In this document: positions 1 through 64,000 of the stretch, piece by piece
Layout of the letters: every line of letters begins with the position of its first letter
How positions within the stretch are numbered: position 1 is the first letter of the stretch
DNA from: a virus
Virus record (IMG/VR): IMGVR_UViG_3300023174_000134
Coordinates: 1 to 64,000 of that record
Reading direction: 5' to 3' (one strand)
DNA: 64,000 nucleotides
The notes under the pieces: model-generated
What the model was told of the DNA's origin: nothing
Databases searched by the model: none
The model's input: only the letters and a program-made list of their open reading frames with translations
Made by a program: the position numbers and the translations under genes

Positions 1-433
1 CTGTGATTGTACCACCAGATGAACTGAATTTTGTATTAGCGGCCGCAAATGCGCCATTGGCATAGGCAGCTGCTGAGTTAGCTACATAACTTGGTGTGTT
101 TGCCTGTAAGAAAGCAGAGTTAGCATAGAGTGCAGCTGAATTTGCTACATAGTTTGGAGTATTAGCTACTAAGAAAGCTGAGTTGGCATATAAACCAGCA
201 GAAGCAGCACCTGAACCAGTATTAGCAGCTGCAAAAGCGGCATTAGTTTTTGCAAATATTAGTTCTTGCTGAGCAACATAAAACTGACCACCAATCGCAA
301 TAACACCATTACTTCCTGTGGTGCCAATGAATAGGGTATTACTTACATACGAATACGCAGGTTCAGCTACATTTAATGTGGTTGGAGCCGCATTAGATGT
401 GGATGACTTTATTTGTATTAATGTATTTGCCAT
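1..433 (-). CDS. Tail fibre repeat protein (partial, N-terminus only)
   Basis: Only about 144 N-terminal residues are visible because the gene runs off the left edge. The start (MANTLIQIKS) overlaps the stop of the next gene upstream as TAATG. After a short N-terminal region the protein is built of the repeat (A)xYANSAFLxANTPxYVANS, the same Ala/Asn-rich unit found in the fibre proteins at 4.0-5.1 and 11.9-12.6 kb. Such repeats form elongated trimeric shafts in phage fibres, so a virion fibre role is inferred from composition and position. The C-terminal tip that would define receptor binding lies outside the window. Confidence 0.7.
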   Translation of the reverse strand, partial: MANTLIQIKSSTSNAAPTTLNVAEPAYSYVSNTLFIGTTGSNGVIAIGGQFYVAQQELIFAKTNAAFAAANTGSGAASAGLYANSAFLVANTPNYVANSAALYANSAFLQANTPSYVANSAAAYANGAFAAANTKFSSSGGTIT

Positions 434-648
434 TAAAACGAACCACCATTAACCGCAACAACCGTAGCAGTAACGGTATTCGCTTCAAATTTACCTGTAG
501 CAGAATTGTATTGTAACACTTGATTGTTCTGAATTGTTGAAACATTAACATCTGTTAATTCAGTTAATGCGACATTTGGTTTTGGTGCAAAATTCTGTGC
601 TACAATTGTTGACCTAACTTGTTGTTTAACAACTCCTGTAATAGCCAT
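433..648 (-). CDS. Small fibre-associated protein
   Basis: A 71-residue protein between two fibre-type genes. Its middle reads LTDVNVSTIQNNQVLQYN followed by SATGKFEAN, which resembles the short beta repeat (LxDV...VLxYN..TGKW) common in phage tail fibres. It is followed by the partial fibre gene with a one-base TAATG overlap, so the two are probably translated together. No catalytic motif or membrane segment is visible. A virion role is inferred from the motif and the neighbours. Confidence 0.55.
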   Translation of the reverse strand: MAITGVVKQQVRSTIVAQNFAPKPNVALTELTDVNVSTIQNNQVLQYNSATGKFEANTVTATVVAVNGGSF

Positions 649-962
649 TATTGTGTAACTCCTGGCGATATTACAACAATTCCTTCAATTACTCTTGTTT
701 TTACAGATGTGGGTGATGTAATGAGCAAATCAAAAACTTGCCGGCCAGGTGTCAAATTGGCAGTATTGGCTGCCGTCATAGAAAGAGTAATTTCACCATT
801 AGCATTACCAGTAATGGTTGAAGTAATTATTGTTGCTGATGTTGCGTAATATGATTTACGCATTTGAGTGGAAGCAGAATACCCATAGAGATTGACAGCA
901 GAACCGGCTGAATCTACTACATTAACTGTGGTGGAGAAAGTGGCATTCTGCTCAATGAGCAA
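648..962 (-). CDS. Small virion-associated protein, unusual start codon
   Basis: About 104 residues, Thr/Ser/Ala-rich and probably beta-structured, with the segment VNLYGYSASTQMRKSYYATS near the N-terminus. From memory this resembles small structural proteins beside the tail fibres of other marine myoviruses. The first conventional start is a TTG at 962 without a Shine-Dalgarno sequence. A good AAGGAG lies at 988-993, seven bases before an in-frame ATA at 980, and the reading frame is open through it. The protein may therefore begin IAAFSELLIEQ. Function is unknown. Confidence 0.6.
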   Translation of the reverse strand: MLIEQNATFSTTVNVVDSAGSAVNLYGYSASTQMRKSYYATSATIITSTITGNANGEITLSMTAANTANLTPGRQVFDLLITSPTSVKTRVIEGIVVISPGVTQ

Positions 963-1014
963 TTCTGAAAATGCTGCTATGATAATTCTCCTTGAAATTA
1001 AATAGATTTATCTC

Positions 1015-1022
1015 TATTTAGT
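1015..1022 (-). promoter_or_regulatory. Candidate late promoter box (ACTAAATA)
   Basis: On the minus strand the sequence reads GACTAAATAGAG, close to the T4 late box TATAAATA. It lies between the terminator at 1049-1068 and the gene ending at 648. The same ACTAAATAGA string recurs upstream of other gene blocks (5130, 40886), which supports a real element. Confidence 0.5.
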
Positions 1023-1043
1023 CAAATCAGGTATTAGTGGTAA

Positions 1044-1068
1044 TAAAAAACCCACCTGACGGTGGGTT
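1044..1068 (-). terminator. Rho-independent terminator
   Basis: A perfect 8-bp stem, AACCCACC/GGTGGGTT with a 4-base loop, is followed on the minus strand by a run of T. It ends the transcript of the zinc-ribbon and oxygenase genes at 1.1-3.4 kb and separates it from the fibre genes at 1-962. Confidence 0.85.
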
Positions 1069-1088
1069 GATTAGGTGTTTAATGCAAC

Positions 1089-1295
1089 CTAATATTTACC
1101 TTCAGCAAACATATTGGCGACCACGATAGCTACGTGCTGTTCTGGTTCGGCTAGGCTATGCCCACAGTCACTGCACATCTTGGCAGCTAACTCAGCTTCA
1201 GAAACGTCGTACCCGCAGTTGGGGCAGTAGATTTCAATGGTATGGCGGGGCTTAAACTCAGAGCCAACTAATTCGTCTTGAATAGTTTTAATCAT
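1089..1295 (-). CDS. Zinc-ribbon protein of unknown function
   Basis: A 68-residue protein with two CxxC pairs, IYCPNCGYDV and KMCSDCGHSL, separated by about 13 residues: a compact zinc ribbon that probably binds one zinc ion. Small zinc ribbons often mediate protein or nucleic acid contacts, but nothing here fixes a partner. It is the last gene before the terminator at 1044-1068 and follows the oxygenase cluster. Confidence 0.65.
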   Translation of the reverse strand: MIKTIQDELVGSEFKPRHTIEIYCPNCGYDVSEAELAAKMCSDCGHSLAEPEQHVAIVVANMFAEGKY

Positions 1296-1303
1296 ATTAG
1301 TCC

Positions 1304-1882
1304 TTAAAATTCAGTCCAACCTGTAACAATATATTTTTCATTACTTAGTGGTGGGTTGCCACGATGGGTATGTGTAAATGCAGCGGGCCATATAAGTAAT
1401 GTACCTTGTTTCGGTTTAACTCGCATACTTTGATACAAAAATTCAGTTTCGCCACCTTCATCCACATCGTTTAAATAAACCATCCAAGTAAGCAAACGAG
1501 TACACATTTCTCTACTAGCAGACTCGTAATGCCAAATATGATACCCTTCTTGCAAACCTGTCTTTTGCATTTTAAAAGAAAAGTTACTATGTTTTCCTGA
1601 ATTTTTTAATGCCGCAAATTCTTTTTCGTATATTGGATAACATTTATTCCAAAACGTTTCATTAAAAAGAGCTATGTTTTGTATTGGTATTTGAATGTTT
1701 TCTAATGAAGTAAATAATTGAGTGTCAGCTTTTTCCAATTTAGAATAAGGTTCTTCCTCTTGACGGGTGCGACCATAACCAGCTTCTATGGCAGTATCGT
1801 ATGCTTTAATTAAATTTTCGCAGTATTCTTTAGAAAAAGCGTTTTCAAATATACCAACAAATTTGTTTATTGTTACATTCAT
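1304..1882 (-). CDS. 2OG-Fe(II) oxygenase (first of three in tandem)
   Basis: About 192 residues of the prolyl-4-hydroxylase-like double-stranded beta helix type. The iron site is read as H-Y-E in GYHIWHYES, a variant of HxD, with a distal His in AFTHTHRGNPP and a following Lys (SNEKYIVTGW) that could hold 2-oxoglutarate. The GGETEF strand is typical of the fold. The start chosen overlaps the upstream stop as ATGA; an ATG two codons earlier (1888) is also possible. These enzymes hydroxylate proteins or other molecules using O2 and 2-oxoglutarate. The substrate is unknown; neighbouring fibre proteins are a plausible guess. Confidence 0.75.
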   Translation of the reverse strand: MNVTINKFVGIFENAFSKEYCENLIKAYDTAIEAGYGRTRQEEEPYSKLEKADTQLFTSLENIQIPIQNIALFNETFWNKCYPIYEKEFAALKNSGKHSNFSFKMQKTGLQEGYHIWHYESASREMCTRLLTWMVYLNDVDEGGETEFLYQSMRVKPKQGTLLIWPAAFTHTHRGNPPLSNEKYIVTGWTEF

Positions 1883-2466
1883 TTCCATTTTGGCCCCGCC
1901 ATCCAACACACTGCACTATAACGAACACCCCGTGTTACTGGAGTAACTTGATGAGCCATAAATGATGGAAACACAATAATAGTTCCTTGTTTTTTTGTTG
2001 TTATTGTTTCATTTAGCATTAATAAATCACCACCTTCATACTCCGATTCATCATTAAGTAACAATGAAGCGCTAATTTTTCTTTGCAATAGCATGGGGAC
2101 AATAATTCCACCGCCGTTGCCAGTTGCTATTACATCACCACCTTTTATATAGCAGTCTATATGTTGCTCATAAAATTGATTTTCTTCATACTTACCTATT
2201 TGAACAAGTTCAGGTTCAGTAATATCAAAATTCCATATAGCTTCTTGGTTTGCTTGAATAATAAATCGTGAAATAATACATTCGACCAAACTGTTTTTTG
2301 AAGCCCATTGAATTTCAGTATTTCTTATTTTTGTGTCTATACGTCCTTGATCTCCAGTTGCGCCAACTTTTCCAGAAATAAAATTTTCTTCTTTAAATTG
2401 TTTAATTATGGAGTCACAAATTTCGGGTGATACTGCACCTTCATAAATCATATAAGTATGTTTCAT
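1879..2466 (-). CDS. 2OG-Fe(II) oxygenase, PiuC/P4H-like
   Basis: 195 residues. The HxD iron motif is in FYEQHIDCYIKGG, the distal His in FMAHQVTPVTRG with the 2OG-binding Arg in GVRYSAVCW, and the EYEGGDLLML strand precedes it: the complete core of a P4Hc-type dioxygenase. Overlaps of four bases with the upstream gene (ATGA) and three with the downstream gene point to a co-translated operon of three different oxygenases. Virion protein hydroxylation is possible, but the sequence does not identify a substrate. Confidence 0.85.
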   Translation of the reverse strand: MKHTYMIYEGAVSPEICDSIIKQFKEENFISGKVGATGDQGRIDTKIRNTEIQWASKNSLVECIISRFIIQANQEAIWNFDITEPELVQIGKYEENQFYEQHIDCYIKGGDVIATGNGGGIIVPMLLQRKISASLLLNDESEYEGGDLLMLNETITTKKQGTIIVFPSFMAHQVTPVTRGVRYSAVCWMAGPKWK

Positions 2467-3017
2467 CTTCTTGCTCCATCAAAACGGTGATTAGCATACA
2501 TACCTTGACTTCTTACGTAATGCAAAAATACTTGTCCATATTCTTGACCAGTAAAAGCGTTTTCTCGCCAATGTTCAGATACACAACCTAAGTATATTAC
2601 AGCTTCCCCAACCTTTAAATCTTTTGAAACAATAGATCCGTCAGGTTTAGTAAAGCATATGGGCCAAGAAGTTCCGTCACTACCAAGATGAACAGTAACG
2701 CTAACTTCACAAGCTGGTCGATCAGTATGTTTTTTTAACTCTGCCCCTTTTTTGTACGCTCTTGCATAAGCATAAGTAGGTAATAATTTTTCCCCGACTA
2801 GTTCATTCATATGGGCTGTTTTTTCACACATTAATGCAACAAACGGTACATAGTTACCAATTGATGGAGATCCAGGAGCTTGCGGATCTTTATTATCAAA
2901 ATTGTTTGGGTATAGCTGCACTTCTTGTTTAAACTGTTTATATAAATTACTTGTTTCTTGTATGGATAAAAAATCTGGTACAAACAAATAATTGTTATTT
3001 AAAAGTTCTTGCTTCAT
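2463..3017 (-). CDS. 2OG-Fe(II) oxygenase (third of the cluster)
   Basis: 184 residues. HxD appears in LKKHTDRPACEVSV and the distal His in SEHWRENAFTG. The C-terminal QVFLHYVRS strand completes the beta helix. An ATG 15 bases upstream is in frame, but the start MKQELLNNN at 3017 overlaps the stop of the preceding gene as TAATG, the usual arrangement here. First gene of the oxygenase trio and immediately downstream of fibre-tip and assembly genes. Substrate unknown. Confidence 0.78.
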   Translation of the reverse strand: MKQELLNNNYLFVPDFLSIQETSNLYKQFKQEVQLYPNNFDNKDPQAPGSPSIGNYVPFVALMCEKTAHMNELVGEKLLPTYAYARAYKKGAELKKHTDRPACEVSVTVHLGSDGTSWPICFTKPDGSIVSKDLKVGEAVIYLGCVSEHWRENAFTGQEYGQVFLHYVRSQGMYANHRFDGARR

Positions 3018-3418
3018 TAAGCAGTTGTCCAAACTTCGGTTGGGTTTATGGGCCAGCTAATATTTCCAGCTATAGGAGTAATTGCGTACTGCCGCACAGC
3101 GTTACGATACGTAACAAAATCTTGAACGTTGCTTAAATAAGGATTGCTTTTTGTTGGATCCCCAACATCGGGAATAGTAGTCCAATCCGTGCTTTGTAAT
3201 TTAATTATTGCAGTCTGTTTGTTTTGTTCTGCTGTAGGTGGAACAGGTTCAGGTTGAGGAACGGGGGTAAACTGTTCGTTACTGTATGTATAGTTGCCAG
3301 CAGTTATATCATCAGGACAGTCTACCCATTGATGAGCAGGGTCAACAGGAAACGTTTGACCTAACGATTCAACTTGAACAACTAAAGTGGATGGAATATC
3401 GATTAATGCGCTTTTCAT
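3017..3418 (-). CDS. Probable tail fibre assembly/accessory protein
   Basis: 133 residues with a proline-rich linker (VPQPEPVPPTAEQNK) and a C-terminal region of the kind seen in phage fibre-assembly proteins: KLQSTDWTTIPDV, then a Trp-Pro motif (ISWPINPTEVW). The 94- and 199-residue proteins at 5133 and 8423 also end in a Trp-Pro motif (SWPNDD, NWPRVEI), so the three look like divergent members of one family, each downstream of a different fibre. Function is inferred from this pairing. Confidence 0.5.
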   Translation of the reverse strand: MKSALIDIPSTLVVQVESLGQTFPVDPAHQWVDCPDDITAGNYTYSNEQFTPVPQPEPVPPTAEQNKQTAIIKLQSTDWTTIPDVGDPTKSNPYLSNVQDFVTYRNAVRQYAITPIAGNISWPINPTEVWTTA

Positions 3419-3427
3419 AATAATCCC

Positions 3428-4054
3428 TTAAAAATAAACAATAAGCCTGCCTGCTGACCCTGCAGCACCAGGATTACCTGAGTTGACATCATTAGCATTT
3501 CCACCAGAACCAGGAAAACCAGCACTATTAGAAACAAGAAGTGTTGAAGAATAAACAGGATCAGCGGAAACAGTTGCAAGTGGAGCACTGCCTGAAGAAC
3601 CAGGATTACCAGGACCATTGGGGGGAGCATTATTATCGTTCCTTGCACCATTTCCACCATTGCCACCATTACACGTTAATAAATTACCAAAAGAAGTAGC
3701 GTTTCCAGAGCCACCAGCATTCCCAACGTTAGGTCCAAAATTACCAGCGTTACCGCCAGAACCAATTGTTACTGCATATGGGGAGCTTGCTGATACTGAA
3801 TAAATACCTTGACCAACAATGCCAGCGCCACCATTTCCTCCACTATAAGAAACTCTTGTACCGCCTCCACCTCCTCCGCCACCAGATACTGCATTTACAA
3901 GAACTTTAGTAGTATTTGCAGGGGTAGTAAAAGTTCCAGGGCTATTAAAAACTTGCATTCCTGTAAAACCGCCGCCCGCTACACCAGGATAAGCAGTGGT
4001 TTGAGTTGTTGCATCATTAAATGCTATTTGTGTACCGCTTACTGTTATTGGCAT
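3428..4054 (-). CDS. Glycine-rich fibre tip / adhesin-like protein
   Basis: 208 residues. After an N-terminal leader (MPITVSGTQIAFNDATTQTT) and a beta domain, the rest is rich in Gly-Gly-X runs (an eight-glycine run, then GGNGG, GGNAG, GGSGN) separated by loops, and the protein ends RLIVYF. T-even gp38 adhesins use polyglycine-II lattices to display variable receptor-binding loops, so a similar tip role is likely; no direct homology to gp38 is claimed. The start overlaps the C-terminus of the S74 fibre gene by 38 bases. Confidence 0.65.
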   Translation of the reverse strand: MPITVSGTQIAFNDATTQTTAYPGVAGGGFTGMQVFNSPGTFTTPANTTKVLVNAVSGGGGGGGGTRVSYSGGNGGAGIVGQGIYSVSASSPYAVTIGSGGNAGNFGPNVGNAGGSGNATSFGNLLTCNGGNGGNGARNDNNAPPNGPGNPGSSGSAPLATVSADPVYSSTLLVSNSAGFPGSGGNANDVNSGNPGAAGSAGRLIVYF

Positions 4055-5105
4055 TTTTTGTTCCTATTTTTTTCTTGAGAATTTCAATTTCAGTTTGTTG
4101 TTCTTTAATAGCTTCAACTAAAACTCCCACAATACTAGAATAATTAATAGATTTTAGTCCTAAATCATTTTTTACAACTTCTGGTAAAATTTGTTCAACT
4201 TCTTGTGCTACTAAACCAATATTTTTTGTGTCATTGTCTTTCCATCTAAAAGATACACCACGAAGGCTTTTGATTACATCCAAAGCGTTTTCAAAAGTAA
4301 CAATATCTTTCTTTAAAATAAAATCAGAGCTTGAGGTAACAATTGTTGATGTTAATGTTCCCGTTGATGGATTATACGTTAATTTGCTTGATGATGTATT
4401 GCCTGTTGCTAGTGTGCCGGATGTAGCAGTAGATAATAATGGATATCTTGTGGCATTTGTAGAGGTATCATCCGTTAGTGCTAACCCACCAGTATTGGCT
4501 TTTGCAAATGCAGAATTAGCATAACCAGCGGCACTATTGGCTACTGCAAAACCGGAGTTAGCATAGGTACCAGCATTTGTAATGTTTGTATTTTGAGTTG
4601 TATCAATGCCTAGGCTATTATTAGCAACAATGAAAGCGGAATTAGCATAACTGCTTGCAGAGTTTGCTACCGCAAATCCACTATTAGCGTAACTAGCGGC
4701 TGAATTGGCTACCGCAAAACCAGAGTTGGCATATATCGCACCACTATTTGAAACAGCAGTATCAGAATTGGCAACAGCAAAAGCCGCATTAATATACCCA
4801 TAAACATCACTGCTTAATTTAGAAATGGTTACAGAACCATCAGATGGCACTTGAACCGCAGAACCATTACCTAAATGCAGAACAACAATATTGTTTGTGC
4901 CAGAAGATGGAGCAATAGCAAAGTTAAGAGTAACTCCACTTAATGTGTAATTTCCTGGTGGTTGATATACACCAGAGATAAAGACAGCAATAGACGCTGT
5001 ACCAGCAGGTGCTCTGGTAAGTGTAAATGCCGTTTGACCACCAGTACCAGAGAAGGTATCTGTGATAAACGGAATAGAGGTTACTTCGTTGCCTATGTAA
5101 GCCAT
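4017..5105 (-). CDS. Tail fibre with C-terminal S74 intramolecular chaperone
   Basis: 362 residues. The N-terminus (MAYIGNEVTSIPFI) and first ~90 residues match the virion-attachment region of the 225-residue protein at 11926. A shaft of YANSGFAVANSA repeats follows (about residues 110-205). From about residue 255 there is a Peptidase_S74 chaperone domain: SSSDFILKKDI carries the expected Ser...Lys cleavage dyad, and GLVAQEVEQILPEVV is the family signature. Such domains trimerise the fibre and then cut themselves off. A coiled coil (EAIKEQQTEIEILKKKI) ends the chaperone. Confidence 0.85.
   Translation of the reverse strand: MAYIGNEVTSIPFITDTFSGTGGQTAFTLTRAPAGTASIAVFISGVYQPPGNYTLSGVTLNFAIAPSSGTNNIVVLHLGNGSAVQVPSDGSVTISKLSSDVYGYINAAFAVANSDTAVSNSGAIYANSGFAVANSAASYANSGFAVANSASSYANSAFIVANNSLGIDTTQNTNITNAGTYANSGFAVANSAAGYANSAFAKANTGGLALTDDTSTNATRYPLLSTATSGTLATGNTSSSKLTYNPSTGTLTSTIVTSSSDFILKKDIVTFENALDVIKSLRGVSFRWKDNDTKNIGLVAQEVEQILPEVVKNDLGLKSINYSSIVGVLVEAIKEQQTEIEILKKKIGTKNANNSKRYTNSI
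4495..4790 (-). repeat. YANS-repeat coding array in the S74 fibre
   Basis: Degenerate tandem units coding for (Y/x)ANSGFAVANSA. A 35-base stretch at 4684-4718 is identical to 12083-12117 in another fibre gene, so the array could support recombination between fibre genes. Confidence 0.8.
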
Positions 5106-5129
5106 TTTTTTATTATCCTATTATTCTTC

Positions 5130-5137
5130 TATTTAGT
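5130..5137 (-). promoter_or_regulatory. Candidate late promoter box (ACTAAATA)
   Basis: Minus strand GACTAAATAGAAG, overlapping the stop codon of the 94-residue gene (TAA at 5133-5135) and about 25 bases upstream of the S74 fibre start. It is identical over ten bases to the box at 1015. Confidence 0.45.
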
Positions 5138-5417
5138 CATCGTTTGGCCAAGAAGCAGACTTGAAAGCCACATCTACCTGTTCTTTAGTCGTGGCGGCCT
5201 CAATGGCAGCAATCAATCTATTATATTCTGTGGTAACTGCGGTACGCTCTGTGGTAATCTCAGCTGGCACATCAATGTTTCTTTCTTTCTTACGAACTAA
5301 CATCCAGTAAGTATTATCTAACAGATTATTCTTAGTAACCGTTACATAGTTCTTATAGGTTGATTTGTAACCTAATCGTGTAAAACCGTTTTCGTCTATT
5401 GTATCTTCTAATTGCAT
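5133..5417 (-). CDS. Small tail fibre assembly-like protein
   Basis: 94 residues (MQLEDTIDENGF...). The C-terminal half (YNRLIAAIEAATTKEQVDVA then SASWPNDD) resembles the end of the 199-residue protein at 8423 (AITACTDLDGLINIV...NWPRVEI), both with a helical segment followed by a Trp-Pro motif. It lies directly upstream of the S74 fibre. Probably a fibre-assembly or tail-accessory protein, assigned by resemblance to neighbours only. Confidence 0.45.
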   Translation of the reverse strand: MQLEDTIDENGFTRLGYKSTYKNYVTVTKNNLLDNTYWMLVRKKERNIDVPAEITTERTAVTTEYNRLIAAIEAATTKEQVDVAFKSASWPNDD

Positions 5418-5421
5418 TTTA

Positions 5422-5907
5422 TTATCTCGCTAAAGAATTAATTGGTGGATTTTCTAAATATGCAATGGCTATTTTAAGACCTTCTATATTATCACCAAGA
5501 TGACCTAATCCAGTATTACATCCTGTGCATAATAGTCCTCGAACTTCATTTGTTTCATGGTCATGGTCTATATTCATTCTTCGTTTTAATGAATTTAATG
5601 ATTTTTTGCAAATTGCACATTCATTATTTTGAATTTCTAACAATTGATTAAATTGTTCTAATGAAATTCCATATTGTTTACGCATAATATTGTCAGCTCT
5701 TTCAAGTCCAGACCAGTTTGGTGGCTTGTAATTTTCACATGACATTGATTTTTGGTTATTTTGAATATTACGGCTAGATTGTTCATGTTCTTTACCACAA
5801 AATTTACATTGAATAATCCATTTATTTGGATTTTCTGTGCGTAAAGCTATTGAATGGTCATTTTCATAACCAGTCAAATTAACTCGTGGTTTTCTTTGTC
5901 TTGCCAT
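5422..5907 (-). CDS. Recombination endonuclease VII-like HNH nuclease
   Basis: 161 residues. A first zinc pair (IQCKFCGKEHEQ) is followed by the endonuclease VII module: ECAICKKSL, the catalytic NIDHDHETNEVRGLLC, and CTGCNTGLGHL. This family includes T4 gp49 and many homing-type nucleases. A gene of this size between fibre genes is more likely a mobile endonuclease than the phage's resolvase. It starts with ATG in a TGATG overlap with the adhesin stop. Its last ten codons (ENPPINSLAR) mimic the end of that adhesin (ENPFKNSLAR). Confidence 0.85.
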   Translation of the reverse strand: MARQRKPRVNLTGYENDHSIALRTENPNKWIIQCKFCGKEHEQSSRNIQNNQKSMSCENYKPPNWSGLERADNIMRKQYGISLEQFNQLLEIQNNECAICKKSLNSLKRRMNIDHDHETNEVRGLLCTGCNTGLGHLGDNIEGLKIAIAYLENPPINSLAR

Positions 5908-8423
5908 CACCGAGCCAAGCTATTTTTAAAGGGGTTTTCGGCAAATGCCATGTAAATGTAAGTAGCACTTGAACCATTTAAATCGCCACCGGCATCTCTA
6001 ATTTTAAATCCATTTGAAAGAAAATCTATATTGTTTCCTGTTTCAGCGATAGCACTATTAGCCCATATATCAGGTGTATTTACATTATATGTTCCACGAG
6101 AAGAATCAAAAATATTCCAAGGCCCAGTAGTGCTTGAAACTTTAGCCATCACATATCTAGGTCTAAACCCAGTAAAGACAAACGGACCATCCGTAGAACC
6201 ATTACCTGTGTAACTGCCAAATGCGGAGAAACCAGCAATTGGTGTCCAAGCATACATTATCATATTTGAACCTGAACCGTTTGTACCACCTGAAGTTCCA
6301 AGAGTTACAACGCTTGCACCTGGTGTTGTGCTATTAAAATACAAACCATTTCCTGGATTATAAATGGCAGCAGTAGAGGACAATAACATTTGACCTTGAT
6401 TTGTATTAAAACCTGTGTGCCATACTAATGCTGAATTGTCCGCAGCATCTCTATTTCTGAATATTAACATACTAGGAGCGGCACCCAGACCATGACCAAT
6501 GGTTGCACCGCCTGTTCCATTTCCTGTATATGTTGCAATACTGAATCCTGTTGTTGTGCTAGCACGAACTTGAGCACTAATTGAACCTGTTGTATTGGTT
6601 ACTGTTGAACCACCAGCCCACCATTGCCAAGCAACATAGGTAGCGGAACTTGTATTAATTGCTGTGTTGGTACCAACTGTAAATCCATTAGAATTAAATG
6701 ATGTAATTGTGTTTGCTGAAGTTGATTCTGCTTCAGCTGCATTGATTACACTAACTTTTGTTGCACCTCTTACGGCATCAAATGCTTGATGATTTGTAGC
6801 AGCACTTCTTGATTTTAACCATACAAAATCTGGTTGAAAACCACCAGCATTCGTTACTGATAAAGTTGCACCGGTACCAGTATATAATGTAGCATCAAAA
6901 TACTTATTGGCAGCCGTTGCAACTGTCGCACCAATCGTTGGTGTTGGTAAATTTGTGGTGCATAATGATTTGAAACCGGATGGCGGAGTGTAAGCAAAAG
7001 GTTGTTGGCCAAAATTAACTGTAAATGTAACATTAGATACGCTAGATGAAGAAAAAGCTGGAAACATTGTTCCAGTTAAACTACTAAATGCAGTTCCTTG
7101 ACTTGCTCCATTTTTGTAGAAAACCAATGTACCAGCGTCCATGTCTAATGCAACACCAATTACATCATTTGTTGTATAAGACGCACCATACGATGTTCCT
7201 ACATCGTTGTTATATTTTCCACCACCAACAAAATAAGACCACCCATTTGCATCTCCACCACAATAATAATCTAAAGTCATTGAAGCATTTCCAATACCAG
7301 GCGAGCTATTACCGCCTAAATGAGTATATTCCCAATACCATTTACCAGATGAAACGCCAAAGGTTGCTCTACCACTTCTTGCGGTGGTAGTTGATTGAGC
7401 AAATCTTAAATTTCCGTTTGATATGGTTCCAACAGTAGTGAAATCTAACGGATTCAATGTTGCATAATTTCCACGAACAACACCACCAACATCAGTAACA
7501 CCTTGTGGTGTATATTGAGTTGGCACATCACGCATTAAATCAAATGTTGAACCACTGGCCGTTGAGATATTGTTTGGTGTCCAGTTGTTTCCATTACCAG
7601 AGAAATCTTTTCCAATAGAACTTGTATCACTTAGGCTCAAATAGAAACCATTGGTGCCATAAGTGCCTGTGTATTTGATTGGTTCCCATACACCTGTGAT
7701 TGGTGATGTTTGACCAAATGAACTGACTGAAACAAGGCTTCCAGAAACCATATTAATTTCTGTTTGATAACCATCACCAAAATAAATTGGTGCGCCACCA
7801 CCCTGATACCCACCGTTAATGTCGTTACGATAAGTGTTATTTATAGACCTGTAAGCTGAAGAAGAAATGCTTCCAGCCGCACCTGAATCACTAGAAGTCC
7901 CCCAAGAAACTTGTTGCCCATTTATATAAGCAATAATTCTATTTGCAGAAGTTCCGTTATCAGGGTCAAATTGAACTACTAAATGATACCAAGCTGATGG
8001 GTCACGATATACGGCATTTGAAACTCTTTGAAAATAATATCCTGAAGCGTTAGTAAAAGCATTAATCCACAAATTACTGTTGCTGTCAAACAGAACCAAA
8101 AGCTGATTTCTTACAGCACCTGAAGTTGTAGTGTTACCACCAATAATAAATTGCTCAGAAGTTAAAATGCCTCTTTTAACCCAAGTTGAAAAAGTCCATT
8201 GATTTTCACCTGATGCAACTGTTGGAGTTCTGCTTAAATAAGCAGAAGCACTATTTCTAAACCTTAATGAACCACTAACTGGATTGGCAAGACCACTAAT
8301 TGGCCATGTGTTTGTTTTAACTGCCTGTGCCTGTGAACCTAAATCCCAAACACCGCTAGCTCCAGTAATTGAAGTATTAGCTGCTGTTTTACGGACTAAT
8401 CCACCAGGATAACGATAAGTCAT
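5907..8423 (-). CDS. Large tail fibre/adhesin with LamG-like domains (paralogue 1)
   Basis: 838 residues. The N-terminal ~220 residues contain a concanavalin/LamG-type jelly roll (WTFSTWVKRG, AWYHLVVQFD, IAYINGQQV, YFGDGY), which often binds carbohydrate. A SPRY-like stretch follows (SGKWYWEYTH, VIGVALDMDAGTLVFYKNG), then beta modules with GHGLGAAPSMLI and GSYTGNGSTDGPFVFTGFRP. The C-terminus YIYMAFAENPFKNSLAR matches that of the 832-residue protein at 9032 (YMAFAETPFK). The two are clearly paralogues, separated by one assembly-type gene. A role in host surface recognition is inferred. Confidence 0.8.
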   Translation of the reverse strand: MTYRYPGGLVRKTAANTSITGASGVWDLGSQAQAVKTNTWPISGLANPVSGSLRFRNSASAYLSRTPTVASGENQWTFSTWVKRGILTSEQFIIGGNTTTSGAVRNQLLVLFDSNSNLWINAFTNASGYYFQRVSNAVYRDPSAWYHLVVQFDPDNGTSANRIIAYINGQQVSWGTSSDSGAAGSISSSAYRSINNTYRNDINGGYQGGGAPIYFGDGYQTEINMVSGSLVSVSSFGQTSPITGVWEPIKYTGTYGTNGFYLSLSDTSSIGKDFSGNGNNWTPNNISTASGSTFDLMRDVPTQYTPQGVTDVGGVVRGNYATLNPLDFTTVGTISNGNLRFAQSTTTARSGRATFGVSSGKWYWEYTHLGGNSSPGIGNASMTLDYYCGGDANGWSYFVGGGKYNNDVGTSYGASYTTNDVIGVALDMDAGTLVFYKNGASQGTAFSSLTGTMFPAFSSSSVSNVTFTVNFGQQPFAYTPPSGFKSLCTTNLPTPTIGATVATAANKYFDATLYTGTGATLSVTNAGGFQPDFVWLKSRSAATNHQAFDAVRGATKVSVINAAEAESTSANTITSFNSNGFTVGTNTAINTSSATYVAWQWWAGGSTVTNTTGSISAQVRASTTTGFSIATYTGNGTGGATIGHGLGAAPSMLIFRNRDAADNSALVWHTGFNTNQGQMLLSSTAAIYNPGNGLYFNSTTPGASVVTLGTSGGTNGSGSNMIMYAWTPIAGFSAFGSYTGNGSTDGPFVFTGFRPRYVMAKVSSTTGPWNIFDSSRGTYNVNTPDIWANSAIAETGNNIDFLSNGFKIRDAGGDLNGSSATYIYMAFAENPFKNSLAR

Positions 8424-9022
8424 TAAATTTCTACTCTAGGCCAGTTTTGAGAATTTACAATATTTATTAGACCATCCAAATCTGTGCAAGCAGTAATAGC
8501 GGTATCAAGGCGGTCGCCTTCGATAATTACTGAGTTACGATATGTTGTTTCTTCTTCTGTAATGGTTTCATCCATTACTTTAGCATCGGTTGGTTTCAAT
8601 AAATCATGGACAGTTTTCTTAAAGTTGGCAGTCCAAATAGTTTTCAGACCTTTGGTCACTAAGCGTTTATCAGAATCAACCATCTGTGGATTTGCAGGGT
8701 CAGTATTATCTAACACTTTAACCCACATTGGATTATTATCTTTATCCACTTCTTCACGGTCATTATAGATTCGTGGATTTAATGAATAAGATTGTGTAAC
8801 TGTTTTGGTACTCTCATCAATGGTGTATGATGGGTCTGCTTCCCAATAGAAGCGTAAATCAGGTTTGGTGCCTTCAACAAAATGATAAAGACCAATGTCT
8901 AAACATTCTTGTTCTGTGGCATTTTGTAGGAAACGAGCAGAGCGTTTACCATTACAGTCAAATGGATGACCGACCTGTGGTAGACCTACTACTTTTCCTT
9001 CGTGAACTATTGCGTATTTCAT
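8423..9022 (-). CDS. Tail fibre assembly/chaperone-like protein
   Basis: 199 residues. The N-terminus MKYAIVHEGKVVGLPQVGHP is typical of phage proteins encoded next to fibres. The C-terminal third has a helical segment ending NIVNSQNWPRVEI, similar in style to the smaller proteins at 3017 and 5133. It lies between the two large LamG adhesins with a TAATG junction, suggesting it helps fold or attach them. No enzymatic motif is visible. Confidence 0.55.
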   Translation of the reverse strand: MKYAIVHEGKVVGLPQVGHPFDCNGKRSARFLQNATEQECLDIGLYHFVEGTKPDLRFYWEADPSYTIDESTKTVTQSYSLNPRIYNDREEVDKDNNPMWVKVLDNTDPANPQMVDSDKRLVTKGLKTIWTANFKKTVHDLLKPTDAKVMDETITEEETTYRNSVIIEGDRLDTAITACTDLDGLINIVNSQNWPRVEI

Positions 9023-9031
9023 TTTATTTCC

Positions 9032-11530
9032 TCAACGAGAGCGAGCGTATTTAAAGGGAGTTTCGGCAAATGCCATGTATATGTAAGTTCCGCCTGAGAT
9101 ATTGTTTGTGCTGCTATCACCTTGCCTAACTTTGAATCCATTAGAAACAAAATCATGGACGATATTCCCTGCACCATCTGCATCATTGGTATCGGCATAC
9201 ATTCTTAAATTAGTTACATTGTATGGATTTCTTGCGCCATCAATTATGGTCCAGTTACCACCACTAGAACTGTCTGTGCGTTTTGTCATTACAAACCTAG
9301 GTCTAAATCCTGTGTAAACAAACGGACCATCAGTAGAACCATTACCTGTGTATGAGCCAAATGCAGAGTATCCAGCGACTTGAGCAAAGCAGTAGGCTAC
9401 ATAGGTTAGTCCATTGCCATTAATTTCAGCAGAGCCAGCACTTGCAGTAAATACTGAAGATGTTGGAGATGTATTATTCCAAAAATTTGCGCTTGTAATA
9501 GTCGCATTAGTTAAGTTAAGTGCAACAGCACCAGTATTGCCTATGGATTGATGATATGAATACCAGTTAGAAGCATTGCTTCTGCTTTTTACAATAATCA
9601 TTGCTGGGGCAACACCAAGTCCATGACCAATAGTGCCAGTAACCCCTGTGCCTGTATAAGTAACAATACTAAATCCAGCGATTGGATTGGCACGAACTTG
9701 AGCGCTGATAGAGCCTGATGTGTTTGTTACTGTTGAACCACCAGCATTCCAACTCCAACCAACATAAGTTCCACCTGTAATATTGTCCGCAGCATCTCCT
9801 CCAGTACCTAAAGTAAAGCTTGTAGTTCCAAATGTTTGAACATAATAACCACCATTGTCCACTTCAGCACTTGTTAAATGACTATAAAGTGTTTTGCCAG
9901 CACCTCTAATTGCATCAAATAAAATATGGCTTGTTGAACTATCTCTACGCTTAATCCATACAAAATCAGAACCACCATTAGTTGTAATTACTCGGTTGCT
10001 AGTGCTATCTCCAGAATAAATTGTTGCGTTAAAATACTTATTTGGTTGCTTAATTGTTGGTTCAGGTAAGTTATATGTGTTTAATGCTTTGTAACCGGAT
10101 GTTGGTGCTGAAGCAAATGGACTTTGGCCAAAATTTGCAGACATACTGACAGATCCATACAAAGAAATATATGGGTATAAACCTAAAGTATTTGGCAATC
10201 CAGTTACTTGTGAACCATAAGCAGAACCATTTTTTTTAATATCAACAGTACCATTTGTCATATCTACAAGAAATTGAAATACATCACCTGAGCTTACTGC
10301 ACCAGTGCCAGCATAATGAGAAGTGCTTGAACCACCTGAAAACTTTTTATAAACAGCACCTGTGCCACCAGTAATATTTACTGCGGTGTAGTAATCGCTA
10401 ACATATCCAGTTGCAGAAGAATTGGTAAATGTGCCATTACTTTGAACACCAATACCAAAATAGGCTTCATTTGTAGAACCATTAAATGCTTGGCTTGCAG
10501 TAAATTCAAATGCAAATTTACCTGAACTTGGCAAAGCCATAGTTGCTGGGAAGCCACCATAAGCCGTAGTTGAACGGGTTACAAGCAAATTACCATTTGT
10601 TAAAGTTAAACTTCCTGTGTTGGTATTGAGATAATCTAAAGGATTTAATGTTGCATAATTACCACGAACATTTGCACTATCTTGATCCTCAGGCACATCA
10701 ATCATAATGTCGTATGTTGTATTTGCTGTGCTTACATTGAAACCATTTAGTGTCCAGTTATTTCCGTTACCAGAATAATCATAACCCATGGTTGTAGCAG
10801 AAGTGTTATCTCTGAAATTGAGATAGAATCCGTTTGTTCCGTATGTGCCTGTGTAAGCAATCGGAGACCAGTTACCATCTTTGTCTGTGGCACCAAATGA
10901 ACTTGGAGTTAATGCCAATCCATCAACAAAGTAAACTTCGGACATATAGCCGTCAAAAAAACCATCGGAAGCTCTGCCACCTATGTACCATGCTTGCACA
11001 TTGTTTAAAAACGGAAAAGTATAGTTTAATGTTGGATATACAGCAAAAGAACCCGAGGTTTGGCGAATACCATTTACCCAAATTTGCATTCGGTTACTAG
11101 AAGTTGCTTGCGTTGTATCAATAACGAACACGACATGATACCAAGCCGCTGGGTCACGGAATACCGCAGCCGTATTCAGATAATATGTTGTATCACCAAA
11201 ATAAACAGTTTGTTGATAAAATTGTCCATAATAATAATTATCAGCAGCAGCGACAAGAGCTCCGTTATTATTGGAATCGTAATCTTTGCCTCGTTTTATC
11301 CAAGCACTAAAAGTTCCTTTTGTGCTTGCGGAAGATGTTGTTACTGTTCTTGATAATTTAGCAGAAGCTGCACCACGAAACCGTAGCGATTCTTCCACCT
11401 TAAATGGAGGCCAAGAGTTTCGTGATTGATAGTCCGCTTGCTGGGAAAGAAGAAATACACCTGAAGCACCAGCTGCGTTCACAGTTGGCAAAGAAGATGA
11501 AATTACACCGCCGGTGTATCTTTTAGTCAT
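9032..11530 (-). CDS. Large tail fibre/adhesin with LamG-like domains (paralogue 2)
   Basis: 832 residues, collinear with the 838-residue paralogue. It has a jelly-roll start (GTFSAWIKRGKD, AWYHVVFVIDTTQ, MQIWVNGIRQT), a SPRY-like segment (SGKFAFEFTA, FQFLVDMTNGTVDIKKNG), repeated modules (GHGLGVAPAMIIVKSRS, GSYTGNGSTDGPFVYTGFRP) and the shared C-terminus TYIYMAFAETPFKYARSR. Divergence is highest in the N-terminal carbohydrate-binding-like region, as expected for alternative receptor binders. Location and composition make a virion adhesin the best call. Confidence 0.8.
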   Translation of the reverse strand: MTKRYTGGVISSSLPTVNAAGASGVFLLSQQADYQSRNSWPPFKVEESLRFRGAASAKLSRTVTTSSASTKGTFSAWIKRGKDYDSNNNGALVAAADNYYYGQFYQQTVYFGDTTYYLNTAAVFRDPAAWYHVVFVIDTTQATSSNRMQIWVNGIRQTSGSFAVYPTLNYTFPFLNNVQAWYIGGRASDGFFDGYMSEVYFVDGLALTPSSFGATDKDGNWSPIAYTGTYGTNGFYLNFRDNTSATTMGYDYSGNGNNWTLNGFNVSTANTTYDIMIDVPEDQDSANVRGNYATLNPLDYLNTNTGSLTLTNGNLLVTRSTTAYGGFPATMALPSSGKFAFEFTASQAFNGSTNEAYFGIGVQSNGTFTNSSATGYVSDYYTAVNITGGTGAVYKKFSGGSSTSHYAGTGAVSSGDVFQFLVDMTNGTVDIKKNGSAYGSQVTGLPNTLGLYPYISLYGSVSMSANFGQSPFASAPTSGYKALNTYNLPEPTIKQPNKYFNATIYSGDSTSNRVITTNGGSDFVWIKRRDSSTSHILFDAIRGAGKTLYSHLTSAEVDNGGYYVQTFGTTSFTLGTGGDAADNITGGTYVGWSWNAGGSTVTNTSGSISAQVRANPIAGFSIVTYTGTGVTGTIGHGLGVAPAMIIVKSRSNASNWYSYHQSIGNTGAVALNLTNATITSANFWNNTSPTSSVFTASAGSAEINGNGLTYVAYCFAQVAGYSAFGSYTGNGSTDGPFVYTGFRPRFVMTKRTDSSSGGNWTIIDGARNPYNVTNLRMYADTNDADGAGNIVHDFVSNGFKVRQGDSSTNNISGGTYIYMAFAETPFKYARSR

Positions 11531-11545
11531 AACCTAGATTGTATA

Positions 11546-11911
11546 TTAAGAAATATCTTCGTAGCTAATAGTAACATCTATCTTAGATGCTGCTGAAGCT
11601 AAACCAGCAATAATATCACCTTCTTCTAGGTATACTGATGTTGTCTTATCAATAACAATCAAAGAAGCGTCTGCTGGTACAGAAACGGTACTGACTAAAT
11701 TCTTAGTTGCACCGGCACGAGCAGAATACAATGTGAGAGTAGCGTCATAAGCAGTTGTGCCATCAAAGTTTGATAGAATAACAGTATTAATTTTAAATAC
11801 TTTACCAGATGAGGCTGCGTTTGTTACGATATTTCCACTCGTTGCACCTAATGTAGCAACGTTGGTGTTGCCTCTAATTGTTGCAACGTTTACGATGTTT
11901 GGAGATGCCAT
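11546..11911 (-). CDS. Small virion structural protein
   Basis: 121 residues, Ala/Thr/Val-rich beta protein. Segments such as VFKINTVILSNFDG and YDATLTLYSARAGA look like a small jelly-roll or tail-decoration protein. It lies between fibre genes on the same strand. I do not recognise a named family. A virion role is inferred from composition and position. Confidence 0.5.
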   Translation of the reverse strand: MASPNIVNVATIRGNTNVATLGATSGNIVTNAASSGKVFKINTVILSNFDGTTAYDATLTLYSARAGATKNLVSTVSVPADASLIVIDKTTSVYLEEGDIIAGLASAASKIDVTISYEDIS

Positions 11912-11925
11912 TTAATTTTCCTTTT

Positions 11926-12603
11926 TTAACCGAATACGATAGCCATGGCAATTGCTTTGCCAGTGGATGCTGCCGTGTTTGCTTTTGCAAATCCTGAATT
12001 AGCATACAAAGCACCAGAGTTAGCTACTGCGAATCCTGAATTAGCATACAATGATGCTGAGTTGGCTACAGCAAAACCAGAGTTAGCGTAACTAGCGGCT
12101 GAATTGGCTACCGCAAATCCTGAATTAGCATAACCGCTTGCGGAGTTTGCTGCTGTAAATCCAGAGTTAGCATATAGTGCGGCCGAATTAGCCACATTAC
12201 TTGGAGTATTGGCTGCTAAGAAAGCAGAGTTAGCATAGATTGCTGCTGAGTTTGCTTTTGCATCAGGTAAAACTCCAGAAGCTAATTTGCTTGCAGTAAT
12301 CGTGCCATCAGGAATCTGTGAATTTTGAATATTGTTATATGTAATTACCGTTGTTGCACGATAGGTAACAATAATATTATTTGCTGCTGAAGGAGGAGCT
12401 TCAGTAAATGTGATTACACCATTAGCAACAGAATATGAATTAATTGGGTCTTGTTGAATACTACTTACAAGAACTTCAATTGCATTGGCATCTTGAATAC
12501 CAGTTTGTGTTAAGGTAAATTGTGTGCAAGAACCTGTACCGCTGAACCTTTCGGTCGCAACAATAAAAGAACCTACACCAGGCTCGTTGCCAATGTATGC
12601 CAT
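11926..12603 (-). CDS. Repeat tail fibre with short C-terminus
   Basis: 225 residues. The N-terminal ~95 residues (MAYIGNEPGVGSF..., RFSGTGSCTQFTLT) are homologous to the start of the S74 fibre at 4017. From about residue 110 there are eight or nine units of YANSGFAVANSA, and the protein stops soon after (KAIAMAIVFG). It lacks any tip or chaperone domain, so it could be a short shaft segment, a connector, or a gene whose distal domain has been swapped away. Confidence 0.7.
   Translation of the reverse strand: MAYIGNEPGVGSFIVATERFSGTGSCTQFTLTQTGIQDANAIEVLVSSIQQDPINSYSVANGVITFTEAPPSAANNIIVTYRATTVITYNNIQNSQIPDGTITASKLASGVLPDAKANSAAIYANSAFLAANTPSNVANSAALYANSGFTAANSASGYANSGFAVANSAASYANSGFAVANSASLYANSGFAVANSGALYANSGFAKANTAASTGKAIAMAIVFG
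11985..12265 (-). repeat. YANS-repeat coding array
   Basis: Tandem ~33-36 base degenerate units coding for YANSGFAVANSA, homologous at the DNA level to the arrays at 1-250 and 4495-4790; 12083-12117 is identical to 4684-4718. Confidence 0.8.
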
Positions 12604-12604
12604 T

Positions 12605-12931
12605 TTAGGTTATCTCCAAAACCGATAAAATACAGTCTGCTGAGTTATTTGTAGAAGTTTGCACCTGCAAATAATCTCCAAATTCTAGCACTAACTTTTG
12701 GTCTCCACCAATTGGAACCAAAGCACCACCATTTGAAATGGTTGCTTGTTGTACCATAAAGTGTGTTGTTCCGCCAGAAACTACGGTCACATTTGCAGTA
12801 ATTGGAGAAGCGGTTGTATTTCCAATTGTTAAACCAATCACCGTAGCCTGTGTGGCTGCTGCTGGAGCATACACGTTAGCTGCAGCTGTTCCTGCATTTT
12901 TTAAAAAATAATTCTTAAATGTATTTGGCAT
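12605..12931 (-). CDS. Small virion structural protein
   Basis: 108 residues (MPNTFKNYFLKNAG...), with a beta-rich pattern ITANVTVVSGGTTHFMVQQA and LVLEFGDYLQVQTS resembling small phage decoration or fibre-base proteins. A candidate late promoter doublet lies just upstream (12954-12969). Function unknown; a structural role is inferred from its place between fibre and baseplate genes. Confidence 0.5.
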   Translation of the reverse strand: MPNTFKNYFLKNAGTAAANVYAPAAATQATVIGLTIGNTTASPITANVTVVSGGTTHFMVQQATISNGGALVPIGGDQKLVLEFGDYLQVQTSTNNSADCILSVLEIT

Positions 12932-12953
12932 GAAAAAAATTCCTATTCTTTGT

Positions 12954-12969
12954 TATTTATCTATTTATC
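12954..12969 (-). promoter_or_regulatory. Candidate late promoter doublet (GATAAATA x2)
   Basis: Two GATAAATA boxes eight bases apart on the minus strand, each one base from TATAAATA, placed 23-40 bases upstream of the gene starting at 12931. The distal copy overlaps the end of the next gene upstream. Confidence 0.45.
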
Positions 12970-13291
12970 CAAGTGCAATTGAGAACGCTAAAGCAGAAGC
13001 TTCAACAGCTAAAATTCTATTATAAATTGCGGTATTTGCAGTTCCAACTAAAGTTTGAACATTGGCAGTCAATAAATTTGCGGTGTTACTATAAAAAGTT
13101 TCAATGAAACCAGAGGTGTTGACATTTAAACGAGCGCCAGTTCCAGAAACCTCCAGTATTGTATTTGCATAAAATGTTTGACCATTGCCATTTGTAATTA
13201 AATTGGCAGTGGCAATCAATGAAGAAGTGGCTGTCAACCACTGCTGGAATGTATTCGCTGTGGTTATTTGATTTATTGTATTGGCTGCCAT
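12965..13291 (-). CDS. Small fibre-type structural protein
   Basis: 108 residues (MAANTINQITTANTFQQWLT). It is rich in Asn/Thr/Ala and has TANLITNGNGQTFYANTILE, a pattern typical of shaft or connector segments. It begins next to the coiled-coil protein gene at 13291. Probably part of the fibre/baseplate periphery. No specific family recognised. Confidence 0.5.
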   Translation of the reverse strand: MAANTINQITTANTFQQWLTATSSLIATANLITNGNGQTFYANTILEVSGTGARLNVNTSGFIETFYSNTANLLTANVQTLVGTANTAIYNRILAVEASALAFSIALG

Positions 13292-13515
13292 TATTTACCT
13301 CTGCCAATCAGCTCACGCAACAAGTCTTTTATCTCTGACATTTCGTTTTCTATTTTATCTAGGCGTTGTTTTGATTCTACTTTTTCAGATAGTTCTTTTT
13401 TTGCCATTTCTCTTTTCTGATAATACTCTTGCAAAGCTAATTTATCTGTATTTAGAATCGCTTTGGAGTTCATATCTCTTACTAAGTTTTCGTGGTCTTT
13501 TACTTTAGCAAACAT
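13291..13515 (-). CDS. Small coiled-coil protein
   Basis: 74 residues, highly charged and predicted helical throughout (EYYQKREMAKKELSEKVESK, then LDKIENEMSEIKDLLREL), so a coiled coil is likely. It sits between the very large baseplate protein and small fibre genes. Function unknown; an assembly or attachment role is possible. Confidence 0.5.
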   Translation of the reverse strand: MFAKVKDHENLVRDMNSKAILNTDKLALQEYYQKREMAKKELSEKVESKQRLDKIENEMSEIKDLLRELIGRGK

Positions 13516-13517
13516 AA

Positions 13518-16500
13518 TTAACTACCTGCAGGTAAAGCAATTGCACGGAAATCACGCACCTTAGGAACATCGGTAGTATTAGTTCCAGTCAATACAATCT
13601 TAATGGCAAATGTTCTAAATGAATTGTATGCTGTTGAACCAGAAGTGTAGGTTACAGAATTGTTTGCTGTGCCATTAACACCTGGAGCATACGAGATTTC
13701 ACGATAATCATTATAGCTATTTGACACAAAGTTGGTATTATTCAATTGTGTCATTAATTGATAGTTTTTATCTTCAAATGCATTAGGGTCAGAAATAGAC
13801 AACACTTTATAGTAAACACGAATATTTGAATTGGATGGTTTGTATGCCGTTAGGTAGACACGCAAATCACCAGAGTCAAAGCCATCTGCTAAATTAACCT
13901 TGCGAGTAATATAACGAACATTAGAGTTGCCACCAGATTTCTTATCTTCACCGTTATAGGTAATTGTTACACCGGTACCTGGTGTTGTATTTGCATCTAC
14001 AAGAGTAATCGTTGGTGATGTTTCATAACCAGAACCAGCAGCCGTTAGATATACTGAAGTAACCACATTACCGGTTACAACAGCAGCTGCAGTTGCACCT
14101 GAACCGCCACCACCAGTAATTGTTACAACAGCATTGGCATTAGTAGAGTAACCTGTACCACCACTTGACAATACAATATCAGAATTACTTAATGGCAAAT
14201 CATTGATGATGTTTTCAACCGCAATCAGACTTATGCGAGAAGTATCAATGAATGGTGCAATATCAGGATTGCTGGTTGCCATTGTAGCTCTAACTGTCAA
14301 TGTTGTGTTAGCAGTTGTTGTTAATACACGGCGTCCATTACCATCGGTCATTGGGTAATCAGTCAACGGAGTAAATGGCAAGAAGCCTGTTTTACCGCCA
14401 GTCACAGCTTTCTCAGAATTGAACTGATATGTGATTGATGTATTCTCAACAGATATGCCAGTTGCAATCAAATGCATTAAGTCATATACTGTATTAGCCG
14501 ATGGATAGTTAACATTAAATTGTGTTTGCGTTGTGCCAGTATCAAATGTATAACGGAACAATCTAAACATCAAATCTGAGTTTTGCTCAGCAGTCCATGT
14601 AGAACCGTTTTGTGATAAGAACAATGAACCTTGATATGGTTGTTCTGAAATCTGTCGACCTGATACTGTATCTAATTTACCAATTTCAGCTGAATATGTT
14701 TCATACTTGTTAGAGTTAGATAACAATACAAAACAATGTTCGCCAGGTTGCAAGAACAATGGAGAATCAAATACAAATTCTGTGTATTTGGTTGCATCAT
14801 CCAAATTAGGAGATGTAGTTGTCTTAACTTTATCTGGTGTTAATGTAACTGTTGAATATGGATAAATCAAAGATGTTGATGGGTATCCGTTTACAACAGA
14901 ACGAACTTGTAATGTAACAGGTACAGTTGGATCTTTTGTCTTAAAGCAGAAACGAGCCTTAGATAGAAAAATACCTTGTGGATAATTTGAAGGAGATACT
15001 AAGAATGTTTGTGCTAATGGGTCATACCAACCAACAACACGTTCAGTAACAGCTGTTGTCGTAACAACACGATTATCTTTAACAGCAACACGTTGAATTG
15101 TTGGAACAGTTGCAGAAATAATTGTGTTTTCTGTTTGTTGTAAAATACCTTGTGCAAAAAATGTGGCATCTCCATTTGTAGATGAAGAACCAATATCACC
15201 ACTTGAGGTGTCAATCAATCGGAAGTTTTTCTCACCAATACGGAATATTCCATTTGGTATATTAAACACACCAGCAACATCGCCTGCAGATGTTGTTGTT
15301 AAATTGCCAATTGAGTAAATAGAATTGGATGTTGGCGTGGTTGTCCATGTTCCAACAATTGCTAATGTTCTTGTTCCTGCGGTGTAAGAAGAAACTGTGG
15401 CAGATTGACCAGCGCCAGTTCCAGACACAATATAAACTGTTGAACCAGCATAATCACCAGTATTATTTGCACTTGTAGCATCCACAGACAATACGATTGT
15501 GTTAGATGTGGCAGAAGTTACAAATCCAGAATAATGGTCATACCCATTAATCTTAATTGTTGTGCCACTAGATTGGCCAACCAAATTCATAGTTGCGCCA
15601 TTCAACAATGTTGATGGATTCAAATTAACTACAAATGCTTCTCTATTTGATGTGCGAACAACAAATGCTGTTGCATTAACGGTACTTGTTGCAGTATTAG
15701 TTACATTGACTTTTTCTGCATTACCAGACTGTGTAATGTAACCCAAGTTATTAGAACTTAATGTAAACTTGTTTGCACGAGCAATGTATTTGTTTACACT
15801 AATGTTATCAAAGAAACCAAAAAGTTCTGTGGTTGGTTTGAAATCAGAGCAAGTAAACAATATACCACGGTCACGCATATAAGGAATAATTGACACATCA
15901 ATAACACGGTCACCCAAGGATTGAGTGATTGTTGATGGTACAACTTGCGAGAATACACCAGAGCGAGTTTGGTTTTGTGTTGTCGTTGTAGTTGTTACTT
16001 GAACGAGTGCTGGGCGCCTATCAGCAACATATGAAGAACTTGTTGTTCCTGTCCAATAAGTTTCCCAATTACCCCATTCATAACTGTAAGCATCTCGTGT
16101 AATTAAAGCCCATGCGTCTTTATCACCTTCAAGGTTTACAAGAACATCTGGTTGTTTGTCTGTATCAATCCAAACATCTGATGGTGGGTCTAATTGAATT
16201 TTACCAATGTAGTTTACAATATTAAATGGGTTAATATTATATACTTTTGAAGATTTATTTTGGTCAACAAAAACAGTATGTGTTGCTGTAGGCATCACAA
16301 TTGGACCAGCCTTCAAATAATTAGATGAATTCGCTGAATCAAATGTTAATAGGTGTGATGTAATATTAAATGTTGGCCTAATTTCTTTTCTCTTAGGGTC
16401 AACAGCAATAGAATAGTCATTATTAGTTACATCAGCAACAGAAGTGCCATCAAAAGAATCTACAACAATACCATTTTTAAATCGTGGTAAGTTTGTAGAA

Positions 16501-19448
16501 TCCAAAATAGTCAAATCTTGTTTGTTCAATGCATTTTGTTCAAGCAAAGAAAGTGAAGTATAGTATTCTAAGTTGCCAATTCGTTTGTCAAGGTTACCAA
16601 TATCACGCATTGTATAGCGTTTGTTATCAACATATTCAACATCAATATCAGATGTGTTGGCAACATAGGCAGGCTCACGAAGAATATACATTGTCATCGC
16701 ACCATCTTTATCGTTTGGCTGAACAGGAGTTAACGATGGGTTGCCTTGGAGAACTTCAAAGGTACGATTCTTATTCAATATTACTTTGTCCGTTCTTGGT
16801 AGATAATATTGATAGTCTAAAAGTATGTCGGAACCATTCTCTGGAATCTTAGGACCAGTCGTGGTTGAATCAACATCAAAGCTGACGGTGTTTGCTGTCG
16901 CTGCTGATGTGGGTATCGACCTAACAGGTCTATAATCAAGGCAATCTCTTAATTGATAAACTTGCCCGGTTGCCTGAGTTGTGTAAGAAGGAATACTTCC
17001 GTAATCGTATCCAACATAAGAATCTACGGTAAAGAATCCAGCGCCAGATGAATTGAAACGATTAAATTTAACAACTAACGGACCAGTAGGTGCAGCTGAA
17101 CCAGCTTTCAATCTAATAGATGAATGGTCATACAATGAATCTCTTTGACCAGTATCTAATGTGTATCGTGTTGTAACATCAATTGCACTTGCTGAGTTAG
17201 CAACAGTAATTTGATTATTGTTAAAGTCTAAAACGGAAACTAATTCAATTACATCAGGAACAAATAATGATTGAACTGTACCTGGAGTTTTATAAACTGT
17301 GTTGGCCATAATATGAACTTGACCATTTGCAGTATAAAGAATTACTCCATTATTTGCAAAAATACTTGTGCCGCCAGATGTTTGCACAGTAGCATTGGCA
17401 CCAACATATGTTTTGCCTTTTGAACCAGGATTACTTGCATCAATTGTTGCAGTAATATTTGCAACCATATTGTTACCATTGGTAACAGTAATCTTACGAG
17501 TACCTGTATCAACAGTATATAAGTTAGCAGGAATAATTTGGCCAACAGTATATGGTGATGTGCCGGCAGTTGTTACAACAATTTGATAATTCTCAGCTTT
17601 AGCAGAAGAACTTGTGGCAGCAGAAATTGTTTCACCTGTACCAACAGTTAATGCTGGAGAATCTGAAGATGAGAATGACTGAGATGCATACAGACGCTTA
17701 TACGAGTATGAAAAATCAGCAATTGTATTTTGTGCAATATAGTTTTGGCCAAGATTAAACAATAATGGCTCAAGGTTGCTATCTGAAATAAATGTGTCGT
17801 TATATGTTGAAGCTGGATCTTTAGATGAAGTATCAATATCAGCTGCGGCAAGACGAGTTGTACCGCTAACTATTGATAATGACTTAACATCATTAACTTC
17901 AAAGTCAATAGACCAGTTAGATAATGAATTTGGTGTAGTAATAAAAGGCTCAGAAAGTTGAATTGTCTGAGTTGCACCATTGTAATTGGTAATTGTTTTT
18001 GGTGTTTCACCAACACCAGGACCAGCAATAACTCTAAACTTGGCACCAATATAAGCGGTATTAGCAGTAGAATATAATTGTGAACCAGTTATACTATTTG
18101 CAATCTGAACATAACCTGTATTTGTTCCTAAAACAACTACATTACCACCTGTAATAGAACCAACATTCACATCAAACAAGTATGTGCGATAGGTATATGT
18201 TGAAGAATTTTGTGTATTGGATGCAGAATCAAATGCAATAGATTTAACACGAGCTGTACCAATCTTAGTATTAGTAATTGTACCAGCAGTTGCCACATTG
18301 ATTGTGCTATTTGATACACAATGTAAATCTACTGTTTGTAAACTGTTAATTGGTAAAGAACCAAAATGTGTATTTGAATACACATAATAACCATAGTCAG
18401 CAGTCAGTCGTTTATTATTTACTGAATCGGTTGTTCTTGGTTTATCAAATGTAATTGTTGTTGGTGCAATGGTTTCAAATTCATAACCGTAAACATATGC
18501 TTTACCTGGCGATAGAATGACGTTAGCCTTTGCAGTATTAGCTGCACTTGTTTCTAATGCAAGTTTGAATGGTCGAACAGTATAGTTACCAGATTCATCA
18601 TATGTTCTGCGTGCTAAAGTATCTTCTAACACAGCATATTGTGGATAAATTAATGCGTAAGATAGAGTTCCATTTACAGTTCTAGCTAACTCAATAAATT
18701 GCGTGTCATCGGTAGAATCAAGCGTTCTGCTAGAAAGAATTAGTTCAATCTTAAATCGGTCGGCACCTGGAGCTTGAAAGTTAGAAGCATCTTGTGCTGG
18801 ATCCAACAAAGAAGTATCTTGTGTATATTCAACAATAGATTCTGTAATTTCAAAACCAATTCTTGCATTGGCAGATGTATTATATTTACTGAGTGCTATT
18901 GTTTGAGAACTGTTTTTAATGAAAAAACCATCATAAAAATAAACACCATCACTTACAGAAAATGTTTTGCCAGTTCCAACACCACCTGTTGAAACATTAG
19001 CAAAAACTGGAGCAGCTTCAACTGTGGTAATTGTATCACCAGCAGCAAAAGCTGTTCCTGAAATTTGTTTTACAAAGATTGTTTTTGGATCACCAGTACC
19101 AGCATCAGCATCATAAACAACCACAACTTGACCAGTTTTTGTTCCTGCCAAATTGGTAATTGTTTTGCCGTTAAAATTGTTAATATTAACCGCTGTACCA
19201 GCATAATCTGTGGCCACATTTAAATATGTGGAATCATGGATGAACAGTTGACCACCAGAAACGACAGAACCGTTTTTGAAAACGTGTTCGCCAAAACGCT
19301 CAACTTGTTTTTGTAAAAGAGTTTGAGATTGTGTTAATTCACGAGCTTGAACAGCAAAACCAGGCTTAAACAATATCCGAAGAAATTTCTTATCTTCGTT
19401 AAAATCATCATAATATGGATTGACATTAAAATTGGTATTTAACGACAT
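13518..19448 (-). CDS. Very large baseplate/fibre-attachment protein (DUF4815 type)
   Basis: 1976 residues, the largest gene here. The N-terminus NVNPYYDDFNEDKKFLRILF followed by KPGFAVQARELTQSQTLLQ is the hallmark of the DUF4815 virion proteins of marine T4-like phages. Much of the rest is beta-rich with binding-module-like segments. Near the C-terminus is the GGTGYSTNANAVVTITGGGG motif also present in gp6, gp8 and the 835-residue neighbour. Its place next to gp8 suggests a peripheral wedge or fibre-adaptor role analogous in position to T4 gp10-gp12; homology to those is not claimed. Confidence 0.75.
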   Translation of the reverse strand: MSLNTNFNVNPYYDDFNEDKKFLRILFKPGFAVQARELTQSQTLLQKQVERFGEHVFKNGSVVSGGQLFIHDSTYLNVATDYAGTAVNINNFNGKTITNLAGTKTGQVVVVYDADAGTGDPKTIFVKQISGTAFAAGDTITTVEAAPVFANVSTGGVGTGKTFSVSDGVYFYDGFFIKNSSQTIALSKYNTSANARIGFEITESIVEYTQDTSLLDPAQDASNFQAPGADRFKIELILSSRTLDSTDDTQFIELARTVNGTLSYALIYPQYAVLEDTLARRTYDESGNYTVRPFKLALETSAANTAKANVILSPGKAYVYGYEFETIAPTTITFDKPRTTDSVNNKRLTADYGYYVYSNTHFGSLPINSLQTVDLHCVSNSTINVATAGTITNTKIGTARVKSIAFDSASNTQNSSTYTYRTYLFDVNVGSITGGNVVVLGTNTGYVQIANSITGSQLYSTANTAYIGAKFRVIAGPGVGETPKTITNYNGATQTIQLSEPFITTPNSLSNWSIDFEVNDVKSLSIVSGTTRLAAADIDTSSKDPASTYNDTFISDSNLEPLLFNLGQNYIAQNTIADFSYSYKRLYASQSFSSSDSPALTVGTGETISAATSSSAKAENYQIVVTTAGTSPYTVGQIIPANLYTVDTGTRKITVTNGNNMVANITATIDASNPGSKGKTYVGANATVQTSGGTSIFANNGVILYTANGQVHIMANTVYKTPGTVQSLFVPDVIELVSVLDFNNNQITVANSASAIDVTTRYTLDTGQRDSLYDHSSIRLKAGSAAPTGPLVVKFNRFNSSGAGFFTVDSYVGYDYGSIPSYTTQATGQVYQLRDCLDYRPVRSIPTSAATANTVSFDVDSTTTGPKIPENGSDILLDYQYYLPRTDKVILNKNRTFEVLQGNPSLTPVQPNDKDGAMTMYILREPAYVANTSDIDVEYVDNKRYTMRDIGNLDKRIGNLEYYTSLSLLEQNALNKQDLTILDSTNLPRFKNGIVVDSFDGTSVADVTNNDYSIAVDPKRKEIRPTFNITSHLLTFDSANSSNYLKAGPIVMPTATHTVFVDQNKSSKVYNINPFNIVNYIGKIQLDPPSDVWIDTDKQPDVLVNLEGDKDAWALITRDAYSYEWGNWETYWTGTTSSSYVADRRPALVQVTTTTTTQNQTRSGVFSQVVPSTITQSLGDRVIDVSIIPYMRDRGILFTCSDFKPTTELFGFFDNISVNKYIARANKFTLSSNNLGYITQSGNAEKVNVTNTATSTVNATAFVVRTSNREAFVVNLNPSTLLNGATMNLVGQSSGTTIKINGYDHYSGFVTSATSNTIVLSVDATSANNTGDYAGSTVYIVSGTGAGQSATVSSYTAGTRTLAIVGTWTTTPTSNSIYSIGNLTTTSAGDVAGVFNIPNGIFRIGEKNFRLIDTSSGDIGSSSTNGDATFFAQGILQQTENTIISATVPTIQRVAVKDNRVVTTTAVTERVVGWYDPLAQTFLVSPSNYPQGIFLSKARFCFKTKDPTVPVTLQVRSVVNGYPSTSLIYPYSTVTLTPDKVKTTTSPNLDDATKYTEFVFDSPLFLQPGEHCFVLLSNSNKYETYSAEIGKLDTVSGRQISEQPYQGSLFLSQNGSTWTAEQNSDLMFRLFRYTFDTGTTQTQFNVNYPSANTVYDLMHLIATGISVENTSITYQFNSEKAVTGGKTGFLPFTPLTDYPMTDGNGRRVLTTTANTTLTVRATMATSNPDIAPFIDTSRISLIAVENIINDLPLSNSDIVLSSGGTGYSTNANAVVTITGGGGSGATAAAVVTGNVVTSVYLTAAGSGYETSPTITLVDANTTPGTGVTITYNGEDKKSGGNSNVRYITRKVNLADGFDSGDLRVYLTAYKPSNSNIRVYYKVLSISDPNAFEDKNYQLMTQLNNTNFVSNSYNDYREISYAPGVNGTANNSVTYTSGSTAYNSFRTFAIKIVLTGTNTTDVPKVRDFRAIALPAGS

Positions 19449-19460
19449 TAACTATTTTCC

Positions 19461-21044
19461 TTAGAATCTAATAACAAACTTAACATTTTCAGCTTGTCCA
19501 TCTGCTCGTGTAACTTTTTGAATATTTTCAGCATACAATATATCACCGGTATATGGTTGAAATTCAGGATTGGTCAATTTTACAACAGTCCTGTTTATAC
19601 CAGAATTTGCACCAATTAATGTGCCACCAACTGATACTGTTCCTTTCACTTTGGTCAATCTAACTTCATTTGCTGATTGAGCATTTACAAACCCATAAAA
19701 ATAGGCACTATTAGAAGAAGCTCCCTGATAAACAAACTCGTTTAACTCAAAGTTTGTACCAGCAATTAAAGTTATATTTGTGGTTTGCGAAATAACTGTA
19801 TTTGCATTTGAACTAATCACAGGTGAAGTATTACCGTATTTATACGGATCTCTTAAAAGTCCATACTGTCTAAATGAGGTGGATGTTGAAATTAGACCAT
19901 TTTCTGTAGCATCAACTGACCCAATTCTTTCGACAACCATAACATTCGTTGCATCTAACTCTTTTGCAGGATTGAAACCGTGGCCAAATTTAGGAGTAAT
20001 AATGACTCTGGCATTTGCCGTATTTGCACCAGGTGTTGCACCAGATGTTCCTGATCCATAAATTGTTGCATTGGCATACGAATATCCAGTTCCAGAAACA
20101 TCTATTGTTATTTTTGATATTGCACTATTTGTAATATTGGCAGAAGCTATTGCTCCAGTTCCATCGCCGTCAATATAAACTCTTGTTTTAAATGTGAGGT
20201 TATTTGCTGTTGTTCCGCCACCATTTGCGGTAGTGGCAGTTGATATGATGATTGAACTTGTATTTGGATTTACAGTTGTTACAGTTGTTCCAGAAGCAAT
20301 ACCTGTTCCGGTTACTGCCATATTTGCAACCACATTTGTAGTATTTGCAAGAGCAATTGTAGTTACTCCTGATACAAACGCCGTTGCGGTAATTGAAGGT
20401 TCAGCATATCCCTTGCCTCCGCCAGTAACTATAATTGTTGTTAATTCACCATCAATTAAGTTTGTTGAACTTACATTATAGTCTAGTTTTGCAATAGAAA
20501 TTGGAGCTGGAATCCAATCTGTTGTCAAAAACCGATTAGATGGTTTGACATTATACATATATTTCCAAATAAAGCCATCTGCTGTAAAGATTGTTCCGTT
20601 AGCCGTAGAATAATCTCCAGTCGGTTCTACTGTGGAAATAGAGTTTGCATTATTAGATAAACACTTATATACGTTTCTGGCAGAAGTCAAAATATACATC
20701 GGTTGACTGTTACCACCAGCACCAGAATCAGCCGTCAATAATGTATCAATTGATATTTTGTCATCAAATTGTTTGTATCTTTTTCCTGTTGTCCAATTTA
20801 CACGAGGAACAACCAATTCCACATCATTACCAGTAATGCGTTTGGCCGCATACATATTGTCCCATACAGATTTCTCATCAAAAGAAGAATCAACTATGGA
20901 ATTTGGAGAAGATTCGTTTGCATACGGAACATGATTTCCAATGAACACATAACCAACTGTAGCTGGTTCCGGTTCATAGAACGATTCTTTGAATTGTTCT
21001 GCGTTATTAAACGAGAGTTTTTTGGAAGTATAAAAAGTTGCCAT
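19461..21044 (-). CDS. 8: Baseplate wedge protein gp8
   Basis: 527 residues. The segment KSVWDNMYAAKRITGND followed by LVVPRVNW aligns with the gp8 pattern MWTHMMGTVKV...VIPRRDW of T4. The features YKCLSN, GTIFTADGFIWKYMY and TDWIPAPI occur in gp8 order. It is longer than T4 gp8 (334 residues) owing to inserted GxGY beta repeats (GGGKGYAEPSI, GTGYSYANATI). T4 gp8 is a dimeric wedge component contacting gp10 and gp7. Located with gp6 and gp25 as expected for a wedge operon. Confidence 0.8.
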   Translation of the reverse strand: MATFYTSKKLSFNNAEQFKESFYEPEPATVGYVFIGNHVPYANESSPNSIVDSSFDEKSVWDNMYAAKRITGNDVELVVPRVNWTTGKRYKQFDDKISIDTLLTADSGAGGNSQPMYILTSARNVYKCLSNNANSISTVEPTGDYSTANGTIFTADGFIWKYMYNVKPSNRFLTTDWIPAPISIAKLDYNVSSTNLIDGELTTIIVTGGGKGYAEPSITATAFVSGVTTIALANTTNVVANMAVTGTGIASGTTVTTVNPNTSSIIISTATTANGGGTTANNLTFKTRVYIDGDGTGAIASANITNSAISKITIDVSGTGYSYANATIYGSGTSGATPGANTANARVIITPKFGHGFNPAKELDATNVMVVERIGSVDATENGLISTSTSFRQYGLLRDPYKYGNTSPVISSNANTVISQTTNITLIAGTNFELNEFVYQGASSNSAYFYGFVNAQSANEVRLTKVKGTVSVGGTLIGANSGINRTVVKLTNPEFQPYTGDILYAENIQKVTRADGQAENVKFVIRF

Positions 21045-21056
21045 GGTTTAATATTC

Positions 21057-21064
21057 TATTTATG
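21057..21064 (-). promoter_or_regulatory. Candidate late promoter box (CATAAATA)
   Basis: Minus strand CATAAATAGAA overlaps the 3' end of the 835-residue gene (stop at 21060-21062) and lies 12 bases before the gp8 start codon. One mismatch to TATAAATA, with the GA extension seen at the other boxes. Confidence 0.45.
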
Positions 21065-23567
21065 TAACAATTACAAGGGTTTCGCCGTTTGAAGTTATCG
21101 TAAATGCAGAATTTACTGTTGCTACCGTGTTACTGTAAATAGCATTAACATATCTAATTTGTGAATTAACAGCAATTTGAGAACCTATTGTTAACACACC
21201 TAAACTATTAGAAATATTAAATTTCGTGTTTGTGCCAGTTATATAGATGCTACTATTTACATTGACTGTTCCAGCAATAGTATTTGCCACATTTAAAGCC
21301 GTTTTGTCAATAGTGGTATTAATTGTTTCATTAATCTTATATTCTGCATAATCAATGAATCCAGCTGGGTGAATTAAATCTTTGAACACATCTTTAAATT
21401 TACTAAATTCTACCGAAGATGAGAGTAAATATGAATAATCAACATAGTATTCACGACCTTGGATCACTCTTTCTGAACTCGACAGTAAAGAATCGGATGT
21501 TGTCCAACGACCAGGAAAAGTAATATAACTTGGTTCAATTTCTGTGTTTGCTGTAGCTGTTCCATCACCATATGCTGTCAAACTAATCTGTGGTGCAAAT
21601 TCATATCCTTCACCAGCATCAGTAATTCTTATTTTTAATATAGCACCAGGGTTCTGGTCAGATTGTGCTAACAAATTCTCACCATCACCCATTAAAGCCG
21701 ATACAGTCAAATTAGCGTTAGATCCAGCTGTTGATGAAATCGTGATTGTTGGTAATTTTTTAGCATCATAATTTTGACCGCCTATTGGGTAATCACCAAA
21801 TTTACCAATTGTTTTGTTAGTTGTAGCATAATTAAAATTAACATTAACATTCAATGAGGTGTTGGATGAAATGGAATTAATATAACGAGGTTCATTGTTA
21901 ACCATAATTCGGTCACCAACTCGTAAATCATCTTGAAATACAGTATTAGTTCCAATAACTGTTACATTTGAATTGCCAAAAGTATTTGCGGTACCACGAA
22001 TTCTTGATGGTTGTAATTCTACTTTAGTAATTGCACCTGTTGGTGACACATTGGTTACGGCTGCAGCTCCACCAATACCAAAAGTCATAGATTTTTGTGT
22101 GAATAATAATTCATCTCCAATGGCATATCCACTGCCGCCATTATTAATTTCAATTCTACCTAGTGAATATGTGCTTAAAACTTGATGCGTTGTGCCGTTT
22201 GCTTGAAACGGTGCAGAATCAGCATCTAATGTTGGAATAGAAGCAAATGCGGCATTGGCAAATAAAATTGCCACATTGGTAATTGCACCAATACTTGTAA
22301 CATTCTGAAAACTTAAAGCATCAATAATTTTTGAATTAACATTTTCAGTAACAATTGAAGCATTGAATCCATAATTGGCAGCATTAATTGCAATACTTCC
22401 ATAATCAGCAATTCTATCAGTATTAACAACAAAAACATTTGCTGTGTTTTGACCAGAAACATCAACACCATCAATAGCAAGAGTTAATGAAGCTGCGCCC
22501 GTTCCAACCACATAAACATTTGAACCAACTTTAAATCCGGCACCGCCAGCTAAAGCTTGAATTTTATTAATAAATCCAGAAAATACTTCTGAAATAACGG
22601 CAGTTGCTGGATTTGTAGGGTTGCCTCCAGTAATTGTTACTGGATCTCCAACATTATAACTTGCACCACCATTAATAATGTTAATTGTTCTAAGTGAAGC
22701 TAACCCTAAAACTTCTATCTCAATTAACGAACCATCATCTGGATCTATAATATCTAATGTTGCATTTTCGCCTGTTGTAAATTCTCCAAGGAGAGTTTTT
22801 TTGTTTACATAAAGTTCAAAAATAGGAACAGTATTAACTGTTTTTTGTGAAACCCTTTCTACTAAAGCTGTAGCAGAAGAATCTGACCCGGTCAACTTAC
22901 GGTTTGTTAAAATTTCAAAATTAAAATCATTATATAAAACTTTTATTTCAGAATTATTTGCCGGAGCAGAGTTGAATATTAATTTTCTGGATTCTTTGCG
23001 AACATAATAATCTGTGGCTTCGGTTTTCAAAACTCCATTTACATATACGGCAATTGTTTCTGCCGCAGCAACTTGAGCTAATTTAAATGTTGTTTTTGTT
23101 CCGTTACCAGTATAATTACTGTAAACACTTTGCGAAATACGAAATGCATTTTCAATCAACCATTTGCCATCAGAAGCTCGCAAAACATTTAAATTTGGTT
23201 GAATAACTTCTACTTCTTCATTAAATAAAAGACGGAATAAAAGTTGAAAAGATTTTTGATTACCTTTAGCCAAATACAAAGGCAATATTTGTTTGATTAG
23301 AGTGCCTTTGTCTACCTCAACATTACGAGGAATTAAACTAGCATAGGTATTGAAAAAGTTATTTTCAAATTCTGCAATAGAATAATCAACATCGGAGATA
23401 TAACGAAGGTCTTTTGACTTAGTTATTAAGTCATTCTTTTTTGTGCCTTGTTTGTTTTCTAAGAACTCATAATATGCTTCCAAAAAAGCAATAAAATTAG
23501 GATGTTCTTCACGAACAAACTCCGGTACCTGACGATTAATCAGTAACGATGTTTTTTGGTCAGCCAT
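21060..23567 (-). CDS. Large baseplate wedge protein (gp7-position counterpart)
   Basis: 835 residues. The N-terminus (INRQVPEFVREEHPNFIAFL, AYYEFLENKQ, SFQLLFRLLFNEEVEV) recalls a conserved wedge protein of marine T4-like phages encoded between gp6 and gp8, the place of T4 gp7. The body has a TGNGTKTTFKLA adhesion-like module and several GxGY repeats (GGASYNVGDPVTI, GGSGYAIGDELLF, GEGYEFAPQI). The C-terminal part includes DLIHPAGFIDYAEYKI. Baseplate location is secure from context; equivalence to gp7 is inference. Confidence 0.65.
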   Translation of the reverse strand: MADQKTSLLINRQVPEFVREEHPNFIAFLEAYYEFLENKQGTKKNDLITKSKDLRYISDVDYSIAEFENNFFNTYASLIPRNVEVDKGTLIKQILPLYLAKGNQKSFQLLFRLLFNEEVEVIQPNLNVLRASDGKWLIENAFRISQSVYSNYTGNGTKTTFKLAQVAAAETIAVYVNGVLKTEATDYYVRKESRKLIFNSAPANNSEIKVLYNDFNFEILTNRKLTGSDSSATALVERVSQKTVNTVPIFELYVNKKTLLGEFTTGENATLDIIDPDDGSLIEIEVLGLASLRTINIINGGASYNVGDPVTITGGNPTNPATAVISEVFSGFINKIQALAGGAGFKVGSNVYVVGTGAASLTLAIDGVDVSGQNTANVFVVNTDRIADYGSIAINAANYGFNASIVTENVNSKIIDALSFQNVTSIGAITNVAILFANAAFASIPTLDADSAPFQANGTTHQVLSTYSLGRIEINNGGSGYAIGDELLFTQKSMTFGIGGAAAVTNVSPTGAITKVELQPSRIRGTANTFGNSNVTVIGTNTVFQDDLRVGDRIMVNNEPRYINSISSNTSLNVNVNFNYATTNKTIGKFGDYPIGGQNYDAKKLPTITISSTAGSNANLTVSALMGDGENLLAQSDQNPGAILKIRITDAGEGYEFAPQISLTAYGDGTATANTEIEPSYITFPGRWTTSDSLLSSSERVIQGREYYVDYSYLLSSSVEFSKFKDVFKDLIHPAGFIDYAEYKINETINTTIDKTALNVANTIAGTVNVNSSIYITGTNTKFNISNSLGVLTIGSQIAVNSQIRYVNAIYSNTVATVNSAFTITSNGETLVIVT

Positions 23568-25621
23568 TATGAACTATATTTCTTTTCTAATATTGTTGAA
23601 ATTGCTATTGGATCATCTTCATCAATGGTAAGAATTGTGTCCCTTGTTGATTCAATAATTCCTTTTTCAGATTCAATTGATAGACGAATTAATCCATCAG
23701 TAGAATCAATGCTTAAAAACCGAATGTTATTAATGGTTACAATTCCATTGTCATAATCAATAGTTCCTGCATTAGAATTAATAATCTGCCTTTGTGCTAA
23801 ACTATCATAATAAATTGTTCTAAGTGTACCTGTTTTACCATCAATAACAGCAAGCGCTTCTGCACCATATCCGTTACCGCCAGTAATTGAAACTGTGGCA
23901 CGAGTATAATCAGTACCACGATTAGTGATATTAATATTTTGAATTTTACCATTTACAATTACTGCTTCAGCTGTTGCATTTGTGCCATCGCCAGTAATTG
24001 TAACTGTTGGTGTGGTTGTATATCCTGTTCCTGGATTGGTAATTTGAATTGAAGATATACCAGTAAAAGATTGTGGAGCCTCATCAAATTGAGCCGTTCT
24101 TACTGTTCCAGTAATATCAAATACTGTAAATAATGTTGATGTTAATTTATTTGTTAGTGTTCCACGATGAATAGGAACATTATATTTAATTGTATAACTT
24201 ACAGATTCATTTAATTGAGGTGTAAATCGGCGTTGAACACGGACAACGGTTTCTGATCCAATAATTGAATCACCATTCGTAGCATCAATAGAGTCTTGTA
24301 ATTTTGAAAGAATAAATGTACCAGCAAACTTATTCAAATTGGTATCACGGTAATCTAAAATAGCTTGACGAATATTTGTTTTAATACTGCCTTCATCTGA
24401 AGATGTTTTCTTTGGGTCATATTGAACTCGGTTTTCAACAATTAAATATAAAAATTGTGCATCACGAATTTCTGCACTTACTGATACAATTGCTTTTGGG
24501 TTAATAATATCATCAATAATTCTTTGTTTTTCAGTTTCAGAAATAAAATAATTTGCTTTTGGTTTTAGTGCAATATAAACTTTACCAAAAACTTTTGGAG
24601 TTTCAGTTTCGCCACCCCAAACGGATAAAGAATCTACACTTGGGTATTTACTCTTAATATACGATTCATAATCTTTAACAGTAACTAAACGATTTTGTGT
24701 TGCATATTGAGCTGCAGCTGAGTATTTAATTGAATCGACTGTTTCACGAGTTGAACCACCAGATGCTACATCAACAACATCAACAACGATATCAGAATAA
24801 GCGCCAATTGAAGAAGCGGCAACAAAACCATTCGTTTGATTGGCAGCAACACCATTGGTAACCAAATATGTTACTGTAACAACTGCACCATCATTAAGTG
24901 CTTTGCCAACCACTCCATCACCAAAATAAATTTCGTAGTTTCCATTTTTACTTTCTTGTAAAAAATAAACATTAGATGTTGAAGTAATATCAAGAATATC
25001 TGTTACTTGATTATAAACTTGTGTTGATGTATTTCCCACATTTGGTGATACGGATACAGAAATTGTTGTTGTATCAATATTGTTATCAGGTAATACAAAT
25101 ACAGATTTTGGATTAGAGTTTTCAGTATAATTGAAAACATAACTTACCAATGAACCTTCATAAATGTCCAAATTTTCAAAGAAAAAAGAAGTGTTGGATT
25201 TTGTTACTGTGGTTTCTTCTAATACAACAAAATTATAAGAAAGACTATCAATTAAATTTGAACTAAATGTAAACCCTCTTGGAATAGTCAATGTTTCAGG
25301 TGTTGTTGTTCCACTATTCACAGTTACATTAACGATTGCTCGTGGTGCAGTAACAGAAAAAGGAATATAACCTAAAGTTTTGGCGTGAGAAACAACCGAA
25401 TCTCTTAGTAAAGCGGTATCTAAAAATGCTTCATTAGCCACCATGTTCAAGTAGTATGAATTGTAGTGGGTATTATAAGCAAGAATATCTAAAAGAATAT
25501 TTAATCCAGCACCATCAAAATCATAGTCTTGAAATTGAGATTGTTGTTTTAAATATGCTTTTAGGTTTGTCTTGATTTGGTCAAAATCAAGGTCAGAAAT
25601 CTGTAAACGAGCGTTAGCCAT
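23567..25621 (-). CDS. 6: Baseplate wedge protein gp6
   Basis: 684 residues (T4 gp6 is 660). The N-terminal region DYDFDGAGLNILLDILAYNT plus HYNSYYLNMVANEAFLDTAL is the conserved gp6/gpJ-like core that forms the wedge ring around the hub. IPFSVTAPRAIVNVTV and DYESYIKSKYPSVDSLSVWG are also family hallmarks. A GxGY insert (GTGYTTTPTVTITGDG) is near the C-terminus. It is adjacent to gp25, its wedge partner in T4, with a one-base overlap to the gp7-position gene. Confidence 0.9.
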   Translation of the reverse strand: MANARLQISDLDFDQIKTNLKAYLKQQSQFQDYDFDGAGLNILLDILAYNTHYNSYYLNMVANEAFLDTALLRDSVVSHAKTLGYIPFSVTAPRAIVNVTVNSGTTTPETLTIPRGFTFSSNLIDSLSYNFVVLEETTVTKSNTSFFFENLDIYEGSLVSYVFNYTENSNPKSVFVLPDNNIDTTTISVSVSPNVGNTSTQVYNQVTDILDITSTSNVYFLQESKNGNYEIYFGDGVVGKALNDGAVVTVTYLVTNGVAANQTNGFVAASSIGAYSDIVVDVVDVASGGSTRETVDSIKYSAAAQYATQNRLVTVKDYESYIKSKYPSVDSLSVWGGETETPKVFGKVYIALKPKANYFISETEKQRIIDDIINPKAIVSVSAEIRDAQFLYLIVENRVQYDPKKTSSDEGSIKTNIRQAILDYRDTNLNKFAGTFILSKLQDSIDATNGDSIIGSETVVRVQRRFTPQLNESVSYTIKYNVPIHRGTLTNKLTSTLFTVFDITGTVRTAQFDEAPQSFTGISSIQITNPGTGYTTTPTVTITGDGTNATAEAVIVNGKIQNINITNRGTDYTRATVSITGGNGYGAEALAVIDGKTGTLRTIYYDSLAQRQIINSNAGTIDYDNGIVTINNIRFLSIDSTDGLIRLSIESEKGIIESTRDTILTIDEDDPIAISTILEKKYSS

Positions 25622-25625
25622 TTTC

Positions 25626-26030
25626 TTATCTAATCCGTTCTAAGAAAAAATTAATTGTAATTGGGTCGGTTCTATTCAGAACAAAAAATTCCATCTCTAC
25701 TTTAAACCCATTTCTGTCAAAATCTGCAATAGCATTAATTCTTGAAACTCTAGCTCTAGGTTCGTAGTTTGATATTGTCTGTTCTATTTCTCTTTCTATG
25801 GAAGAAGCCGTAATTGTGTCCATATTTTCAAACAAAAGTCGGCGAATATTGCTACCAATGTCTGGTTGAAATGGCCTCTCATAGTGATTAGTTAACACCA
25901 AATTCTTTATAGAATTGATGACCGCCATATCACCAACATGGCGGTTTATGTCTTTTTTGACTGGATGAATAGTAAAATTTAAGTCTAAATCACTATATTC
26001 CCGAGCGATATTTGTGGTTACGGTTGCCAT
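25626..26030 (-). CDS. 25: Baseplate wedge protein gp25
   Basis: 134 residues, matching T4 gp25 (132) and the gpW/T6SS TssE family. YERPFQPDIGSNIRRLLFEN and the conserved EPR motif (SNYEPRARVSRI) are present. gp25 binds the gp6 dimer core and primes sheath assembly. A late-type box at 26035-26042 lies only four bases before its start codon, so transcripts from it would be leaderless or need an upstream start. Confidence 0.92.
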   Translation of the reverse strand: MATVTTNIAREYSDLDLNFTIHPVKKDINRHVGDMAVINSIKNLVLTNHYERPFQPDIGSNIRRLLFENMDTITASSIEREIEQTISNYEPRARVSRINAIADFDRNGFKVEMEFFVLNRTDPITINFFLERIR

Positions 26031-26034
26031 ATCT

Positions 26035-26042
26035 TATTTATG
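26035..26042 (-). promoter_or_regulatory. Candidate late promoter box (CATAAATA) abutting gp25
   Basis: Minus strand CATAAATAAGAT then ATG. Same geometry (box, four bases, ATG) as the perfect box before the gene at 32988. With T4 spacing the transcript would begin at or next to the start codon. Confidence 0.4.
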
Positions 26043-26916
26043 CGTTCAGCCTAGAAAGTAGTTTGTCTGTTCCAATATAATCTTCAATCAAAGTGCTTTC
26101 TGATTCTCCCAAATTTTGTAATTTGCGAAGCTCTTGATAATCTTCCGACACAGCTTTTAGATTGGCATAATAATTTTTATCGTGATTTTCTCTGTTTGCC
26201 AAAAATATAGTGGTGTTCGCCAGCTGGCTATCAATTGTTGTAACTACCGATAAAGAAAGGTTTGAGGTGTGGACTGTGTTTGAGTAAGCTCCACTTGTGT
26301 CTTGTGTTATTGTTATACTATTATTAATTATATTATAGTAAGTTGAAATTATACTTGAGTTTGCATTTATCTGTGGACCAACAAAAAGACTGGTAAAACT
26401 ACCTAAAATTGGTGCGGTGTTAACGATTCCATCTGTTTGATTAACAAGATACATTGCTGATTTGCCATAACCAATTGCTGGATCTTTATATGGTGAGGTG
26501 TAAATGGCTGAAGTATTGGCACCCACATCATCATCAAAATTTCTTAGGCCTGAAAGCCTATCAGTATGTAATTTATAAGATTGGCAAACAGTAGCCAAAT
26601 TAGTATTTGCAATATTAGCAAATAAAGTAGTAATTGTTCCCGTTAATCCTTGTAATCCATTGGCTGCAGTAACAAGTGAAATAATTGAATTTGCAGAATT
26701 ACTAATAGTTTGCACATCTGTAGCCACAGGGTTTTTATAATATCCGCTTACATTACTAGTTGCTAAATCTTTTCCAGCCCAAGAAGTAAGCAAAGCAGGA
26801 ACTGCATTTAATTGTGCTTTTGTTTCGTCTGAAAAATTTTGTATGGTTTCATTTGGATCATCAAAGTTGTATCCAAGTCTTGCAAAAACTCCTGCTGAGT
26901 TTGCTATTGTTGTCAT
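26038..26916 (-). CDS. Structural protein of unknown function next to gp25
   Basis: 292 residues, mostly helical and Asn/Ser/Thr-rich (TTIANSAGVFARLGYNFDDP, NFSDETKAQLNAVPALLTSW). It has no recognised domain, signal peptide or transmembrane helix. Position between gp25 and the gp5 spike gene suggests a baseplate or tail component. Probably a phage-lineage-specific virion protein. Confidence 0.5.
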   Translation of the reverse strand: MTTIANSAGVFARLGYNFDDPNETIQNFSDETKAQLNAVPALLTSWAGKDLATSNVSGYYKNPVATDVQTISNSANSIISLVTAANGLQGLTGTITTLFANIANTNLATVCQSYKLHTDRLSGLRNFDDDVGANTSAIYTSPYKDPAIGYGKSAMYLVNQTDGIVNTAPILGSFTSLFVGPQINANSSIISTYYNIINNSITITQDTSGAYSNTVHTSNLSLSVVTTIDSQLANTTIFLANRENHDKNYYANLKAVSEDYQELRKLQNLGESESTLIEDYIGTDKLLSRLNA

Positions 26917-26935
26917 TTTATTTCTCCATTATAAA

Positions 26936-27778
26936 TTAAATCATTGGCAAAGTTGGAAATCCTGTAATTCCTCTTGGTGCAGGATGCTGGTGAAAATTAT
27001 ACATTGTGGTATTAACTATATCCGTCATCAAAACAGAAGTCATTATTAAAAAATTACCAAGAGGTGCAGCCACAGATACATCAGAAATAATTGGTCCCAC
27101 CGTGGTGATAGAGCCCGGTAATGCAACTGGAGTTGCTGGAGTTGGTTTGCCAAGAGAAAGTCCTCCAAGAGCAGATGTAAATCCATATGGCCCAGCTGTA
27201 ACACCCATACCTCCAGTTACTCGTGTTGTTGCAACAAGCGAATCACAAGTAGCTGGTCCATACACATTCAAATCTGAACTTATATCAACCGATGTTGCAG
27301 CACCAAGTCTTACAGAACCGCCAGTATTTTCATTTGCAGAAATTGATACATCATCATCACCTGATATAGAAATATCTTTAACTGCTCGAACATTATATTG
27401 ACCCTTAACAGCAAGATTATAATCACCAGTAACGGACTGATTAAAATTGCCTAAAACTTCCATATTACAATCACCACGCACAGTAATATTACAAACACCT
27501 TTTATTAAAACATTTTTATTTTTAGCTACAATTTCATAACCATCACCAAATATTTTTACAACTTGGTCACCATTGGGGTGCATTTCAATAAAGTTTTTTG
27601 ATTTACCATGTTGAATACGAACTCTTTCACGAGTAGGTGTATCATCCATTTCAAATGAATGTCCGCCTTCAGTTTGTTGAATATTGTTATATGGATACTC
27701 TGGTTTAGTTTCATCGTTGGCAACTGATTCTGGTTCAATCCATGTGCTTTCAATTGGAGGTCTTTCATACGTTGCCAT
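26936..27778 (-). CDS. 5: Cell-puncturing spike: gp5 C-terminal beta-helix as a separate gene
   Basis: 280 residues. GHSFEMDDTPTRERVRIQHG leads into SKNFIEMHPNGDQVVKI and short beta repeats (NVLIKGVCNITVRGDCN, VTGDYNLAVKGQYNVR), the pattern of the T4 gp5C/VgrG triple-stranded beta-helix needle. The tail end MYNFHQHPAPRG carries an HxH pair, which in P2 gpV and phi92 spikes binds an iron at the tip; a similar metal tip is inferred. The OB-fold part of gp5 is a separate gene at 28901, and no lysozyme domain is in either. Confidence 0.82.
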   Translation of the reverse strand: MATYERPPIESTWIEPESVANDETKPEYPYNNIQQTEGGHSFEMDDTPTRERVRIQHGKSKNFIEMHPNGDQVVKIFGDGYEIVAKNKNVLIKGVCNITVRGDCNMEVLGNFNQSVTGDYNLAVKGQYNVRAVKDISISGDDDVSISANENTGGSVRLGAATSVDISSDLNVYGPATCDSLVATTRVTGGMGVTAGPYGFTSALGGLSLGKPTPATPVALPGSITTVGPIISDVSVAAPLGNFLIMTSVLMTDIVNTTMYNFHQHPAPRGITGFPTLPMI

Positions 27779-27780
27779 AA

Positions 27781-28677
27781 TTATCCTCCATTACTATTAT
27801 TAATAATACCAGAAACACTATTCATATTATTTTCAGCAACAAGCGTAGCGTTAGTTGATGATTCTTCAACTTCAACAAGAATTTCTGTTAGTAATTCTGA
27901 ATCTAAATCACCACCATCTGTGGTTGAAACGGAAGTTAAATTTGTAGCAGAAGCTAATATTGTTACAGTATCTTTAACAACAGTTTCTACTCCTTGAGTA
28001 AGTTCATTTCTAGCACGATTTAAATCACTAACAGCTTCTCTTATTTCAGAAAAAGATCCTTCTTCAGGTGTTCCTGGTGGTTCAGTAATCAAATCGCTAG
28101 TTGGATTCTGTGCGGCAAAGTCAGCTGCTTCTTCAGCTGTAGCTTCGTTCCAAGCGTCAGAGAAAATACTTGCAATTGTTTTATAAAGTCTTGTTAAACA
28201 ACCCTTTAACATGGCAAATATTTTTGCTGGTAAACTTAAAATCCATTGAATTAGTTTTTTTATTTTTACAACAACATCAAGAACATATTTTTGAAAATCA
28301 AGAACGGGTTGAATGTATTCTTTTTGAACATATCTAATAAAAGCAGCTGCAGCTTTTAATTTCTCAATAACGGTAAAAATAAGTCCAGATGGTTCTCCAA
28401 AACCTAATGCAAGTTTGACAGCACGAATTCCATCTCTAATAAACCTAGAGATGGCTTTAACATATTTTTTTAACCCAATGTTTTTTTGAATATCTAAAGA
28501 AAAATCACAAACATGAGATATTTGAGAATTTAAATTATCAACAATTGTACCTTCAACAATACCTACACCTAAAGCCGGTGGGTTTGAAGGCAAGTTATTT
28601 TTTTTGTCGTTAGAATCAGCAGATGTTAATGAATCTACCTTTGCCACATTAGGACTTGGTATAGCTTCCGTAGCCAT
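27781..28677 (-). CDS. Hydrophobic-helix tail protein between the two gp5 parts
   Basis: 298 residues. Low-complexity N- and C-terminal regions flank a hydrophobic helical core (residues ~70-190: VKAISRFIRDGIRAVKLALG, KLIQWILSLPAKIFAMLKG, LTRLYKTIASIF). The amphipathic/hydrophobic helices suggest membrane interaction or a tail-lumen protein. Encoded between the spike and a small Cys-rich protein, in the hub operon. Could be injected or act with the spike at the membrane; function unproven. Confidence 0.5.
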   Translation of the reverse strand: MATEAIPSPNVAKVDSLTSADSNDKKNNLPSNPPALGVGIVEGTIVDNLNSQISHVCDFSLDIQKNIGLKKYVKAISRFIRDGIRAVKLALGFGEPSGLIFTVIEKLKAAAAFIRYVQKEYIQPVLDFQKYVLDVVVKIKKLIQWILSLPAKIFAMLKGCLTRLYKTIASIFSDAWNEATAEEAADFAAQNPTSDLITEPPGTPEEGSFSEIREAVSDLNRARNELTQGVETVVKDTVTILASATNLTSVSTTDGGDLDSELLTEILVEVEESSTNATLVAENNMNSVSGIINNSNGG

Positions 28678-28904
28678 TATGATGTTCCTTTTTTAATCAT
28701 TTTCATTGCATTATTAATTATTTCACGATAACAAGCATCTTGCTCTGCATGACAAGTATCAAGCACAATATCATCATGGCAATGGCAGTTTGTTTTTTTC
28801 ATTTCTTCAGCAAACTCTTTTTCAGTTAATGTTCCAGCAAAATATTTTTCTTCCAATATTTTTACTTTCGCAGCCAATTTATGTAGTTCCATTAATTTAC
28901 TCAT
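28677..28904 (-). CDS. Small Cys/His-containing protein in the hub operon
   Basis: 75 residues with a charged coiled-coil-like N-terminus (LAAKVKILEEKYFAGTLTEK) and a metal-binding-looking segment NCHCHDDIVLDTCHAEQDAC. It overlaps the OB-fold gene by four bases (ATGA). Role unknown; co-translation with gp5 OB and gp27 suggests a part in hub assembly. Confidence 0.5.
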   Translation of the reverse strand: MSKLMELHKLAAKVKILEEKYFAGTLTEKEFAEEMKKTNCHCHDDIVLDTCHAEQDACYREIINNAMKMIKKGTS

Positions 28905-29197
28905 TTTATTCCCGGTAAAACTCCCATCATTACTGGTTGTTGTGCATTTTCACCATCTAAAAAGAAACCAACAATCCAATCTCCAATTCTTGGAGCAGAG
29001 AAATTTTTAGAATCATTAATTGGATGCATTGGGTGAGCCCAAGGTAAATCATTTGTAGGAACTAAAGTCTTTTTTTCAGAATGCCATCCAAATATTCTTA
29101 CACGGCATCGACCAATGGCTAGAGGATCAAGTCGGTCCTCAACAATTCCAACCCACCATATAAAACCATTTTTACCAGCAAAATCAGTATTTTCCAC
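28901..29197 (-). CDS. 5: gp5 N-terminal OB-fold domain as a separate gene
   Basis: 98 residues. FIWWVGIVEDRLDPLAIGRC then RVRIFGWHSEKKT, VPTNDLPWAHPM, and GDWIVGFFLDGENAQQPVMM follow the T4 gp5 OB-fold motif for motif (VGEVVDRKDP..GRVRVRIFGLH, LPWA). In T4 this domain links the spike to the gp27 torus. Here the protein ends right after the OB fold: lysozyme and beta-helix are absent, the helix being encoded at 26936. It directly follows gp27. Confidence 0.85.
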   Translation of the reverse strand: MENTDFAGKNGFIWWVGIVEDRLDPLAIGRCRVRIFGWHSEKKTLVPTNDLPWAHPMHPINDSKNFSAPRIGDWIVGFFLDGENAQQPVMMGVLPGIK

Positions 29198-30519
29198 TAA
29201 TATATTCCTGCTTCAGATTGTTTTAATAAATTGCCAGCTAAAACAAATTCATTGTTTGTAGAATCAGATGATATTTCACAAATCGTTTCATGTCTATCCG
29301 GTTTAATCATGTGTCTTGTTCCAATTATCAAATAGTTTCCGGATATAGATTTATCTATGTTGTCAGTATCATTTAAAGAAAAAGCATGAGCATTTAAGTT
29401 CAAAACAAAACCAGAACTAATTGCAAAATTACCAGGTAATGTTATATTCATTCTTCTTTGCAAAAGGCTATTTAAAAGTGCTTTTCTTTGAGGAATATAT
29501 GTATGAGTGTCATCAATAATGGTTGCAGATTTATTATCATTTTTTCTAACATATGATGTATCAAATCTGCTTGTTTGATATGGATATAAAACAACTTTAG
29601 AATCATACATTTGTGAAGCATTTTTATTTTCTCGGTTCAATCCTGCCGAAGCCATTGGAAACTGATTTAAACTCTTATCTTTTTTGAAAGTGTTATTAAT
29701 GTCTAAGCGAGTTATTTCAACATTTCTTGTAAGCACATCAAACCCAATAAATTTATTGGCAAAAAAACCGTTTCTTATATTTTCTAAAAAATCAAAAGCT
29801 ACCGTAAAATTGAAATCACGAATGCCTAAAAATTCACTAGCAACTGAATCGTTTAAATTTTTAACATTGAAATTAATTTTTAATATTGGCCCACTAGAAA
29901 TTAAAGTTGATAAAGAAACAAAATTAAAACCAACTTTATTTTCAAAAAATAAAAAATTAGCTTTATCATTAACATTAACAGCTCTTTTAGATAACCATTG
30001 CACCGTTTCAAATGGCGTTAAAAGAGGAACAATAGAGCTATGAATTCCTTTTGGTTTTTCTACAATACCAATTTTTTTATTTGGAACTTTTAAATAATTT
30101 TTTAATACCGATACCACTATTTTATCGTAGGTTCCAGAATAGTATTGGTTAATTTTTTGTTGCTCGGAATAAATTAATTCTTCTGAAACAAAATGTAAAA
30201 CATATATTTCAGTATTTTGATTTACATTTGTTCTATTTGTTTGTTTGTATATCCTAAAGCTTTTTAAAATAGTTGTTACATCAGTTTCATTAGATTTGTT
30301 TATATTTACAATCAAATATTCTGACCCATCAAATAATAATCTTTTAGATAAACCAACTGAATCTTTGAGAGCTATATTTCCAGACATACAAGGCATTAGT
30401 ATGCTATCAAAAATATTTAATTCAACAAATAGACTTGATACATCAAATTTACCAAATTTTGATATAATTGATATATCTTTTATTTTAAATTGTGTTGGTT
30501 CTTTTATTTGAAATGACAT
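29197..30519 (-). CDS. 27: Baseplate hub protein gp27
   Basis: 440 residues (T4 gp27 391). The first domain starts with FKIKDISIISKFGKFDVSSL and LNIFDSILMPCMSGNIALKD, like the gp27/VgrG tube domain. LVPFETV-like TPFETVQWLSKRAVN and a FLFFENKVGFNFVSL strand follow. gp27 forms the trimeric torus that carries the gp5 spike, and the next gene downstream is the gp5 OB domain, the expected partner. It shares one base with gp53 and with the OB gene. Confidence 0.85.
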   Translation of the reverse strand: MSFQIKEPTQFKIKDISIISKFGKFDVSSLFVELNIFDSILMPCMSGNIALKDSVGLSKRLLFDGSEYLIVNINKSNETDVTTILKSFRIYKQTNRTNVNQNTEIYVLHFVSEELIYSEQQKINQYYSGTYDKIVVSVLKNYLKVPNKKIGIVEKPKGIHSSIVPLLTPFETVQWLSKRAVNVNDKANFLFFENKVGFNFVSLSTLISSGPILKINFNVKNLNDSVASEFLGIRDFNFTVAFDFLENIRNGFFANKFIGFDVLTRNVEITRLDINNTFKKDKSLNQFPMASAGLNRENKNASQMYDSKVVLYPYQTSRFDTSYVRKNDNKSATIIDDTHTYIPQRKALLNSLLQRRMNITLPGNFAISSGFVLNLNAHAFSLNDTDNIDKSISGNYLIIGTRHMIKPDRHETICEISSDSTNNEFVLAGNLLKQSEAGIY

Positions 30520-31148
30520 TATTTAAAAACATTCCTTAATTCTTCTTCAATAGAGGACACAAATTCTGGCTTTAACAATTTGATGGTTCTTTTTGCTTCA
30601 TTTTGTTCAATTTCATAATCATAATATGATTTGGTTTCTTTAGTTGTGGTAATTGTAATTGAATTACCATCATCTAAAGTTAAATTTGTTGTTGTTGCTG
30701 CCACATTAGCATATGTATTTGCATCAATTTGGAGTTTTGATTGTAACTCAGATCCATTTGAATTTGAGGTACGTGTTTCAACTTTATAATATGAATGGAT
30801 GTTTGCTTGAGACCAAGTTGTGCCAGATTGTCCAACACTTGCGTTGGCCGAATATTTTTCATTTATGTAAGAAATAATTGTTCTTTGGTCAAGAGGCCAA
30901 TCAAATTGTGGATCCACAATATTGTTTATCATTAAGACTGCCCAATGACGCTCAGGAGAATCATAAAATTTAGTTGCAATAATTTCTGGAGTGTCACCAT
31001 CTTGAATATCATATTCATAATAAACGGCAGAATTATCTTTAAAAGATTGTTCAAATCCAAAACGAGATGTTATATTTGTAACAGTTTCAACATCTAAAGA
31101 ATTTAAAGTATAAACTGTTTTTGGAAAGTAATTAAAATATTTTGCCAT
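30519..31148 (-). CDS. 53: Baseplate wedge protein gp53
   Basis: 209 residues (T4 gp53 196). FNYFPKTVYTLNSLDVETVT and GDTPEIIATKFYDSPERHWA with VLMINNIVDPQFDWPLDQRT match the gp53/LysM-like pattern (NAIYGNPQLYWVLLMCND in T4). gp53 joins neighbouring wedges around the hub. Located between gp27 and gp48. Confidence 0.85.
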   Translation of the reverse strand: MAKYFNYFPKTVYTLNSLDVETVTNITSRFGFEQSFKDNSAVYYEYDIQDGDTPEIIATKFYDSPERHWAVLMINNIVDPQFDWPLDQRTIISYINEKYSANASVGQSGTTWSQANIHSYYKVETRTSNSNGSELQSKLQIDANTYANVAATTTNLTLDDGNSITITTTKETKSYYDYEIEQNEAKRTIKLLKPEFVSSIEEELRNVFK

Positions 31149-32416
31149 TAGAAAAGTGCCTCACGTTTTTCATTAACTTGATTATATCCAGCATCTTTTA
31201 AATTTTCTATTGTCTGTTTAGATAATCTATCCGTTCTAATGCTAGATTTTGTCATAATTTCTGTTTCTTTAAATTGTAATGATAAACGAATTGCAACTGG
31301 CATACCTGTTCCACCAACAGTAGCATTTTCACCAGGAATTTCATATGAAGAAAATCCGCCTGGTGCATAATCAACATCCATAGAAGTTAAAACACAAGTG
31401 GATATTTTTGGTATATTTGGATTAATTCTGCCATTATAATAAAAACTAATGTCGAATTCTGATGGAGGAACTAAAAAGAATCCATTTGTTCCACCTTGTG
31501 CAACTTCTGGCGCTTGATGAAATCTTAATCTTTGAATAATATCTTGAACTTCTTTGGCTTCTTTTTCATCTCTTGGATAAAATTGAAAGTCAAAACGAAA
31601 TGTTCTTAAAGATGGAGAAGAATATATTAATTCAAGCATTGGATTTTGAACCACTCCAAACGCTTGAGAAAAAGCAACTTGAAAAATGCCTCCGGCTTGT
31701 TTAGCTAAACCACTTAAAATAAACGGAGAAACTTGACCAACAACCTCTTTAGCAATTGCTCCAGCATCCTGACCTTGTAAAATACTATCAATGGCACTTT
31801 TACCAGCTGAAAGAACTCCAGCAGCTAAAGTTCCACCTGGTCTAAGTTCGTCAAAAGTTTGAGCTTCAGTAAAAGCTAAAGTGTCTGGCATATACAAAGC
31901 AACAGTATCCGTTATTCTTTTTTCAGCTCTTATACTTCCAGTTTGTAATCTTTGAGTAACTTGTTTACCTAGACCAGAAAATCCATCAGCTCCTCCTCTT
32001 ATTATATCTACTCCTGTTTTAATAGATTGATTAATTCCAGAAACACTATCAAGGACTTGCTTAACTGTTCCACCAACTGAAGATGCTAACGGAGAATTAC
32101 CAACGGCATTACTAGCTTGATTAATTATATTACCTAAATTAGCCAATTGATAACTGGTTCCAGCTGCAAACGAACCATTGTTTATATTATTTTTAATCGC
32201 TTGCGGAGTGTCACCCGTGCCTTCACCAGAAAAACTTGTCAATCTTTGTTCATTGATGTTGATGACCATGTAGTGAGCTTTATCACTACTACCTAAATCA
32301 CTAGGATAACGATATGTGTTTCTTTCGTATTTTTTATTTTCAGTTAAAGAAGCAAGAGGTCCTTTAGCTGAGCCTGGAGGAGTAAAACTAATATTGGTGA
32401 GATTGAAAAGTGCCAT
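31148..32416 (-). CDS. 48: Baseplate tail tube cap gp48
   Basis: 422 residues (T4 gp48 364). NTYRYPSDLGSSDKAHYMVI near the N-terminus and FRFDFQFYPRDEKEAKEVQD plus STCVLTSMDVDYAPGGFSSY near the C-terminus are typical of the tube-initiator proteins gp48/gp54, whose fold resembles the tail tube. In T4 gp48 caps the hub and starts tube polymerisation with gp54, the product of the plus-strand gene at 33566. A perfect late box lies upstream at 32443. Confidence 0.78.
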   Translation of the reverse strand: MALFNLTNISFTPPGSAKGPLASLTENKKYERNTYRYPSDLGSSDKAHYMVININEQRLTSFSGEGTGDTPQAIKNNINNGSFAAGTSYQLANLGNIINQASNAVGNSPLASSVGGTVKQVLDSVSGINQSIKTGVDIIRGGADGFSGLGKQVTQRLQTGSIRAEKRITDTVALYMPDTLAFTEAQTFDELRPGGTLAAGVLSAGKSAIDSILQGQDAGAIAKEVVGQVSPFILSGLAKQAGGIFQVAFSQAFGVVQNPMLELIYSSPSLRTFRFDFQFYPRDEKEAKEVQDIIQRLRFHQAPEVAQGGTNGFFLVPPSEFDISFYYNGRINPNIPKISTCVLTSMDVDYAPGGFSSYEIPGENATVGGTGMPVAIRLSLQFKETEIMTKSSIRTDRLSKQTIENLKDAGYNQVNEKREALF

Positions 32417-32442
32417 TTAGTATCCTATGGAGATTTACTACA

Positions 32443-32450
32443 TATTTATA
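32443..32450 (-). promoter_or_regulatory. Late promoter (perfect TATAAATA)
   Basis: Minus strand TATAAATA, 26 bases upstream of the gp48 start, in the divergent gap between the minus-strand baseplate operon and the plus-strand gp4 operon. Matches the T4 late consensus recognised by gp55 with gp33 and gp45. Confidence 0.75.
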
Positions 32451-32896
32451 TGACATTCGGCAAAACTTATAAAGGATGGTTCAATCCAAGGCACCCCACC
32501 AAATATAAAGGTGATGCGGATAACATCGTCTATCGGTCAACATGGGAACGCAGGGTAATGAAATGGTTGGATGAACATCCGAATGTTCTCTGGTGGTCGT
32601 CAGAAGAATTGGCAGTACCATACAAGTCTCCAATCGACAATAAAATGCACCGCTACTTTCCAGATTTCATTGCCAAAATGAGGTTAAAAGACGGCAAGGT
32701 AATGACTTATATTATTGAGGTAAAGCCAATGGCACAGACAAAGATGCCCATTCAGAAAAGGAAAACCAAAAGGTTTCTACAAGAGATGGCAACCTATGCG
32801 GTTAATCAGGAGAAATGGAGAGCTGCGGATATATTCTGTCAGGAACATGGGTGGAAGTTCCTCGTGGTAACGGAACAGGAGCTTGGATTACTATAA
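32450..32896 (+). CDS. 4: Head completion protein gp4 (TnsA-like nuclease fold)
   Basis: 148 residues (T4 gp4 150). WFNPRHPTKYKGDADNIVYR and STWERRVMKWLDEHPNVLWW are characteristic. The PD-(D/E)XK core reads YFPDFIA ... YIIEVKPMAQ, and KIP-like KFLVVTEQELG closes the fold. T4 gp4 (gp50/65) acts in head completion. First gene of the plus-strand block. The start lacks a well-placed Shine-Dalgarno; the GGAG at 32429 is 17 bases away. Confidence 0.88.
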   Translation: MTFGKTYKGWFNPRHPTKYKGDADNIVYRSTWERRVMKWLDEHPNVLWWSSEELAVPYKSPIDNKMHRYFPDFIAKMRLKDGKVMTYIIEVKPMAQTKMPIQKRKTKRFLQEMATYAVNQEKWRAADIFCQEHGWKFLVVTEQELGLL

Positions 32897-32937
32897 CCTT
32901 ATCTTTAAAGCGGAACACCGATACTTATAAGGTTTTG
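32894..32937 (+). terminator. Possible weak stem-loop after gp4
   Basis: AACCTTAT and ATAAGGTT can pair across a 28-base loop and are followed by TTTG. The loop is large and the T-run short, so this may be a processing site or chance. Confidence 0.25.
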
Positions 32938-32975
32938 CTGCCAAAAATCAGGTAATAATGGACTTTATTTTTGAG

Positions 32976-32983
32976 TATAAATA
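32976..32983 (+). promoter_or_regulatory. Late promoter (perfect TATAAATA) abutting the next gene
   Basis: Plus strand GTATAAATAGAGT then ATG at 32988. With the T4 geometry (box at -13 to -6) transcription would start at the ATG itself, giving a leaderless message for the 192-residue gene and a normal leader for the genes after it. Confidence 0.65.
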
Positions 32984-32987
32984 GAGT

Positions 32988-33566
32988 ATGGCTTATTTAC
33001 TAGACAGAATCACTCAGCAGCTATCGGAAGAAGGTTTAGAACCAAGAACCAATGCAGCTAGAGAGTGGTTAAAAGCTAAGGTAAAGAATTTATCACCTCA
33101 GCGCACGGCGCTAATGAAAGACCGTGATAAGATAAAAAATAGGTCAATGATGGGTCGTATGTATTTTTATTTTTACGACCCTAAGTTAAAGGATTCGTTG
33201 CCATATTACGATAGGTTCCCATTGGTCATACCAATTGAACGTTACCCAGACGGTTTTTTAGGACTGAATTTGCATTACATCAGCCCAAAGCAACGGATTA
33301 TCCTTTTAGACAAATTGAGTGTATTTTTAAATAATGATAACTACGATGAAACCACAAAGTTTCGTTTGAGGTATCACACACTTAAAAATGCCTCCAGAAT
33401 TTTTGAAGGTACTCCTTGTATTAAGAAGTATCTTTATAAGCACGTTGACAGTAGGTTTTTAGAGATACCTGCTGAAGAATGGGATATTGCTGCCTTAATT
33501 CCATATGAATATTTTGTAGGCGCAACAAAAAACAAAGTTTGGACAGATTCTAGGAAAAAATTCTAA
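32988..33566 (+). CDS. Conserved phage protein with YDPK...LPYYDxFPLV motif
   Basis: 192 residues. The central segment MYFYFYDPKLKDSLPYYDRF then PLVIPIERYPDGFLGLNLHY and ISPKQRIILLDKL is a motif I recall from many myoviruses, usually among structural genes; I cannot attach a T4 gene number. It shares one base with the following tube-initiator gene, so a tail or baseplate role is probable. No catalytic residues recognised. The start codon is four bases from a late box. Confidence 0.6.
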   Translation: MAYLLDRITQQLSEEGLEPRTNAAREWLKAKVKNLSPQRTALMKDRDKIKNRSMMGRMYFYFYDPKLKDSLPYYDRFPLVIPIERYPDGFLGLNLHYISPKQRIILLDKLSVFLNNDNYDETTKFRLRYHTLKNASRIFEGTPCIKKYLYKHVDSRFLEIPAEEWDIAALIPYEYFVGATKNKVWTDSRKKF

Positions 33567-34336
33567 TGTCTTTTTCACCACAATTATTTTTAACAAATAT
33601 TAAAGCACACGATGGCCCAGCAAAGCCATCCAGATTTGAAGTGATTCTTCCCATTCCAGGTTATATCAATTCATTTGTTGGTAATTCAATACTTGAACAA
33701 TTGATTAACTTACCAAATAATATTGTATCGTCTGTTACTGATATCTTTTCAGCACCTCAGGATCCAGCAACAAGAACAACCAATGCTTCTTTGTCCCGTT
33801 ACTTAGCTCTTCAATGTGAAACTGCCGAGTTACCTGGCAGAACATTGTTAACACAAGATGCTAAAGTGTATGGTCCCACATTTAAAATACCATATCAATC
33901 ACAATACAATGATATTAATTTAGGATTTATTTGCACAAATGATTTCTATGAGAGAAAACTGTTTGACCGTTGGTTAGAAGCAATTCATCCATCAGATACA
34001 AACAATATGAGATTTCCAAGAGGAAATCAAACTCGTTATATGACAAATATTACGATTGTTCAGTATGATGATTTTATTAAAAAGATTTATTCGGTACAAT
34101 TGATAGATGCTTTTCCAATTGGTGTGGCTGCACAACCATTAAGTTGGTCAGAAGATAACTTCCATAGGTTATCGGTACAGTTTGCATATCAGAGATATAA
34201 AGTTATATACGAAGGTAGTTATGATTTGGCTGCAGCCGCTAGTGCTTTGTTTGGTGTTAAAGCTGCGCCTTTTTTTGATAGAGCAGGAAATTCTATTAAC
34301 AATACAATAGGAAAAACGCTTGCGAAGATTTTTTAA
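33566..34336 (+). CDS. 54: Tail tube initiator gp54 (tube-fold protein)
   Basis: 256 residues. The second half (TFKIPYQSQYNDINLGFICT, NDFYERKLFDRWLEAIHP, QYDDFIKKIYSVQLIDAFPI, RLSVQFAYQRYKVI) is the tail-tube fold shared by gp19, gp48 and gp54. The N-terminal KPSRFEVILPIPGY is also typical. Because it sits next to gp26 and is single-copy here, gp54, which starts the tube on gp48, is the best call. A tail tube subunit (gp19) cannot be excluded from sequence alone. Confidence 0.7.
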   Translation: MSFSPQLFLTNIKAHDGPAKPSRFEVILPIPGYINSFVGNSILEQLINLPNNIVSSVTDIFSAPQDPATRTTNASLSRYLALQCETAELPGRTLLTQDAKVYGPTFKIPYQSQYNDINLGFICTNDFYERKLFDRWLEAIHPSDTNNMRFPRGNQTRYMTNITIVQYDDFIKKIYSVQLIDAFPIGVAAQPLSWSEDNFHRLSVQFAYQRYKVIYEGSYDLAAAASALFGVKAAPFFDRAGNSINNTIGKTLAKIF

Positions 34337-34352
34337 TTTATGAGGATTTAAT

Positions 34353-35081
34353 ATGTTACCTAAAATTGATGTGCCGATGTATGATTTGGTTCTGCCTCTT
34401 ACCAAAAAGAAAGTTAGGTTTCGACCTTTTTTGGTAAAAGAAGAAAAGATTTTATTAATGGCCATGGAAGCAGAAGATGATAATTCTATTCTATTAGCAA
34501 TAAAGCAAATAGTTAGCAATTGTTGTTTAGATGATGATATGGATGTCAATACTCTTCCAATTACTGACCTTGAATATTTGTTTTTAAATTTAAGAGCTAG
34601 GTCAGTAGGTGAGATGGTTGATTTGCAATATAAGTGCAACAATAAAATAAAAGATGATAAAGACGAAGAAAAAGACTGTGGAAATTTAGTAAAACTATCC
34701 ATCAATCTTTTAGAAATAAAACCTGAAGCTTCTAAAATTGATAGTAAAATACAATTGAGTAAAAATATGGGTGTTTCTATGAAATATCCAACATTAAAGA
34801 TGATTGAAGGAATTGAAGGAACAGAGGTTGAAAAATTAATGTTGATTCTTTCAAAGTGTGTTGAATATGTGTATGATGCTGAAAATATCTATTATAGTAA
34901 AGATATTCAACCAGAAGAATTAAAAGAGTTTATTGAAAATTTAACGGGAGAACAGTTTGCCAAAATACAACAATTCTTTGATAACATACCAAAAATATCA
35001 AAGAAAGTTAATTTTGGTTGTTCAAAATGTGGCTATCAGGAAGATATAGTCATAGAAGGAATTCAAAATTTTTTCGTATAA
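34353..35081 (+). CDS. 26: Baseplate hub assembly protein gp26 / tail assembly chaperone
   Basis: 242 residues, T4 baseplate gp26-like family: VPMYDLVLPLTKKKVRFRPF and LVKEEKILLMAMEAEDD open the protein, and a zinc-like CSKCGYQEDIVIEG closes it. A good GAGGA precedes the ATG. Its last codons AAT TTT TTC contain a T TTT TTC slip site at 35069-35075. A -1 shift there continues into the overlapping frame to 35260, just before the lysozyme tail protein, the arrangement of lambda G/GT tail chaperones. Confidence 0.85.
   Translation: MLPKIDVPMYDLVLPLTKKKVRFRPFLVKEEKILLMAMEAEDDNSILLAIKQIVSNCCLDDDMDVNTLPITDLEYLFLNLRARSVGEMVDLQYKCNNKIKDDKDEEKDCGNLVKLSINLLEIKPEASKIDSKIQLSKNMGVSMKYPTLKMIEGIEGTEVEKLMLILSKCVEYVYDAENIYYSKDIQPEELKEFIENLTGEQFAKIQQFFDNIPKISKKVNFGCSKCGYQEDIVIEGIQNFFV
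35069..35075 (+). promoter_or_regulatory. Predicted -1 ribosomal frameshift site (T TTT TTC)
   Basis: In the zero frame the codons are AAT TTT TTC GTA TAA. Slipping one base back re-reads TTT TTT and then CGT ATA AAT, opening a 61-codon extension. The heptamer fits X XXY YYZ and lies two codons before the zero-frame stop. Confidence 0.6.
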
Positions 35082-35260
35082 ATTTTTGTTATGATAATTT
35101 GAAAAACTACTTTGAAACAAATTTTGCACTAATGCAACACCACAAATATAATTTGAACGACATAGAAAACATGATTCCTTGGGAAAAAACAATTTATGTT
35201 ACCATGTTAATCAAATATATTGAAGAAGAAAACGAAAAGTTAAAACAAAAAAAGAGATAA
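35075..35260 (+). CDS. Frameshift extension of gp26 (GT-like domain)
   Basis: An open frame in -1 relative to gp26 and without a credible start of its own. The upstream ATG at 35018 lies inside gp26 with no Shine-Dalgarno, and the next ATG would leave only about 42 residues. The extension reads RINFCYDNLKNYFETNFALM, ends IEEENEKLKQKKR and contains MIPWEKTIYVTMLIKYI, the kind of short helical domain (W..xxY...L) that follows tail chaperone frameshifts. The fusion would have about 302 residues. Alternatively it may be an independently translated small protein. Confidence 0.6.
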   Translation, partial: RINFCYDNLKNYFETNFALMQHHKYNLNDIENMIPWEKTIYVTMLIKYIEEENEKLKQKKR

Positions 35261-35263
35261 AAA

Positions 35264-36955
35264 ATGGCATTTTCAGATTTAGTAAGATATCAAAAAAATC
35301 AAGGAAAAGGAGTAATTGGTTCTTTGTCTGGTGCTGTTGGTCAAGCAACTTTACAAAAAATTGATCCAAGAAATTATCTGTTTAATCGCAGAGGAACATT
35401 GGCAACTCTTTTTCCTGGATTAAAAGGTTATCAAGCTAAAACTTCTTCAGATAAAATATCTAGTGGTGCAAGTGGTGGTTTTTCATCCGGTCAAGTTGAG
35501 GTGATAGGCAATAAACTTGACCAACTTTCTACTCAGATGTCTATAACATCAAAAAATTCTATGTCTTTGCCAATGATGGCAAGAGATATGAATGTAATGA
35601 GGCAGAACATTGTTAAAATGGTAAAAGCACAAGGAGTTAAACCTGCAACAAAAGCTGATATGTTTTTTATGAGAGCTAGTGACAGAGAAAAAGCTTATGA
35701 ATCTCAATATGGTAGGAAGACAACTTCTCCAACTCCAATGGCAGCACCAGGTAAAAAAGAAGATGGAAGTTTACTTGGTACATTAATTACAACTGTGGGT
35801 AATATTATATCCACAACACTCACGCAAGGATTAAAATCTATTTCAGATATTGTTGTTGGAGCTTTAAATTCTGTTGCTGAAATAATATCAACTGCAATAT
35901 TAGCTTTAGCTGCGTCCATAACCGGAAAAAATATGTTGGGTGGAGGAATTCCAGATATTGGTGGTAAAGGCGGAAAAGGAACTCCACCAAAAGGAAAATT
36001 AACAAGATTTGGTGGTGCTGCCGTTGGAGCACTTGCTTTTACTGGACTCTCAATTGGTGCTGGGTACGCTACAGACTATGCAATGGATAAAACTGGAGCT
36101 TCTGTTGATCCTGATGAATTGAAGGGATTAAAAGCAGTAGATGAAGAAAACTATAACAAAATGTCCATTGGAGAAAAAATTCAATCTGCTCCAGCTAGAG
36201 GTATTGAAAAAGTTGGTAGTTTTTTAGGATTTGATAGATTGTCTGAAAGAGCCTCAGCTGAAAGAATTAAATCAGAAAGTGAATATTTAAATAAAAAATC
36301 TCCAACTCCAGCTGGCCAAGGAGATGTAAGTGAGGATCTTGTAAATTATGTAAAACAAAAAGAAGGTTTTACGCCAGTAGCTAAAAAAGATTATGCACAA
36401 TATAGTATTGGATACGGAACAAAAGCAAACAGTCCTAATGAGGGTCCAATTACTCCAGAAGAAGCTGATAGAAGATTAAGAGAAGTCTTATCTAAAACAC
36501 AAAAAAATGTGATTGACCATGCGGCTAAATATGGGTATAATTGGGACCAGAAAAAAATAGATGCTTTAACTTCTTTCACCTATAATCTTGGGCCAGGAGC
36601 TTTGAATCAACTCACAGCAAAAGGAACAAGAAAAGATGATGAGATTGGTAAAAAAATATTAGAGTATAATAAAGCTGGTGGACAATCTTTGCCTGGACTA
36701 GTAGCAAGAAGGTCTGAAGAATCTACAACATTTTCAAGTGGAGTTTCTCTTGTAGCATCATCACCAAATACAGGTAACAGAGTTTCTAGTATTTCAGCAG
36801 CATTATTAGCTGCAAACCAACCAAGTAGTGGCACTCAAGTGATTGATAATAAAACTATAAACAACAATACTCAAGCTGGTGGCGGTGGTGCAGGAACTCA
36901 AGTAACTGCCTATGACAGCGATATGGTAAAATACTTGTTACGACCAGTTAGTTAA
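35264..36955 (+). CDS. Tail protein with C-terminal GH24 lysozyme (tape-measure position)
   Basis: 563 residues. The N-terminal half is helical, with hydrophobic segments at ~165-225 and ~245-270 (ISTAILALAASITGKNMLGG, GGAAVGALAFTGLSIGAGYA), as in many tape-measure proteins. Residues ~352-500 form a T4-lysozyme-like GH24 domain: catalytic Glu in YVKQKEGFTP (about E366), the Asp of KKDYAQYSIGYGTKA, SFTYNLGPGALNQLT, and GLVARRSEES at the end. It follows the gp26 chaperone, the usual tape-measure place, and may supply the lysozyme missing from gp5. Tape-measure identity is inference. Confidence 0.75.
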   Translation: MAFSDLVRYQKNQGKGVIGSLSGAVGQATLQKIDPRNYLFNRRGTLATLFPGLKGYQAKTSSDKISSGASGGFSSGQVEVIGNKLDQLSTQMSITSKNSMSLPMMARDMNVMRQNIVKMVKAQGVKPATKADMFFMRASDREKAYESQYGRKTTSPTPMAAPGKKEDGSLLGTLITTVGNIISTTLTQGLKSISDIVVGALNSVAEIISTAILALAASITGKNMLGGGIPDIGGKGGKGTPPKGKLTRFGGAAVGALAFTGLSIGAGYATDYAMDKTGASVDPDELKGLKAVDEENYNKMSIGEKIQSAPARGIEKVGSFLGFDRLSERASAERIKSESEYLNKKSPTPAGQGDVSEDLVNYVKQKEGFTPVAKKDYAQYSIGYGTKANSPNEGPITPEEADRRLREVLSKTQKNVIDHAAKYGYNWDQKKIDALTSFTYNLGPGALNQLTAKGTRKDDEIGKKILEYNKAGGQSLPGLVARRSEESTTFSSGVSLVASSPNTGNRVSSISAALLAANQPSSGTQVIDNKTINNNTQAGGGGAGTQVTAYDSDMVKYLLRPVS

Positions 36956-36956
36956 T

Positions 36957-36980
36957 AAAAAACCCCGCCGAAGCGGGGTT
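36957..36980 (-). terminator. Rho-independent terminator of gp32, probably shared
   Basis: Perfect 8-bp stem AACCCCGC/GCGGGGTT with CGAA loop between the convergent lysozyme tail gene and gp32. On the minus strand it is followed by a six-T run; on the plus strand the T-run is short. It certainly serves gp32 and may stop the plus-strand operon as well. Confidence 0.88.
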
Positions 36981-37000
36981 GACTTGCATGGGATTTTGTA

Positions 37001-37885
37001 TTACTTTGTTTCAGCAAGTGATTTGAAGTAATCCAAATCTTCATCTTCAACACCAGACTTTAAGACAACTTCATCGTCTTTGAAAGGACTGATATCAGCA
37101 GATTCAGCTTTGGTTCTTACAACTTCACCATCAAAGCCTAGAACTTTATCCAAACGAGCTTTTAATTGCTCATAAGGTTTGAACTGCGACTTCTGAGTAA
37201 ACTCTTTGAGAGAAAACTCTTTCTTCCACAATTCCTCTAGTTTAGCATCATCACCTTCAAATAATGGAGATGAATCAGCAAACTCCGATTTATCATAGTT
37301 ACGATAACCTTCAACATTACGAATCTTCAGTTTGAAGTTAGCACCTTCCCACATATCAAATGGGTTAACTGGTGTTTCATCAGCGAATTCAGGATTCATC
37401 GCCTCTGTAATCTTGTCAAAGATTTTCTTACCGAACTTAAACAGTTTGATTTGTCCTTCATTTTCAGGATTACTTGGGTCAGACACAACTAGAATGTTAG
37501 CAACATAAGACAACTTGCGTTTTTGTTTGCGAGCAATCTCTTTGTTAGCTTCAATTCCAGAATTCCATAATGTATTATTGTGTTCACAAACAGGACACTT
37601 ATCATTCAAAGTGGTCAAGCAGTTATCAATAAACCAACCGCCAGGTCCCTGAAATCCATGACTGAATGTGCGAACCCACGGTAAGGCGTCATCACCGTCA
37701 ACTGCTGGTGCTGGCAGAAAGCGAATGACCGCCATGCCGTTACCAGATTTATCTACTGATGGTTGCCAAAAGCGAGTATCGTCTTTTGAACCGGCTTCTG
37801 TTGAACCGGATTGAGTAGCTTCAATCGCCTTAGTAAGTTTATCCAACGAACTACGATTGCGCTTAAGATTTGCAAATGAACTCAT
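37001..37885 (-). CDS. 32: Single-stranded DNA-binding protein gp32
   Basis: 294 residues (T4 gp32 301). The N-terminus SSFANLKRNRSSLDKLTKAI holds the cooperative (Lys)-Arg 'LAST'-like region. The zinc site H76-x12-C89-x7-C97-x2-C100 (FSHGF...CPVCEHN) closely parallels T4 H64-x12-C77-x9-C87-x2-C90. The tail is acidic (DDEVVLKSGVEDEDLDYF), as needed for partner binding. It coats ssDNA in replication and recombination. Both a sigma70 and a late promoter lie upstream, with a possible autoregulatory leader. Confidence 0.95.
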   Translation of the reverse strand: MSSFANLKRNRSSLDKLTKAIEATQSGSTEAGSKDDTRFWQPSVDKSGNGMAVIRFLPAPAVDGDDALPWVRTFSHGFQGPGGWFIDNCLTTLNDKCPVCEHNNTLWNSGIEANKEIARKQKRKLSYVANILVVSDPSNPENEGQIKLFKFGKKIFDKITEAMNPEFADETPVNPFDMWEGANFKLKIRNVEGYRNYDKSEFADSSPLFEGDDAKLEELWKKEFSLKEFTQKSQFKPYEQLKARLDKVLGFDGEVVRTKAESADISPFKDDEVVLKSGVEDEDLDYFKSLAETK

Positions 37886-37944
37886 ATGTATTACCTCGTA
37901 TTAAATGTATTAAAAAATATGTGCAACTTATCCACATGATGCAT
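37886..37944 (-). promoter_or_regulatory. gp32 mRNA leader with hairpin and A/U-rich stretch
   Basis: The leader contains a short hairpin ATGTG-N9-CACAT followed by an A/T-only run (ATATTTTTTAATACATTTAA) and a GAGG ribosome site. T4 gp32 represses its own translation by nucleating at a leader pseudoknot and spreading over an unstructured A/U-rich leader. The layout is analogous, but a pseudoknot is not evident by eye. Confidence 0.45.
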
Positions 37945-37973
37945 AGTATATCATTTATTTATATGCTTTGCAA
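37945..37973 (-). promoter_or_regulatory. sigma70 promoter for gp32 (TTGCAA-N17-TATACT)
   Basis: -35 TTGCAA at 37968-37973 and -10 TATACT at 37945-37950 with 17-base spacing on the minus strand, overlapping the 3' end of the HAD gene. A second promoter of the TTGCAA-N17 type is found before clpP (51983). Confidence 0.65.
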
Positions 37974-38454
37974 GTAGAATATCTAGCAACATAATAGTAT
38001 TGCCAACATCTTTGTGATGAATACCTATACCTCCTGCTTCATTAAAGGCTTGAATAACATCCAAGGTATCATCAATCAGGATGCTATCAGGTGTAGCATA
38101 CTCTGCCTTTAATTTTCTTCCTGCTACAACATTAACCTTCCATTTCTCAGAAAGGTTCATTCTTTTAACCCACACCTTCTTTTGAATCTCCACTTCATCA
38201 TGGTATTTGTTACCACCAGATGATGTAAGAATTTCAACATTCTCATGTGAAAAATTAGTTGAAACATATGTTATTAACTCTGAAGCACCTGGCCACCAGT
38301 CTAAAGTTTCAAAGTGTTTGCCTTCAATAAATTTAGTCCAGTTTTTACTAAACATTTTTCTATCTCGTGCTGAACCAGGCGATTCATTAAACAACTCAAT
38401 GTACCGCTTTTCAAAATTGGCAATTACGCCATCCATATCTAAGTATAATTTCAT
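37951..38454 (-). CDS. HAD-superfamily phosphatase / 5'-nucleotidase-like
   Basis: 167 residues with all HAD motifs: motif I LYLDMDGVIANF (DxD), motif II ILTSSGG, a Lys in the GRKLKAEY region, and motif IV SILIDDTLDVIQAF. Size and the small cap resemble bacterial and phage 5'(3')-deoxyribonucleotidase-like proteins. It interrupts the gp32-gp59 adjacency of T4 and overlaps gp59 by four bases, so it is translated with it. Substrate unknown; nucleotide or polynucleotide-end dephosphorylation is plausible. Confidence 0.75.
   Translation of the reverse strand: MKLYLDMDGVIANFEKRYIELFNESPGSARDRKMFSKNWTKFIEGKHFETLDWWPGASELITYVSTNFSHENVEILTSSGGNKYHDEVEIQKKVWVKRMNLSEKWKVNVVAGRKLKAEYATPDSILIDDTLDVIQAFNEAGGIGIHHKDVGNTIMLLDILLAKHINK
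37956..37963 (-). promoter_or_regulatory. Late promoter (perfect TATAAATA) for gp32
   Basis: TATAAATA on the minus strand inside the spacer of the sigma70 promoter, so gp32 could be transcribed both early and late. T4 gp32 also has several temporal promoters. Confidence 0.6.
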
Positions 38455-39038
38455 AATATAATCTTCTTTAATAACAACTTGTATTTTACAGTATCAAAGG
38501 TAAGAAAAGAGGCATACTTTGTTAGTTTTCTTCGGTAATCTGGCCATCGTATTGTATCGGTAATCTTCCTATCCCACATCGGTAAGAATTGCAGGATTGC
38601 GTTTAGGACGATTAGTGTTTCTGGTGATATCTCTTTGCGTAAAGCCATCGTTAACAGTCTTGGATGGTCTCCATTCGTTGACAATAATTCATTAGGGTCT
38701 TTACAATCTTCAAAAATAACTTTACAATCATTCTCAAAGGTATACGATAGTGATTGAACTACCTTCTGCCGTAATAGGTAATTTACCTCAGCTTCAGGTT
38801 GTAATAGTGTGCCTGCCCATGCCTCACTATTCTCAAATAGGTTGGCAATTACAAAATTCTGAAATTGTTCTTTATTTGGATACTTACGGGACAGTTTATA
38901 GAAATGGTATTTGTCCCTACGATTTTCAAATGTAGTGGGACTGATATTACACTTACCATTATACTTGAAATAATCGTAATCGCTGGTGAAATGTAATTTT
39001 AGAGTATGATATATTGAAAATGCTTCATAGCCTGTCAT
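38451..39038 (-). CDS. 59: Helicase loader gp59
   Basis: 195 residues (T4 gp59 217). TGYEAFSIYHTLKLHFTSDY and DYFKYNGKCNISPTTFENRR with DKYHFYKLSRKYPNKEQF are the conserved gp59 N-terminal domain. The C-terminal part includes WPDYRRKLTKYASFLTFD. It loads gp41 helicase onto gp32-coated DNA. Adjacent to gp33 as in T4, with a four-base overlap. Confidence 0.9.
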   Translation of the reverse strand: MTGYEAFSIYHTLKLHFTSDYDYFKYNGKCNISPTTFENRRDKYHFYKLSRKYPNKEQFQNFVIANLFENSEAWAGTLLQPEAEVNYLLRQKVVQSLSYTFENDCKVIFEDCKDPNELLSTNGDHPRLLTMALRKEISPETLIVLNAILQFLPMWDRKITDTIRWPDYRRKLTKYASFLTFDTVKYKLLLKKIIL

Positions 39039-39259
39039 AGTGGCAATCTAGGGCTTTTATTCTTTAATAAATTGTTTTCCATTGCATCATTTTCAATTTT
39101 AGATTTGAGGTTGGCATTCACCAAAGTCGAGGCCACTTCAATTTCCAATCCTGTGCGCTTACAATGTTCCACAATCGCTTCAATGTAGTTGTAGTCTGTT
39201 TCAGCAACCAATTTATCAATTGCTATTGCAAACTTCATCATTTCATCTTTAGTTGGCAT
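39035..39259 (-). CDS. 33: Late transcription coactivator gp33
   Basis: 74 residues, shorter than T4 gp33 (112). FAIAIDKLVAETDYNYIEAI and VEHCKRTGLEIEVASTLVNA then KIENDAMENNLL align with the T4 core IIEKMVEEFGMSYLEATTAF... EAIDENLLRP. gp33 binds the RNA polymerase beta flap and the sliding clamp to activate late promoters. The T4 order 32-59-33 is kept, apart from the HAD gene. Its presence explains the TATAAATA boxes. Confidence 0.85.
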   Translation of the reverse strand: MPTKDEMMKFAIAIDKLVAETDYNYIEAIVEHCKRTGLEIEVASTLVNANLKSKIENDAMENNLLKNKSPRLPL

Positions 39260-39489
39260 TATCTATAATCAAACTCTTGGTCTGCTCTCTTGTCCTGAAC
39301 CCATTCATGTTCTTCTTGTACCAAATCTAAACGACCTTCAAAATTAAAGCCGCAACCTTTTAGAAACATTTCAAATTCATTAACAATATCACTTATGGTT
39401 TCAGCCTTGAATTCAACCGTTCTTTTAGATGAAACGGCATCTGCAAAAGGCATCGCCTCTTCTTCACAAATAAATGTAAACTTACTCAT
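39259..39489 (-). CDS. Conserved phage protein next to gp33
   Basis: 76 acidic residues (FTFICEEEAMPFADAVSSKR, ISDIVNEFEMFLKGCGFNFE). I recall similar proteins beside gp33/gp59 in marine T4-like phages, at the place of dsbA in T4, but there is no sequence reason to call it DsbA. It ends in a one-base overlap with gp33. Function unknown. Confidence 0.6.
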   Translation of the reverse strand: MSKFTFICEEEAMPFADAVSSKRTVEFKAETISDIVNEFEMFLKGCGFNFEGRLDLVQEEHEWVQDKRADQEFDYR

Positions 39490-39662
39490 ATCATTTTCCT
39501 TTTACGACATTCTTCTTTCACTTCAATTGGATAGTCTGCACTAATTTCAGAAATTGTGCAATCATAAATCTTCACACGGCTATATTCATATGTAAACACC
39601 GTGTGAAGAACAATAGCAATCAAACATAATGTTACGGAAACAAAAACAATCACATTCTGCAT
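39486..39662 (-). CDS. Small single-pass membrane protein
   Basis: 58 residues. An N-terminal membrane helix (MQNVIVFVSVTLCLIAIVLH) is followed by a charged C-terminal region with two Cys (KIYDCTISEIS...EECRKRKMI). An AAAGG lies upstream of the ATG, and the stop overlaps the next start as ATGA, which supports translation. Function unknown. Confidence 0.65.
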   Translation of the reverse strand: MQNVIVFVSVTLCLIAIVLHTVFTYEYSRVKIYDCTISEISADYPIEVKEECRKRKMI

Positions 39663-39675
39663 AATAACCTTTCAA

Positions 39676-39930
39676 TTATTTTTTAGGTGATGGTGATCCT
39701 GTATGACTACCTTGTGCAGCTGCATATGCAACACAAATGGTATCTGTTTGTTGAACAAATGAACAACGCACCGCAACAGGATCAACTCCCTTTGCAATAG
39801 CAGCATCAATGTTCTTTGACATTAGGGCTCTATCATTTATATGATAAACTGCTATAGAAATTATTGCAGACATGAAAACAATTGCACTTGCAATAATAAC
39901 ACCTATGATATCTTTTCTTAAATCGCTCAT
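39676..39930 (-). CDS. Small membrane protein
   Basis: 84 residues with a transmembrane helix at ~9-30 (IGVIIASAIVFMSAIISIAV) and an extracytoplasmic part with two Cys (VRCSFVQQTDTICVAYAAAQ) that could form a disulfide. The start overlaps the end of the cell wall hydrolase gene by four bases. Possibly part of a lysis or envelope-modifying unit; no named family recognised. Confidence 0.6.
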   Translation of the reverse strand: MSDLRKDIIGVIIASAIVFMSAIISIAVYHINDRALMSKNIDAAIAKGVDPVAVRCSFVQQTDTICVAYAAAQGSHTGSPSPKK

Positions 39931-40508
39931 ATTTTTATGTCCTTTTTCATTGTTACTAAATCTGATTGACGTTTATAAAATATATGCCTGCCAATTTGTG
40001 TAGTCTTTGGCAATCCCCATTGAGGATTAACATAATCTGCATGATAGTATGTGGCACCTTTTGTAATATCTGCCATGTTTTCGTAATTCATTAAAACATA
40101 AACAGCTACTTCTCTAACGCTATTATACAATGAAGTGTGTATAATTGTCAACCTTTTAGAGGTAAACATTGAATCGCACATCCATGAGAATTGGCAAATT
40201 GTGTTACCATTAATCACCGTTTTTTGCTTTACCACACCACAAACATCTGAGCCATAGTTTCCTGAGGCTAAACGATTGAGTGTAACAAGTGCAACGGCAA
40301 TTTGACCATCTTTTGATTCGTGGCCTGCTTCAAAATAGATATTCTCTGCTAAACAATCAACTTGTTTCTGTGTTGGTTTAGAAAGTGCTTTGTAACCAAC
40401 GCTTGCTGGTATGTAATACTTACTTTCACTTGAATGAACATTCACAGCGGTTACCGCTAAAATAATTACTGATAAAATTATACTTAAAAGTATCGTTTTA
40501 CTTCGCAT
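39927..40508 (-). CDS. Cell wall hydrolase, SleB/Hydrolase_2 family
   Basis: 193 residues. The start is set by AAGGAG five to six bases before MRSKTILLSI; a longer frame begins upstream without such a site. An N-terminal signal anchor (LLSIILSVIILAVTAVNVHS) precedes the catalytic domain: VDCLAENIYFEAGHESKDGQ, IAVALVTLNRLASGNY, TICQFSWMCD, TKGATYYHADYVNPQW. These are hallmarks of SleB-type lytic transglycosylase/amidase proteins that act on peptidoglycan. Being exported and early-region encoded, it may serve in lysis or in envelope remodelling. Confidence 0.85.
   Translation of the reverse strand: MRSKTILLSIILSVIILAVTAVNVHSSESKYYIPASVGYKALSKPTQKQVDCLAENIYFEAGHESKDGQIAVALVTLNRLASGNYGSDVCGVVKQKTVINGNTICQFSWMCDSMFTSKRLTIIHTSLYNSVREVAVYVLMNYENMADITKGATYYHADYVNPQWGLPKTTQIGRHIFYKRQSDLVTMKKDIKI
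40122..40151 (-). promoter_or_regulatory. Internal sigma70 promoter (TTGACA-N18-TATAAT)
   Basis: Consensus -35 at 40146-40151 and -10 at 40122-40127 on the minus strand, inside the hydrolase gene. It would drive the two small membrane proteins and the gp33-gp59 genes downstream. Confidence 0.5.
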
Positions 40509-40526
40509 ACATCTCCTTTTTGTTAA

Positions 40527-40546
40527 GGAAAGGCCAAAGCCTTTCC
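40527..40546 (-). terminator. Stem-loop (possible terminator/attenuator)
   Basis: Perfect 8-bp hairpin GGAAAGGC-N4-GCCTTTCC in the 44-base gap before the hydrolase start. The following minus-strand sequence (TTAACAAAA) has no good T-run, so attenuation or mRNA protection is as likely as termination. Confidence 0.45.
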
Positions 40547-40552
40547 GATCCA

Positions 40553-40828
40553 TCAGGCGGACTTTTTGCTTGTAGTCTTTTGTTCTGTGGTAATATTAGA
40601 AACGAAATCGTTCAAGGTCTTTGCCTTGTTAATGACTTCTTGTTCTGATGGAAATGGCGGGTAACCTGGATGCCTCGGTGGTTCCTGCCCATTGATTTTG
40701 GCCGTTTCACAATCTGTCGACCATTGGTTTGATATTTGTTCACGCTTGCCAAAGTAATCATCGGAAAGCATATCTCGTGCCATCTTTAATAGCTCGAGGC
40801 GAATTTCAAAAGCTGTCATATTAGACAT
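40553..40828 (-). CDS. Conserved phage protein of unknown function
   Basis: 91 residues: TAFEIRLELLKMARDMLSDD, then YFGKREQISNQW, a proline cluster (EPPRHPGYPPFPSEQ) and VINKAKTLNDFVSNI. I recall close relatives in marine T4-like phages, where they are unannotated. A late-type box at 40886 and a leader hairpin precede it. No domain recognised. Confidence 0.65.
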   Translation of the reverse strand: MSNMTAFEIRLELLKMARDMLSDDYFGKREQISNQWSTDCETAKINGQEPPRHPGYPPFPSEQEVINKAKTLNDFVSNITTEQKTTSKKSA

Positions 40829-40856
40829 AGTAAATCTCCTGTGTGTTTATGTGTGT

Positions 40857-40893
40857 TATCGGCTTTGTGTGTGATGCCGATAGTCTATTTAGT
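40857..40893 (-). promoter_or_regulatory. Late-type box and leader hairpin
   Basis: Minus strand AACTAAATAGAC (box at 40886-40893) is followed by a 7-bp hairpin TATCGGC...GCCGATA (40857-40882) and then an AGGAGA site before the gene at 40828. The box is the same ACTAAATAGA variant as at 1015 and 5130. Confidence 0.45.
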
Positions 40894-40904
40894 TAATTTT
40901 TTTC

Positions 40905-41471
40905 TTAATAAGCCCAAGAAACATAAGTGTTCCTAACTCCTTTTGTTACTGGATCAACTCTGTGTGGGTATAAAAAGTTAGAAGGAAACATTAAAAGACA
41001 TCCTTTTGGCATTTTTATCACTTCGTCTTGGAACATAACAAACTCGCCACCTTCATAATCATCATTTAATGTGCCAACAATACTAATCGTTGGTATACCT
41101 TTTATTTCACCATCAAACAATGAATGGATATGGTCACAATGTTCTGCCATCAACCTATCTTCTTTATATTGATTGAACCTTACACCGCTGTAACCTTTCC
41201 AAGTAGCAAACCAAGGAAAATTTAAATCACCAAGATATTGTGATATTCCGTCCCAAATTCTTTGCATGATAATTGGCCTAGTTGAAACAGTATCCCAAGA
41301 AACATCTAATTCACGGTTACCACTTCTTGTTGCATATGACCCATTAGTAGGATCATAAAATGTGTGTTGGTGAAATTTAATTCTTTCAATTTCATCTAGC
41401 GTTTGCTTACAAATCTCATCACTAAGATGATTTTCATATACTTTGATGTATGCTCTTAAATCTTTTTTCAT
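40905..41471 (-). CDS. 2OG-Fe(II) oxygenase (fourth in the window)
   Basis: 188 residues. The start MKKDLRAYIKV is two bases after the preceding stop; an earlier in-frame ATG lies inside the upstream gene. Core motifs: MAEHCDHIHSL (HxD), GTLNDDYEGGEFVMF, distal His in YPHRVDPVTKG and Arg in GVRNTYVSW. It resembles P4H/PiuC-type enzymes and is closest in layout to the protein at 1879 (HQVTPVTRGVR). It follows a conserved 220-residue phage gene. Substrate unknown. Confidence 0.85.
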   Translation of the reverse strand: MKKDLRAYIKVYENHLSDEICKQTLDEIERIKFHQHTFYDPTNGSYATRSGNRELDVSWDTVSTRPIIMQRIWDGISQYLGDLNFPWFATWKGYSGVRFNQYKEDRLMAEHCDHIHSLFDGEIKGIPTISIVGTLNDDYEGGEFVMFQDEVIKMPKGCLLMFPSNFLYPHRVDPVTKGVRNTYVSWAY

Positions 41472-41472
41472 T

Positions 41473-42135
41473 TTAATCCCAAAGGTTTTGATAATACTTA
41501 CCAAACAATCTAAAGCCGTTTGCCTTTCTTTTTTGGTGTGCTTCTAAACCTTCACGGTCTACTTTAACTTTACTTACATATTGACCATCTTTATCCCATG
41601 GGAATTTTTCATCACCACATTCAGAATGGTCAAAGAATTCGGCTTCATCATCATCTCTTATTTCTTGTTCAAATGCCCAAATCATTTCAGCAAGAATCCA
41701 ATCCCAACGCATGAAATGTAAACTATCTGTATCCCATTCATTCTCTTTTGGTTGTGCCATATGACTACGCAAATATTCAGGAACATCCTCATCATTCGTA
41801 TAAGGTGCACCATGTTTAGTTTTATCTAATTGCTTTAACATTGGCAAAATAATATGAGCCAAAGTATGATCCATTGACCAAGTATCCCATCGGTCAATTT
41901 TTACATACTTAATTGGTGGGTGAATAAAATCTAACACTACACGGATAGCGGTACTGATAGGTTCAATTCTTTTAGCCCATCGTTCAACCCATTCAGGATG
42001 ATCCACATAATCTTTATCTTCAATCACGCCTTTATTACGACCACATTTACTCCAATCAGTCCAGAAAAAGATATGTTCCAGAATTGTATATGGAGAAATC
42101 CAATGATAACGGTAGTTACTTAAATAAATTTTCAT
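41473..42135 (-). CDS. Conserved phage protein of unknown function
   Basis: 220 residues, rich in Trp and acidic residues: NYRYHWISPYTILEHIFFWT near the start, WDTWSMDHTLAHIILPMLKQ in the middle, LHFMRWDWILAEMIWAFEQE after it. I recall similar proteins in T4-like phages without known function. The His/Asp-rich central region could bind metal. It precedes the oxygenase with a two-base gap and may be co-expressed with it. Confidence 0.65.
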   Translation of the reverse strand: MKIYLSNYRYHWISPYTILEHIFFWTDWSKCGRNKGVIEDKDYVDHPEWVERWAKRIEPISTAIRVVLDFIHPPIKYVKIDRWDTWSMDHTLAHIILPMLKQLDKTKHGAPYTNDEDVPEYLRSHMAQPKENEWDTDSLHFMRWDWILAEMIWAFEQEIRDDDEAEFFDHSECGDEKFPWDKDGQYVSKVKVDREGLEAHQKRKANGFRLFGKYYQNLWD

Positions 42136-42141
42136 AATAGT

Positions 42142-42381
42142 TTATTGTATCATTAAAATGTAGCCACAGTAGGCAAAAATTGAGATGATGCCTAACTTAA
42201 AAACAAATAAGCATAAGGCAAGTAGAGGTGCTCTTAGTAGATATATTACCAGAACAAGAGATAATATAAACAATAATTCATAATCACCAACCGATGAATT
42301 TTCAACCTTTGTTACCGATGGTTGAATTTCAATTTTCTGTAATTCTTTTACAGGTTCAATTTTTTCAACGAATAAAGGCAT
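42142..42381 (-). CDS. Small membrane protein
   Basis: 79 residues: a soluble N-terminus (KIEPVKELQKIEIQPSVTKV) and two adjacent hydrophobic helices (LLFILSLVLVIYLLRAPLLA, LFVFKLGIISIFAYCGYILM). It follows the exported Lys-rich protein and tmRNA. Function unknown. Confidence 0.55.
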   Translation of the reverse strand: MPLFVEKIEPVKELQKIEIQPSVTKVENSSVGDYELLFILSLVLVIYLLRAPLLALCLFVFKLGIISIFAYCGYILMIQ

Positions 42382-42402
42382 ATTATCTCATAATAAAATG
42401 GT

Positions 42403-42429
42403 GTGGGTGTTTTGAAGAAGGCCACCCAC
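42403..42429 (-). terminator. Possible stem-loop terminator
   Basis: GTGGGTG and CACCCAC pair across 13 bases; on the minus strand a short A/T tract (ACCATTTTATT) follows. Lies between the exported small protein and the 79-residue membrane protein. Confidence 0.4.
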
Positions 42430-42443
42430 GAAGCCTTAAAGAA

Positions 42444-42575
42444 TTACTTCTTCTTTTCTTCTTTCTTCACTTCAGCTTTTGGTGCATCTTTCTTTGCTTC
42501 TTCTTTCTTAGCAGGTGCTTGAGCAAATGCTGTTACAGCGAAAGTTGCAGCTACGAGAGCGATTAGTTTTTTCAT
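42444..42575 (-). CDS. Exported Ala/Lys/Glu-rich small protein
   Basis: 43 residues. A clean signal peptide (MKKLIALVAATFAVTAFAQA, cleavage likely after AFA) is followed by a mature part made almost only of Ala, Lys, Glu and Pro (PAKKEEAKKDAPKAEVKKEE). TTGGAG precedes the ATG. Such proteins are common in Burkholderiales genomes (my recollection), so this could be host-derived. Function unknown. Directly downstream of the tmRNA gene. Confidence 0.75.
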   Translation of the reverse strand: MKKLIALVAATFAVTAFAQAPAKKEEAKKDAPKAEVKKEEKKK

Positions 42576-42732
42576 GTTAAACTCCAATTAAAGTTGATAA
42601 TATAATCAGTTTGTCGCTATCAATCAGACCAAGATATCAAAGCAAGGATATCGGGAACTGTACCAAGCAAAGACTTACTAATTTGTGGTGAGTATTCTGT
42701 TACGAGGAACTCACCAAAACCCTAAGCAGTTT

Positions 42733-42765
42733 TTAGGCTGCTAATGCGAACTTATTATCGTTTGC
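42733..42765 (-). other. tmRNA tag reading frame (ANDNKFALAA)
   Basis: Resume codon GCA at 42763-42765, then AAC GAT AAT AAG TTC GCA TTA GCA GCC and TAA. The AND start and ALAA end are standard for proteobacterial proteolysis tags; the form is betaproteobacterial in style. Confidence 0.9.
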
Positions 42766-42851
42766 GTTTAATTTAATTTAGTTATTACGCCTACTCTGGC
42801 GACTCTCCATTGTTCTAATGATTGCCATGTCGAATCTATAACACCCCCATC

Positions 42852-42917
42852 AAAAGTATATTGCCACAACTATAATGTGTGTTTGCTACCGATAACTCGG
42901 TTCGTCAATATACTTTT
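42852..42917 (-). other. tmRNA intervening-sequence stem
   Basis: A perfect 12-bp inverted repeat (42852-42863 with 42906-42917) closes the intervening segment between the CCA end and the coding piece, bringing the two ends of the acceptor stem together. Host processing enzymes would be expected to remove the loop. Confidence 0.85.
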
Positions 42918-42969
42918 GGTGGAGGTGGGCGGATTTGCACCGCCGTCCACAACAACTTTCAAACAACTT

Positions 42970-43089
42970 CTACGAATGCTTAGCTACAAAAACAAGAACC
43001 ACAAAAATTACTAATGCAATTGCACACGCACCAGTATAAAATGCAAAACTTCTAATCTTCTTTTCTTTTACACAATTCTTATCTGGCAT
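42970..43089 (-). CDS. 39-residue membrane protein overlapping the tmRNA 5' end
   Basis: MPDKNCVKEKKIRSFAFY is followed by one membrane helix (TGACAIALVIFVVLVFVA) and AKHS. It starts in a TAATG overlap with the 41-residue gene. Its last codons and stop (TAG at 42970-42972) lie within the conserved start of the tmRNA acceptor piece, so the last part of the message doubles as structural RNA. Function unknown. Confidence 0.55.
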   Translation of the reverse strand: MPDKNCVKEKKIRSFAFYTGACAIALVIFVVLVFVAKHS

Positions 43090-43214
43090 TATAGATAATT
43101 CCCTAAAAACCAAATGATAAAAAGTAAAGATAGGCCACCAGCTAATATCTTTAAGGCACCAATCTGTCTTTCATTTTGCTCTGGTGTGCAGAGCTTCTTC
43201 CAATATTTATTCAT
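43089..43214 (-). CDS. 41-residue membrane protein
   Basis: MNKYWKKLCTPEQNERQIG, then a membrane helix (LKILAGGLSLLFIIWFLGNY). It is translationally coupled (TAATG) to the 39-residue gene and is the first gene after a consensus early promoter at 43221-43249. Function unknown. Confidence 0.55.
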   Translation of the reverse strand: MNKYWKKLCTPEQNERQIGALKILAGGLSLLFIIWFLGNYL

Positions 43215-43220
43215 ACAGCT

Positions 43221-43249
43221 ATTATACACCTATTTTAGTTATTTGTCAA
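43221..43249 (-). promoter_or_regulatory. Consensus sigma70 promoter (TTGACA-N17-TATAAT)
   Basis: -35 at 43244-43249 and -10 at 43221-43226 on the minus strand, both perfect. It overlaps the last codons of the exonuclease gene and would transcribe the two small membrane genes, the tmRNA and the exported protein early in infection. Confidence 0.85.
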
Positions 43250-43909
43250 GTAATATTTGGCAATATACTGTTTTAATTGAGGCAGGTAAGGTTGTTTATC
43301 CCTCACAAATATCTGTGGTTTGCCTTCTTCAACGGCAATTGCCACTACCAATTTATTTATTGGTTTGCCTGTTATTTCACCAAACATTTCTGCATATGCC
43401 GAGCATTGCATAAAGTAATTGAGAATACCATCTTCCCATTTCTCTTTACTAGAGGTCTTAAAGTCAATGACTGCCAATTCTCCATCCCACTCAGCGATAC
43501 AGTCAACACGGCCAGCGATTTTCAGTCCATCAGAATATAGTGCCTGTTCTAATGAATAGATTTTACCAATATTTTGGTCTAACTCTGGCCTCAACTGTAA
43601 AAACAATTCTTTAATGTTTGGCATCATTGTTTGCATCCTCAATTCATTCATCTCATTGAGTAAATACTTTTCACAAACGGTGTGTAATGCGGTACCACGC
43701 CTTGATGCCTTACCAGAAACTTTATTGGCTTCTTCATCACCCACACGAGCACGCCATTCTAAGATAGCTTTCTTATTATAGGTTGACAATACGGTTGTAA
43801 CCGATGGGTATGAATTACCATTCGGTGTTTTGTATTGTCTACCACTTTCTGTTGTAACTGCTTCTAAATCAAAATCTAATTCAGGTAATTTAATGTGCTC
43901 AAATGTCAT
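43235..43909 (-). CDS. PD-(D/E)XK exonuclease (RecB/Cas4-like)
   Basis: 224 residues. SYPSVTTVLSTYNKKAILEW and GKASRRGTALHTVCEKYL form the N-terminal part with the conserved RGT..H motif of RecB-type nucleases. GLKIAGRVDCIAEWDGELAV then IDFKTSSKEKWED is the catalytic D...DxK core, and YFMQCSAYAEMF the QxxxY motif. Probably a DNA end-processing nuclease used in recombination or host DNA degradation. Overlaps the upstream gene by four bases. Confidence 0.85.
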   Translation of the reverse strand: MTFEHIKLPELDFDLEAVTTESGRQYKTPNGNSYPSVTTVLSTYNKKAILEWRARVGDEEANKVSGKASRRGTALHTVCEKYLLNEMNELRMQTMMPNIKELFLQLRPELDQNIGKIYSLEQALYSDGLKIAGRVDCIAEWDGELAVIDFKTSSKEKWEDGILNYFMQCSAYAEMFGEITGKPINKLVVAIAVEEGKPQIFVRDKQPYLPQLKQYIAKYYLTNN

Positions 43910-44232
43910 TTTTTACTTTGTAATCGTTTCGTAATCTTCTCAACGTGTTTTTTGACAACTTGAGCCGTTCTTGCTTCTTTGATAGATTTTCTACCATATC
44001 GTTCACCAACAGAAGAATTAGGATGTTTCTCTGCTACCTTTGATAACACTTCTTTGAAACCATCAGGCACTCGGTGTGAACCCATACCTGCAACACTAGT
44101 AACAATTGATGGTGCGGTTAATACTGATTGAACATGAGGATTTTCCTTAAGAAATGTTTCACGCTCTGACCATTTCATAAACAATTCAAATTCTTCATTT
44201 GTTACTGTATCAATAAAATTATAAGTTGGCAT
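43906..44232 (-). CDS. FmdB-like conserved phage protein lacking the zinc ribbon
   Basis: 108 residues. The opening MPTYNFIDTVTNEEFELFM mirrors FmdB proteins (MPTYDFRCxxC), but the cysteines are absent. The middle SVAGMGSHRVPDGFKEVLSK and the basic tail (KKHVEKITKRLQSKK) are found in other T4-like phage proteins. Function unknown. One-base overlap with the next gene upstream. Confidence 0.6.
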   Translation of the reverse strand: MPTYNFIDTVTNEEFELFMKWSERETFLKENPHVQSVLTAPSIVTSVAGMGSHRVPDGFKEVLSKVAEKHPNSSVGERYGRKSIKEARTAQVVKKHVEKITKRLQSKK

Positions 44233-44810
44233 TAAGAATATCCATGAGCTAAAGGTTCAACCATTTCAATAAACCATTGTGGTTGTGTTCTACTATTTAT
44301 TTTACCTTTCCATGACCATAAATGACTTTTGCTCATCACATAGTAATTGTGATATGATTGTAAAGAATTACCTGGTACCTTACAAGCATCAGGCATTGCC
44401 GGAGTTGGGCCAGTAAACGGGCCAACAGGACAATTATCTGGTACTTTTTTTAAATCAGGTATCAACCTTGCTGTTGCATGAATTTTACCATATCTATAAG
44501 TAAATTCTTTTTGTAGTTCACACCACATATTATACAACCAACGATAATTACTATCACTTTGTCGCAGCCAAATAGCGGAAGGATGATTCATCATTGTGGG
44601 TTTCATCAATCTATTCTCACGCTCATCAAGCAAACGCCATCTTTTAATGTTGCGATTATTAATTGTTTTGCCAATATACATTTCACCATCAAGAACACGA
44701 TGAGCTGTTGACATTAATTGAGCATATTCAATTACCATTTTACAAACGTGCCTATCAACGTGCATCTCTGCACATTTTATAGGATCAGGATCAAGGTAGA
44801 AGATGTTCAC
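44232..44810 (-). CDS. Conserved phage protein, GTG start
   Basis: 192 residues: FYLDPDPIKCAEMHVDRHVC, KMVIEYAQLMSTAHRVLDG, PSAIWLRQSDSNYRWLYNMW, NSLQSYHNYYVMSKSHLWSW. I recall this as a widespread phage family of unknown role. Several conserved His, Asp and Trp suggest an enzyme. It starts with GTG overlapping the stop of the 29-residue gene (GTGA). Confidence 0.65.
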   Translation of the reverse strand: MNIFYLDPDPIKCAEMHVDRHVCKMVIEYAQLMSTAHRVLDGEMYIGKTINNRNIKRWRLLDERENRLMKPTMMNHPSAIWLRQSDSNYRWLYNMWCELQKEFTYRYGKIHATARLIPDLKKVPDNCPVGPFTGPTPAMPDACKVPGNSLQSYHNYYVMSKSHLWSWKGKINSRTQPQWFIEMVEPLAHGYS

Positions 44811-44896
44811 TTTTTAATCCAATCATAAACGACTTTATCCAATTCTGTAAAATCATAATGTTTCTTTTTACCAAATATTTTTTTAAGCCAATTCAT
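44807..44896 (-). CDS. 29-residue basic peptide
   Basis: MNWLKKIFGKKKHYDFTELD followed by KVVYDWIKK. It is coupled on both sides (TAATG upstream, GTGA downstream). The amphipathic, Lys-rich start could associate with membranes. The coupled layout supports translation; function unknown. Confidence 0.45.
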   Translation of the reverse strand: MNWLKKIFGKKKHYDFTELDKVVYDWIKK

Positions 44897-45075
44897 TACC
44901 AACTCCCATCATCTATCCAAAAGCGGATTGTTAAAAATAAAAAACCAAAACTATATGTTGCTGACTCCCAAGGATCAAGTTCTTTTTGGATCCAAGGTAA
45001 AACTTTCCAATGTAATGGGTTGAAGCTAAATATAACACTCAAACCACTATATCTGAGGTAATCAATAAAGTTCAT
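44896..45075 (-). CDS. 59-residue protein, probable membrane-associated
   Basis: MNFIDYLRYSGLSVIFSFNP is followed by a Trp-rich stretch (LHWKVLPWIQKELDPW) and a hydrophobic C-terminal segment (YSFGFLFLTIRFWIDDGSW). The start overlaps the exonuclease stop as ATGA. Pattern resembles small phage membrane proteins. Function unknown. Confidence 0.5.
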   Translation of the reverse strand: MNFIDYLRYSGLSVIFSFNPLHWKVLPWIQKELDPWESATYSFGFLFLTIRFWIDDGSW

Positions 45076-45674
45076 TTAACTTCCTTTGCCATTGATATCA
45101 TGTCTAACATTCTTTTTTGTTGTTTCAGTATTTCAAAAAATAATCTTAAAGTGTTATAGGCATCAACATCAGCTCGGTGTGCTTTGCCTTCAAATTGCAT
45201 TTTATAAACACCCATTGCTGATGATAAACCACCTGATGGTTTTTTACCATTGGCCAACATTCTCATTACATACCAAGTTTTCACATCAACCCATCGGCGA
45301 CCAAAGTGTTTGAATTCAATGCCGTGTTTATCAAATTCATCCTTCAACTCGGTAGAATCTCCTCCACCCCAAGTTACAGGATTCACAAACACATCATTAT
45401 CTTTAATCAGCCTACTCAATTCTTGACCAATATCATAGTGTGTCATGCCAAATTGTGATATATCTTCATTGGTGATACCAGTCAAATCAGTAATAAACTG
45501 ATAGATTGGTTCATTGACTTTGACATACCACTTTTTAGTAATCCATTCACTTGGTTGCTCTCTTGCTGAACCGATGGCAACACCAATCTGTATGATACTT
45601 GGATTTGGTGTCGAACCATCTGGTGCATTATTGAGTTCAAGGTCAAGTGCTAGATATTTTTGGTCAAGATTCAA
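45072..45674 (-). CDS. DnaQ-like 3'-5' exonuclease (DEDDh)
   Basis: 200 residues. YLALDLELNNAPDGSTPNPS with IIQIGVAIG is motif I (DLE). DVFVNPVTWGGGDSTELKDE is motif II, and GKAHRADVDAYNTLRLFFEI motif III with the His-x4-Asp of DEDDh enzymes. Similar stand-alone exonucleases occur in many T4-like phages; RNA or DNA proofreading/turnover is possible. It overlaps the lipoprotein gene upstream by four bases. Confidence 0.82.
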   Translation of the reverse strand: MNLDQKYLALDLELNNAPDGSTPNPSIIQIGVAIGSAREQPSEWITKKWYVKVNEPIYQFITDLTGITNEDISQFGMTHYDIGQELSRLIKDNDVFVNPVTWGGGDSTELKDEFDKHGIEFKHFGRRWVDVKTWYVMRMLANGKKPSGGLSSAMGVYKMQFEGKAHRADVDAYNTLRLFFEILKQQKRMLDMISMAKEVK

Positions 45675-46378
45675 TTGTTAACTTTCACAGGCGTATTATC
45701 TACCTTTGGTGAATCATCAAGTGTTACCTTGAATGATACGGGTTTAGCTGTTTCATCGGTTGTAGCAGGCGGAACAGGACTTACGATAACTGGTTCATTC
45801 TGCTTGTTAACTTTATTAACCGATTCTTCAAGTTCACGGAATGCTGCCGATTTACGCAAAGCCATTTCTAAATTTTTGTCATTCTGAATCTTCTCAATCA
45901 ACAACTTATTAGAATCGTCTAGCGAATAACGCAATTGCACGAATGTTCTGAACCCACGGCCTTCATGGCGAATTTCAAAGTTTGGTCGCTGAATGCCAAC
46001 CAAATTCACTTGTGCAACCAGCAGTTTAGTGGTTCGTTCAATATCACGGTTCACTCCATCTGCACTACCAATCTCTGCGGTAAAGTCTTTCATCATCGCT
46101 GATACATAAGATGAATATTTTGCGGCTAACTCACGCTTTGCCGATAGCATCGCTTTATCAACCGAGAATTGGAGGTCAGCAGAATATTCACTTGATACGG
46201 AATACAAAGCATCATCTTTTGGTTTTTCCATGTACCAATCTGGCATACGAACCGAATCGCCAGTCTTAGCACCTTTACCAAATAGTGAACTAGAATCCAT
46301 AGCTGTTTTAGGTGGGTTTGAACCACAAGCCGACAACATTACTAATGGAACTAATGCTACTAATAACTTCTTTTTCAT
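45671..46378 (-). CDS. Lipoprotein, LPP20-like
   Basis: 235 residues with a lipoprotein signal (MKKKLLVALVPLVMLSACGS, lipobox LSAC). The mature protein begins with a linker, then RMPDWYMEKPKDDALYSVSS, the hallmark MPxWY of LPP20/LPP-type lipoproteins, and an alpha/beta repeat with AMLSAKRELAAKYSSYVSAM. The C-terminus is Pro/Val/Lys-rich. It would sit in the outer or inner membrane. Its partner at 46387 is exported. Superinfection exclusion or envelope alteration is a reasonable guess. Confidence 0.8.
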   Translation of the reverse strand: MKKKLLVALVPLVMLSACGSNPPKTAMDSSSLFGKGAKTGDSVRMPDWYMEKPKDDALYSVSSEYSADLQFSVDKAMLSAKRELAAKYSSYVSAMMKDFTAEIGSADGVNRDIERTTKLLVAQVNLVGIQRPNFEIRHEGRGFRTFVQLRYSLDDSNKLLIEKIQNDKNLEMALRKSAAFRELEESVNKVNKQNEPVIVSPVPPATTDETAKPVSFKVTLDDSPKVDNTPVKVNN

Positions 46379-46386
46379 AATATAAA

Positions 46387-47169
46387 TTACCTTAAAATAT
46401 TAATGTGCCTTGTAATCACTTTTCGTTGACTACTTGGTATTTGAGAGATAACAAACTTCATTTCATTTTCGGTATAACTATCTTTCAAATTCACATTGTT
46501 GGTCACAAACAAAAACAACAACAACTCTTTTGATTGCACTTGCCCTTGAGGAACTTGTGCTTTCATTCTATATGGTTCGGATGGTAACACAAAATTACTG
46601 TTTGGTGTGGCAATCCATGTATTCAATACTCTATTGTAATTGCCGTCATAATAATTATACAAATACAGATTGCCTTGTTTGTTTACCGAACCGTTAAAGG
46701 TAATATCTGCACCATCTTTCAAATTAAAATTACCACCAATGATAAACTGTATGTCGTTCTTTACCTTTTGAACATCAGCGTTTATCGTTACCACACAAAC
46801 TTTATAACCACGCTCTACTACGATATCTCTTTTGACATCCGAGATTGATTTTATATGGCCTTCAATTTTGTTGAAGGTCTGCCGATTAAAATTGCAATTT
46901 TCACTTTGACAATTTTCTTCAATCATGGCATCCACATACTCACCATTAAATTTGATTAAAGCATTTTGTTTAGCATTTTCTTCTGCAAATTCACAAGCAA
47001 CATTCTCTGCGGTCTCGGGACCAAAACGATGTTCACCGACACCTATTATCGCATTAGCATTAAATGCTAACATTAAACCAATTATCGCTGTATAGGTCTG
47101 CAAACGGCATGAAGCTTTGAATTTACTTGTTTCAATGCCTTTGTCATTCTGATTTGAGATTCTATACAT
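46387..47169 (-). CDS. Exported protein paired with the lipoprotein
   Basis: Up to 260 residues. A hydrophobic export segment (LQTYTAIIGLMLAFNANA) is followed by a Cys-containing domain (AENVACEFAEENAKQNALIK, CQSENCNFNRQ) resembling the conserved N-terminal part of bacterial flagellar/LPP20-associated secreted proteins, and a beta-rich C-terminus (FNLKDGADITFNGSVNKQGN). The annotated start lies inside the next gene upstream; a TTG at 47103 directly before the signal sequence is an alternative. Function unknown. Confidence 0.65.
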   Translation of the reverse strand: MYRISNQNDKGIETSKFKASCRLQTYTAIIGLMLAFNANAIIGVGEHRFGPETAENVACEFAEENAKQNALIKFNGEYVDAMIEENCQSENCNFNRQTFNKIEGHIKSISDVKRDIVVERGYKVCVVTINADVQKVKNDIQFIIGGNFNLKDGADITFNGSVNKQGNLYLYNYYDGNYNRVLNTWIATPNSNFVLPSEPYRMKAQVPQGQVQSKELLLFLFVTNNVNLKDSYTENEMKFVISQIPSSQRKVITRHINILR

Positions 47170-47249
47170 TTTTCTTTATTCACAAATTGGTCATGCACAT
47201 TGTAATTTGTTGGCATACCCAACCATAATACTAATGCCCATGTGTTCAT
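47082..47249 (-). CDS. Small exported protein
   Basis: 55 residues starting at MNTWALVLWLGMPTNYNVHD, where ATG overlaps the MazG stop (ATGA). The hydrophobic start and the two Cys (NKEKCIESQIRMT, KLHAVCRPIQR) match a common type of tiny secreted phage/proteobacterial protein with one disulfide. Function unknown. Confidence 0.55.
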   Translation of the reverse strand: MNTWALVLWLGMPTNYNVHDQFVNKEKCIESQIRMTKALKQVNSKLHAVCRPIQR

Positions 47250-47515
47250 AATATACTCGACCAAGTTTTCAATTTGGTTATTTTTCGTTCAGCAGCTTTT
47301 GCTACCTCGTCAATGTCAATAATATTATTATCACCCATCAATTTAATCATCGCAACTAAATCACCAACTTCTTCAACTAGTCTGCTACGATTGTTAATGC
47401 CATCTTCTGGCCACCGAGATTCAAAACCAAAACGAAAGATTTTACTAATTGCTTGAGTAACTTCTGCACACTCCTCTTGAGCAATTAATAATATTTCTTT
47501 TTCTTTATTGTTCAT
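47246..47515 (-). CDS. mazG: MazG-like nucleotide pyrophosphohydrolase
   Basis: 89 residues. LIAQEECAEVTQAISKIFRF is the metal-binding ExxE helix, and RLVEEVGDLVAMIKLMG the ExxD helix, of all-alpha NTP pyrophosphatases. Phage MazG proteins hydrolyse (d)NTPs, with some evidence for dGTP/dCTP or alarmone-related roles. Four-base overlaps on both sides place it in a coupled operon. Confidence 0.85.
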   Translation of the reverse strand: MNNKEKEILLIAQEECAEVTQAISKIFRFGFESRWPEDGINNRSRLVEEVGDLVAMIKLMGDNNIIDIDEVAKAAERKITKLKTWSSIL

Positions 47516-47739
47516 CTTAATGTATTCTTTACTTTGAATTCTTTCATGGTGTAGTAATCAACCAAACACCGCTCTATATGTGTAATTAAATCCGTTTGGG
47601 CATTGCCTTCAATTACAAATCTAACTGGACAATATCCCCATGTTTTACGCTTTACAAAGTCAGCATAGTATTTTCTATGTTCATTATTTGAAGCATCAAA
47701 TACCATCAGAGGCCGTAAACTTAAACTTAATAAACTCAT
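47512..47739 (-). CDS. Hypothetical phage protein
   Basis: 75 residues: LRPLMVFDASNNEHRKYYAD, FVKRKTWGYCPVRFVIEG, LITHIERCLVDYYTMKEF. I recall similar small proteins next to nucleotide-metabolism genes in T4-like phages, with no known function. ATGA overlap with mazG. Confidence 0.6.
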   Translation of the reverse strand: MSLLSLSLRPLMVFDASNNEHRKYYADFVKRKTWGYCPVRFVIEGNAQTDLITHIERCLVDYYTMKEFKVKNTLR

Positions 47740-47792
47740 AATAATTTCACTTTGTAAATGTTAGAAAAATGCTAAGGGACACTCAAGGCGCT

Positions 47793-47939
47793 TCACAGCG
47801 AGCTATCGTGCTGTTGTTTAAGGGTGAGCGAAATTCGCCTGTATGAGCACTTTAAATGCGGACGATCCATTTTTATAGTATCATAGATACTCGGCATCTC
47901 CGACTTACAAGCTCGCATGAATTTCCGCAACTCTCCCAT
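47793..47939 (-). CDS. Short hypothetical protein (48 residues)
   Basis: MGELRKFMRACKSEMPSIYD then TIKMDRPHLKCSYRRISL. A second possible start (MRACKSEM) has GGA upstream. The frame fills most of the gap that first looked non-coding. Basic protein, no recognised domain; coding status moderately supported by frame length and placement. Confidence 0.45.
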   Translation of the reverse strand: MGELRKFMRACKSEMPSIYDTIKMDRPHLKCSYRRISLTLKQQHDSSL

Positions 47940-47950
47940 TAGCAAACTGG

Positions 47951-48343
47951 TTACTCAGTAACTTCGGTTACTGTCATTTCTTCAGCAACTGGTGCCTTAA
48001 CTTCTTTGGCAACTTCGGTTGCTTTCAAGTCTTTCAACTTGCCAACTTGTTTAGCAGAAGGAACATACCCAGCGTCTAACACACCAGCACGCTTCATGTA
48101 GTCCTTAACTTGGTCAACATTCATCAACTGATAACCAGAAACTTTACGGCCATCTTTGATTACTTTAACAGTACCATTGGCTTGGGTCTTGATATGCCAC
48201 ATATAAGTGGAAATACGATACATGAAAATCTCATGCCCAAGGAGAGTATTAATCTCGTCTTTTGTTACAGGCTTGCCAGAAATCATTACTGTCAATAATT
48301 TTTGGAAAGGTTTCAACTTCATTTTTTTAGCAGGTTTTGCCAT
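47951..48343 (-). CDS. Basic DNA-binding-like phage protein
   Basis: 130 residues. MAKPAKKMKLKPFQKLLTVM starts it; the ATG at 48343 has GGAG eight bases upstream, preferred over the adjacent GTG. SGKPVTKDEINTLLGHEIFM looks like a winged-helix or HTH region with STYMWHIKTQANGTVKVIKD, and GYQLMNVDQVKDYMKRAG closes the domain. The C-terminal tail is Lys/Glu/Val low complexity. A regulatory, DNA-binding role is possible but unproven. Transcribed from the promoter at 48377. Confidence 0.6.
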   Translation of the reverse strand: MAKPAKKMKLKPFQKLLTVMISGKPVTKDEINTLLGHEIFMYRISTYMWHIKTQANGTVKVIKDGRKVSGYQLMNVDQVKDYMKRAGVLDAGYVPSAKQVGKLKDLKATEVAKEVKAPVAEEMTVTEVTE

Positions 48344-48376
48344 CACATAACTCCATTATCAATTAAAGGAACAACC

Positions 48377-48405
48377 ATTATACTACAAATATGCCTGAAA
48401 GTCAA
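48377..48405 (-). promoter_or_regulatory. sigma70 promoter (TTGACT-N17-TATAAT)
   Basis: -35 at 48400-48405 and -10 at 48377-48382 on the minus strand. The spacer (TTCAGGCATA...) resembles that of the cassette promoters at 57467 and 61326, so it is probably a diverged copy without the stem-loop. Confidence 0.8.
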
Positions 48406-48422
48406 GCGCTTTTTCGGTAATG

Positions 48423-48872
48423 TTAAGCTGTTTCGGCAACATTACAGAAATCTACAAATTCGGGTAATGATCCAGAGAATACCACTTCACTCTCATAATC
48501 ACCACTTATACCGAAAAAATTACAACCACAATAATACACTTCAATTTTGAATTGACCATCAACATTCAAAATGTGATACTCATAATCTTGACCACAATCT
48601 TCTGCGGTTACAGGATACAAATAAAATCCACCAGATTCTTTTTTGAAATTAGCAACTAATTGTGCAGCCAAATCGCCCATGCCATTAAAGAATTTGCCTT
48701 CTTCGCCAAAGCGTAAGCCATTGACAATTTTACCACCAGATAAAAACTCGGCCAACTCTGCACCGTGGCCAGATGGATAACCATCAAACTGGCGGTACAT
48801 ATTCACAATTGGTTCGGCTCTTTCGCCTTTTACCGATTCACTATACACGAATGTTAAACTTCTGGTACCCAT
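48423..48872 (-). CDS. Conserved phage protein (MGTRSLTxV family)
   Basis: 149 residues. The start MGTRSLTFVYS and NMYRQFDGYPSGHGAELAEF mark a family found in many phages and some bacteria, function unknown. The C-terminal half contains a small Cys/Gly-rich strand region (YYCGCNFFGISGDYESEVVF). Soluble, no catalytic motif. Confidence 0.7.
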   Translation of the reverse strand: MGTRSLTFVYSESVKGERAEPIVNMYRQFDGYPSGHGAELAEFLSGGKIVNGLRFGEEGKFFNGMGDLAAQLVANFKKESGGFYLYPVTAEDCGQDYEYHILNVDGQFKIEVYYCGCNFFGISGDYESEVVFSGSLPEFVDFCNVAETA

Positions 48873-48880
48873 AATAACTC

Positions 48881-49114
48881 CTAATAATTATAAACTGAAA
48901 ATGCTATTGCATCTTCTTTCAAACAAGTGGACTGTTTACTATTCCAACCACGAAAACGAGCAGAAGGAACATTAAAACGGGGACCACGATATCTAACCTT
49001 AAAAAACTTACCTTGATGAGCCATCACTTTACGGAATTCAGCAAGATATTCAATTGGCACTCGGTGATAAATTGCACAAACACCAGATTTTTTAAACTGT
49101 TCAAAATTAACCAT
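48881..49114 (-). CDS. Hypothetical phage protein
   Basis: 77 basic residues: VNFEQFKKSGVCAIYHRVPI, LAEFRKVMAHQGKFFKVRYR, then GPRFNVPSARFRGWNSKQ. No domain recognised. Overlaps the 58-residue gene upstream by eight bases. Confidence 0.55.
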   Translation of the reverse strand: MVNFEQFKKSGVCAIYHRVPIEYLAEFRKVMAHQGKFFKVRYRGPRFNVPSARFRGWNSKQSTCLKEDAIAFSVYNY

Positions 49115-49283
49115 AATCCACCATCATATCTTCAATTTCAACCCATTCATCTTCAATACCATCAGGGATTTGTTTTGCAACAACCGCACGATAAGCTTCA
49201 GCATCTTCAATATCAGCAAACGCTTTCAAATTCACATACCCATTTTCGGGACCGAATGATTTTACAATATAAACTACTTGCAT
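49107..49283 (-). CDS. 58-residue acidic protein
   Basis: MQVVYIVKSFGPENGYVNLK, ADIEDAEAYRAVVAKQIP, WVEIEDMMVDYG. The frame fills the gap between its neighbours and is immediately downstream of the GP88 gene. Beta-alpha pattern; function unknown. Confidence 0.55.
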   Translation of the reverse strand: MQVVYIVKSFGPENGYVNLKAFADIEDAEAYRAVVAKQIPDGIEDEWVEIEDMMVDYG

Positions 49284-49284
49284 A

Positions 49285-50073
49285 TTAAGCCGCCTTTTTC
49301 ATTACATTAATAATAGGAAGATATTGTATACCTTCACCAATTGGAAACTTCACAAAGCCAGAGGTATCTTTTTTCGCTTTACCTTTAGCATACAAACCAA
49401 TAATTGAATTCTTTGGATCCAAAAACCGTAAATCACTTTCATCACCATTGAAAACGGACATATTGTAATTAAAGAATTTGTTAGGCATTGGTGAACCTTT
49501 TTTAATACCAAATACGACAGCAATATTCATGCCTTGCTTTACTGCTTCTTTACAATCAAAGTAATTACCATCAGCCATTGAAAATGTTAAATGGTAATTT
49601 TTGAAGTCCGCAACTTTACGACCAAGAACCTTGGTATAATCATAAAACTGGACATCAGGAAAGGCAGTAAAAATGTTACGATATAATTTTCCATCACGAA
49701 TAACCTCATATTTTTCCCAAGATAAATCACTTGTACCGTTTAATCTAAAAACAGGAATTAAACCTTTTTTAGCCGATTGTTTAATTGCTAATTTAATATC
49801 AGCAACTAACCATTCCATAAAACCTGCTCGTTCTTCAAAAAAGAATTGTGTTTTACGGATACGAGCTTCTTGAATAGTATTGGTTGTAGCACCTTTTTTA
49901 AACATACCGCCACGACCAGCAGTATTCAAGCAAGCTGCCTTACAACCTGCTGTCGCTTTAGGACAGGTGTTAAAACCAGATAAGTCAGCAGGTGCCAAAT
50001 GTAGAATGTAGGTGTTATAACCTTGCGATAAACCTTTTAATACTTTTGGGTTACCAGTGCTTAATAATTTCAT
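49285..50073 (-). CDS. Gene product 88-like protein
   Basis: 262 residues. LSQGYNTYILHLAPADLSGF followed by NTCPKATAGCKAACLNTAGR gives three to four closely spaced Cys, the hallmark of the phage GP88 family, possibly a metal or Fe-S site. ARIRKTQFFFEERAGFMEWL, VFRLNGTSDLSWEKYE and LTFSMADGNYF complete it. Widespread in phages, function unknown. It follows a consensus promoter at 50107. Confidence 0.75.
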   Translation of the reverse strand: MKLLSTGNPKVLKGLSQGYNTYILHLAPADLSGFNTCPKATAGCKAACLNTAGRGGMFKKGATTNTIQEARIRKTQFFFEERAGFMEWLVADIKLAIKQSAKKGLIPVFRLNGTSDLSWEKYEVIRDGKLYRNIFTAFPDVQFYDYTKVLGRKVADFKNYHLTFSMADGNYFDCKEAVKQGMNIAVVFGIKKGSPMPNKFFNYNMSVFNGDESDLRFLDPKNSIIGLYAKGKAKKDTSGFVKFPIGEGIQYLPIINVMKKAA

Positions 50074-50106
50074 AAATTTGCTTTCTTTATCAACTCAACA
50101 AGATCC

Positions 50107-50134
50107 ATTATACACGAACCAAGGCAGGTGTCAA
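50107..50134 (-). promoter_or_regulatory. Consensus sigma70 promoter (TTGACA-N16-TATAAT)
   Basis: -35 at 50129-50134 and -10 at 50107-50112, both perfect, on the minus strand; it shares the GTTCGTG-TATAATGG end with the promoters at 57467 and 61326. It drives the GP88 gene. The cassette stem-loop GTTGC-N6-GCAAC (50161-50176) lies upstream. Confidence 0.88.
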
Positions 50135-50180
50135 GGGGTTTGGCAACTATTTTTGGGTTTGTTGCTTCCACGCAACACCC

Positions 50181-50234
50181 GTAAGCTCTTGATTCCATTG
50201 ACTTTTTGTAAGCTCTTGATTCCATTGACTTTTT
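50181..50234 (-). repeat. 27-bp tandem repeat (two copies) in the promoter cassette
   Basis: Two adjacent copies (50181-50207 and 50208-50234) of a unit containing GTCAATGGAATCAAGAGC. The same core precedes the stem-loops at 57.5 and 61.4 kb as a single copy. The repeat begins right at the stop codon of the 118-residue gene. Confidence 0.85.
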
Positions 50235-50590
50235 TATCTCCGCATATTGGCTTGGTCGATTGCCTCTTCATCCGTGAAAATGGGCACAGCATTGGACTTA
50301 TGCAAGGTACCAATCCCTTTCATCTTATCGCCAGTATAGACATTACCATGAACAGGCTTTGTTGCGACACCTCCAATCGTTTCCAACGAATCGTAATGTG
50401 GTGTTTCACGGACAAATCTTTTACCACTTTGCAAAGCCACAATATTTTTAGTGCCAGGTTTACCGAAATTAGGTTTTAGTTTTTCTAAACTGGTAAGCCA
50501 TTCTTGGTACTGCTCTTGTTTTTTTGCCAATTGTTTTTTTCTTTGCATACGCAATTTTTTAGGCGACCGATTGTTTACATAAATCATCAT
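50234..50590 (-). CDS. Conserved phage protein
   Basis: 118 basic residues: SPKKLRMQRKKQLAKKQEQY, GKRFVRETPHYDSLETIGGV, MKGIGTLHKSNAVPIFTDEE and AIDQANMRR at the end. I recall this pattern (ETPHYxSL...GIxTxHKSNAVPV) from many T4-like and other phages; function unknown. Overlaps the SWIM gene by four bases. Confidence 0.7.
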   Translation of the reverse strand: MMIYVNNRSPKKLRMQRKKQLAKKQEQYQEWLTSLEKLKPNFGKPGTKNIVALQSGKRFVRETPHYDSLETIGGVATKPVHGNVYTGDKMKGIGTLHKSNAVPIFTDEEAIDQANMRR

Positions 50591-50973
50591 AATTTAGCCC
50601 TCACCGCTTCAGCGTGTTTACATTTACCACGATAACCAAAACCAATACAAGAACAGGTAATACTAGAACCTGCCACTTCAATCTTATAATCGTGGTTGCC
50701 AGATTTCACTTTGAAAATGCGAACACCGACTTTTAGGCTATAATCATGCCCATCATCTTTTGGTATTAGTTTGGATAATTCAGAATGATTAACCTTGATA
50801 AACTTACGATACCGCTTATCTAATTTAATCGTTTTTGATTTTGATTCTACTACAATGCCATCGCTAGCACGAGCATGAGCAATAATGTTGCCCTTAGAAT
50901 CAAGTAAGTAAGTATGGTTTGGAACTGAAAAGTCCGACTGCCATACAGTAATTTCTTTTAGTATTTCACTCAT
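50587..50973 (-). CDS. SWIM zinc-finger protein
   Basis: About 128 residues. The start is taken at MSEILKEI (50973) behind GGTGGG; an ATG three codons earlier would lie against the promoter -10. The C-terminus SITCSCIGFGYRGKCKHAEA holds the CxCx(n)CxH pattern of SWIM domains, which bind DNA or protein. The body has an SH3-like beta pattern (GVRIFKVKSGNHDYKIEV). Probably a nucleic acid-binding accessory protein. Confidence 0.65.
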   Translation of the reverse strand: MSEILKEITVWQSDFSVPNHTYLLDSKGNIIAHARASDGIVVESKSKTIKLDKRYRKFIKVNHSELSKLIPKDDGHDYSLKVGVRIFKVKSGNHDYKIEVAGSSITCSCIGFGYRGKCKHAEAVRAKL

Positions 50974-50980
50974 ACCCACC

Positions 50981-51030
50981 ATTGTAACATAACTGGTGGG
51001 AAAGTCAAGCCCTAGTGTTGCTTAAAAACA
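50981..51030 (-). promoter_or_regulatory. Promoter with stem-loop (TTGACT-N16-TACAAT)
   Basis: -35 at 51003-51008 in the cassette context AGGGCTTGACTTT; -10 TACAAT at 50981-50986. The loop TGTTG...CAACA (51016-51033 region) is upstream on the minus strand. The closeness of the -10 to the downstream start codon makes the message nearly leaderless, so the -10 assignment is tentative. Confidence 0.5.
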
Positions 51031-51044
51031 ACAGCGTCCAAGTC

Positions 51045-51209
51045 TTATCCCTTCAAGAGCTGCTGGTCGCTTTCTTCCCGCATTTCTTCCTCAAATGCCA
51101 TTATCTTCAAGCGGTCAAGTTCCTTCTTTAAGCTTTCAATGTCACCAGATTGTTGGTCAATACGCTTTTGTATTTCAACAATTTGATCCATAAATTGTTT
51201 AACTGACAT
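51045..51209 (-). CDS. 54-residue coiled-coil protein
   Basis: MSVKQFMDQIVEIQKRIDQQ, ESLKKELDRLKIMAFEEEMR. Heptad-like charged helices indicate a coiled coil. The start lies within the end of the upstream 52-residue gene, overlapping by 11 bases. Function unknown. Confidence 0.55.
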   Translation of the reverse strand: MSVKQFMDQIVEIQKRIDQQSGDIESLKKELDRLKIMAFEEEMREESDQQLLKG

Positions 51210-51357
51210 CTTCTTCCTCTTTCTTCAATAAGCGATAAGTTGCCTTATCGTGGTGCTTCGTGTTTTTTTGCCTAAACTCTTTAAGAGTATCCTTATCAGA
51301 GTTTTTTCTAAATTTGGATTTCTTTGGTTTTAGAAATTTCTGTCCGCCGCCTATCAT
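51199..51357 (-). CDS. 52-residue basic protein
   Basis: MIGGGQKFLKPKKSKFRKNS, DKDTLKEFRQKNTKHHDKAT. It is very Lys-rich, likely nucleic acid-associated or unstructured. Immediately downstream of clpP. A hairpin at 51231-51248 (CGATAAG/CTTATCG) lies within the coding sequence. Confidence 0.5.
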   Translation of the reverse strand: MIGGGQKFLKPKKSKFRKNSDKDTLKEFRQKNTKHHDKATYRLLKKEEEDVS

Positions 51358-51368
51358 ACAATTACCTG

Positions 51369-51944
51369 TTACAAAATATGGTCTGCTACGCCAAATTCAA
51401 CCAATTCTTCAGCCGTCAAGTAAACATCACTTGCTGGTAGAAGTTTGGCTTTTACTTTACTTGGTACTAGACCTGTTGCTTCTGTTAAAATATCAACCAT
51501 ACGCTTATTCAAATGTTCGGTTTCTTTCATCGCAGCTTTGATGTTATGATATTTGTCATCCATAGAATCGGTAAATTGGTGACACATAATACTGGTGTTT
51601 TTTGCGACATAGCGTTCACCTTTATCACCAGCAGCGAATATTAGAAAGGCTGCACTCATTACATTACCAATTGCAATAGTGCGAACCACGAAATTAGAAT
51701 TTTGCATTACATCAATTAAACCAAAGGCATCGGTCAAACTACCGCCAGTTGAATTAATATAAATTGTTAGTATTTTATCTGGATTGGAATTGTCCATGTT
51801 TTCATAGAGCAACCAACGGATAGCCTTCTCAATATTTTCATCATCAATTTCACCCATTAAAAAGTGGGTGTGATTTTTAAGTAAACCAAGACCAATGATA
51901 TCTTCGGCATCAATCACCGAATCGTCAAGTTTTTTATTTGTCAT
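51369..51944 (-). CDS. clpP: ClpP-like serine protease
   Basis: 191 residues. ILTIYINSTGGSLTDAFGLI is the oxyanion Gly-Gly region, AIGNVMSAAFLIFAAGDKG carries the nucleophile Ser (ASMGA in E. coli, here MSAA), and TSIMCHQFTD the catalytic His (MIHQP in E. coli). Phage ClpP proteins could process virion proteins or redirect host ClpX/ClpA degradation. No head gene is adjacent here, so a role with host Clp ATPases is at least as likely as a prohead protease. Overlaps galE by 11 bases. Confidence 0.85.
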   Translation of the reverse strand: MTNKKLDDSVIDAEDIIGLGLLKNHTHFLMGEIDDENIEKAIRWLLYENMDNSNPDKILTIYINSTGGSLTDAFGLIDVMQNSNFVVRTIAIGNVMSAAFLIFAAGDKGERYVAKNTSIMCHQFTDSMDDKYHNIKAAMKETEHLNKRMVDILTEATGLVPSKVKAKLLPASDVYLTAEELVEFGVADHIL

Positions 51945-52893
51945 TTTTTAGATGCCAATCATATGCTGTTTGTAATATATCCATTATATCATACCTAGGC
52001 TTGAATTGCAATACTTTTTGAGCAAGATTGATGTCGGCAACCAAAGAATCGGGGTCACCTTGGCGGCGAGATACTACGGTATACTTTACAGGTAGGTTAA
52101 GTTTGTCTTTTATTAAGTTGATAATTTCTAGGTTAGAGTGACCTTTGCCTGTTCCTAAATTCATTAGTACCGATTGCCCGCCACCCATGAGGTATTCTAA
52201 CCCCGTAATGTGTGCCTTTGCAACATCGGTAACATGAACATAATCTCGGATACAAGAGCCATCCTCGGTGTCATAATCGTCACCATATAATTCAAAGTTA
52301 TTTAGATTCTGAAGAATTCTAGGAATTAGATGTGTTTCTGGTTCATGGTTTTCACCAATATCCAATTCTTCATCGGCACCTGCCAAATTGAAGTATCGGA
52401 ATATCATATAATTGATACCAGATTGTTTTATTGCATTTTCAGAAGCCAGTTTACTTGCTGAGTATGGATTGTGGTCAAATGTAACATTATCCATCTCTGA
52501 AATTGGAATGTCAAATAACTTATTGATTCTATCTGGCTTGTAAACACCAGCGGTAGAAGAATACACAAAATATTTCACTCCATGCTTTTTCATAGCATTG
52601 AGTATAGTGCAAGTTCCGCCAGTATTTACTTCCCAAAACTCGGTTGGATTCTTTACTGATTCTCCAATCTCAATTCGACCAGCCATGTGAAACACGGCAT
52701 CAATTTTAGTTTTGAGAAATAGATAATTGATTACTTCGTGGTTACGAACATCAATATATTGAAAAACATCATAGTAAGAATGCTTTGGCCTGACAATATC
52801 AATCGCAACAACATTCCATCCAGATTGCTTGAGATATTTACACAAATGACTACCAAGATAGCCAGAGCTACCAGTAACTAACGCAGTTTTCAT
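51934..52893 (-). CDS. galE: UDP-glucose 4-epimerase-like SDR enzyme
   Basis: 319 residues. ALVTGSSGYLGSHLCKYLKQ is the NAD-binding GxxGxxG motif, YVYSSTAGVYKPDRI the Ser/Thr of the active site, and NPYSASKLASENAI the YxxxK. RYFNLAGADEELDIGENHEP and RDYVHVTDVAKAHITGLEYL are typical of GalE. It interconverts UDP-hexoses. Encoded next to a glycosyltransferase, so it may supply a sugar for DNA, host envelope or virion glycosylation. Confidence 0.9.
   Translation of the reverse strand: MKTALVTGSSGYLGSHLCKYLKQSGWNVVAIDIVRPKHSYYDVFQYIDVRNHEVINYLFLKTKIDAVFHMAGRIEIGESVKNPTEFWEVNTGGTCTILNAMKKHGVKYFVYSSTAGVYKPDRINKLFDIPISEMDNVTFDHNPYSASKLASENAIKQSGINYMIFRYFNLAGADEELDIGENHEPETHLIPRILQNLNNFELYGDDYDTEDGSCIRDYVHVTDVAKAHITGLEYLMGGGQSVLMNLGTGKGHSNLEIINLIKDKLNLPVKYTVVSRRQGDPDSLVADINLAQKVLQFKPRYDIMDILQTAYDWHLKNDK
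51983..52011 (-). promoter_or_regulatory. Internal sigma70 promoter (TTGCAA-N17-TATAAT)
   Basis: -35 at 52006-52011, -10 at 51983-51988, inside the 3' end of galE and about 40 bases before clpP. Same -35 and spacing as the gp32 promoter. Confidence 0.55.
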
Positions 52894-53669
52894 TATACTA
52901 AAATCTTTATTCCTGGTCCCACTTCAAGTTCTTGCGTAGGTTGTTTTGCAATCGTTACCAATTTTTTACCAATTTTCCATGGAAATTGACCATGGTATTT
53001 TTTCTCATTAGCAGCGTTACCTTGGTCAAAGAATTCTTTATTGACCGAATTAGGATTGCCATCTAAACGATAACACGCTGTATGAGCATTGGTACAATCA
53101 AATTTTGGAAATGCCTTACTTATCGCAGAAAAAAACTGCCTGTCAGCGCCCCATTGGCCGTACCAAGAATGACCGATACGAACAGCGATATCCCGCCTAA
53201 CAGCAAAACAACTGGTATCAATATGAAAAACGCTATCATTAAAGTAAACAGGCCATTTGCCCAGCGATTCGCAGTTATCATCGCAAATATAGTTTCCATC
53301 TTTGTCATAAATTTTTCTAAGAGAATATGCCCAATCATTACCTTCCTCAATTTTCTTTACCAATTTTTCTACATGGCATGGTTCAAACCAATTATCTTCA
53401 TCCAAATAACAGATGATATCAGCGTTAACAAGAAAAGAACAGGCAGCGAATACACGATGACCATACCATCCTTTTCCAACATTTTCTTCTAGCTCAACAA
53501 CTTTAACCTTTGTTGCACCTTCAAGCATTGTATCAACGGCAGGTTTATATTTATTGCCGTCAATAAAAATATAATGTGTTAAATCTTTATAGGTTTGTTT
53601 ATCAACAGAAGCCAAGCAATCGGCTAATTTTGAATTGCCAATTGTTGGCGTAACTACTGCTACTTTCAT
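52893..53669 (-). CDS. Glycosyltransferase, family 2-like
   Basis: 258 residues. VAVVTPTIGNSKLADCLASV and DKQTYKDLTHYIFIDGN start a GT-A fold, ADIICYLDEDNWFEPCHVEK holds the DxD-like (DED) metal site, and WGADRQFFSAISKAFPKF is the C-terminal acceptor region. Shares one base with galE, suggesting a two-gene sugar pathway. Acceptor unknown. Confidence 0.8.
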   Translation of the reverse strand: MKVAVVTPTIGNSKLADCLASVDKQTYKDLTHYIFIDGNKYKPAVDTMLEGATKVKVVELEENVGKGWYGHRVFAACSFLVNADIICYLDEDNWFEPCHVEKLVKKIEEGNDWAYSLRKIYDKDGNYICDDNCESLGKWPVYFNDSVFHIDTSCFAVRRDIAVRIGHSWYGQWGADRQFFSAISKAFPKFDCTNAHTACYRLDGNPNSVNKEFFDQGNAANEKKYHGQFPWKIGKKLVTIAKQPTQELEVGPGIKILV

Positions 53670-53671
53670 AA

Positions 53672-54112
53672 TCAGTCCTTAATAGGAATATCAATATCAG
53701 GAAATGCTTCTTTAATTAATTTAGGTGTAAGAAATTTAATAGCAAGGTCTTTTCTCAACATCCTAACCAACAAAAACGATTCATCTTTATGTAATGATTC
53801 TAAAATGACCAATAACAATGATGATTGTTTTTTGCCAGTTAAACCAGCAGGTCGCAATTTATGGTTCTCAATGAATCTATACATTTTTGGTATTTCAGTA
53901 TCCAAATAAGCAAAATTTAACCCAGCAGGTTCAACCGCAGGTCGATAGTTTGGAATCTGAACATCAAATTTAACATGAGGATTAAAAGCCATAATTAAGA
54001 ATTGCTTAAACCTCTCGTCCCCGTTCCTACGCAATATTTGAAGGCGTTCTTCTTTAGTTTGTGCCTTTTCAAACTTATCCATTATCTCAGAATATAATAA
54101 CTCAGAACTCAT
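53672..54112 (-). CDS. Conserved phage protein
   Basis: 146 residues, helical: LLYSEIMDKFEKAQTKEERL, QILRRNGDERFKQFLIMAF, LLLVILESLHKDESFLLVRM, LRKDLAIKFLTPKLIKEAFP. I recall this family from T4-like and other large phages, near replication genes. Function unknown. Two bases downstream of the start is the end of the glycosyltransferase. Confidence 0.65.
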   Translation of the reverse strand: MSSELLYSEIMDKFEKAQTKEERLQILRRNGDERFKQFLIMAFNPHVKFDVQIPNYRPAVEPAGLNFAYLDTEIPKMYRFIENHKLRPAGLTGKKQSSLLLVILESLHKDESFLLVRMLRKDLAIKFLTPKLIKEAFPDIDIPIKD

Positions 54113-54121
54113 TTTTTACCT

Positions 54122-54970
54122 TTAAAATTCATCAATTACTTCAATTAAATTTTTCAAACGATTAGCAATCATGTAATTCATAAACTCTTGGCGAGTATGG
54201 CCTTTCGCATTTTCATAGGTATCTATGATACTTTTTTTAAGTGGTTCTGGAATCTGTGTTAAATCAATCAACATTTCATTCCGCTTAAAGTTTCGTAGCA
54301 TTTCATCATTACAAAATTCACTAGGGTCTTGGTTCAACCAATTGATAATCTTCGCTTCAGTAATAGGTTTCTGCCTACCGCCCTCAACAAATACATCATC
54401 TTTGGTTAGAATGTTTGGAATGCCATCACCTTTATCACCACGAATAATCAACTGTTTCAATTGTAGTGCAGGCAATGGTTCTTTGAGCATCTTCTTTAGG
54501 ATCGGTGAGTATTGCTCAACATTAGGGAACTTTTGCAATTGTGCAAAGTCTTTATCAGAGGAAAGAATCATTACCTTTTGTGAAGCTGCATATCTTGTTG
54601 CCAACACAGCAATCACATCGTCAGCTTCAGCAGTATCAACATCCAATACTTTGTATGGTGAATGGTTCTTTAACTCATCACGGATTTTATTCAATACTTC
54701 AAAGATTGAACTCCAATCGTGACCAGAAGATTGTCTTGCTTTCTTACGATTGGATTTGTAGTTTGGAAACACATCACGGCGCCAATACTTTTTATTGTCG
54801 CAAGCAATCACAACTTCGGGACCATGTGATTCTTTGAATTTCTTCACATAGGTACGAATCGTGTTCAAAATCATGTGGCGAACCAAACTCTCATCAACGG
54901 GAGTTTTAGAAGAACCAATCTGTTCCATCAAGTTGGCAATTGCCACCTGATTAAAGTCAAATAATATCAT
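54122..54970 (-). CDS. rnh: RNase H / 5'-3' flap exonuclease (T4 Rnh-like)
   Basis: 282 residues (T4 RNase H 305). MILFDFNQVAIANLMEQ has the first Asp; VVIACDNKKYWRRDVFPNYK the Arg/Lys arch; DVDTAEADDVIAVLATRYAA and KVMILSSDKDFAQLQKF the central acidic residues; RGDKGDGIPNILTKDD the helix-hairpin-helix-like metal region. It removes RNA primers and flaps during lagging-strand synthesis. In T4 rnh lies near gp33-gp59-gp32; here it is 15 kb away. Confidence 0.9.
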   Translation of the reverse strand: MILFDFNQVAIANLMEQIGSSKTPVDESLVRHMILNTIRTYVKKFKESHGPEVVIACDNKKYWRRDVFPNYKSNRKKARQSSGHDWSSIFEVLNKIRDELKNHSPYKVLDVDTAEADDVIAVLATRYAASQKVMILSSDKDFAQLQKFPNVEQYSPILKKMLKEPLPALQLKQLIIRGDKGDGIPNILTKDDVFVEGGRQKPITEAKIINWLNQDPSEFCNDEMLRNFKRNEMLIDLTQIPEPLKKSIIDTYENAKGHTRQEFMNYMIANRLKNLIEVIDEF

Positions 54971-54979
54971 GTAACCATT

Positions 54980-55138
54980 CTAATGTATTTTGTTACTAAA
55001 AAGAGGCGAACTTAGCTTAGTTGCCACGGCATCAAAGATTAAATCCTCTATTTCTTCAATCTCGGCATAGGTTAATTCTTCGGCAGGCAATTCACCTTGC
55101 AATACTGCCCATGCTATTTTTTGCCGTTCTTCGGTCAT
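54980..55138 (-). CDS. 52-residue acidic protein
   Basis: MTEERQKIAWAVLQGELPAE, ELTYAEIEEIEDLIFDAVAT. ATGA overlap with the upstream gene and a good position before rnh support translation. Helical, acidic; function unknown. Confidence 0.6.
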   Translation of the reverse strand: MTEERQKIAWAVLQGELPAEELTYAEIEEIEDLIFDAVATKLSSPLFSNKIH

Positions 55139-55659
55139 TTACTGTCTTTCGTTGGAAATGGCCATGCGGCCATACCTGTTGTTGGATCAACCTCAAATAC
55201 AGGTTTATCCCAATGTTGAAAATATCTATTGTGCAATTCTTCCATAATAGTCATCACTTGCTCAGTATTTAATTCTGTATCTTCTAAGCGTTCTTCTAAA
55301 TCTAAGATTTCCCATTCATCGTTTTCTAAATCATGCCATACCCAAATGCAGACTTCTTCTTTTGGTCGGTGAATTAATGCCCATGGTGTGAACTCGTGTT
55401 CGGGAAATACAAAGCCTTCGGTCAATGCATCTTTGTGAATAAAGACAGCAAATGATTCCATGTTTTTATTACCACCTTCAACATATTGGTAAAGCGCACC
55501 CTCGCCTGTTTCAAGGTCACCATAACCATCAAAGATAATTTTCACTTCTTCAACACTTGAAATGTTTTCACCAATCTCCGATCCTTCATCAGAATCGTGG
55601 TACATCGCATCCAAATGGTGTTTTAATAATTCTTCAAATCGTTCATAATCATAAGGCAT
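55135..55659 (-). CDS. Acidic hypothetical protein
   Basis: 174 residues with about a quarter Asp/Glu: FEELLKHHLDAMYHDSDEGS, VKIIFDGYGDLETGEGALYQ, EEVCIWVWHDLENDEWEILD. No family recognised. The charge could suggest a DNA mimic, but this is speculation. Between rnh-coupled small gene and a conserved phage gene. Confidence 0.55.
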   Translation of the reverse strand: MPYDYERFEELLKHHLDAMYHDSDEGSEIGENISSVEEVKIIFDGYGDLETGEGALYQYVEGGNKNMESFAVFIHKDALTEGFVFPEHEFTPWALIHRPKEEVCIWVWHDLENDEWEILDLEERLEDTELNTEQVMTIMEELHNRYFQHWDKPVFEVDPTTGMAAWPFPTKDSK

Positions 55660-55661
55660 AA

Positions 55662-56372
55662 TTATTTCCTTCTTTTTGGTTTTTTCACCGCTTTTGCTTC
55701 ATTACCAAGTTTCATCGCATCTTCAATAATTAGATTACAGAATGAAACCAACTTTTTTAATTCTACCCTTGAAAAATTAGAATAACCTTCTTTTAATTCT
55801 TTATCATCGGTATCCAAAACTTCTTGGAATTCATTTCGCCTTCTCTCAAAGATTGGTACCAACATTTTTGCGTGTTTACCTTTAACACGACCATGCATTA
55901 CACCGTAAGGAGATGGAATCTTGGCAAACTTAGATAGTATATAATCATCAATCGCACCCTCAAGGTCTCCTGCAATCTCGGAGACTTTTTCTTTCATGCG
56001 GTCTTGAATGGATACTATGTAAACATCTAAATCGTCCTCGACTTCATCCTTATCGTCCTTTGACATCAACTCAATGACCTTTTCTCTGGTCTGTTGAGCT
56101 AACTCATCACTAACAATTGTTCCTCTACTAATAACTCGGCAAAGAAAACCAGTTACCTGAAAACTCTTGCTTGTATCAAGCTTGCCTTTAATCTTATTCT
56201 TCTTAGCATACTCGGCAATATATTTTGCTGAGGCTTTGGCATCTTTATTGGCGTTATACCAATTCAATACAGAAGCAATATCGCTTTGAGATTCAATTTT
56301 TACATAATTTGGTTCGGTAGCATTTCCTAGTATAGAACTAACTATTGCTGCCTTTCTTATTTGCCCTGCCAT
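55662..56372 (-). CDS. Conserved phage protein
   Basis: 236 residues, helical: FQVTGFLCRVISRGTIVSDE, LDVYIVSIQDRMKEKVSEIA, YILSKFAKIPSPYGVMHGRV, FERRRNEFQEVLDTDDKEL, and a basic end KAVKKPKRRK. I recall homologues in marine T4-like phages without function. Overlaps the next gene upstream by 35 bases. Confidence 0.65.
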   Translation of the reverse strand: MAGQIRKAAIVSSILGNATEPNYVKIESQSDIASVLNWYNANKDAKASAKYIAEYAKKNKIKGKLDTSKSFQVTGFLCRVISRGTIVSDELAQQTREKVIELMSKDDKDEVEDDLDVYIVSIQDRMKEKVSEIAGDLEGAIDDYILSKFAKIPSPYGVMHGRVKGKHAKMLVPIFERRRNEFQEVLDTDDKELKEGYSNFSRVELKKLVSFCNLIIEDAMKLGNEAKAVKKPKRRK

Positions 56373-56649
56373 CTAATAGTTCCTCAAATGTGTATTTACC
56401 GTAAGAATCAATGAACATAATACCATCTTCGGTTTCATTTAATGTCTTACTTATACACTTAGCCGATTCAATCGCATCTTTTGCCGTTTCCAACACGGCA
56501 CAATTGCCGAATATTTTCTGTAAAACCTCAGTTTCAAGATTATAATTCATGCTATCATCATTGTAGCTGCCAAAGAGGTAAACAAATTGGTCAGAGGCTG
56601 AAACCCGATAACCATCTTTGGTCACCATAATATAAATTCCACTCATCAT
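56338..56649 (-). CDS. Hypothetical phage protein
   Basis: 103 residues: SGIYIMVTKDGYRVSASDQF, YLETEV-like YNLETEVLQKIFGNCAVLET, EDGIMFIDSYGKYTFEELLD. Single compact domain; no family recognised. ATGATGA junction with the next gene. Confidence 0.55.
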   Translation of the reverse strand: MMSGIYIMVTKDGYRVSASDQFVYLFGSYNDDSMNYNLETEVLQKIFGNCAVLETAKDAIESAKCISKTLNETEDGIMFIDSYGKYTFEELLDGRANKKGSNS

Positions 56650-56858
56650 GTTTCCAGTATCACATACTCTCCAAAATACTTATCAAAAACCTGTACCAGA
56701 TTTTCATAATCACCAGACTTCATCTCTGCCAGAATCGCAGAGCTATCAAGCCCAAATTTTCTTGCATTTTTCTGAGCAAAACCCATTAGATAAAAAGCAT
56801 TACCTTGGGGACCAGTTAAATCAATAACCAAAGGGCGGTCAATTTTATCAACAATCAT
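56646..56858 (-). CDS. Conserved phage protein (LTGPQGNAF family)
   Basis: 70 residues. VIDLTGPQGNAFYLMGFAQK and SGDYENLVQVFDKYFGEYVI are conserved in short proteins of many phages. Function unknown. ATGA overlap with the 57-residue gene upstream. Confidence 0.7.
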   Translation of the reverse strand: MIVDKIDRPLVIDLTGPQGNAFYLMGFAQKNARKFGLDSSAILAEMKSGDYENLVQVFDKYFGEYVILET

Positions 56859-57028
56859 TTTTTCTCCATAATATATTTAATAACTTCGTTAGCTTCTTTC
56901 ATATTAGATTTTGCAACAGCTTCTTCAATCATATGCTCTTGGACTTTATGCAAGCCAGATACAAAAGTCATAATATCTTCTTTTCGCATAACATAGCGAA
57001 TATTGTAAAGTGGTTTTTTATTTTCCAT
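56855..57028 (-). CDS. 57-residue protein
   Basis: MENKKPLYNIRYVMRKEDIM, TFVSGLHKVQEHMIEEAVAK, EANEVIKYIMEKK. Coupled to the next gene through ATGA. Mostly helical; function unknown. Confidence 0.6.
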   Translation of the reverse strand: MENKKPLYNIRYVMRKEDIMTFVSGLHKVQEHMIEEAVAKSNMKEANEVIKYIMEKK

Positions 57029-57030
57029 AA

Positions 57031-57438
57031 TTACTCCACAGTATAAGGTTTATTCCATTTACCAATGTTAATATTAACATAGTAAGCAGTATTAAAATAA
57101 TCAACTTGAGCATCCGACTCATCGTACCAGTCAGCACCTTTTAATGCTGCCATGGCTTCAGTCAAAAATTCTTTGGACTGTCCAGAAAAATGTTCCTGAA
57201 ACCAGTAGGGATTAACACTTATGCTTTTCTCGGCAGCCGAACCGTTACGAAAACCACCAGGTTGATTACCGACCGTGGAATTGTAATTTTTGATAAAATC
57301 AATTTTACCAGACTTCACATTTAAAACAATGGTAGAATGATTGCTAACTTTTAGCGAACCCTTAACACCATACTTTTTTAATACTGGTTTCAATTTAGAA
57401 GCGATAATCGCCTTTTTTTGTTGATTCATATATGCCAT
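57031..57438 (-). CDS. Conserved phage protein downstream of an early cassette
   Basis: 135 residues from MAYMNQQKKAIIASKLKPVL. The longer frame start at 57468 lies inside the promoter -10 and cannot be transcribed from it, so the ATG at 57438 behind AAGGC is chosen. KYGVKGSLKVSNHSTIVLNV, FRNGSAAEKSISVNPYWFQE, ALKGADWYDESDAQVDYFNT. Known to me as a widespread phage family without function. Confidence 0.7.
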   Translation of the reverse strand: MAYMNQQKKAIIASKLKPVLKKYGVKGSLKVSNHSTIVLNVKSGKIDFIKNYNSTVGNQPGGFRNGSAAEKSISVNPYWFQEHFSGQSKEFLTEAMAALKGADWYDESDAQVDYFNTAYYVNINIGKWNKPYTVE

Positions 57439-57466
57439 GATAATGCCTTTCTTAGTCAATATAACC

Positions 57467-57535
57467 ATTATACACGAACCATGCCTAAAGTCAAGCCCTT
57501 TTGTTGCATGGAAGCAACACCGCTAAGCTCTTGAT
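57467..57535 (-). promoter_or_regulatory. Early promoter/stem-loop cassette, copy B
   Basis: On the minus strand: ATCAAGAGCTTAGCGGT, stem-loop GTTGC-N6-GCAAC (57503-57518), then TTGACT (57489-57494)-N16-TATAAT (57467-57472). Nearly identical to the copy at 61326-61399. Confidence 0.88.
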
Positions 57536-57543
57536 TTTTTTAT

Positions 57544-57551
57544 ACTAAATA
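57544..57551 (+). promoter_or_regulatory. Candidate late box for the plus-strand islet (ACTAAATA)
   Basis: Plus strand TATACTAAATAGTAG, 91 bases upstream of the gene at 57643; the core ACTAAATAG equals the boxes on the other strand. Confidence 0.4.
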
Positions 57552-57593
57552 GTAGTGGTATTGATTTGGCATTACACTATATTCCACAAGCTC

Positions 57594-57609
57594 TTGTGGT
57601 ATTCTTTAT
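57594..57609 (+). other. Leader hairpin
   Basis: CCACAA-GCTC-TTGTGG, a 6-bp stem, in the leader of the gene at 57643. Confidence 0.4.
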
Positions 57610-57642
57610 TATCTTCATTAATATAACTAAAAGAAACCAAAA

Positions 57643-58086
57643 ATGGCTGACCCTATCGTTGCCGGCGCTCAAGGTGCCGTTAATACTCTCAAAGCTGCTC
57701 AAGGAGCAAGCAAACAATTAAGCTCTGTGGTTACCGACCAACAGGCTGATATGGAAAAAGCGGTTCAACAACAACATATCAACAGAATGAAAGCCAAAGC
57801 TGAAAGAGAATACTTAGCCACAATGGCTGAGTTTAAGGCTTACGAAAAATATCAAAAAGAAAAAGCTCACCAACAAAAAATTGAACAGTTAAAACTAGAA
57901 GCTATTAAAAAATATGGTAAAGCTGCTTGGGCAGAAGTTGAAGCCACAAAAGCAAAAATGGAAAAAGAAAGAGCCGATGAATTAAAATACATGGATAAGG
58001 ACAGGCAGAAACAAGTTCAAGTTTTTTGGTGGTGTATGACGGCTGCGGCTTTAATAACATACTTTTTTAAGTTGTATAAATTATAA
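57643..58086 (+). CDS. Conserved membrane-anchored coiled-coil protein
   Basis: 147 residues. A small-residue N-terminus (MADPIVAGAQGAVNTLKAAQ), a long charged helix (residues ~45-125: HINRMKAKAEREYLATMAEF, EQLKLEAIKKYGKAAWAEVE) and a C-terminal membrane helix (VFWWCMTAAALITYFFKLYK). I recall close counterparts in T4-like cyanophages, likewise followed by minute membrane peptides. C-tail anchored topology is inferred. Role unknown; virion or host-membrane action possible. Confidence 0.7.
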   Translation: MADPIVAGAQGAVNTLKAAQGASKQLSSVVTDQQADMEKAVQQQHINRMKAKAEREYLATMAEFKAYEKYQKEKAHQQKIEQLKLEAIKKYGKAAWAEVEATKAKMEKERADELKYMDKDRQKQVQVFWWCMTAAALITYFFKLYKL

Positions 58087-58170
58087 ATGAATATGCAACC
58101 AATAGTTTTCATGCTTGTTCTTATAATTTGTCTTTCTTTAATGGTGATTGAATCAGGAGTGTTTAAATAA
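58087..58170 (+). CDS. 27-residue membrane peptide
   Basis: MNMQPIVFMLVLIICLSLMV then IESGVFK. It starts directly after the previous stop (TAAATG). A single hydrophobic helix with short ends. Position and a similarly built neighbour support translation; function unknown. Confidence 0.55.
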   Translation: MNMQPIVFMLVLIICLSLMVIESGVFK

Positions 58171-58190
58171 TAAACTGAAATGGAGGTATT

Positions 58191-58277
58191 ATGAATAAAT
58201 TACCGCAATTAATATTTGCGATTGTTTTGATTGGTAGTTTGACTCTTATGGCTTTAGAAATTATAGTTAAAATGTAA
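58191..58277 (+). CDS. 28-residue membrane peptide
   Basis: MNKLPQLIFAIVLIGSLTLM followed by ALEIIVKM, with a strong TGGAGG six bases before the ATG. Similar architecture to the preceding 27-residue peptide (MxxxPQ/P-I/LxF...L..M..E), suggesting duplication. Function unknown. Confidence 0.62.
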   Translation: MNKLPQLIFAIVLIGSLTLMALEIIVKM

Positions 58278-58292
58278 AAAAAGGCGGTTAAT

Positions 58293-58366
58293 TGGTGCCC
58301 CTTGATGGAATCCAACCACCAATCCATGATTACAAATCAAGTGTTATAGCATTTAACTAAAAGGGC
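58293..58366 (-). tRNA. tRNA-Thr (anticodon UGU)
   Basis: Acceptor GCCCTTT/AAGGGGC (one G-U), D arm GTTA-AATGCTA-TAAC, anticodon arm CTTGA-TTTGTAA-TCATG (one mismatch) with UGU at 58332-58334, T arm GGTGG-TTGGATT-CCATC, discriminator A and encoded CCA. 74 bases. It lies at the end of the plus-strand islet but on the opposite strand. The loops are atypical (see findings). Confidence 0.85.
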
Positions 58367-58371
58367 GATTA

Positions 58372-58638
58372 TTATACTACTTGTCCGTTTTTGTGAATAT
58401 AACGAACTGTGCCATTTTCATCCTTAAATGATACTCCTTCCCAAAAGAATTCTTTTTCCTGAAAATGCTTGATTCTTTCATCTGTAAACTCGGAAATATC
58501 AACTTTCATTTCACCAAGATACTCTTGCCAATTGTCATCAGCAGTCCTAGCAATTTCCATGGCTGTATCTTCATTTTCCGCTTCGACAACATGAACTTGG
58601 CGGAACATTCCAATAGATTCTACAATATATTTTGCCAT
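58372..58638 (-). CDS. Hypothetical phage protein
   Basis: 88 residues: AKYIVESIGMFRQVHVVEAE, ENEDTAMEIARTADDNWQEY, VSFKDENGTVRYIHKNGQV. Acidic, likely a small alpha/beta protein. It is just upstream of the tRNA-Thr. No family recognised. Confidence 0.6.
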   Translation of the reverse strand: MAKYIVESIGMFRQVHVVEAENEDTAMEIARTADDNWQEYLGEMKVDISEFTDERIKHFQEKEFFWEGVSFKDENGTVRYIHKNGQVV

Positions 58639-58641
58639 TTT

Positions 58642-59490
58642 TTACTCTCCAAGCGAAAAATTAATCTGTTTTACAGAATCCCAGCGAAAACTACGCCAAG
58701 CTTGTGTTTCTGTGTCCCAAACTGCTAACACTTCGTCTGATTTTTTGCGAGAATTAGCAGAATTTTCAGAATTTGTCGCTTCAGGAATGAAATCTTCACT
58801 CAAAGTAGCTTGCATCACTCGTTCCGTGCCGTCTTTTTTGATAAAAGTAACACCAACTACTCGTTCACGCAACAATCCTTTCAACCATTCACGACCAATT
58901 TCATCAGCAAACGCATTTTTTGCAGGTTCGTCTTGTGCCATGAGTGTATCAAACTCTTTTTTCAATTCTTCTAGCGCTTCAACCATATCATCTTCTTCAC
59001 TTTCTTCTTCATCTTCAAATTGGTCACGCAAATTATACTCATCAATCAATTCTTCAGGTATATTTTCAACATCTTCAGCATTAGAATACTCATAGCAGTC
59101 ATCTTGACCTGCACAATTACTGCCAACGAAGCCCATGCCAGGTTCCCAATAGGTAGCAGTAACATACCATTCAGTATTTTGTGCTACGAAATCGTAAAAT
59201 ATCGTTGGCGGTGCCCATGCTGTATCAAAATTTAGTGTGATACAATTGTCATTGACCTTTTCCCACGAATAAATGCTTGCTTCCCACTTGGTTCCCCAAT
59301 TAGAAATGTTCCAATCGTACCAATTTTCTTCATCTTCAGCTGGTCTTGGTCTAAAAAAGGCAAATAGACCAGATTCAATGTTATTATTACTCTTATTTTC
59401 ATCAAGGAATTTCAAGTGTGCTTCTAGTTTTGCAACTTCGGCAACATCATCATTGTGAAACTCAGCATTATTAGCACACCAATTAGGCAT
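58642..59490 (-). CDS. Two-domain protein: YubB-like (DUF1281) plus WYL_2/SH3-like
   Basis: 282 residues. MPNWCANNAEFHNDD and WGTKWEASIYSWEKVNDNCI then WAPPTIFYDFVAQ with ATYWEPGMGFVGSN mark the ferredoxin-like DUF1281/YubB domain found on plasmids and phages. After an acidic linker (residues ~150-175) the C-terminal ~90 residues (GVTFIKKDGTERVMQATLSE, EVLAVWDTETQAWRSFRWDS) resemble the WYL_2/Sm-like domain usually encoded as separate small phage proteins. Function unknown; the fusion is unusual. Confidence 0.7.
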   Translation of the reverse strand: MPNWCANNAEFHNDDVAEVAKLEAHLKFLDENKSNNNIESGLFAFFRPRPAEDEENWYDWNISNWGTKWEASIYSWEKVNDNCITLNFDTAWAPPTIFYDFVAQNTEWYVTATYWEPGMGFVGSNCAGQDDCYEYSNAEDVENIPEELIDEYNLRDQFEDEEESEEDDMVEALEELKKEFDTLMAQDEPAKNAFADEIGREWLKGLLRERVVGVTFIKKDGTERVMQATLSEDFIPEATNSENSANSRKKSDEVLAVWDTETQAWRSFRWDSVKQINFSLGE

Positions 59491-59505
59491 TTTTATTTCC
59501 CTTTC

Positions 59506-59886
59506 TTAATTTTTGGCAATAGAGCCTGCATAATTTTTCATTTTGTTTATCATAACACGACCGAGCAGTCTTTTGAGGTATTCTTCAACCCATTTCCAAC
59601 TGTTTTCCGTCTTTCGTACCATGCATCCGTAGATATTTGCACCAAGTAAACCCTTAACATACACTTCAGGATCGGCAAAAATTGCCTCAAAGTGGTCATC
59701 CAACTCAGGATTACCATCTTCGCCTTGTGTTAAAAAGACCACATGATACATATCACCAAGGCTGGTGTGGTCAATCTTCTTTCCTTTTTCAAAATCATCA
59801 CTAAAATCAAAAAAAGAAAGTCTTAAGCCATCATCTTCCCTATGTGGCAATATATAAAAGCCATCAAAGTCTTTTGCATCTGGCAT
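59506..59886 (-). CDS. Hypothetical phage protein
   Basis: 126 residues. The start MPDAKDFDGFYILPHREDDG at 59886 has GGAGG seven bases upstream, preferred over an in-frame ATG nine codons earlier. Acidic; HTSLGDMYHVVFLTQGEDGN, GLLGANIYGCMVRKTENSWK. No family recognised. Confidence 0.6.
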   Translation of the reverse strand: MPDAKDFDGFYILPHREDDGLRLSFFDFSDDFEKGKKIDHTSLGDMYHVVFLTQGEDGNPELDDHFEAIFADPEVYVKGLLGANIYGCMVRKTENSWKWVEEYLKRLLGRVMINKMKNYAGSIAKN

Positions 59887-59915
59887 GGAAATACCTCCAA
59901 AGATAATTTCCATAC

Positions 59916-60092
59916 TTATAATACAAATTCTTGTGGGTTTCCCTGATTAACTTCAAAGATTAATTCTTTTACCACAAAGGATGCGGTATTGAAATGACCA
60001 GTTCCTTCTTCTTGTGGTTTATAATTAGATTCAATTCTTTTCTTGGCATCTTCCAGAACAGCAACATACTGCTCACGGGTAATCATTTTCAT
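59916..60092 (-). CDS. 58-residue hypothetical protein
   Basis: MKMITREQYVAVLEDAKKRI, YKPQEEGTGHFNTASFVVKE, LIFEVNQGNPQEFVL. The frame exactly fills the gap between neighbours and lies one base downstream of the next gene's stop. Function unknown. Confidence 0.6.
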   Translation of the reverse strand: MKMITREQYVAVLEDAKKRIESNYKPQEEGTGHFNTASFVVKELIFEVNQGNPQEFVL

Positions 60093-60093
60093 T

Positions 60094-60324
60094 TTATATC
60101 CTATAAATTAAACCAAACACATAAATGGCCAAGAGGCCAAAGTTTACAGCAATCATGGCTTTTTCTTTAATCAGAAAACCCCATATCAAAAACAATAGGG
60201 CGCCAGTATTCAACAACCAGATATTCAATGGGTCAATCATCAATGCTGTTGCTAATGCACCACCTAGTGTTACAAAGGTGGCGACCCATTTCAATATATT
60301 TACTTTACTCAATTTTTTCCACAC
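60094..60324 (-). CDS. Membrane protein
   Basis: 76 residues with three hydrophobic segments (WVATFVTLGGALATALMIDP, NIWLLNTGALLFLIWGFLI, MIAVNFGLLAIYVFGLIYRI). Size and topology are compatible with a holin or with a small inner membrane protein. Context (not near the SleB-type hydrolase) favours no particular choice. Confidence 0.6.
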   Translation of the reverse strand: MWKKLSKVNILKWVATFVTLGGALATALMIDPLNIWLLNTGALLFLIWGFLIKEKAMIAVNFGLLAIYVFGLIYRI

Positions 60325-60493
60325 ATTCTCTAAAAGCCATCCGTGTCATTGTATCATACGGACTATAATCTAACAATATTCTATTGCGGTTCTCTTTATT
60401 GACCGCATAATGATAATACTTAATGTTATCATCTTCCTCCTCTACGGAGAGGTGATAATAAAAATGTCCATGCTCAATCGGCAGAATATACAC
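60305..60493 (-). CDS. Hypothetical protein, probable GTG start
   Basis: 62 residues from GTG at 60493 (VYILPIEHGHFYYHLSVEEE, NIKYYHYAVNKENRNRILLD, YDTMTRMAFRECVEKIE). The frame is open 43 codons further upstream, but that part coincides with the neighbouring conserved gene and looks spurious. Function unknown. Confidence 0.5.
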   Translation of the reverse strand: MYILPIEHGHFYYHLSVEEEDDNIKYYHYAVNKENRNRILLDYSPYDTMTRMAFRECVEKIE

Positions 60494-60827
60494 TTGAATT
60501 TTCCTCGGTATAATTTCTTTCAATGCTGGCGACCCACGCTTCATACTCCCGCTTGCGTTCATCAGCCAACCACTTCGCTTGCTTGGCCAACTCTGGATCG
60601 GTTTCTTCAATAACCCAACCATTGGTGCGAAGCTCTTCCCGACCAGAAAAGGTCTCTTTCATTTTATCCATGGCATCATGGATTTTATCAATGTTAGAGA
60701 TTAACCAATCACGGTTATTCCAATCTTCCTCGGTACCAAAACCACGAGGGCGATACCCATAAAAGTCTTTATGAAAATCGCTATAGTAGCCTTGTAATTC
60801 ATCAACGGAATATTTGGAATACATCAT
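60474..60827 (-). CDS. Conserved phage protein
   Basis: 117 residues: YSKYSVDELQGYYSDFHKDF, YGYRPRGFGTEEDWNNRDWL, LAKQAKWLADERKREYEAWV. Similar proteins (SxEELxxMYxDxHKDxxGFRPR) occur in many phages and remain unannotated. ATGA overlap with the gene upstream. Confidence 0.7.
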   Translation of the reverse strand: MMYSKYSVDELQGYYSDFHKDFYGYRPRGFGTEEDWNNRDWLISNIDKIHDAMDKMKETFSGREELRTNGWVIEETDPELAKQAKWLADERKREYEAWVASIERNYTEENSSVYSAD

Positions 60828-61012
60828 ACAGTTTCCTTTATCGGTGCAAAAAATTCACGACCCATGGCCATGAAGGTACGAAATGCCGTGGCTTCTTGGT
60901 AACTTAAATCATCAAAACATAAATTCATTTCCTCTAAGGTTTCTAAAAGACCTTTGATACCCCATTGGTCTTGGTACTGCCGAATAATTTGAATAGCTTG
61001 CTCGATTTGCAT
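60824..61012 (-). CDS. Small phage protein
   Basis: 62 residues: QIEQAIQIIRQYQDQWGIKG, LLETLEEMNLCFDDLSYQEA, FRTFMAMGREFF. All-helical pattern; function unknown. Four-base overlap downstream. Confidence 0.6.
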   Translation of the reverse strand: MQIEQAIQIIRQYQDQWGIKGLLETLEEMNLCFDDLSYQEATAFRTFMAMGREFFAPIKETV

Positions 61013-61014
61013 AA

Positions 61015-61296
61015 TTACTCCGATAAATTAATTACACGGAAATCAAATTCCATAAAACTAGTCTGGTATGGCACAAACATGATTTTGCCAACACGATTCT
61101 TTTTATTGGCTTTGGTTTCAAACTTCACAAACTTATCAGCCGTGACCGTAATTTTATACGACATAAAACCAGGTTCGGTGCAATTGGTTTGCTCTACGAC
61201 ACCTTCAATGAAAGCATCATCACGACCAGCACATGGCTTGAAATCATAGGCACGAATCGTATCACCAACTTTTGCAACTTTTTCAAATTTCAACAT
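61015..61296 (-). CDS. Hypothetical beta-barrel-like protein
   Basis: 93 residues from MLKFEKVAKVGDTIRAYDF; AAAAGG lies upstream and the longer frame start (61323) coincides with the expected transcription start. FIEGVVEQTNCTEPGFMSYK and ITVTADKFVKFETKANKKNR are beta-strand rich. Probably an SH3/OB-like small domain. Transcribed from the cassette promoter at 61326. Confidence 0.65.
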   Translation of the reverse strand: MLKFEKVAKVGDTIRAYDFKPCAGRDDAFIEGVVEQTNCTEPGFMSYKITVTADKFVKFETKANKKNRVGKIMFVPYQTSFMEFDFRVINLSE

Positions 61297-61325
61297 AATA
61301 TAACCTTTTCTCAATTTATGCATCC

Positions 61326-61399
61326 ATTATACACGAACCATGCCTAAAGTCAAGCCCACCTGTTGCATGGAAGCAACACCGCTAAGCTCTTGATTCCAT
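61326..61399 (-). promoter_or_regulatory. Early promoter/stem-loop cassette, copy A
   Basis: On the minus strand: ATGGAATCAAGAGCTTAGC (forming the last codons MESRA and stop of the HNH gene), stem-loop GTTGC-N6-GCAAC (61362-61377), then TTGACT (61348-61353)-N16-TATAAT (61326-61331). The promoter part is identical to copy B over about 35 bases. Confidence 0.9.
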
Positions 61400-61807
61400 T
61401 AGAACTTTTTCCAAGTATTTCTTTCTCTTATGCATTGGCAGGTTTTCCTCATTCAAAAAGGTCTTATACTTGTGGCAACAAGAGCATAAAGTCTGCAAGT
61501 TTTCTGGCACATTGTTAGAATTATCTCCATCTATATGGTCAACTTCTAATTGCCAGTTTGGTGCAACGATGGTAGTGGTACACGCATAACCCAAGCGACC
61601 ATCAACATTTTCACAGAAATCTTTTCTATACTGCTTATAATCCCATCCATTCATTTCATATTTACTCTTATGATGATACGAACATAATTTGTGATATCTT
61701 CCATAACCAGAGTTATCGGCATAATTATCACACCCTTTCACTTCACACTTTGGTGCCAGATTCAAAACTTCTGGCCCCCATAATGTGTTGCTAATTTCCC
61801 ATGCCAT
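61382..61807 (-). CDS. HNH homing-type endonuclease
   Basis: 141 residues. PKCEVKGCDNYADNSGYGRY and KLCSYHHKSKYEMNG provide zinc ligands, and LEVDHIDGDNSNNVPENLQT then LCSCCHKYKTFL is the HNH/beta-beta-alpha-metal catalytic motif. Typical of free-standing phage HNH endonucleases. Its C-terminal codons are formed by the promoter cassette repeat, so gene and cassette may have moved together. One-base overlap with the gene upstream. Confidence 0.85.
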   Translation of the reverse strand: MAWEISNTLWGPEVLNLAPKCEVKGCDNYADNSGYGRYHKLCSYHHKSKYEMNGWDYKQYRKDFCENVDGRLGYACTTTIVAPNWQLEVDHIDGDNSNNVPENLQTLCSCCHKYKTFLNEENLPMHKRKKYLEKVLMESRA

Positions 61808-61989
61808 TACTTTTTTCCTTTCTGCGACTGCCAGTATTCCGTAAAGGTATCAAAGCACCTTTGGAACTTCGCTTCATAGACCTCTTTGAGAGAATCAATC
61901 AACTCTGGTTTATCCTTCACTAATTCTATATCTTCAAGGATAGCCCAGCATCGCAAAATTTCTTGTTCTAAATCAAACCTATCACTCAT
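61807..61989 (-). CDS. Small conserved phage protein
   Basis: 60 residues: SDRFDLEQEILRCWAILEDI, LVKDKPELIDSLKEVYEAKF, QRCFDTFTEYWQSQKGKK. I recall this SDRFDLEQxIxxCW pattern from many phages, unknown function. ATGA overlap with the gene upstream. Confidence 0.7.
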   Translation of the reverse strand: MSDRFDLEQEILRCWAILEDIELVKDKPELIDSLKEVYEAKFQRCFDTFTEYWQSQKGKK

Positions 61990-62156
61990 TTTTTATCCTT
62001 TATTTTATTAATGGCATCCATCGCATCAGGATATTCTTTCATCCACGAAACCAACTCATCGTTCTTTACCACATCTTCCAATGGATTCCTTGGTGTTGTA
62101 TTCACCACGATATTAAACTTCGCCAATTTATTCCAGTCAATTTGGTACTCTCTCAT
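61986..62156 (-). CDS. Small hypothetical protein
   Basis: 56 residues from MREYQIDWNKLAKFNIVVN; the frame extends 35 codons further, but that part lies over the neighbouring conserved gene. TPRNPLEDVVKNDELVSWMK, YPDAMDAINKIKDKK. Function unknown. Confidence 0.55.
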   Translation of the reverse strand: MREYQIDWNKLAKFNIVVNTTPRNPLEDVVKNDELVSWMKEYPDAMDAINKIKDKK

Positions 62157-62190
62157 ACTCTCTTTTTCCTCAGGTTTTCCACGGCGCTTC

Positions 62191-62529
62191 CTAACTCCAA
62201 GTCCTATGTTTCTCGGCGACCCACTCATTACCATCATATTCTCCAATATACCAATCCACATCCTCGGGAATCTCTACCACTTTCAGAGTAGCACAGAAGC
62301 CATTCGCTTTCTCACCAAGCTTCTCTACCACCGCCACTAATGTCGGATCATTCCGTGGAATCTCACGGCAATTAAACCATTCATTATTGTCAAGGTAATA
62401 ATCGCTTGAGAGAACCGATTGCGGATGCTCCTCTTTGCGTAGGGTAATTCCTTTCCTCTCCGCATAGGCCTCAATCGCTTCATCCGACAAACTAAAACCA
62501 CCGTAGTCCGAATTAATTACTACTTTCAT
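62191..62529 (-). CDS. Conserved phage protein (DYGGFSLS family)
   Basis: 112 residues: MKVVINSDYGGFSLSDEAIE, EWFNCREIPRNDPTLVAVVE, KLGEKANGFCATLKVVEIPE, VDWYIGEYDGNEWVAEKHRT. A widespread small phage family, unknown function. Overlaps the next gene by 17 bases. Confidence 0.75.
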   Translation of the reverse strand: MKVVINSDYGGFSLSDEAIEAYAERKGITLRKEEHPQSVLSSDYYLDNNEWFNCREIPRNDPTLVAVVEKLGEKANGFCATLKVVEIPEDVDWYIGEYDGNEWVAEKHRTWS

Positions 62530-62752
62530 AGAGTTTCCTTATTTCAATTTCAACATTCGTAGTACCATTGTAATCCTCTGATATACCATTACTCCTGAAA
62601 GTATATCTCCGTGCTTCATCTGCACAGGCATCTACAACGGACTTAATGATAGTTTCTAGTGTACCTTCAGAGCAGACATAGTAACTTCCTGCATCAAACT
62701 CTGCCTTGCCTATCTTGGCATCCGCCAATATTTTCTGTAATTTAGTATTCAT
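62513..62752 (-). CDS. Hypothetical protein
   Basis: 79 residues: TKLQKILADAKIGKAEFDAG, IIKSVVDACADEARRYTFRS, TTNVEIEIRKLYESSN. No family recognised. Confidence 0.5.
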   Translation of the reverse strand: MNTKLQKILADAKIGKAEFDAGSYYVCSEGTLETIIKSVVDACADEARRYTFRSNGISEDYNGTTNVEIEIRKLYESSN

Positions 62753-62760
62753 ACTGTTCC

Positions 62761-62919
62761 TTATAATCCAAGTGCAACCGCCACAGAGGCTGCATTACCC
62801 GCTGATGCCACAATGTATAACCAACCCATATGGTTTAGTCCTTGCTCAAATGCTTCACCTGACCATTTCCACATAATAAACACAAAGGCCACTTGTAGAG
62901 ATAATAGAAAGGTTTCCAT
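62761..62919 (-). CDS. Small membrane protein
   Basis: 52 residues from METFLLSLQVAFVFIMWKWS; the ATG overlaps the stop of the 25-residue gene as TAATG, favouring it over an ATG 12 codons upstream. The second helix is IVASAGNAASVAVALGL. Two membrane spans; function unknown. Confidence 0.6.
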   Translation of the reverse strand: METFLLSLQVAFVFIMWKWSGEAFEQGLNHMGWLYIVASAGNAASVAVALGL

Positions 62920-62996
62920 TAGATAGAGATACCAATGATTATGAGTATGCCACAAATAATGGTGGCAATTAACTGTTCTTTATCTGAAAAATCCAT
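62919..62996 (-). CDS. 25-residue membrane peptide
   Basis: MDFSDKEQLIATIICGILII then IGISI, with AGGAGA upstream. Coupled to the next membrane gene. Single hydrophobic helix; function unknown. Confidence 0.55.
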   Translation of the reverse strand: MDFSDKEQLIATIICGILIIIGISI

Positions 62997-63266
62997 GATG
63001 CTCTCCTAATAATAAACCATTGTAACACATTATAGACAAAAACACAGGTAATTGTATAGTATAGGATACATTACCCAATCGACTTCCACGGCAAATTTCC
63101 TGGCCGCGGATTTTTTTGAAGTCTGAGAATCCAAAAGTTTTTTCGCTGGAACTAATAGAAACTCTTTGAAACAAACAGCGAAAATAAGTCATGTGGTACC
63201 CTTACTGCACTCAGCCAAATACTAAGGATCCTTACATTGGTTTTCAATTCGATTTTAGCTTTTAGC
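62997..63266. other. Gene-free interval
   Basis: No convincing coding frame on either strand. It contains a TATAAT at 63029-63034 (minus strand, no good -35), an imperfect stem CCACGGC...GCCGCGG followed by seven T on the plus strand (63087-63116), and A/T-rich spacer. It may hold a promoter for the small membrane genes. Confidence 0.4.
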
Positions 63267-63566
63267 TTAGAAAGTATTGAGAGAAGGACTCAGCGATGCT
63301 ATGAGCTCTCGCTCTCTACTATGAGCTGCCTTGCGACCTCTCACCACCTCTATGACCTCATACTGCACCGCTTCATCCGACCTTAGAGCCTCACAAATTG
63401 CCCAATCCTTGGACTCTTTTCTGGCTCTACTCATATGCTTCTGGACTCTCACCTTTACTGAACGGAGATAAGCCTGACCAATTGCTGCGGTGAGGCCAAT
63501 ATAGGTGTCCTCTCCTATGGTCAACTGATACAATACATGGTTACGGTCTGAGCGCTTTCTACGCAT
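63267..63566 (-). CDS. GIY-YIG-type nuclease, small
   Basis: About 99 residues from MRRKRSDRNHVLYQLTIGED. HVLYQLTIGEDTYIGLTAA is a GIY...YIG module, KVRVQKHMSRARKESKDWAI the following helix with conserved Arg and His, and YEVIEVVRGRKAAHSRERE the Glu-containing end. Typical of minimal phage GIY-YIG proteins (homing or Seg-like). The start overlaps the upstream stop by eight bases. Confidence 0.75.
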   Translation of the reverse strand: MRRKRSDRNHVLYQLTIGEDTYIGLTAAIGQAYLRSVKVRVQKHMSRARKESKDWAICEALRSDEAVQYEVIEVVRGRKAAHSRERELIASLSPSLNTF

Positions 63567-63798
63567 AAAAATCATTCCTAAATTTGGTCAGCTGTTTCAT
63601 AGCCTTTGCTTCTAATTCTGACCAGTCACCAGTGGCCGCAGCCTTGCGTATATCTTTATTGACCCACTTGGTCAAACCCATACTAGCGCTTTGGTGCATG
63701 GCCGCTAGAGCGTTATTGGTGCTCATTCGGCGACCAAATTCGGTACTGATTAATTTACGCAATTGGAAACTCCATTCTATACACTTTATAAGCCTCAA
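63559..63798 (-). CDS. Small hypothetical protein
   Basis: Up to 79 residues; the first 24 overlap the preceding 53-residue frame, so MSTNNALAAMHQSASMGLTK (63726) may be the real start. DIRKAAATGDWSELEAKAMK, QLTKFRNDFYA. Helical; function unknown. Confidence 0.5.
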   Translation of the reverse strand: MRLIKCIEWSFQLRKLISTEFGRRMSTNNALAAMHQSASMGLTKWVNKDIRKAAATGDWSELEAKAMKQLTKFRNDFYA

Positions 63799-63916
63799 TG
63801 GTTCTCAGCGGAAAAGACAGCGGTGCTTTCTCTAGCTCGGTTAGAAGCTTATTGAATGACAGCCCAAGGAATTCGCACTCCTTCTGTAGCTGTCGAATAG
63901 CCGTGGTGATTTTCAT
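63755..63916 (-). CDS. 53-residue hypothetical protein
   Basis: MKITTAIRQLQKECEFLGLS, FNKLLTELEKAPLSFPLRTI. It starts in a TAATG overlap with the partial gene at the right edge. Helical, possibly DNA-associated; function unknown. Confidence 0.5.
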   Translation of the reverse strand: MKITTAIRQLQKECEFLGLSFNKLLTELEKAPLSFPLRTIEAYKVYRMEFPIA

Positions 63917-64000
63917 TAGCTAACGATATAATAGGAAACAGTAAGAGCATCTAGCCGTTGGCAAGTGCCCTCAAGGTCAATAAGGCTCGTGGTAGTGTAA
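63916..64000 (-). CDS. C-terminal fragment of a gene cut by the window edge
   Basis: An open frame enters from the right edge and ends LTVSYYIVS at TAA 63916-63918, coupled to the next gene by TAATG. About 27 residues visible; no identification possible. Confidence 0.45.
   Translation of the reverse strand, partial: YTTTSLIDLEGTCQRLDALTVSYYIVS

Follow-up and report, generated by a model that had tools for sequence, protein, structure and literature searches.

The slip site of the lambda G/GT tail chaperone genes is of the G_GGA_AAG type. Frameshifting is reportedly conserved in several groups of T4-like phages as well, the genes concerned in T4 reportedly being 26 and 51. Lambda resembles the locus described here in having a short and a -1 frameshifted long chaperone encoded upstream of the tape measure gene (PMC5009743), and differs from it in having a non-contractile tail. 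For T4-like phages, tail assembly chaperones were identified by Vladimirov, Gautam & Davidson 2022 (Virology 566:9-15), which we cite through PMC10885494 and PMC12846349. According to these two papers, the study covers short and long forms as well as slip sequences of the poly-T type within T4-like TAC-N genes; PMC10885494 states that in some T4-like phages the short and the long form each have a gene of their own instead. The initial annotation of the DNA considered here took such a layout as not known to be assigned to T4 gp26, but in T4-like phages it had already been described by Vladimirov et al. The probably frameshifted gp26 presented here is a well-supported further example of a mechanism that was reported in 2022 for several T4-like groups, and differs from the TAC-N/TAC-NC genes of that study in that the present phage is another, uncultured one. 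Beyond that prior work, the analysis shows how widely the layout is conserved and provides evidence that an upstream Shine-Dalgarno (SD)-like stimulator is present.

The gp26 locus and its predicted products

We examined a 64,000-nt stretch of DNA (the window), which corresponds to positions 1-64,000 of the 81.5-kb record IMGVR_UViG_3300023174_000134 from an uncultured marine T4-like phage. The surroundings of gp26 in the window include T4-like tail genes (DNA end protector, tail tube-like protein, head closure, gp53 and tube cap). The window also holds two minus-strand ORFs (5907-8423 and 9032-11530; 838 and 832 aa) that both match the tail fibre families phrog_19943 and phrog_24898 over much of their length and are likely a duplication. 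The features of the gp26 locus are as follows.

34353..35081, plus strand: gp26-like gene for a predicted short tail assembly chaperone (TAC-N), 242 aa (PF12322, phrog_150, AlphaFold model)
35056..35060, plus strand: AAGGA, SD-like element, its last G 9 nt before the heptamer
35069..35075, plus strand: candidate slippery heptamer T_TTT_TTC (sequence, conservation in relatives)
35079..35081, plus strand: zero-frame stop TAA, 1 codon 3' of the heptamer
35075..35260, plus strand: -1 frame extension (TAC-C; cyanophage "gp51"), 61 codons plus stop, three predicted helices (phrog_634, tblastn, alignment, model)
35264..36955, plus strand: 563-aa ORF with a hydrophobic stretch and a phage lysozyme domain at residues 364-486 (PF00959, E=1.3e-18; position, size)

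The short product matches PF12322 (T4_baseplate; E=2.4e-62, 210.9 bits against a curated cut-off of 24.5) and phrog_150 ("baseplate hub"; E=1e-64). A sequence search of the PDB with gp26 gave no match, nor did Foldseek return any PDB match at E<=0.001 for its AlphaFold model (pLDDT 93). Chaperones surfaced only in a second structural aligner, where the N-terminal ~85 residues of the model were similar to the HK97 tail assembly chaperone (2ob9; Z 7.4 over 83 residues), as well as to 3fgx (Z 8.3) and YqbN (3klu; Z 7.0), with unrelated rows falling to Z 3. As these Z scores are middling, the tail assembly chaperone-like fold predicted for the N-terminal domain is supportive without being conclusive by itself.

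The extension matches phrog_634 ("baseplate hub assembly catalyst", the cyanophage gp51 family; E=4.7e-26) and was modeled as three helices (pLDDT 78); tblastn (E<=1e-3) matched it to 540 phage records, the majority of them from cyanophages. The conserved-looking helical domain that had been proposed from the sequence is consistent with both this family match and the model. Considering the phrog_634 match together with the database entries, in which the gene for the extension is usually drawn as overlapping or abutting gp26, the extension is a known domain that has been catalogued as a separate gene. The ORF that follows (35264-36955) was considered a putative tape measure only by its position, size and hydrophobic stretch, and it has no detectable similarity to T4 gp29. 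When compared by phmmer with L003, the nearest distinct relative (75% identical), it aligns at residues 2-264 and 498-563 and leaves the lysozyme region uncovered, a pattern that suggests gain or loss of this domain.

Slip site, register and conservation

The 3' end of gp26 reads GAA GGA ATT CAA AAT TTT TTC GTA TAA. Given a heptamer at 35069-35075 and a stop at 35079-35081, a single codon (GTA) lies between them. Reading in the -1 frame at the heptamer yields 61 codons (35075-35257) followed by a stop (35258-35260), for a fusion of 302 aa. The gene end that the initial annotation had read as AAT TTT TTC GTA TAA with a T TTT TTC site was verified to the base in all its coordinates, and recomputing its 61-codon open frame to 35260 and ~302-residue fusion returned the same 61 codons and 302 aa. 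An open -1 frame is uninformative by itself, since 40 of the 89 ORFs in the window have one, largely via gene overlap. Across these 89 ORFs there are 132 in-frame X_XXY_YYZ heptamers, yet a T-rich heptamer near the stop is combined with a long -1 extension in gp26 alone; codon shuffling of the ORFs in this AT-rich window puts the probability of a T_TTT_TTN within the last six codons at 0.0064 per ORF. Long -1 extensions also accompany A_AAA_AAG at 61807-61992 and A_AAC_CCA at 3017-3421 (both minus strand), but these two candidates were rejected, the extension in each case being an ordinary overlapping gene with its own ATG.

Conservation in relatives is a stronger argument against chance than these window statistics. 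The comparison set was composed of the best 80 of at least 599 IMG/VR loci, which were chosen by a gp26 N-terminal motif and hence independently of the slip site, together with closer relatives and named phages. This gave 92 loci for the slip-site count, with 90 used for the T run, 89 for the GG offset and gp26 starts, 87 with a complete extension for extension starts and 83 for downstream genes. As the IMG/VR loci are the best 80 of at least 599, the sampling covers the nearer part of the family. Slip-site conservation in related phages had been suggested at the outset as a check on the frameshift, and the heptamer was indeed kept: T_TTT_TT[C/T/A] occurs in identical register, 0-3 codons 5' of the gp26 stop, in 91/92 loci, including 80/80 of the motif-selected IMG/VR loci (the best 80 of at least 599). 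The sole exception is Vibrio phage K362, and two further phages outside the 92, S-CRM01 (T_TTT_TTC) and Rhizobium phage RL2RES (T_TTT_TTG), also fit. The codon 5' of the Phe-Phe pair is variable (AGT, AAT, GAT, TCT or GGT, encoding Ser, Asn, Asp or Gly), but its third base is T throughout, and TTT is the only codon used for the first Phe. Given the residues and the background codon use, this third-base-T invariance has a log10 P of about -12 (-12.5) even when each of the 35 clusters at 50% identity is reduced to a single sequence, by which relatedness is only crudely handled. No other column of the gp26 alignment has an invariant third-base T.

One alternative is a small gene of its own (gp51) for the extension, with translation past the gp26 stop by reinitiation or coupling, as GenBank annotations imply. 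Many records do annotate it as its own CDS, and an ATG is present within the first 12 codons of the -1 frame, near the junction, in 19/87 loci, so reinitiation could contribute in some phages. However, over a third of the loci whose extension is complete (33/87) have no ATG, GTG or TTG in the -1 frame, either upstream or within the first 12 codons, and an SD-like sequence ahead of a candidate start in the first 12 extension codons was found in 1/87. Because the same SD test was positive at 78/89 gp26 starts but at only 33/83 downstream genes, the absence of an SD is weaker evidence than the absence of a start codon. The window itself offers a separate gp51 only an early TTG or an upstream ATG (35027); neither this ATG nor any of the TTGs in the frame has an SD-like sequence, and in L003 an in-frame TAA closes off the equivalent of ATG 35027. 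The initial view that the extension lacks a credible start was thereby upheld. A separate gene also fits poorly with where conservation of the -1 frame starts, which is directly at the heptamer rather than at a start codon (at +3 and +9, the second codon position is T in 89/89 loci), and it leaves the invariant heptamer unexplained. Substitutions between relatives in the -1 frame are third-position biased. On this evidence we consider independent translation of the extension very improbable. In KVP40-like V09, Moby, RL2RES and S-CRM01 (L013, L014, L106 and L109), whose records are among those annotating a gp51 CDS with its own ATG, this ATG overlaps the gp26 stop in the -1 frame (TAATG or TGATG) and the slip site is present too, so frameshifting and reinitiation could coexist in these phages.

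Slippage could alternatively occur during transcription rather than translation, considering that the site consists of a run of 6-8 T. The run is exactly 6 T in 62/90 loci, though, and it begins at the third codon position in 90/90, which tandem tRNA slippage requires and slippage by RNA polymerase does not; an SD-like element is moreover conserved at the spacing expected for -1 frameshifting. Transcriptional slippage is on these grounds at least as improbable as a separate gene, and we rate it marginally lower. A sequencing or assembly error, or a single ORF that has decayed, is refuted by the relatives, as the same layout occurs in 91/92 loci from both isolates and metagenomes, and its probability is negligible.

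A tail chaperone made in two lengths is the best explanation, because the slip site and its register are conserved, many relatives lack a start codon and the predicted fold is chaperone-like. From these sequence comparisons, it is very likely that one gene gives rise to both lengths through a programmed -1 frameshift on T_TTT_TTC. The majority of ribosomes would terminate at the gp26 stop and release a short form of 242 aa. With P and A sites both occupied by tRNA-Phe on T_TTT_TTC, a minority would slip back by one base and re-pair on TTT TTT, and these slipped ribosomes would then bypass the stop and append 61 residues to give the 302-aa long form. The upstream SD-like AAGGA would probably assist by pairing with 16S rRNA. 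By analogy to lambda G/GT, coating of the tape measure protein would fall to the N-terminal part common to both forms, and with it to the short form, and recruitment of tail tube subunits to the extension of the long form. The sequence itself shows the slip site with its register and conservation, the coding potential of the -1 frame and the predicted N-domain fold, and from these we infer slippage and its rate, the presence of both products in the cell and these binding roles.

Candidate stimulatory elements

A GG dinucleotide occurs at a fixed offset, 9 nt 5' of the heptamer, in 85-86/89 loci, usually as GARGG. The predicted duplex with the anti-SD has a mean energy of -6.1 kcal/mol in the relatives, compared to a background of -0.4 kcal/mol, and reaches -5.0 kcal/mol for the element in the window (GAA GGA, containing AAGGA). 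For stimulators of -1 frameshifting, such as that of dnaX, the working distance is 9-14 nt (review PMC5009743). As the glycine is conserved in T4 gp26 too, protein constraint alone could account for the GG. The Glu codon before the GG, however, is GAG in 60% of relatives vs 19% in the background, the highest value among 25 Glu-rich gp26 columns (the next is 37%), and this bias holds with 27 representatives (10 GAG, 5 GAA, p=7e-5). No clear bias was seen for Lys (AAG 6, AAA 7) among the other codons of the element, nor a consistent preference in its Gly codons, and the synonymous signal is carried by the Glu codon. These patterns make an upstream SD-like stimulator of the gp26 frameshift likely. 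If confirmed, the signal would offer a straightforward entry point into what sets the ratio between short and long form.

No downstream stem-loop was predicted at the slip site of the window (z=+0.69), and the relatives show a weak average tendency toward downstream RNA structure (z -0.6 to -1.1) with few strong cases, so a shared downstream stem-loop stimulator was rejected. We lean, by a modest degree, toward a specific form of the upstream signal, in which the gp26 frameshift of marine T4-like phages would use a conserved internal SD (GARGG, 9 nt 5' of T_TTT_TTY) in place of downstream RNA structure, as a dnaX-like half-signal maintained by synonymous selection. In four relatives (L046, L047, L051 and L093), strong RNA structure (z below -4.5) is predicted 5-75 nt 3' of the slip site and might represent lineage-specific stimulators.

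Comparison with cyanophages, other relatives and T4

The cyanophages P-SSM2 and S-SKS1 have the same gene order, a T_TTT_TTC before the gp26 stop and a homologous extension, and they differ from the locus as described here in that gp26 and gp51 are annotated as two genes. Cyanophage gp51 has been described as lacking the first ~200 residues (Sullivan et al. 2010, PMC3037559). This truncated appearance would be explained by the frameshift, with cyanophage gp51 very probably being the part that is added to gp26 in the -1 frame. There is thus an annotation problem in hundreds of cyanophage and marine phage records, in which gp51 stands as a gene of its own under the label "baseplate hub assembly catalyst". 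The Vibrio phages K362 and K469 (L015, L105) and the Ackermannviridae maane, LIMEstone1 and Gloob (L107, L108, L110) have a -1 extension with a similar MPW motif and no T_TTT_TTY. Their gp26 genes end with N_NTT_TTY (e.g. A_ATT_TTC or G_CTT_TTT), which resembles the site in T7 gene 10. The junction in maane lacks an ATG, so another kind of slip site may be in use.

T4 gp26 is homologous to the short form and keeps the Phe-Phe pair, but writes it as TTC TTT, with no slip heptamer. No extension homologue was found in the -1 frame after gp26 in T4 and its close relatives, and a scan of viral contigs with T4 gp26 returned six loci only, nearly all of them close T4 relatives. T4 gp51 is recovered with a fusion profile (E=1.3e-13 in a two-sequence search), and a profile of the extension matches the last 40 residues of T4 gp51. 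T4 therefore has a separate long gene 51 whose C-terminal end is like the extension, whereas the phage here has a slip site and an extension without a credible start. This agrees with the statement quoted above from PMC10885494 that some T4-like phages have separate short and long genes. The proposal that gp26 is a tail chaperone made in two lengths is supported for the present phage, as judged by slip site, register, starts and fold, and fails for T4, which has the separate genes 26 and 51. The comparison supports T4 gp26 and gp51 as tail chaperones that are encoded by two genes rather than by way of a frameshift.

Follow-up and report, generated by a model that had tools for sequence, protein, structure and literature searches.

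The window analysed here, a stretch of 64,000 nucleotides of DNA from a T4-like phage, carries a two-piece tmRNA gene that is complete and intact. The unusual part of this gene is the intervening segment (IVS) between its two pieces, which is more than a passive spacer, viz. an RNA module that is conserved, and which was missed in an earlier note on this DNA. The cores of such IVSs constitute a large set of swappable phage RNA modules that is apparently undescribed. As an explanation of the whole, we consider it likely that the gene specifies a working two-piece tmRNA, with an IVS that combines a processing frame and a functional small-RNA core.

Identification of the permuted tmRNA gene

The earlier note, made from the sequence letters, had placed a circularly permuted two-piece tmRNA at positions 42600-42990 of the minus strand and had named covariance models and ARAGORN as the means of checking it. 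These analyses agree with the assignment: ARAGORN calls a permuted tmRNA with the tag ANDNKFALAA at 42642-43009 (-), and two Rfam models are matched far above their gathering thresholds, viz. RF04321 (tmRNA_permuted; 121.7 bits versus a gathering threshold of 47, E 3e-23) and RF01850 (beta_tmRNA; 120.6 bits versus 84, E 3.5e-36). In the alignments with both models the order of the segments, the acceptor helix, the TTCGAC and the position of the tag are all as in the models. The individual elements of the gene, all on the minus strand, were located by exact match. The piece containing the T-arm, the 3' strand of the acceptor (CACCTCC), the discriminator A and the encoded CCA (42917..42948, with its 3' end at 42917; also seen by Rfam) precedes the 5' element and the tag in the gene, which is the permuted order. 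Next to it lies the IVS (42849..42916), as defined by folding and exact match, which would be absent from the mature tmRNA and consists of a closing stem and a core referred to below as type A. A predicted RNase P site, where we infer cleavage, is at 42849/42848. The mRNA-like piece then begins with the 5' element, consisting of the acceptor strand GGGGGTG and the TTCGAC (42829..42848; Rfam and exact match), and its first hairpin (GTCGCC..GGCG), in the PK1 region, is placed by the Rfam alignment at 42788..42803. A resume codon and a tag with a hydrophobic proteolysis end are present, the frame ANDNKFALAA plus stop (42733..42765) being the same from ARAGORN and from exact match, and the same as that read previously. 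Nothing points to the altered peptide tagging that had also been suggested, as the tag has the usual ALAA terminus. The sole other tRNA-like gene called in the window is a tRNA-Thr(UGU) gene at 58293-58366.

The two pieces are joined by an acceptor helix of 7 bp, GGGGGTG/CACCTCC, with the G3-U70 pair, as the earlier note had described, and this pairing is borne out among the viral relatives. In a scan of viral contigs, for which one acceptor side was fixed as GGGG[A/C]TG and the partner position was left free, a compensating partner is present in all 120 of the tmRNAs listed (GGGGATG/CATCTCC in 81 and GGGGCTG/CAGCTCC in 39), which indicates that the permuted tmRNA structure is more than chance. 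Of 265 extracted permuted tmRNAs, 238 yielded a tag frame that begins and finishes in the usual manner; this and the other viral counts refer to the matches listed, in contigs that are uncultivated and partly redundant. The tag ends in ALAA in 192 of these 238, and the remainder end mostly in RLAA, RIAA, LMAA and similar sequences. In Maribacter phage Panino (L163:1449-1781), where a permuted tmRNA is matched by RF04321 at 62.2 bits, the tag called by ARAGORN, GKVMNVSFAPTVRQFA, is unlike a normal degradation tag, and the acceptor piece has CTCCACTA instead of CCA.

A gene for SmpB was found neither in the source record nor in 20 large viral contigs with permuted tmRNAs, and the phage tmRNA would thus depend on the SmpB of the host. 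The lack of SmpB in these phages could also be read as showing that the tmRNA acts against trans-translation in the host, as a decoy or an inhibitor that titrates SmpB, and is not a rescue RNA, and there is a precedent for this in the tRNA-like fragment of mycobacteriophage DS6A, for which SmpB titration has been proposed (PMC11915505, PMC4131195). However, unlike DS6A, the gene described here keeps a full mRNA-like piece and an intact degradation tag, and in most of its relatives the tags end in LAA; a decoy of this kind is, in our view, quite improbable.

Genomic context and relationship to known tmRNAs

The source record is a viral fragment of 81.5 kb, in which a gp59 helicase loader of the T4 type and proteins of the baseplate wedge are present, in agreement with the T4-like setting given in the earlier note. 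As tmRNA is normally a bacterial gene, one may ask if a bacterial sequence was mis-binned as phage. However, the gene is flanked by the T4-like replication and baseplate genes, it has many viral relatives, and the tmRNAs of the cultured phages Mosig and Melnitz occupy a similar place near a PD-(D/E)XK nuclease gene, so that mis-binning can be practically dismissed. In the window the nuclease gene in question (phrog_298, a PD-(D/E)XK exonuclease; 43235..43909, minus strand) adjoins the tmRNA.

A sigma-70 consensus promoter, TTGACA-17-TATAAT, which the earlier note had suggested as the promoter of the tmRNA, lies at 43221..43249 (-), and the tmRNA and two small ORFs follow downstream of it. Its match to the consensus is 12/12, although such a match alone is no evidence of function, and it is also seen upstream in the close relatives L005 and, in part, L004. 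The two small ORFs, of 41 aa (43089..43214, minus strand, between the promoter and the tmRNA) and 39 aa (42970..43089, minus strand, with its end abutting the acceptor piece), both have a hydrophobic stretch. Directly downstream of the tmRNA there is a Lys-rich ORF of 43 aa with a signal-peptide-like start (42444..42575, minus strand). None of these three ORFs has a PHROG assignment. The 43-aa ORF is also found in L004, L005 and L018, other genes occupying its place in L006, L012 and L022, and a search with its protein for a clue to the host gave no plasmid match. In another relative, L010, the opposite-strand sequence downstream of the tmRNA reads by eye like a homing-endonuclease-type gene.

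The tmRNA gene itself is of an already known kind, as two-piece tmRNAs of phages have been reported before. The tmRNA of Melnitz, an OM43 myophage, was described in 2022, and in the same work 53 of 133 unique phage tmRNA structures were two-piece, marine or aquatic phages being the source of 50 of the 53 (PMC9004378). A tmRNA database of 2025 holds 79 bacteriophage sequences. The tmRNAs of Melnitz (a Methylophilales phage) and Mosig (a Pelagibacter phage) are, similar to that in the window, permuted, phage-borne and provided with an A+T-rich stem closing the IVS. However, they match the alpha model and carry other IVSs, whereas the tmRNA in the window matches the beta model and carries the type A junction. 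Melnitz also differs in that its IVS is longer and a glutamine riboswitch lies just downstream of its tmRNA (L160 46398-46446), whereas RF01739, the model of this riboswitch, has no match in the window. The permuted form is further shared with Stenotrophomonas phage Marzo, Xanthomonas phage Rb1, Maribacter phage Panino and Synechococcus phage BUCT-ZZ01, and in Marzo and Rb1 the closing stem ends in TTGAT or TTTGAT, but the IVS cores and tags of all four differ from those of the window. Some hosts of these four phages belong to groups with a one-piece tmRNA of their own. Since RF01850 also matches the tmRNAs of Marzo (94.6 bits) and BUCT-ZZ01 (94.5 bits), a match to the beta model does not name the host, and the betaproteobacterial source proposed in the earlier note is left unsupported.

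A conserved three-way junction within the IVS

The IVS of the window is 68 nt long, as had been read previously, and its closing stem reaches 12 bp only when A42917, the last base of the CCA, is taken as the first base of the stem. It folds at -19.3 kcal/mol (z -4.25), and none of 200 shuffled sequences folds as well. The consensus IVS of the beta model RF01850 is about 30 nt, whereas that of the window holds in addition a covarying junction, viz. the type A core at 42864..42905 (-). As seen in the alignment of this core and its covariation, it forms a three-way junction, ACGAACCGAGUUAUCGGUAGCAAACACAC..GUUGUGG, in which the joining strands (ACGAACC, GGUAGCAAAC and GGC) are near-invariant while the stems covary. 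RNAalifold predicts the same junction unaided from the alignment. Among 22 distinct type A sequences, 93.8% of the cells are paired and changes on both sides are seen at 10 of the 20 pairs, and none of 500 shuffles scores as high on four of the five measures. When the partner strand is slid along the alignment, the number of pairs with double changes drops to 0-2; relatedness of the sequences inflates the covariation counts, but it is retained in this slide control.

The type A core was also seen in one setting only. All 58 of the viral matches listed in a scan for it lie inside tmRNA IVSs, with none outside a tmRNA, and an exact-match scan of 84,980 bacterial and archaeal genomes, run without a positive control, found no occurrence. 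Over 54 loci, the mean identity of the IVS is 0.84, which is similar to that of the T-arm (0.82) and the tag (0.82), whereas the rest of the mature tmRNA shows 0.64-0.69; conservation at the level of the T-arm is not what one would expect of a segment discarded in processing. However, recent recombination could spread one core and inflate its apparent conservation.

Some known RNAs were considered for this segment. Rfam gives no match above gathering for the type A core, and an identity with a known riboswitch or ribozyme was rejected on these grounds, as the only hits were low-scoring microRNA noise on the palindromic stem. The same stem explains some weak opposite-strand matches of the type A model. 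The glutamine riboswitch of Melnitz was likewise rejected, for besides its absence from the window, its position in Melnitz is outside the IVS, downstream of the tag.

One frame and many exchangeable cores

The closing hairpin of the IVS recurs in the viral relatives as a constant frame. In the 265 viral permuted tmRNAs the IVS ends in TGAT in 251 and starts with AAAG in 237, counts that are partly set by the search patterns; before the frame-specific scan, the TGAT end was already present in 131 of 143 IVSs. This frame is not universal, as three related tmRNAs with the tag ANDNWYYEDYRLAA (L017, L021 and L027) have an IVS of 25 nt without a long closing stem in two cases and of 159 nt in the third. 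Possible small ORFs, in which the ATG follows a stretch rich in purines, are seen in this IVS of 159 nt (L021) and in the long IVS of Melnitz (L160:46065-46222).

Within the one constant hairpin frame, the 167 distinct IVSs hold about 81 classes of cores, a number that depends on the clustering thresholds. There are 78 pairs of loci in which the flanks are near-identical but the IVS class is different (e.g. L076, L095, L156), one of which (L017/L027) is a clustering artefact from short IVSs that are 96% alike, and 121 pairs in which the IVSs are at least 80% alike while the flanks are at most 70-75% alike. The occurrence of different cores in the same flanks and of the same cores in different flanks indicates that the cores have been exchanged between tmRNA backbones. 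No Rfam family match specific to an IVS was found in the scan of loci with the scanned IVS classes. A T-arm-like hairpin, e.g. GAAGGTTCGATTCCTTC, is present in 3 of the 81 core classes (c13, c43 and c79; in L198, L205, L106 and L272), where 0.01 classes are expected from shuffles; a tRNA-derived origin for all cores was rejected, as the hairpin is confined to these three.

Information on bacterial alleles comes from a comparison sample of four genes only, viz. the permuted tmRNAs of Cupriavidus plasmids. Their IVSs are of about 31-32 nt, and in three of the four (L295-L297) the IVS is GAAGCACATTGCAC..GTGCGCTTCTGAT or a close variant, i.e. the frame hairpin of the phages with the core absent. 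Thus, the frame is not phage-only and is probably a processing device, and within this small sample the long cores are probably a phage elaboration. The same three alleles have the acceptor GGGCCTG/CAGGTCC, and in L295 and L296 the tag called is ANDEKFALAA, which is among the commonest phage tags in the set. A second exact-pattern scan of prokaryotes, which required TGAT and a gap of 41-71 nt, gave no match; it had no positive control and, since short bacterial IVSs fail this pattern, it should not be interpreted as showing that the frame is absent from bacteria.

These results have to be weighed against a simpler interpretation, according to which the gene is an ordinary phage two-piece tmRNA and the core does no more than cap a processing hairpin, a passive role for which any compact fold suffices, its apparent conservation being due to recent recombination among phages. 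That the one frame accepts some 80 unrelated cores, that core-free alleles exist on the Cupriavidus plasmids and that cores move between backbones are all in accordance with such a cap. The same applies to the folding of the cores by themselves, which across classes is barely better than that of shuffled sequences (mean z -0.48), so that, in terms of energy, most cores taken singly lack strong stability. However, a passive cap does not lead one to expect that the junction bases of type A are kept while its stems change by compensation, or that compensatory double changes occur in IVS classes 1 and 3 as well. Class 3 also keeps GAGACAUNAGAAAC both in tmRNAs and in spacers between tRNA genes, although the scan pattern for this class itself fixed most of the motif. 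We therefore regard the passive cap as possible but rather doubtful, and the reading of the core as a functional small RNA is the one followed below.

Related cassettes between phage tRNA genes

Cores of this kind are not limited to tmRNA genes. A scan for the class 3 core, together with inspection of the loci, gave at least 36 sites, of which 29 are in tmRNAs and 7 are elsewhere, most of the latter beside phage tRNA genes. When the frame seen in these tRNA arrays (AAAAACACAYT..RTGTGTTTCTATATG) was used for a scan, at least 132 elements, 99 of them distinct and falling into 60 classes, were present among the matches listed. A tRNA gene is called directly upstream of 99 of these 132 cassettes, and in 97 of the 99 it is exactly 3 nt away; directly downstream, a tRNA gene follows 64 of the 132. 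At least 8 distinct tRNA-array elements share a core with the IVS classes c3, c11, c68 or c74, the closest being 96% alike over 45-49 nt. The type A core of the window is absent from the tRNA-array elements listed, and the IVS of the window matches the definition of these cassettes by architecture only, i.e. a frame hairpin with a variable core between a CCA and the 5' end of the next tRNA or tRNA-like sequence.

In regard to known RNAs, Rfam searches of a sample of the tRNA-array loci gave no match to a cassette among the matches listed, and one tRNA-array element searched against cultured phages had no match. T4 encodes in its tRNA cluster the stable RNAs C and D, which are small RNAs of unknown function. 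The cassettes resemble these by description only, both being small phage RNAs among tRNA genes, and by description they are set apart from them by the constant framing hairpin and the many classes. GOLLD RNA (RF02032) is likewise a phage-borne structured RNA found near tRNAs; it is present in L202, and in L354 (2633-3189, 202 bits) it ends just before a tRNA-array cassette, a permuted tmRNA also being present in this locus at 812-1112. However, GOLLD is a different family with a model of about 400 nt, and no scanned cassette or IVS matches RF02032. No description of such IVS modules or tRNA-array cassettes was found among the open-access papers retrieved, which is weak evidence of their novelty.

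The tRNA genes next to the cassettes bear on a further alternative, in which RNA-targeting defences of the host (e.g. anticodon nucleases) are drawn to the IVS core as to a decoy or sponge, and the hypervariability of the core reflects an arms race. Among the 99 upstream tRNAs listed, 67 are tRNA-Lys(UUU) and 17 are tRNA-Gln(UUG), versus 138 and 86, respectively, of the approximately 2,000 tRNAs in the same loci. This distribution is in accordance with a defence decoy, as are the many exchangeable core classes and the T-arm-like hairpins that three of them contain. However, the bias towards tRNA-Lys, and similarly that towards tRNA-Gln, may in part come from the frame sequence that was used as the query, and we consider a defence decoy an unlikely explanation of the cores.

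Proposed processing and significance

On the reading favoured here, viz. a working tmRNA with a functional core, a single transcript, probably starting from the promoter at 43249-43221, would contain first the T-arm/CCA piece, then the IVS and last the mRNA-like piece. The IVS would fold into the 12-bp hairpin, and the CCA end and the GAU leader of the 5' element would thereby come to face each other. A cut by RNase P at 42849/42848, together with 3' processing to the CCA at 42917, would then release the IVS, while the two mature pieces would be kept together by further pairing in addition to the 7-bp acceptor helix. After charging with alanine through G3-U70, and with the SmpB and ClpXP of the host, the tmRNA would rescue ribosomes on broken mRNA by adding ANDNKFALAA, and its role in infection may be to keep translation going on such messages. 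The constant frame hairpin is the probable processing device, and tRNA arrays would offer an equivalent slot, in which a CCA is followed by frame, core and frame and then by the next 5' end. The core would most likely be a small RNA that is freed by tRNA-type processing and has a selected function of its own; that it may be an RNA directed at a protein or a nuclease is a guess.

A broader proposal, which we put forward tentatively although we regard it as quite conceivable, is that the gaps between tRNAs or tmRNA pieces serve phages as expression slots. The frame would let the tRNA-processing enzymes excise exchangeable small RNAs, of which well over a hundred unrelated classes would pass from tmRNA genes to tRNA arrays or back and would have their effect on the host, perhaps to counter RNA-cutting defences.

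By itself, the tmRNA gene lengthens a known list by one phage. However, if the result for the IVS holds, then what a permuted gene discards is itself a conserved RNA, and with the recurrence of the slot in tRNA arrays the small RNAs of phages would include a large class that is uncatalogued and carries its own mechanism of release. The questions of why lytic phages keep permuted tmRNAs, and of what else tRNA arrays encode, would then become testable. The reported frames suffice for searching any phage genome for such modules.
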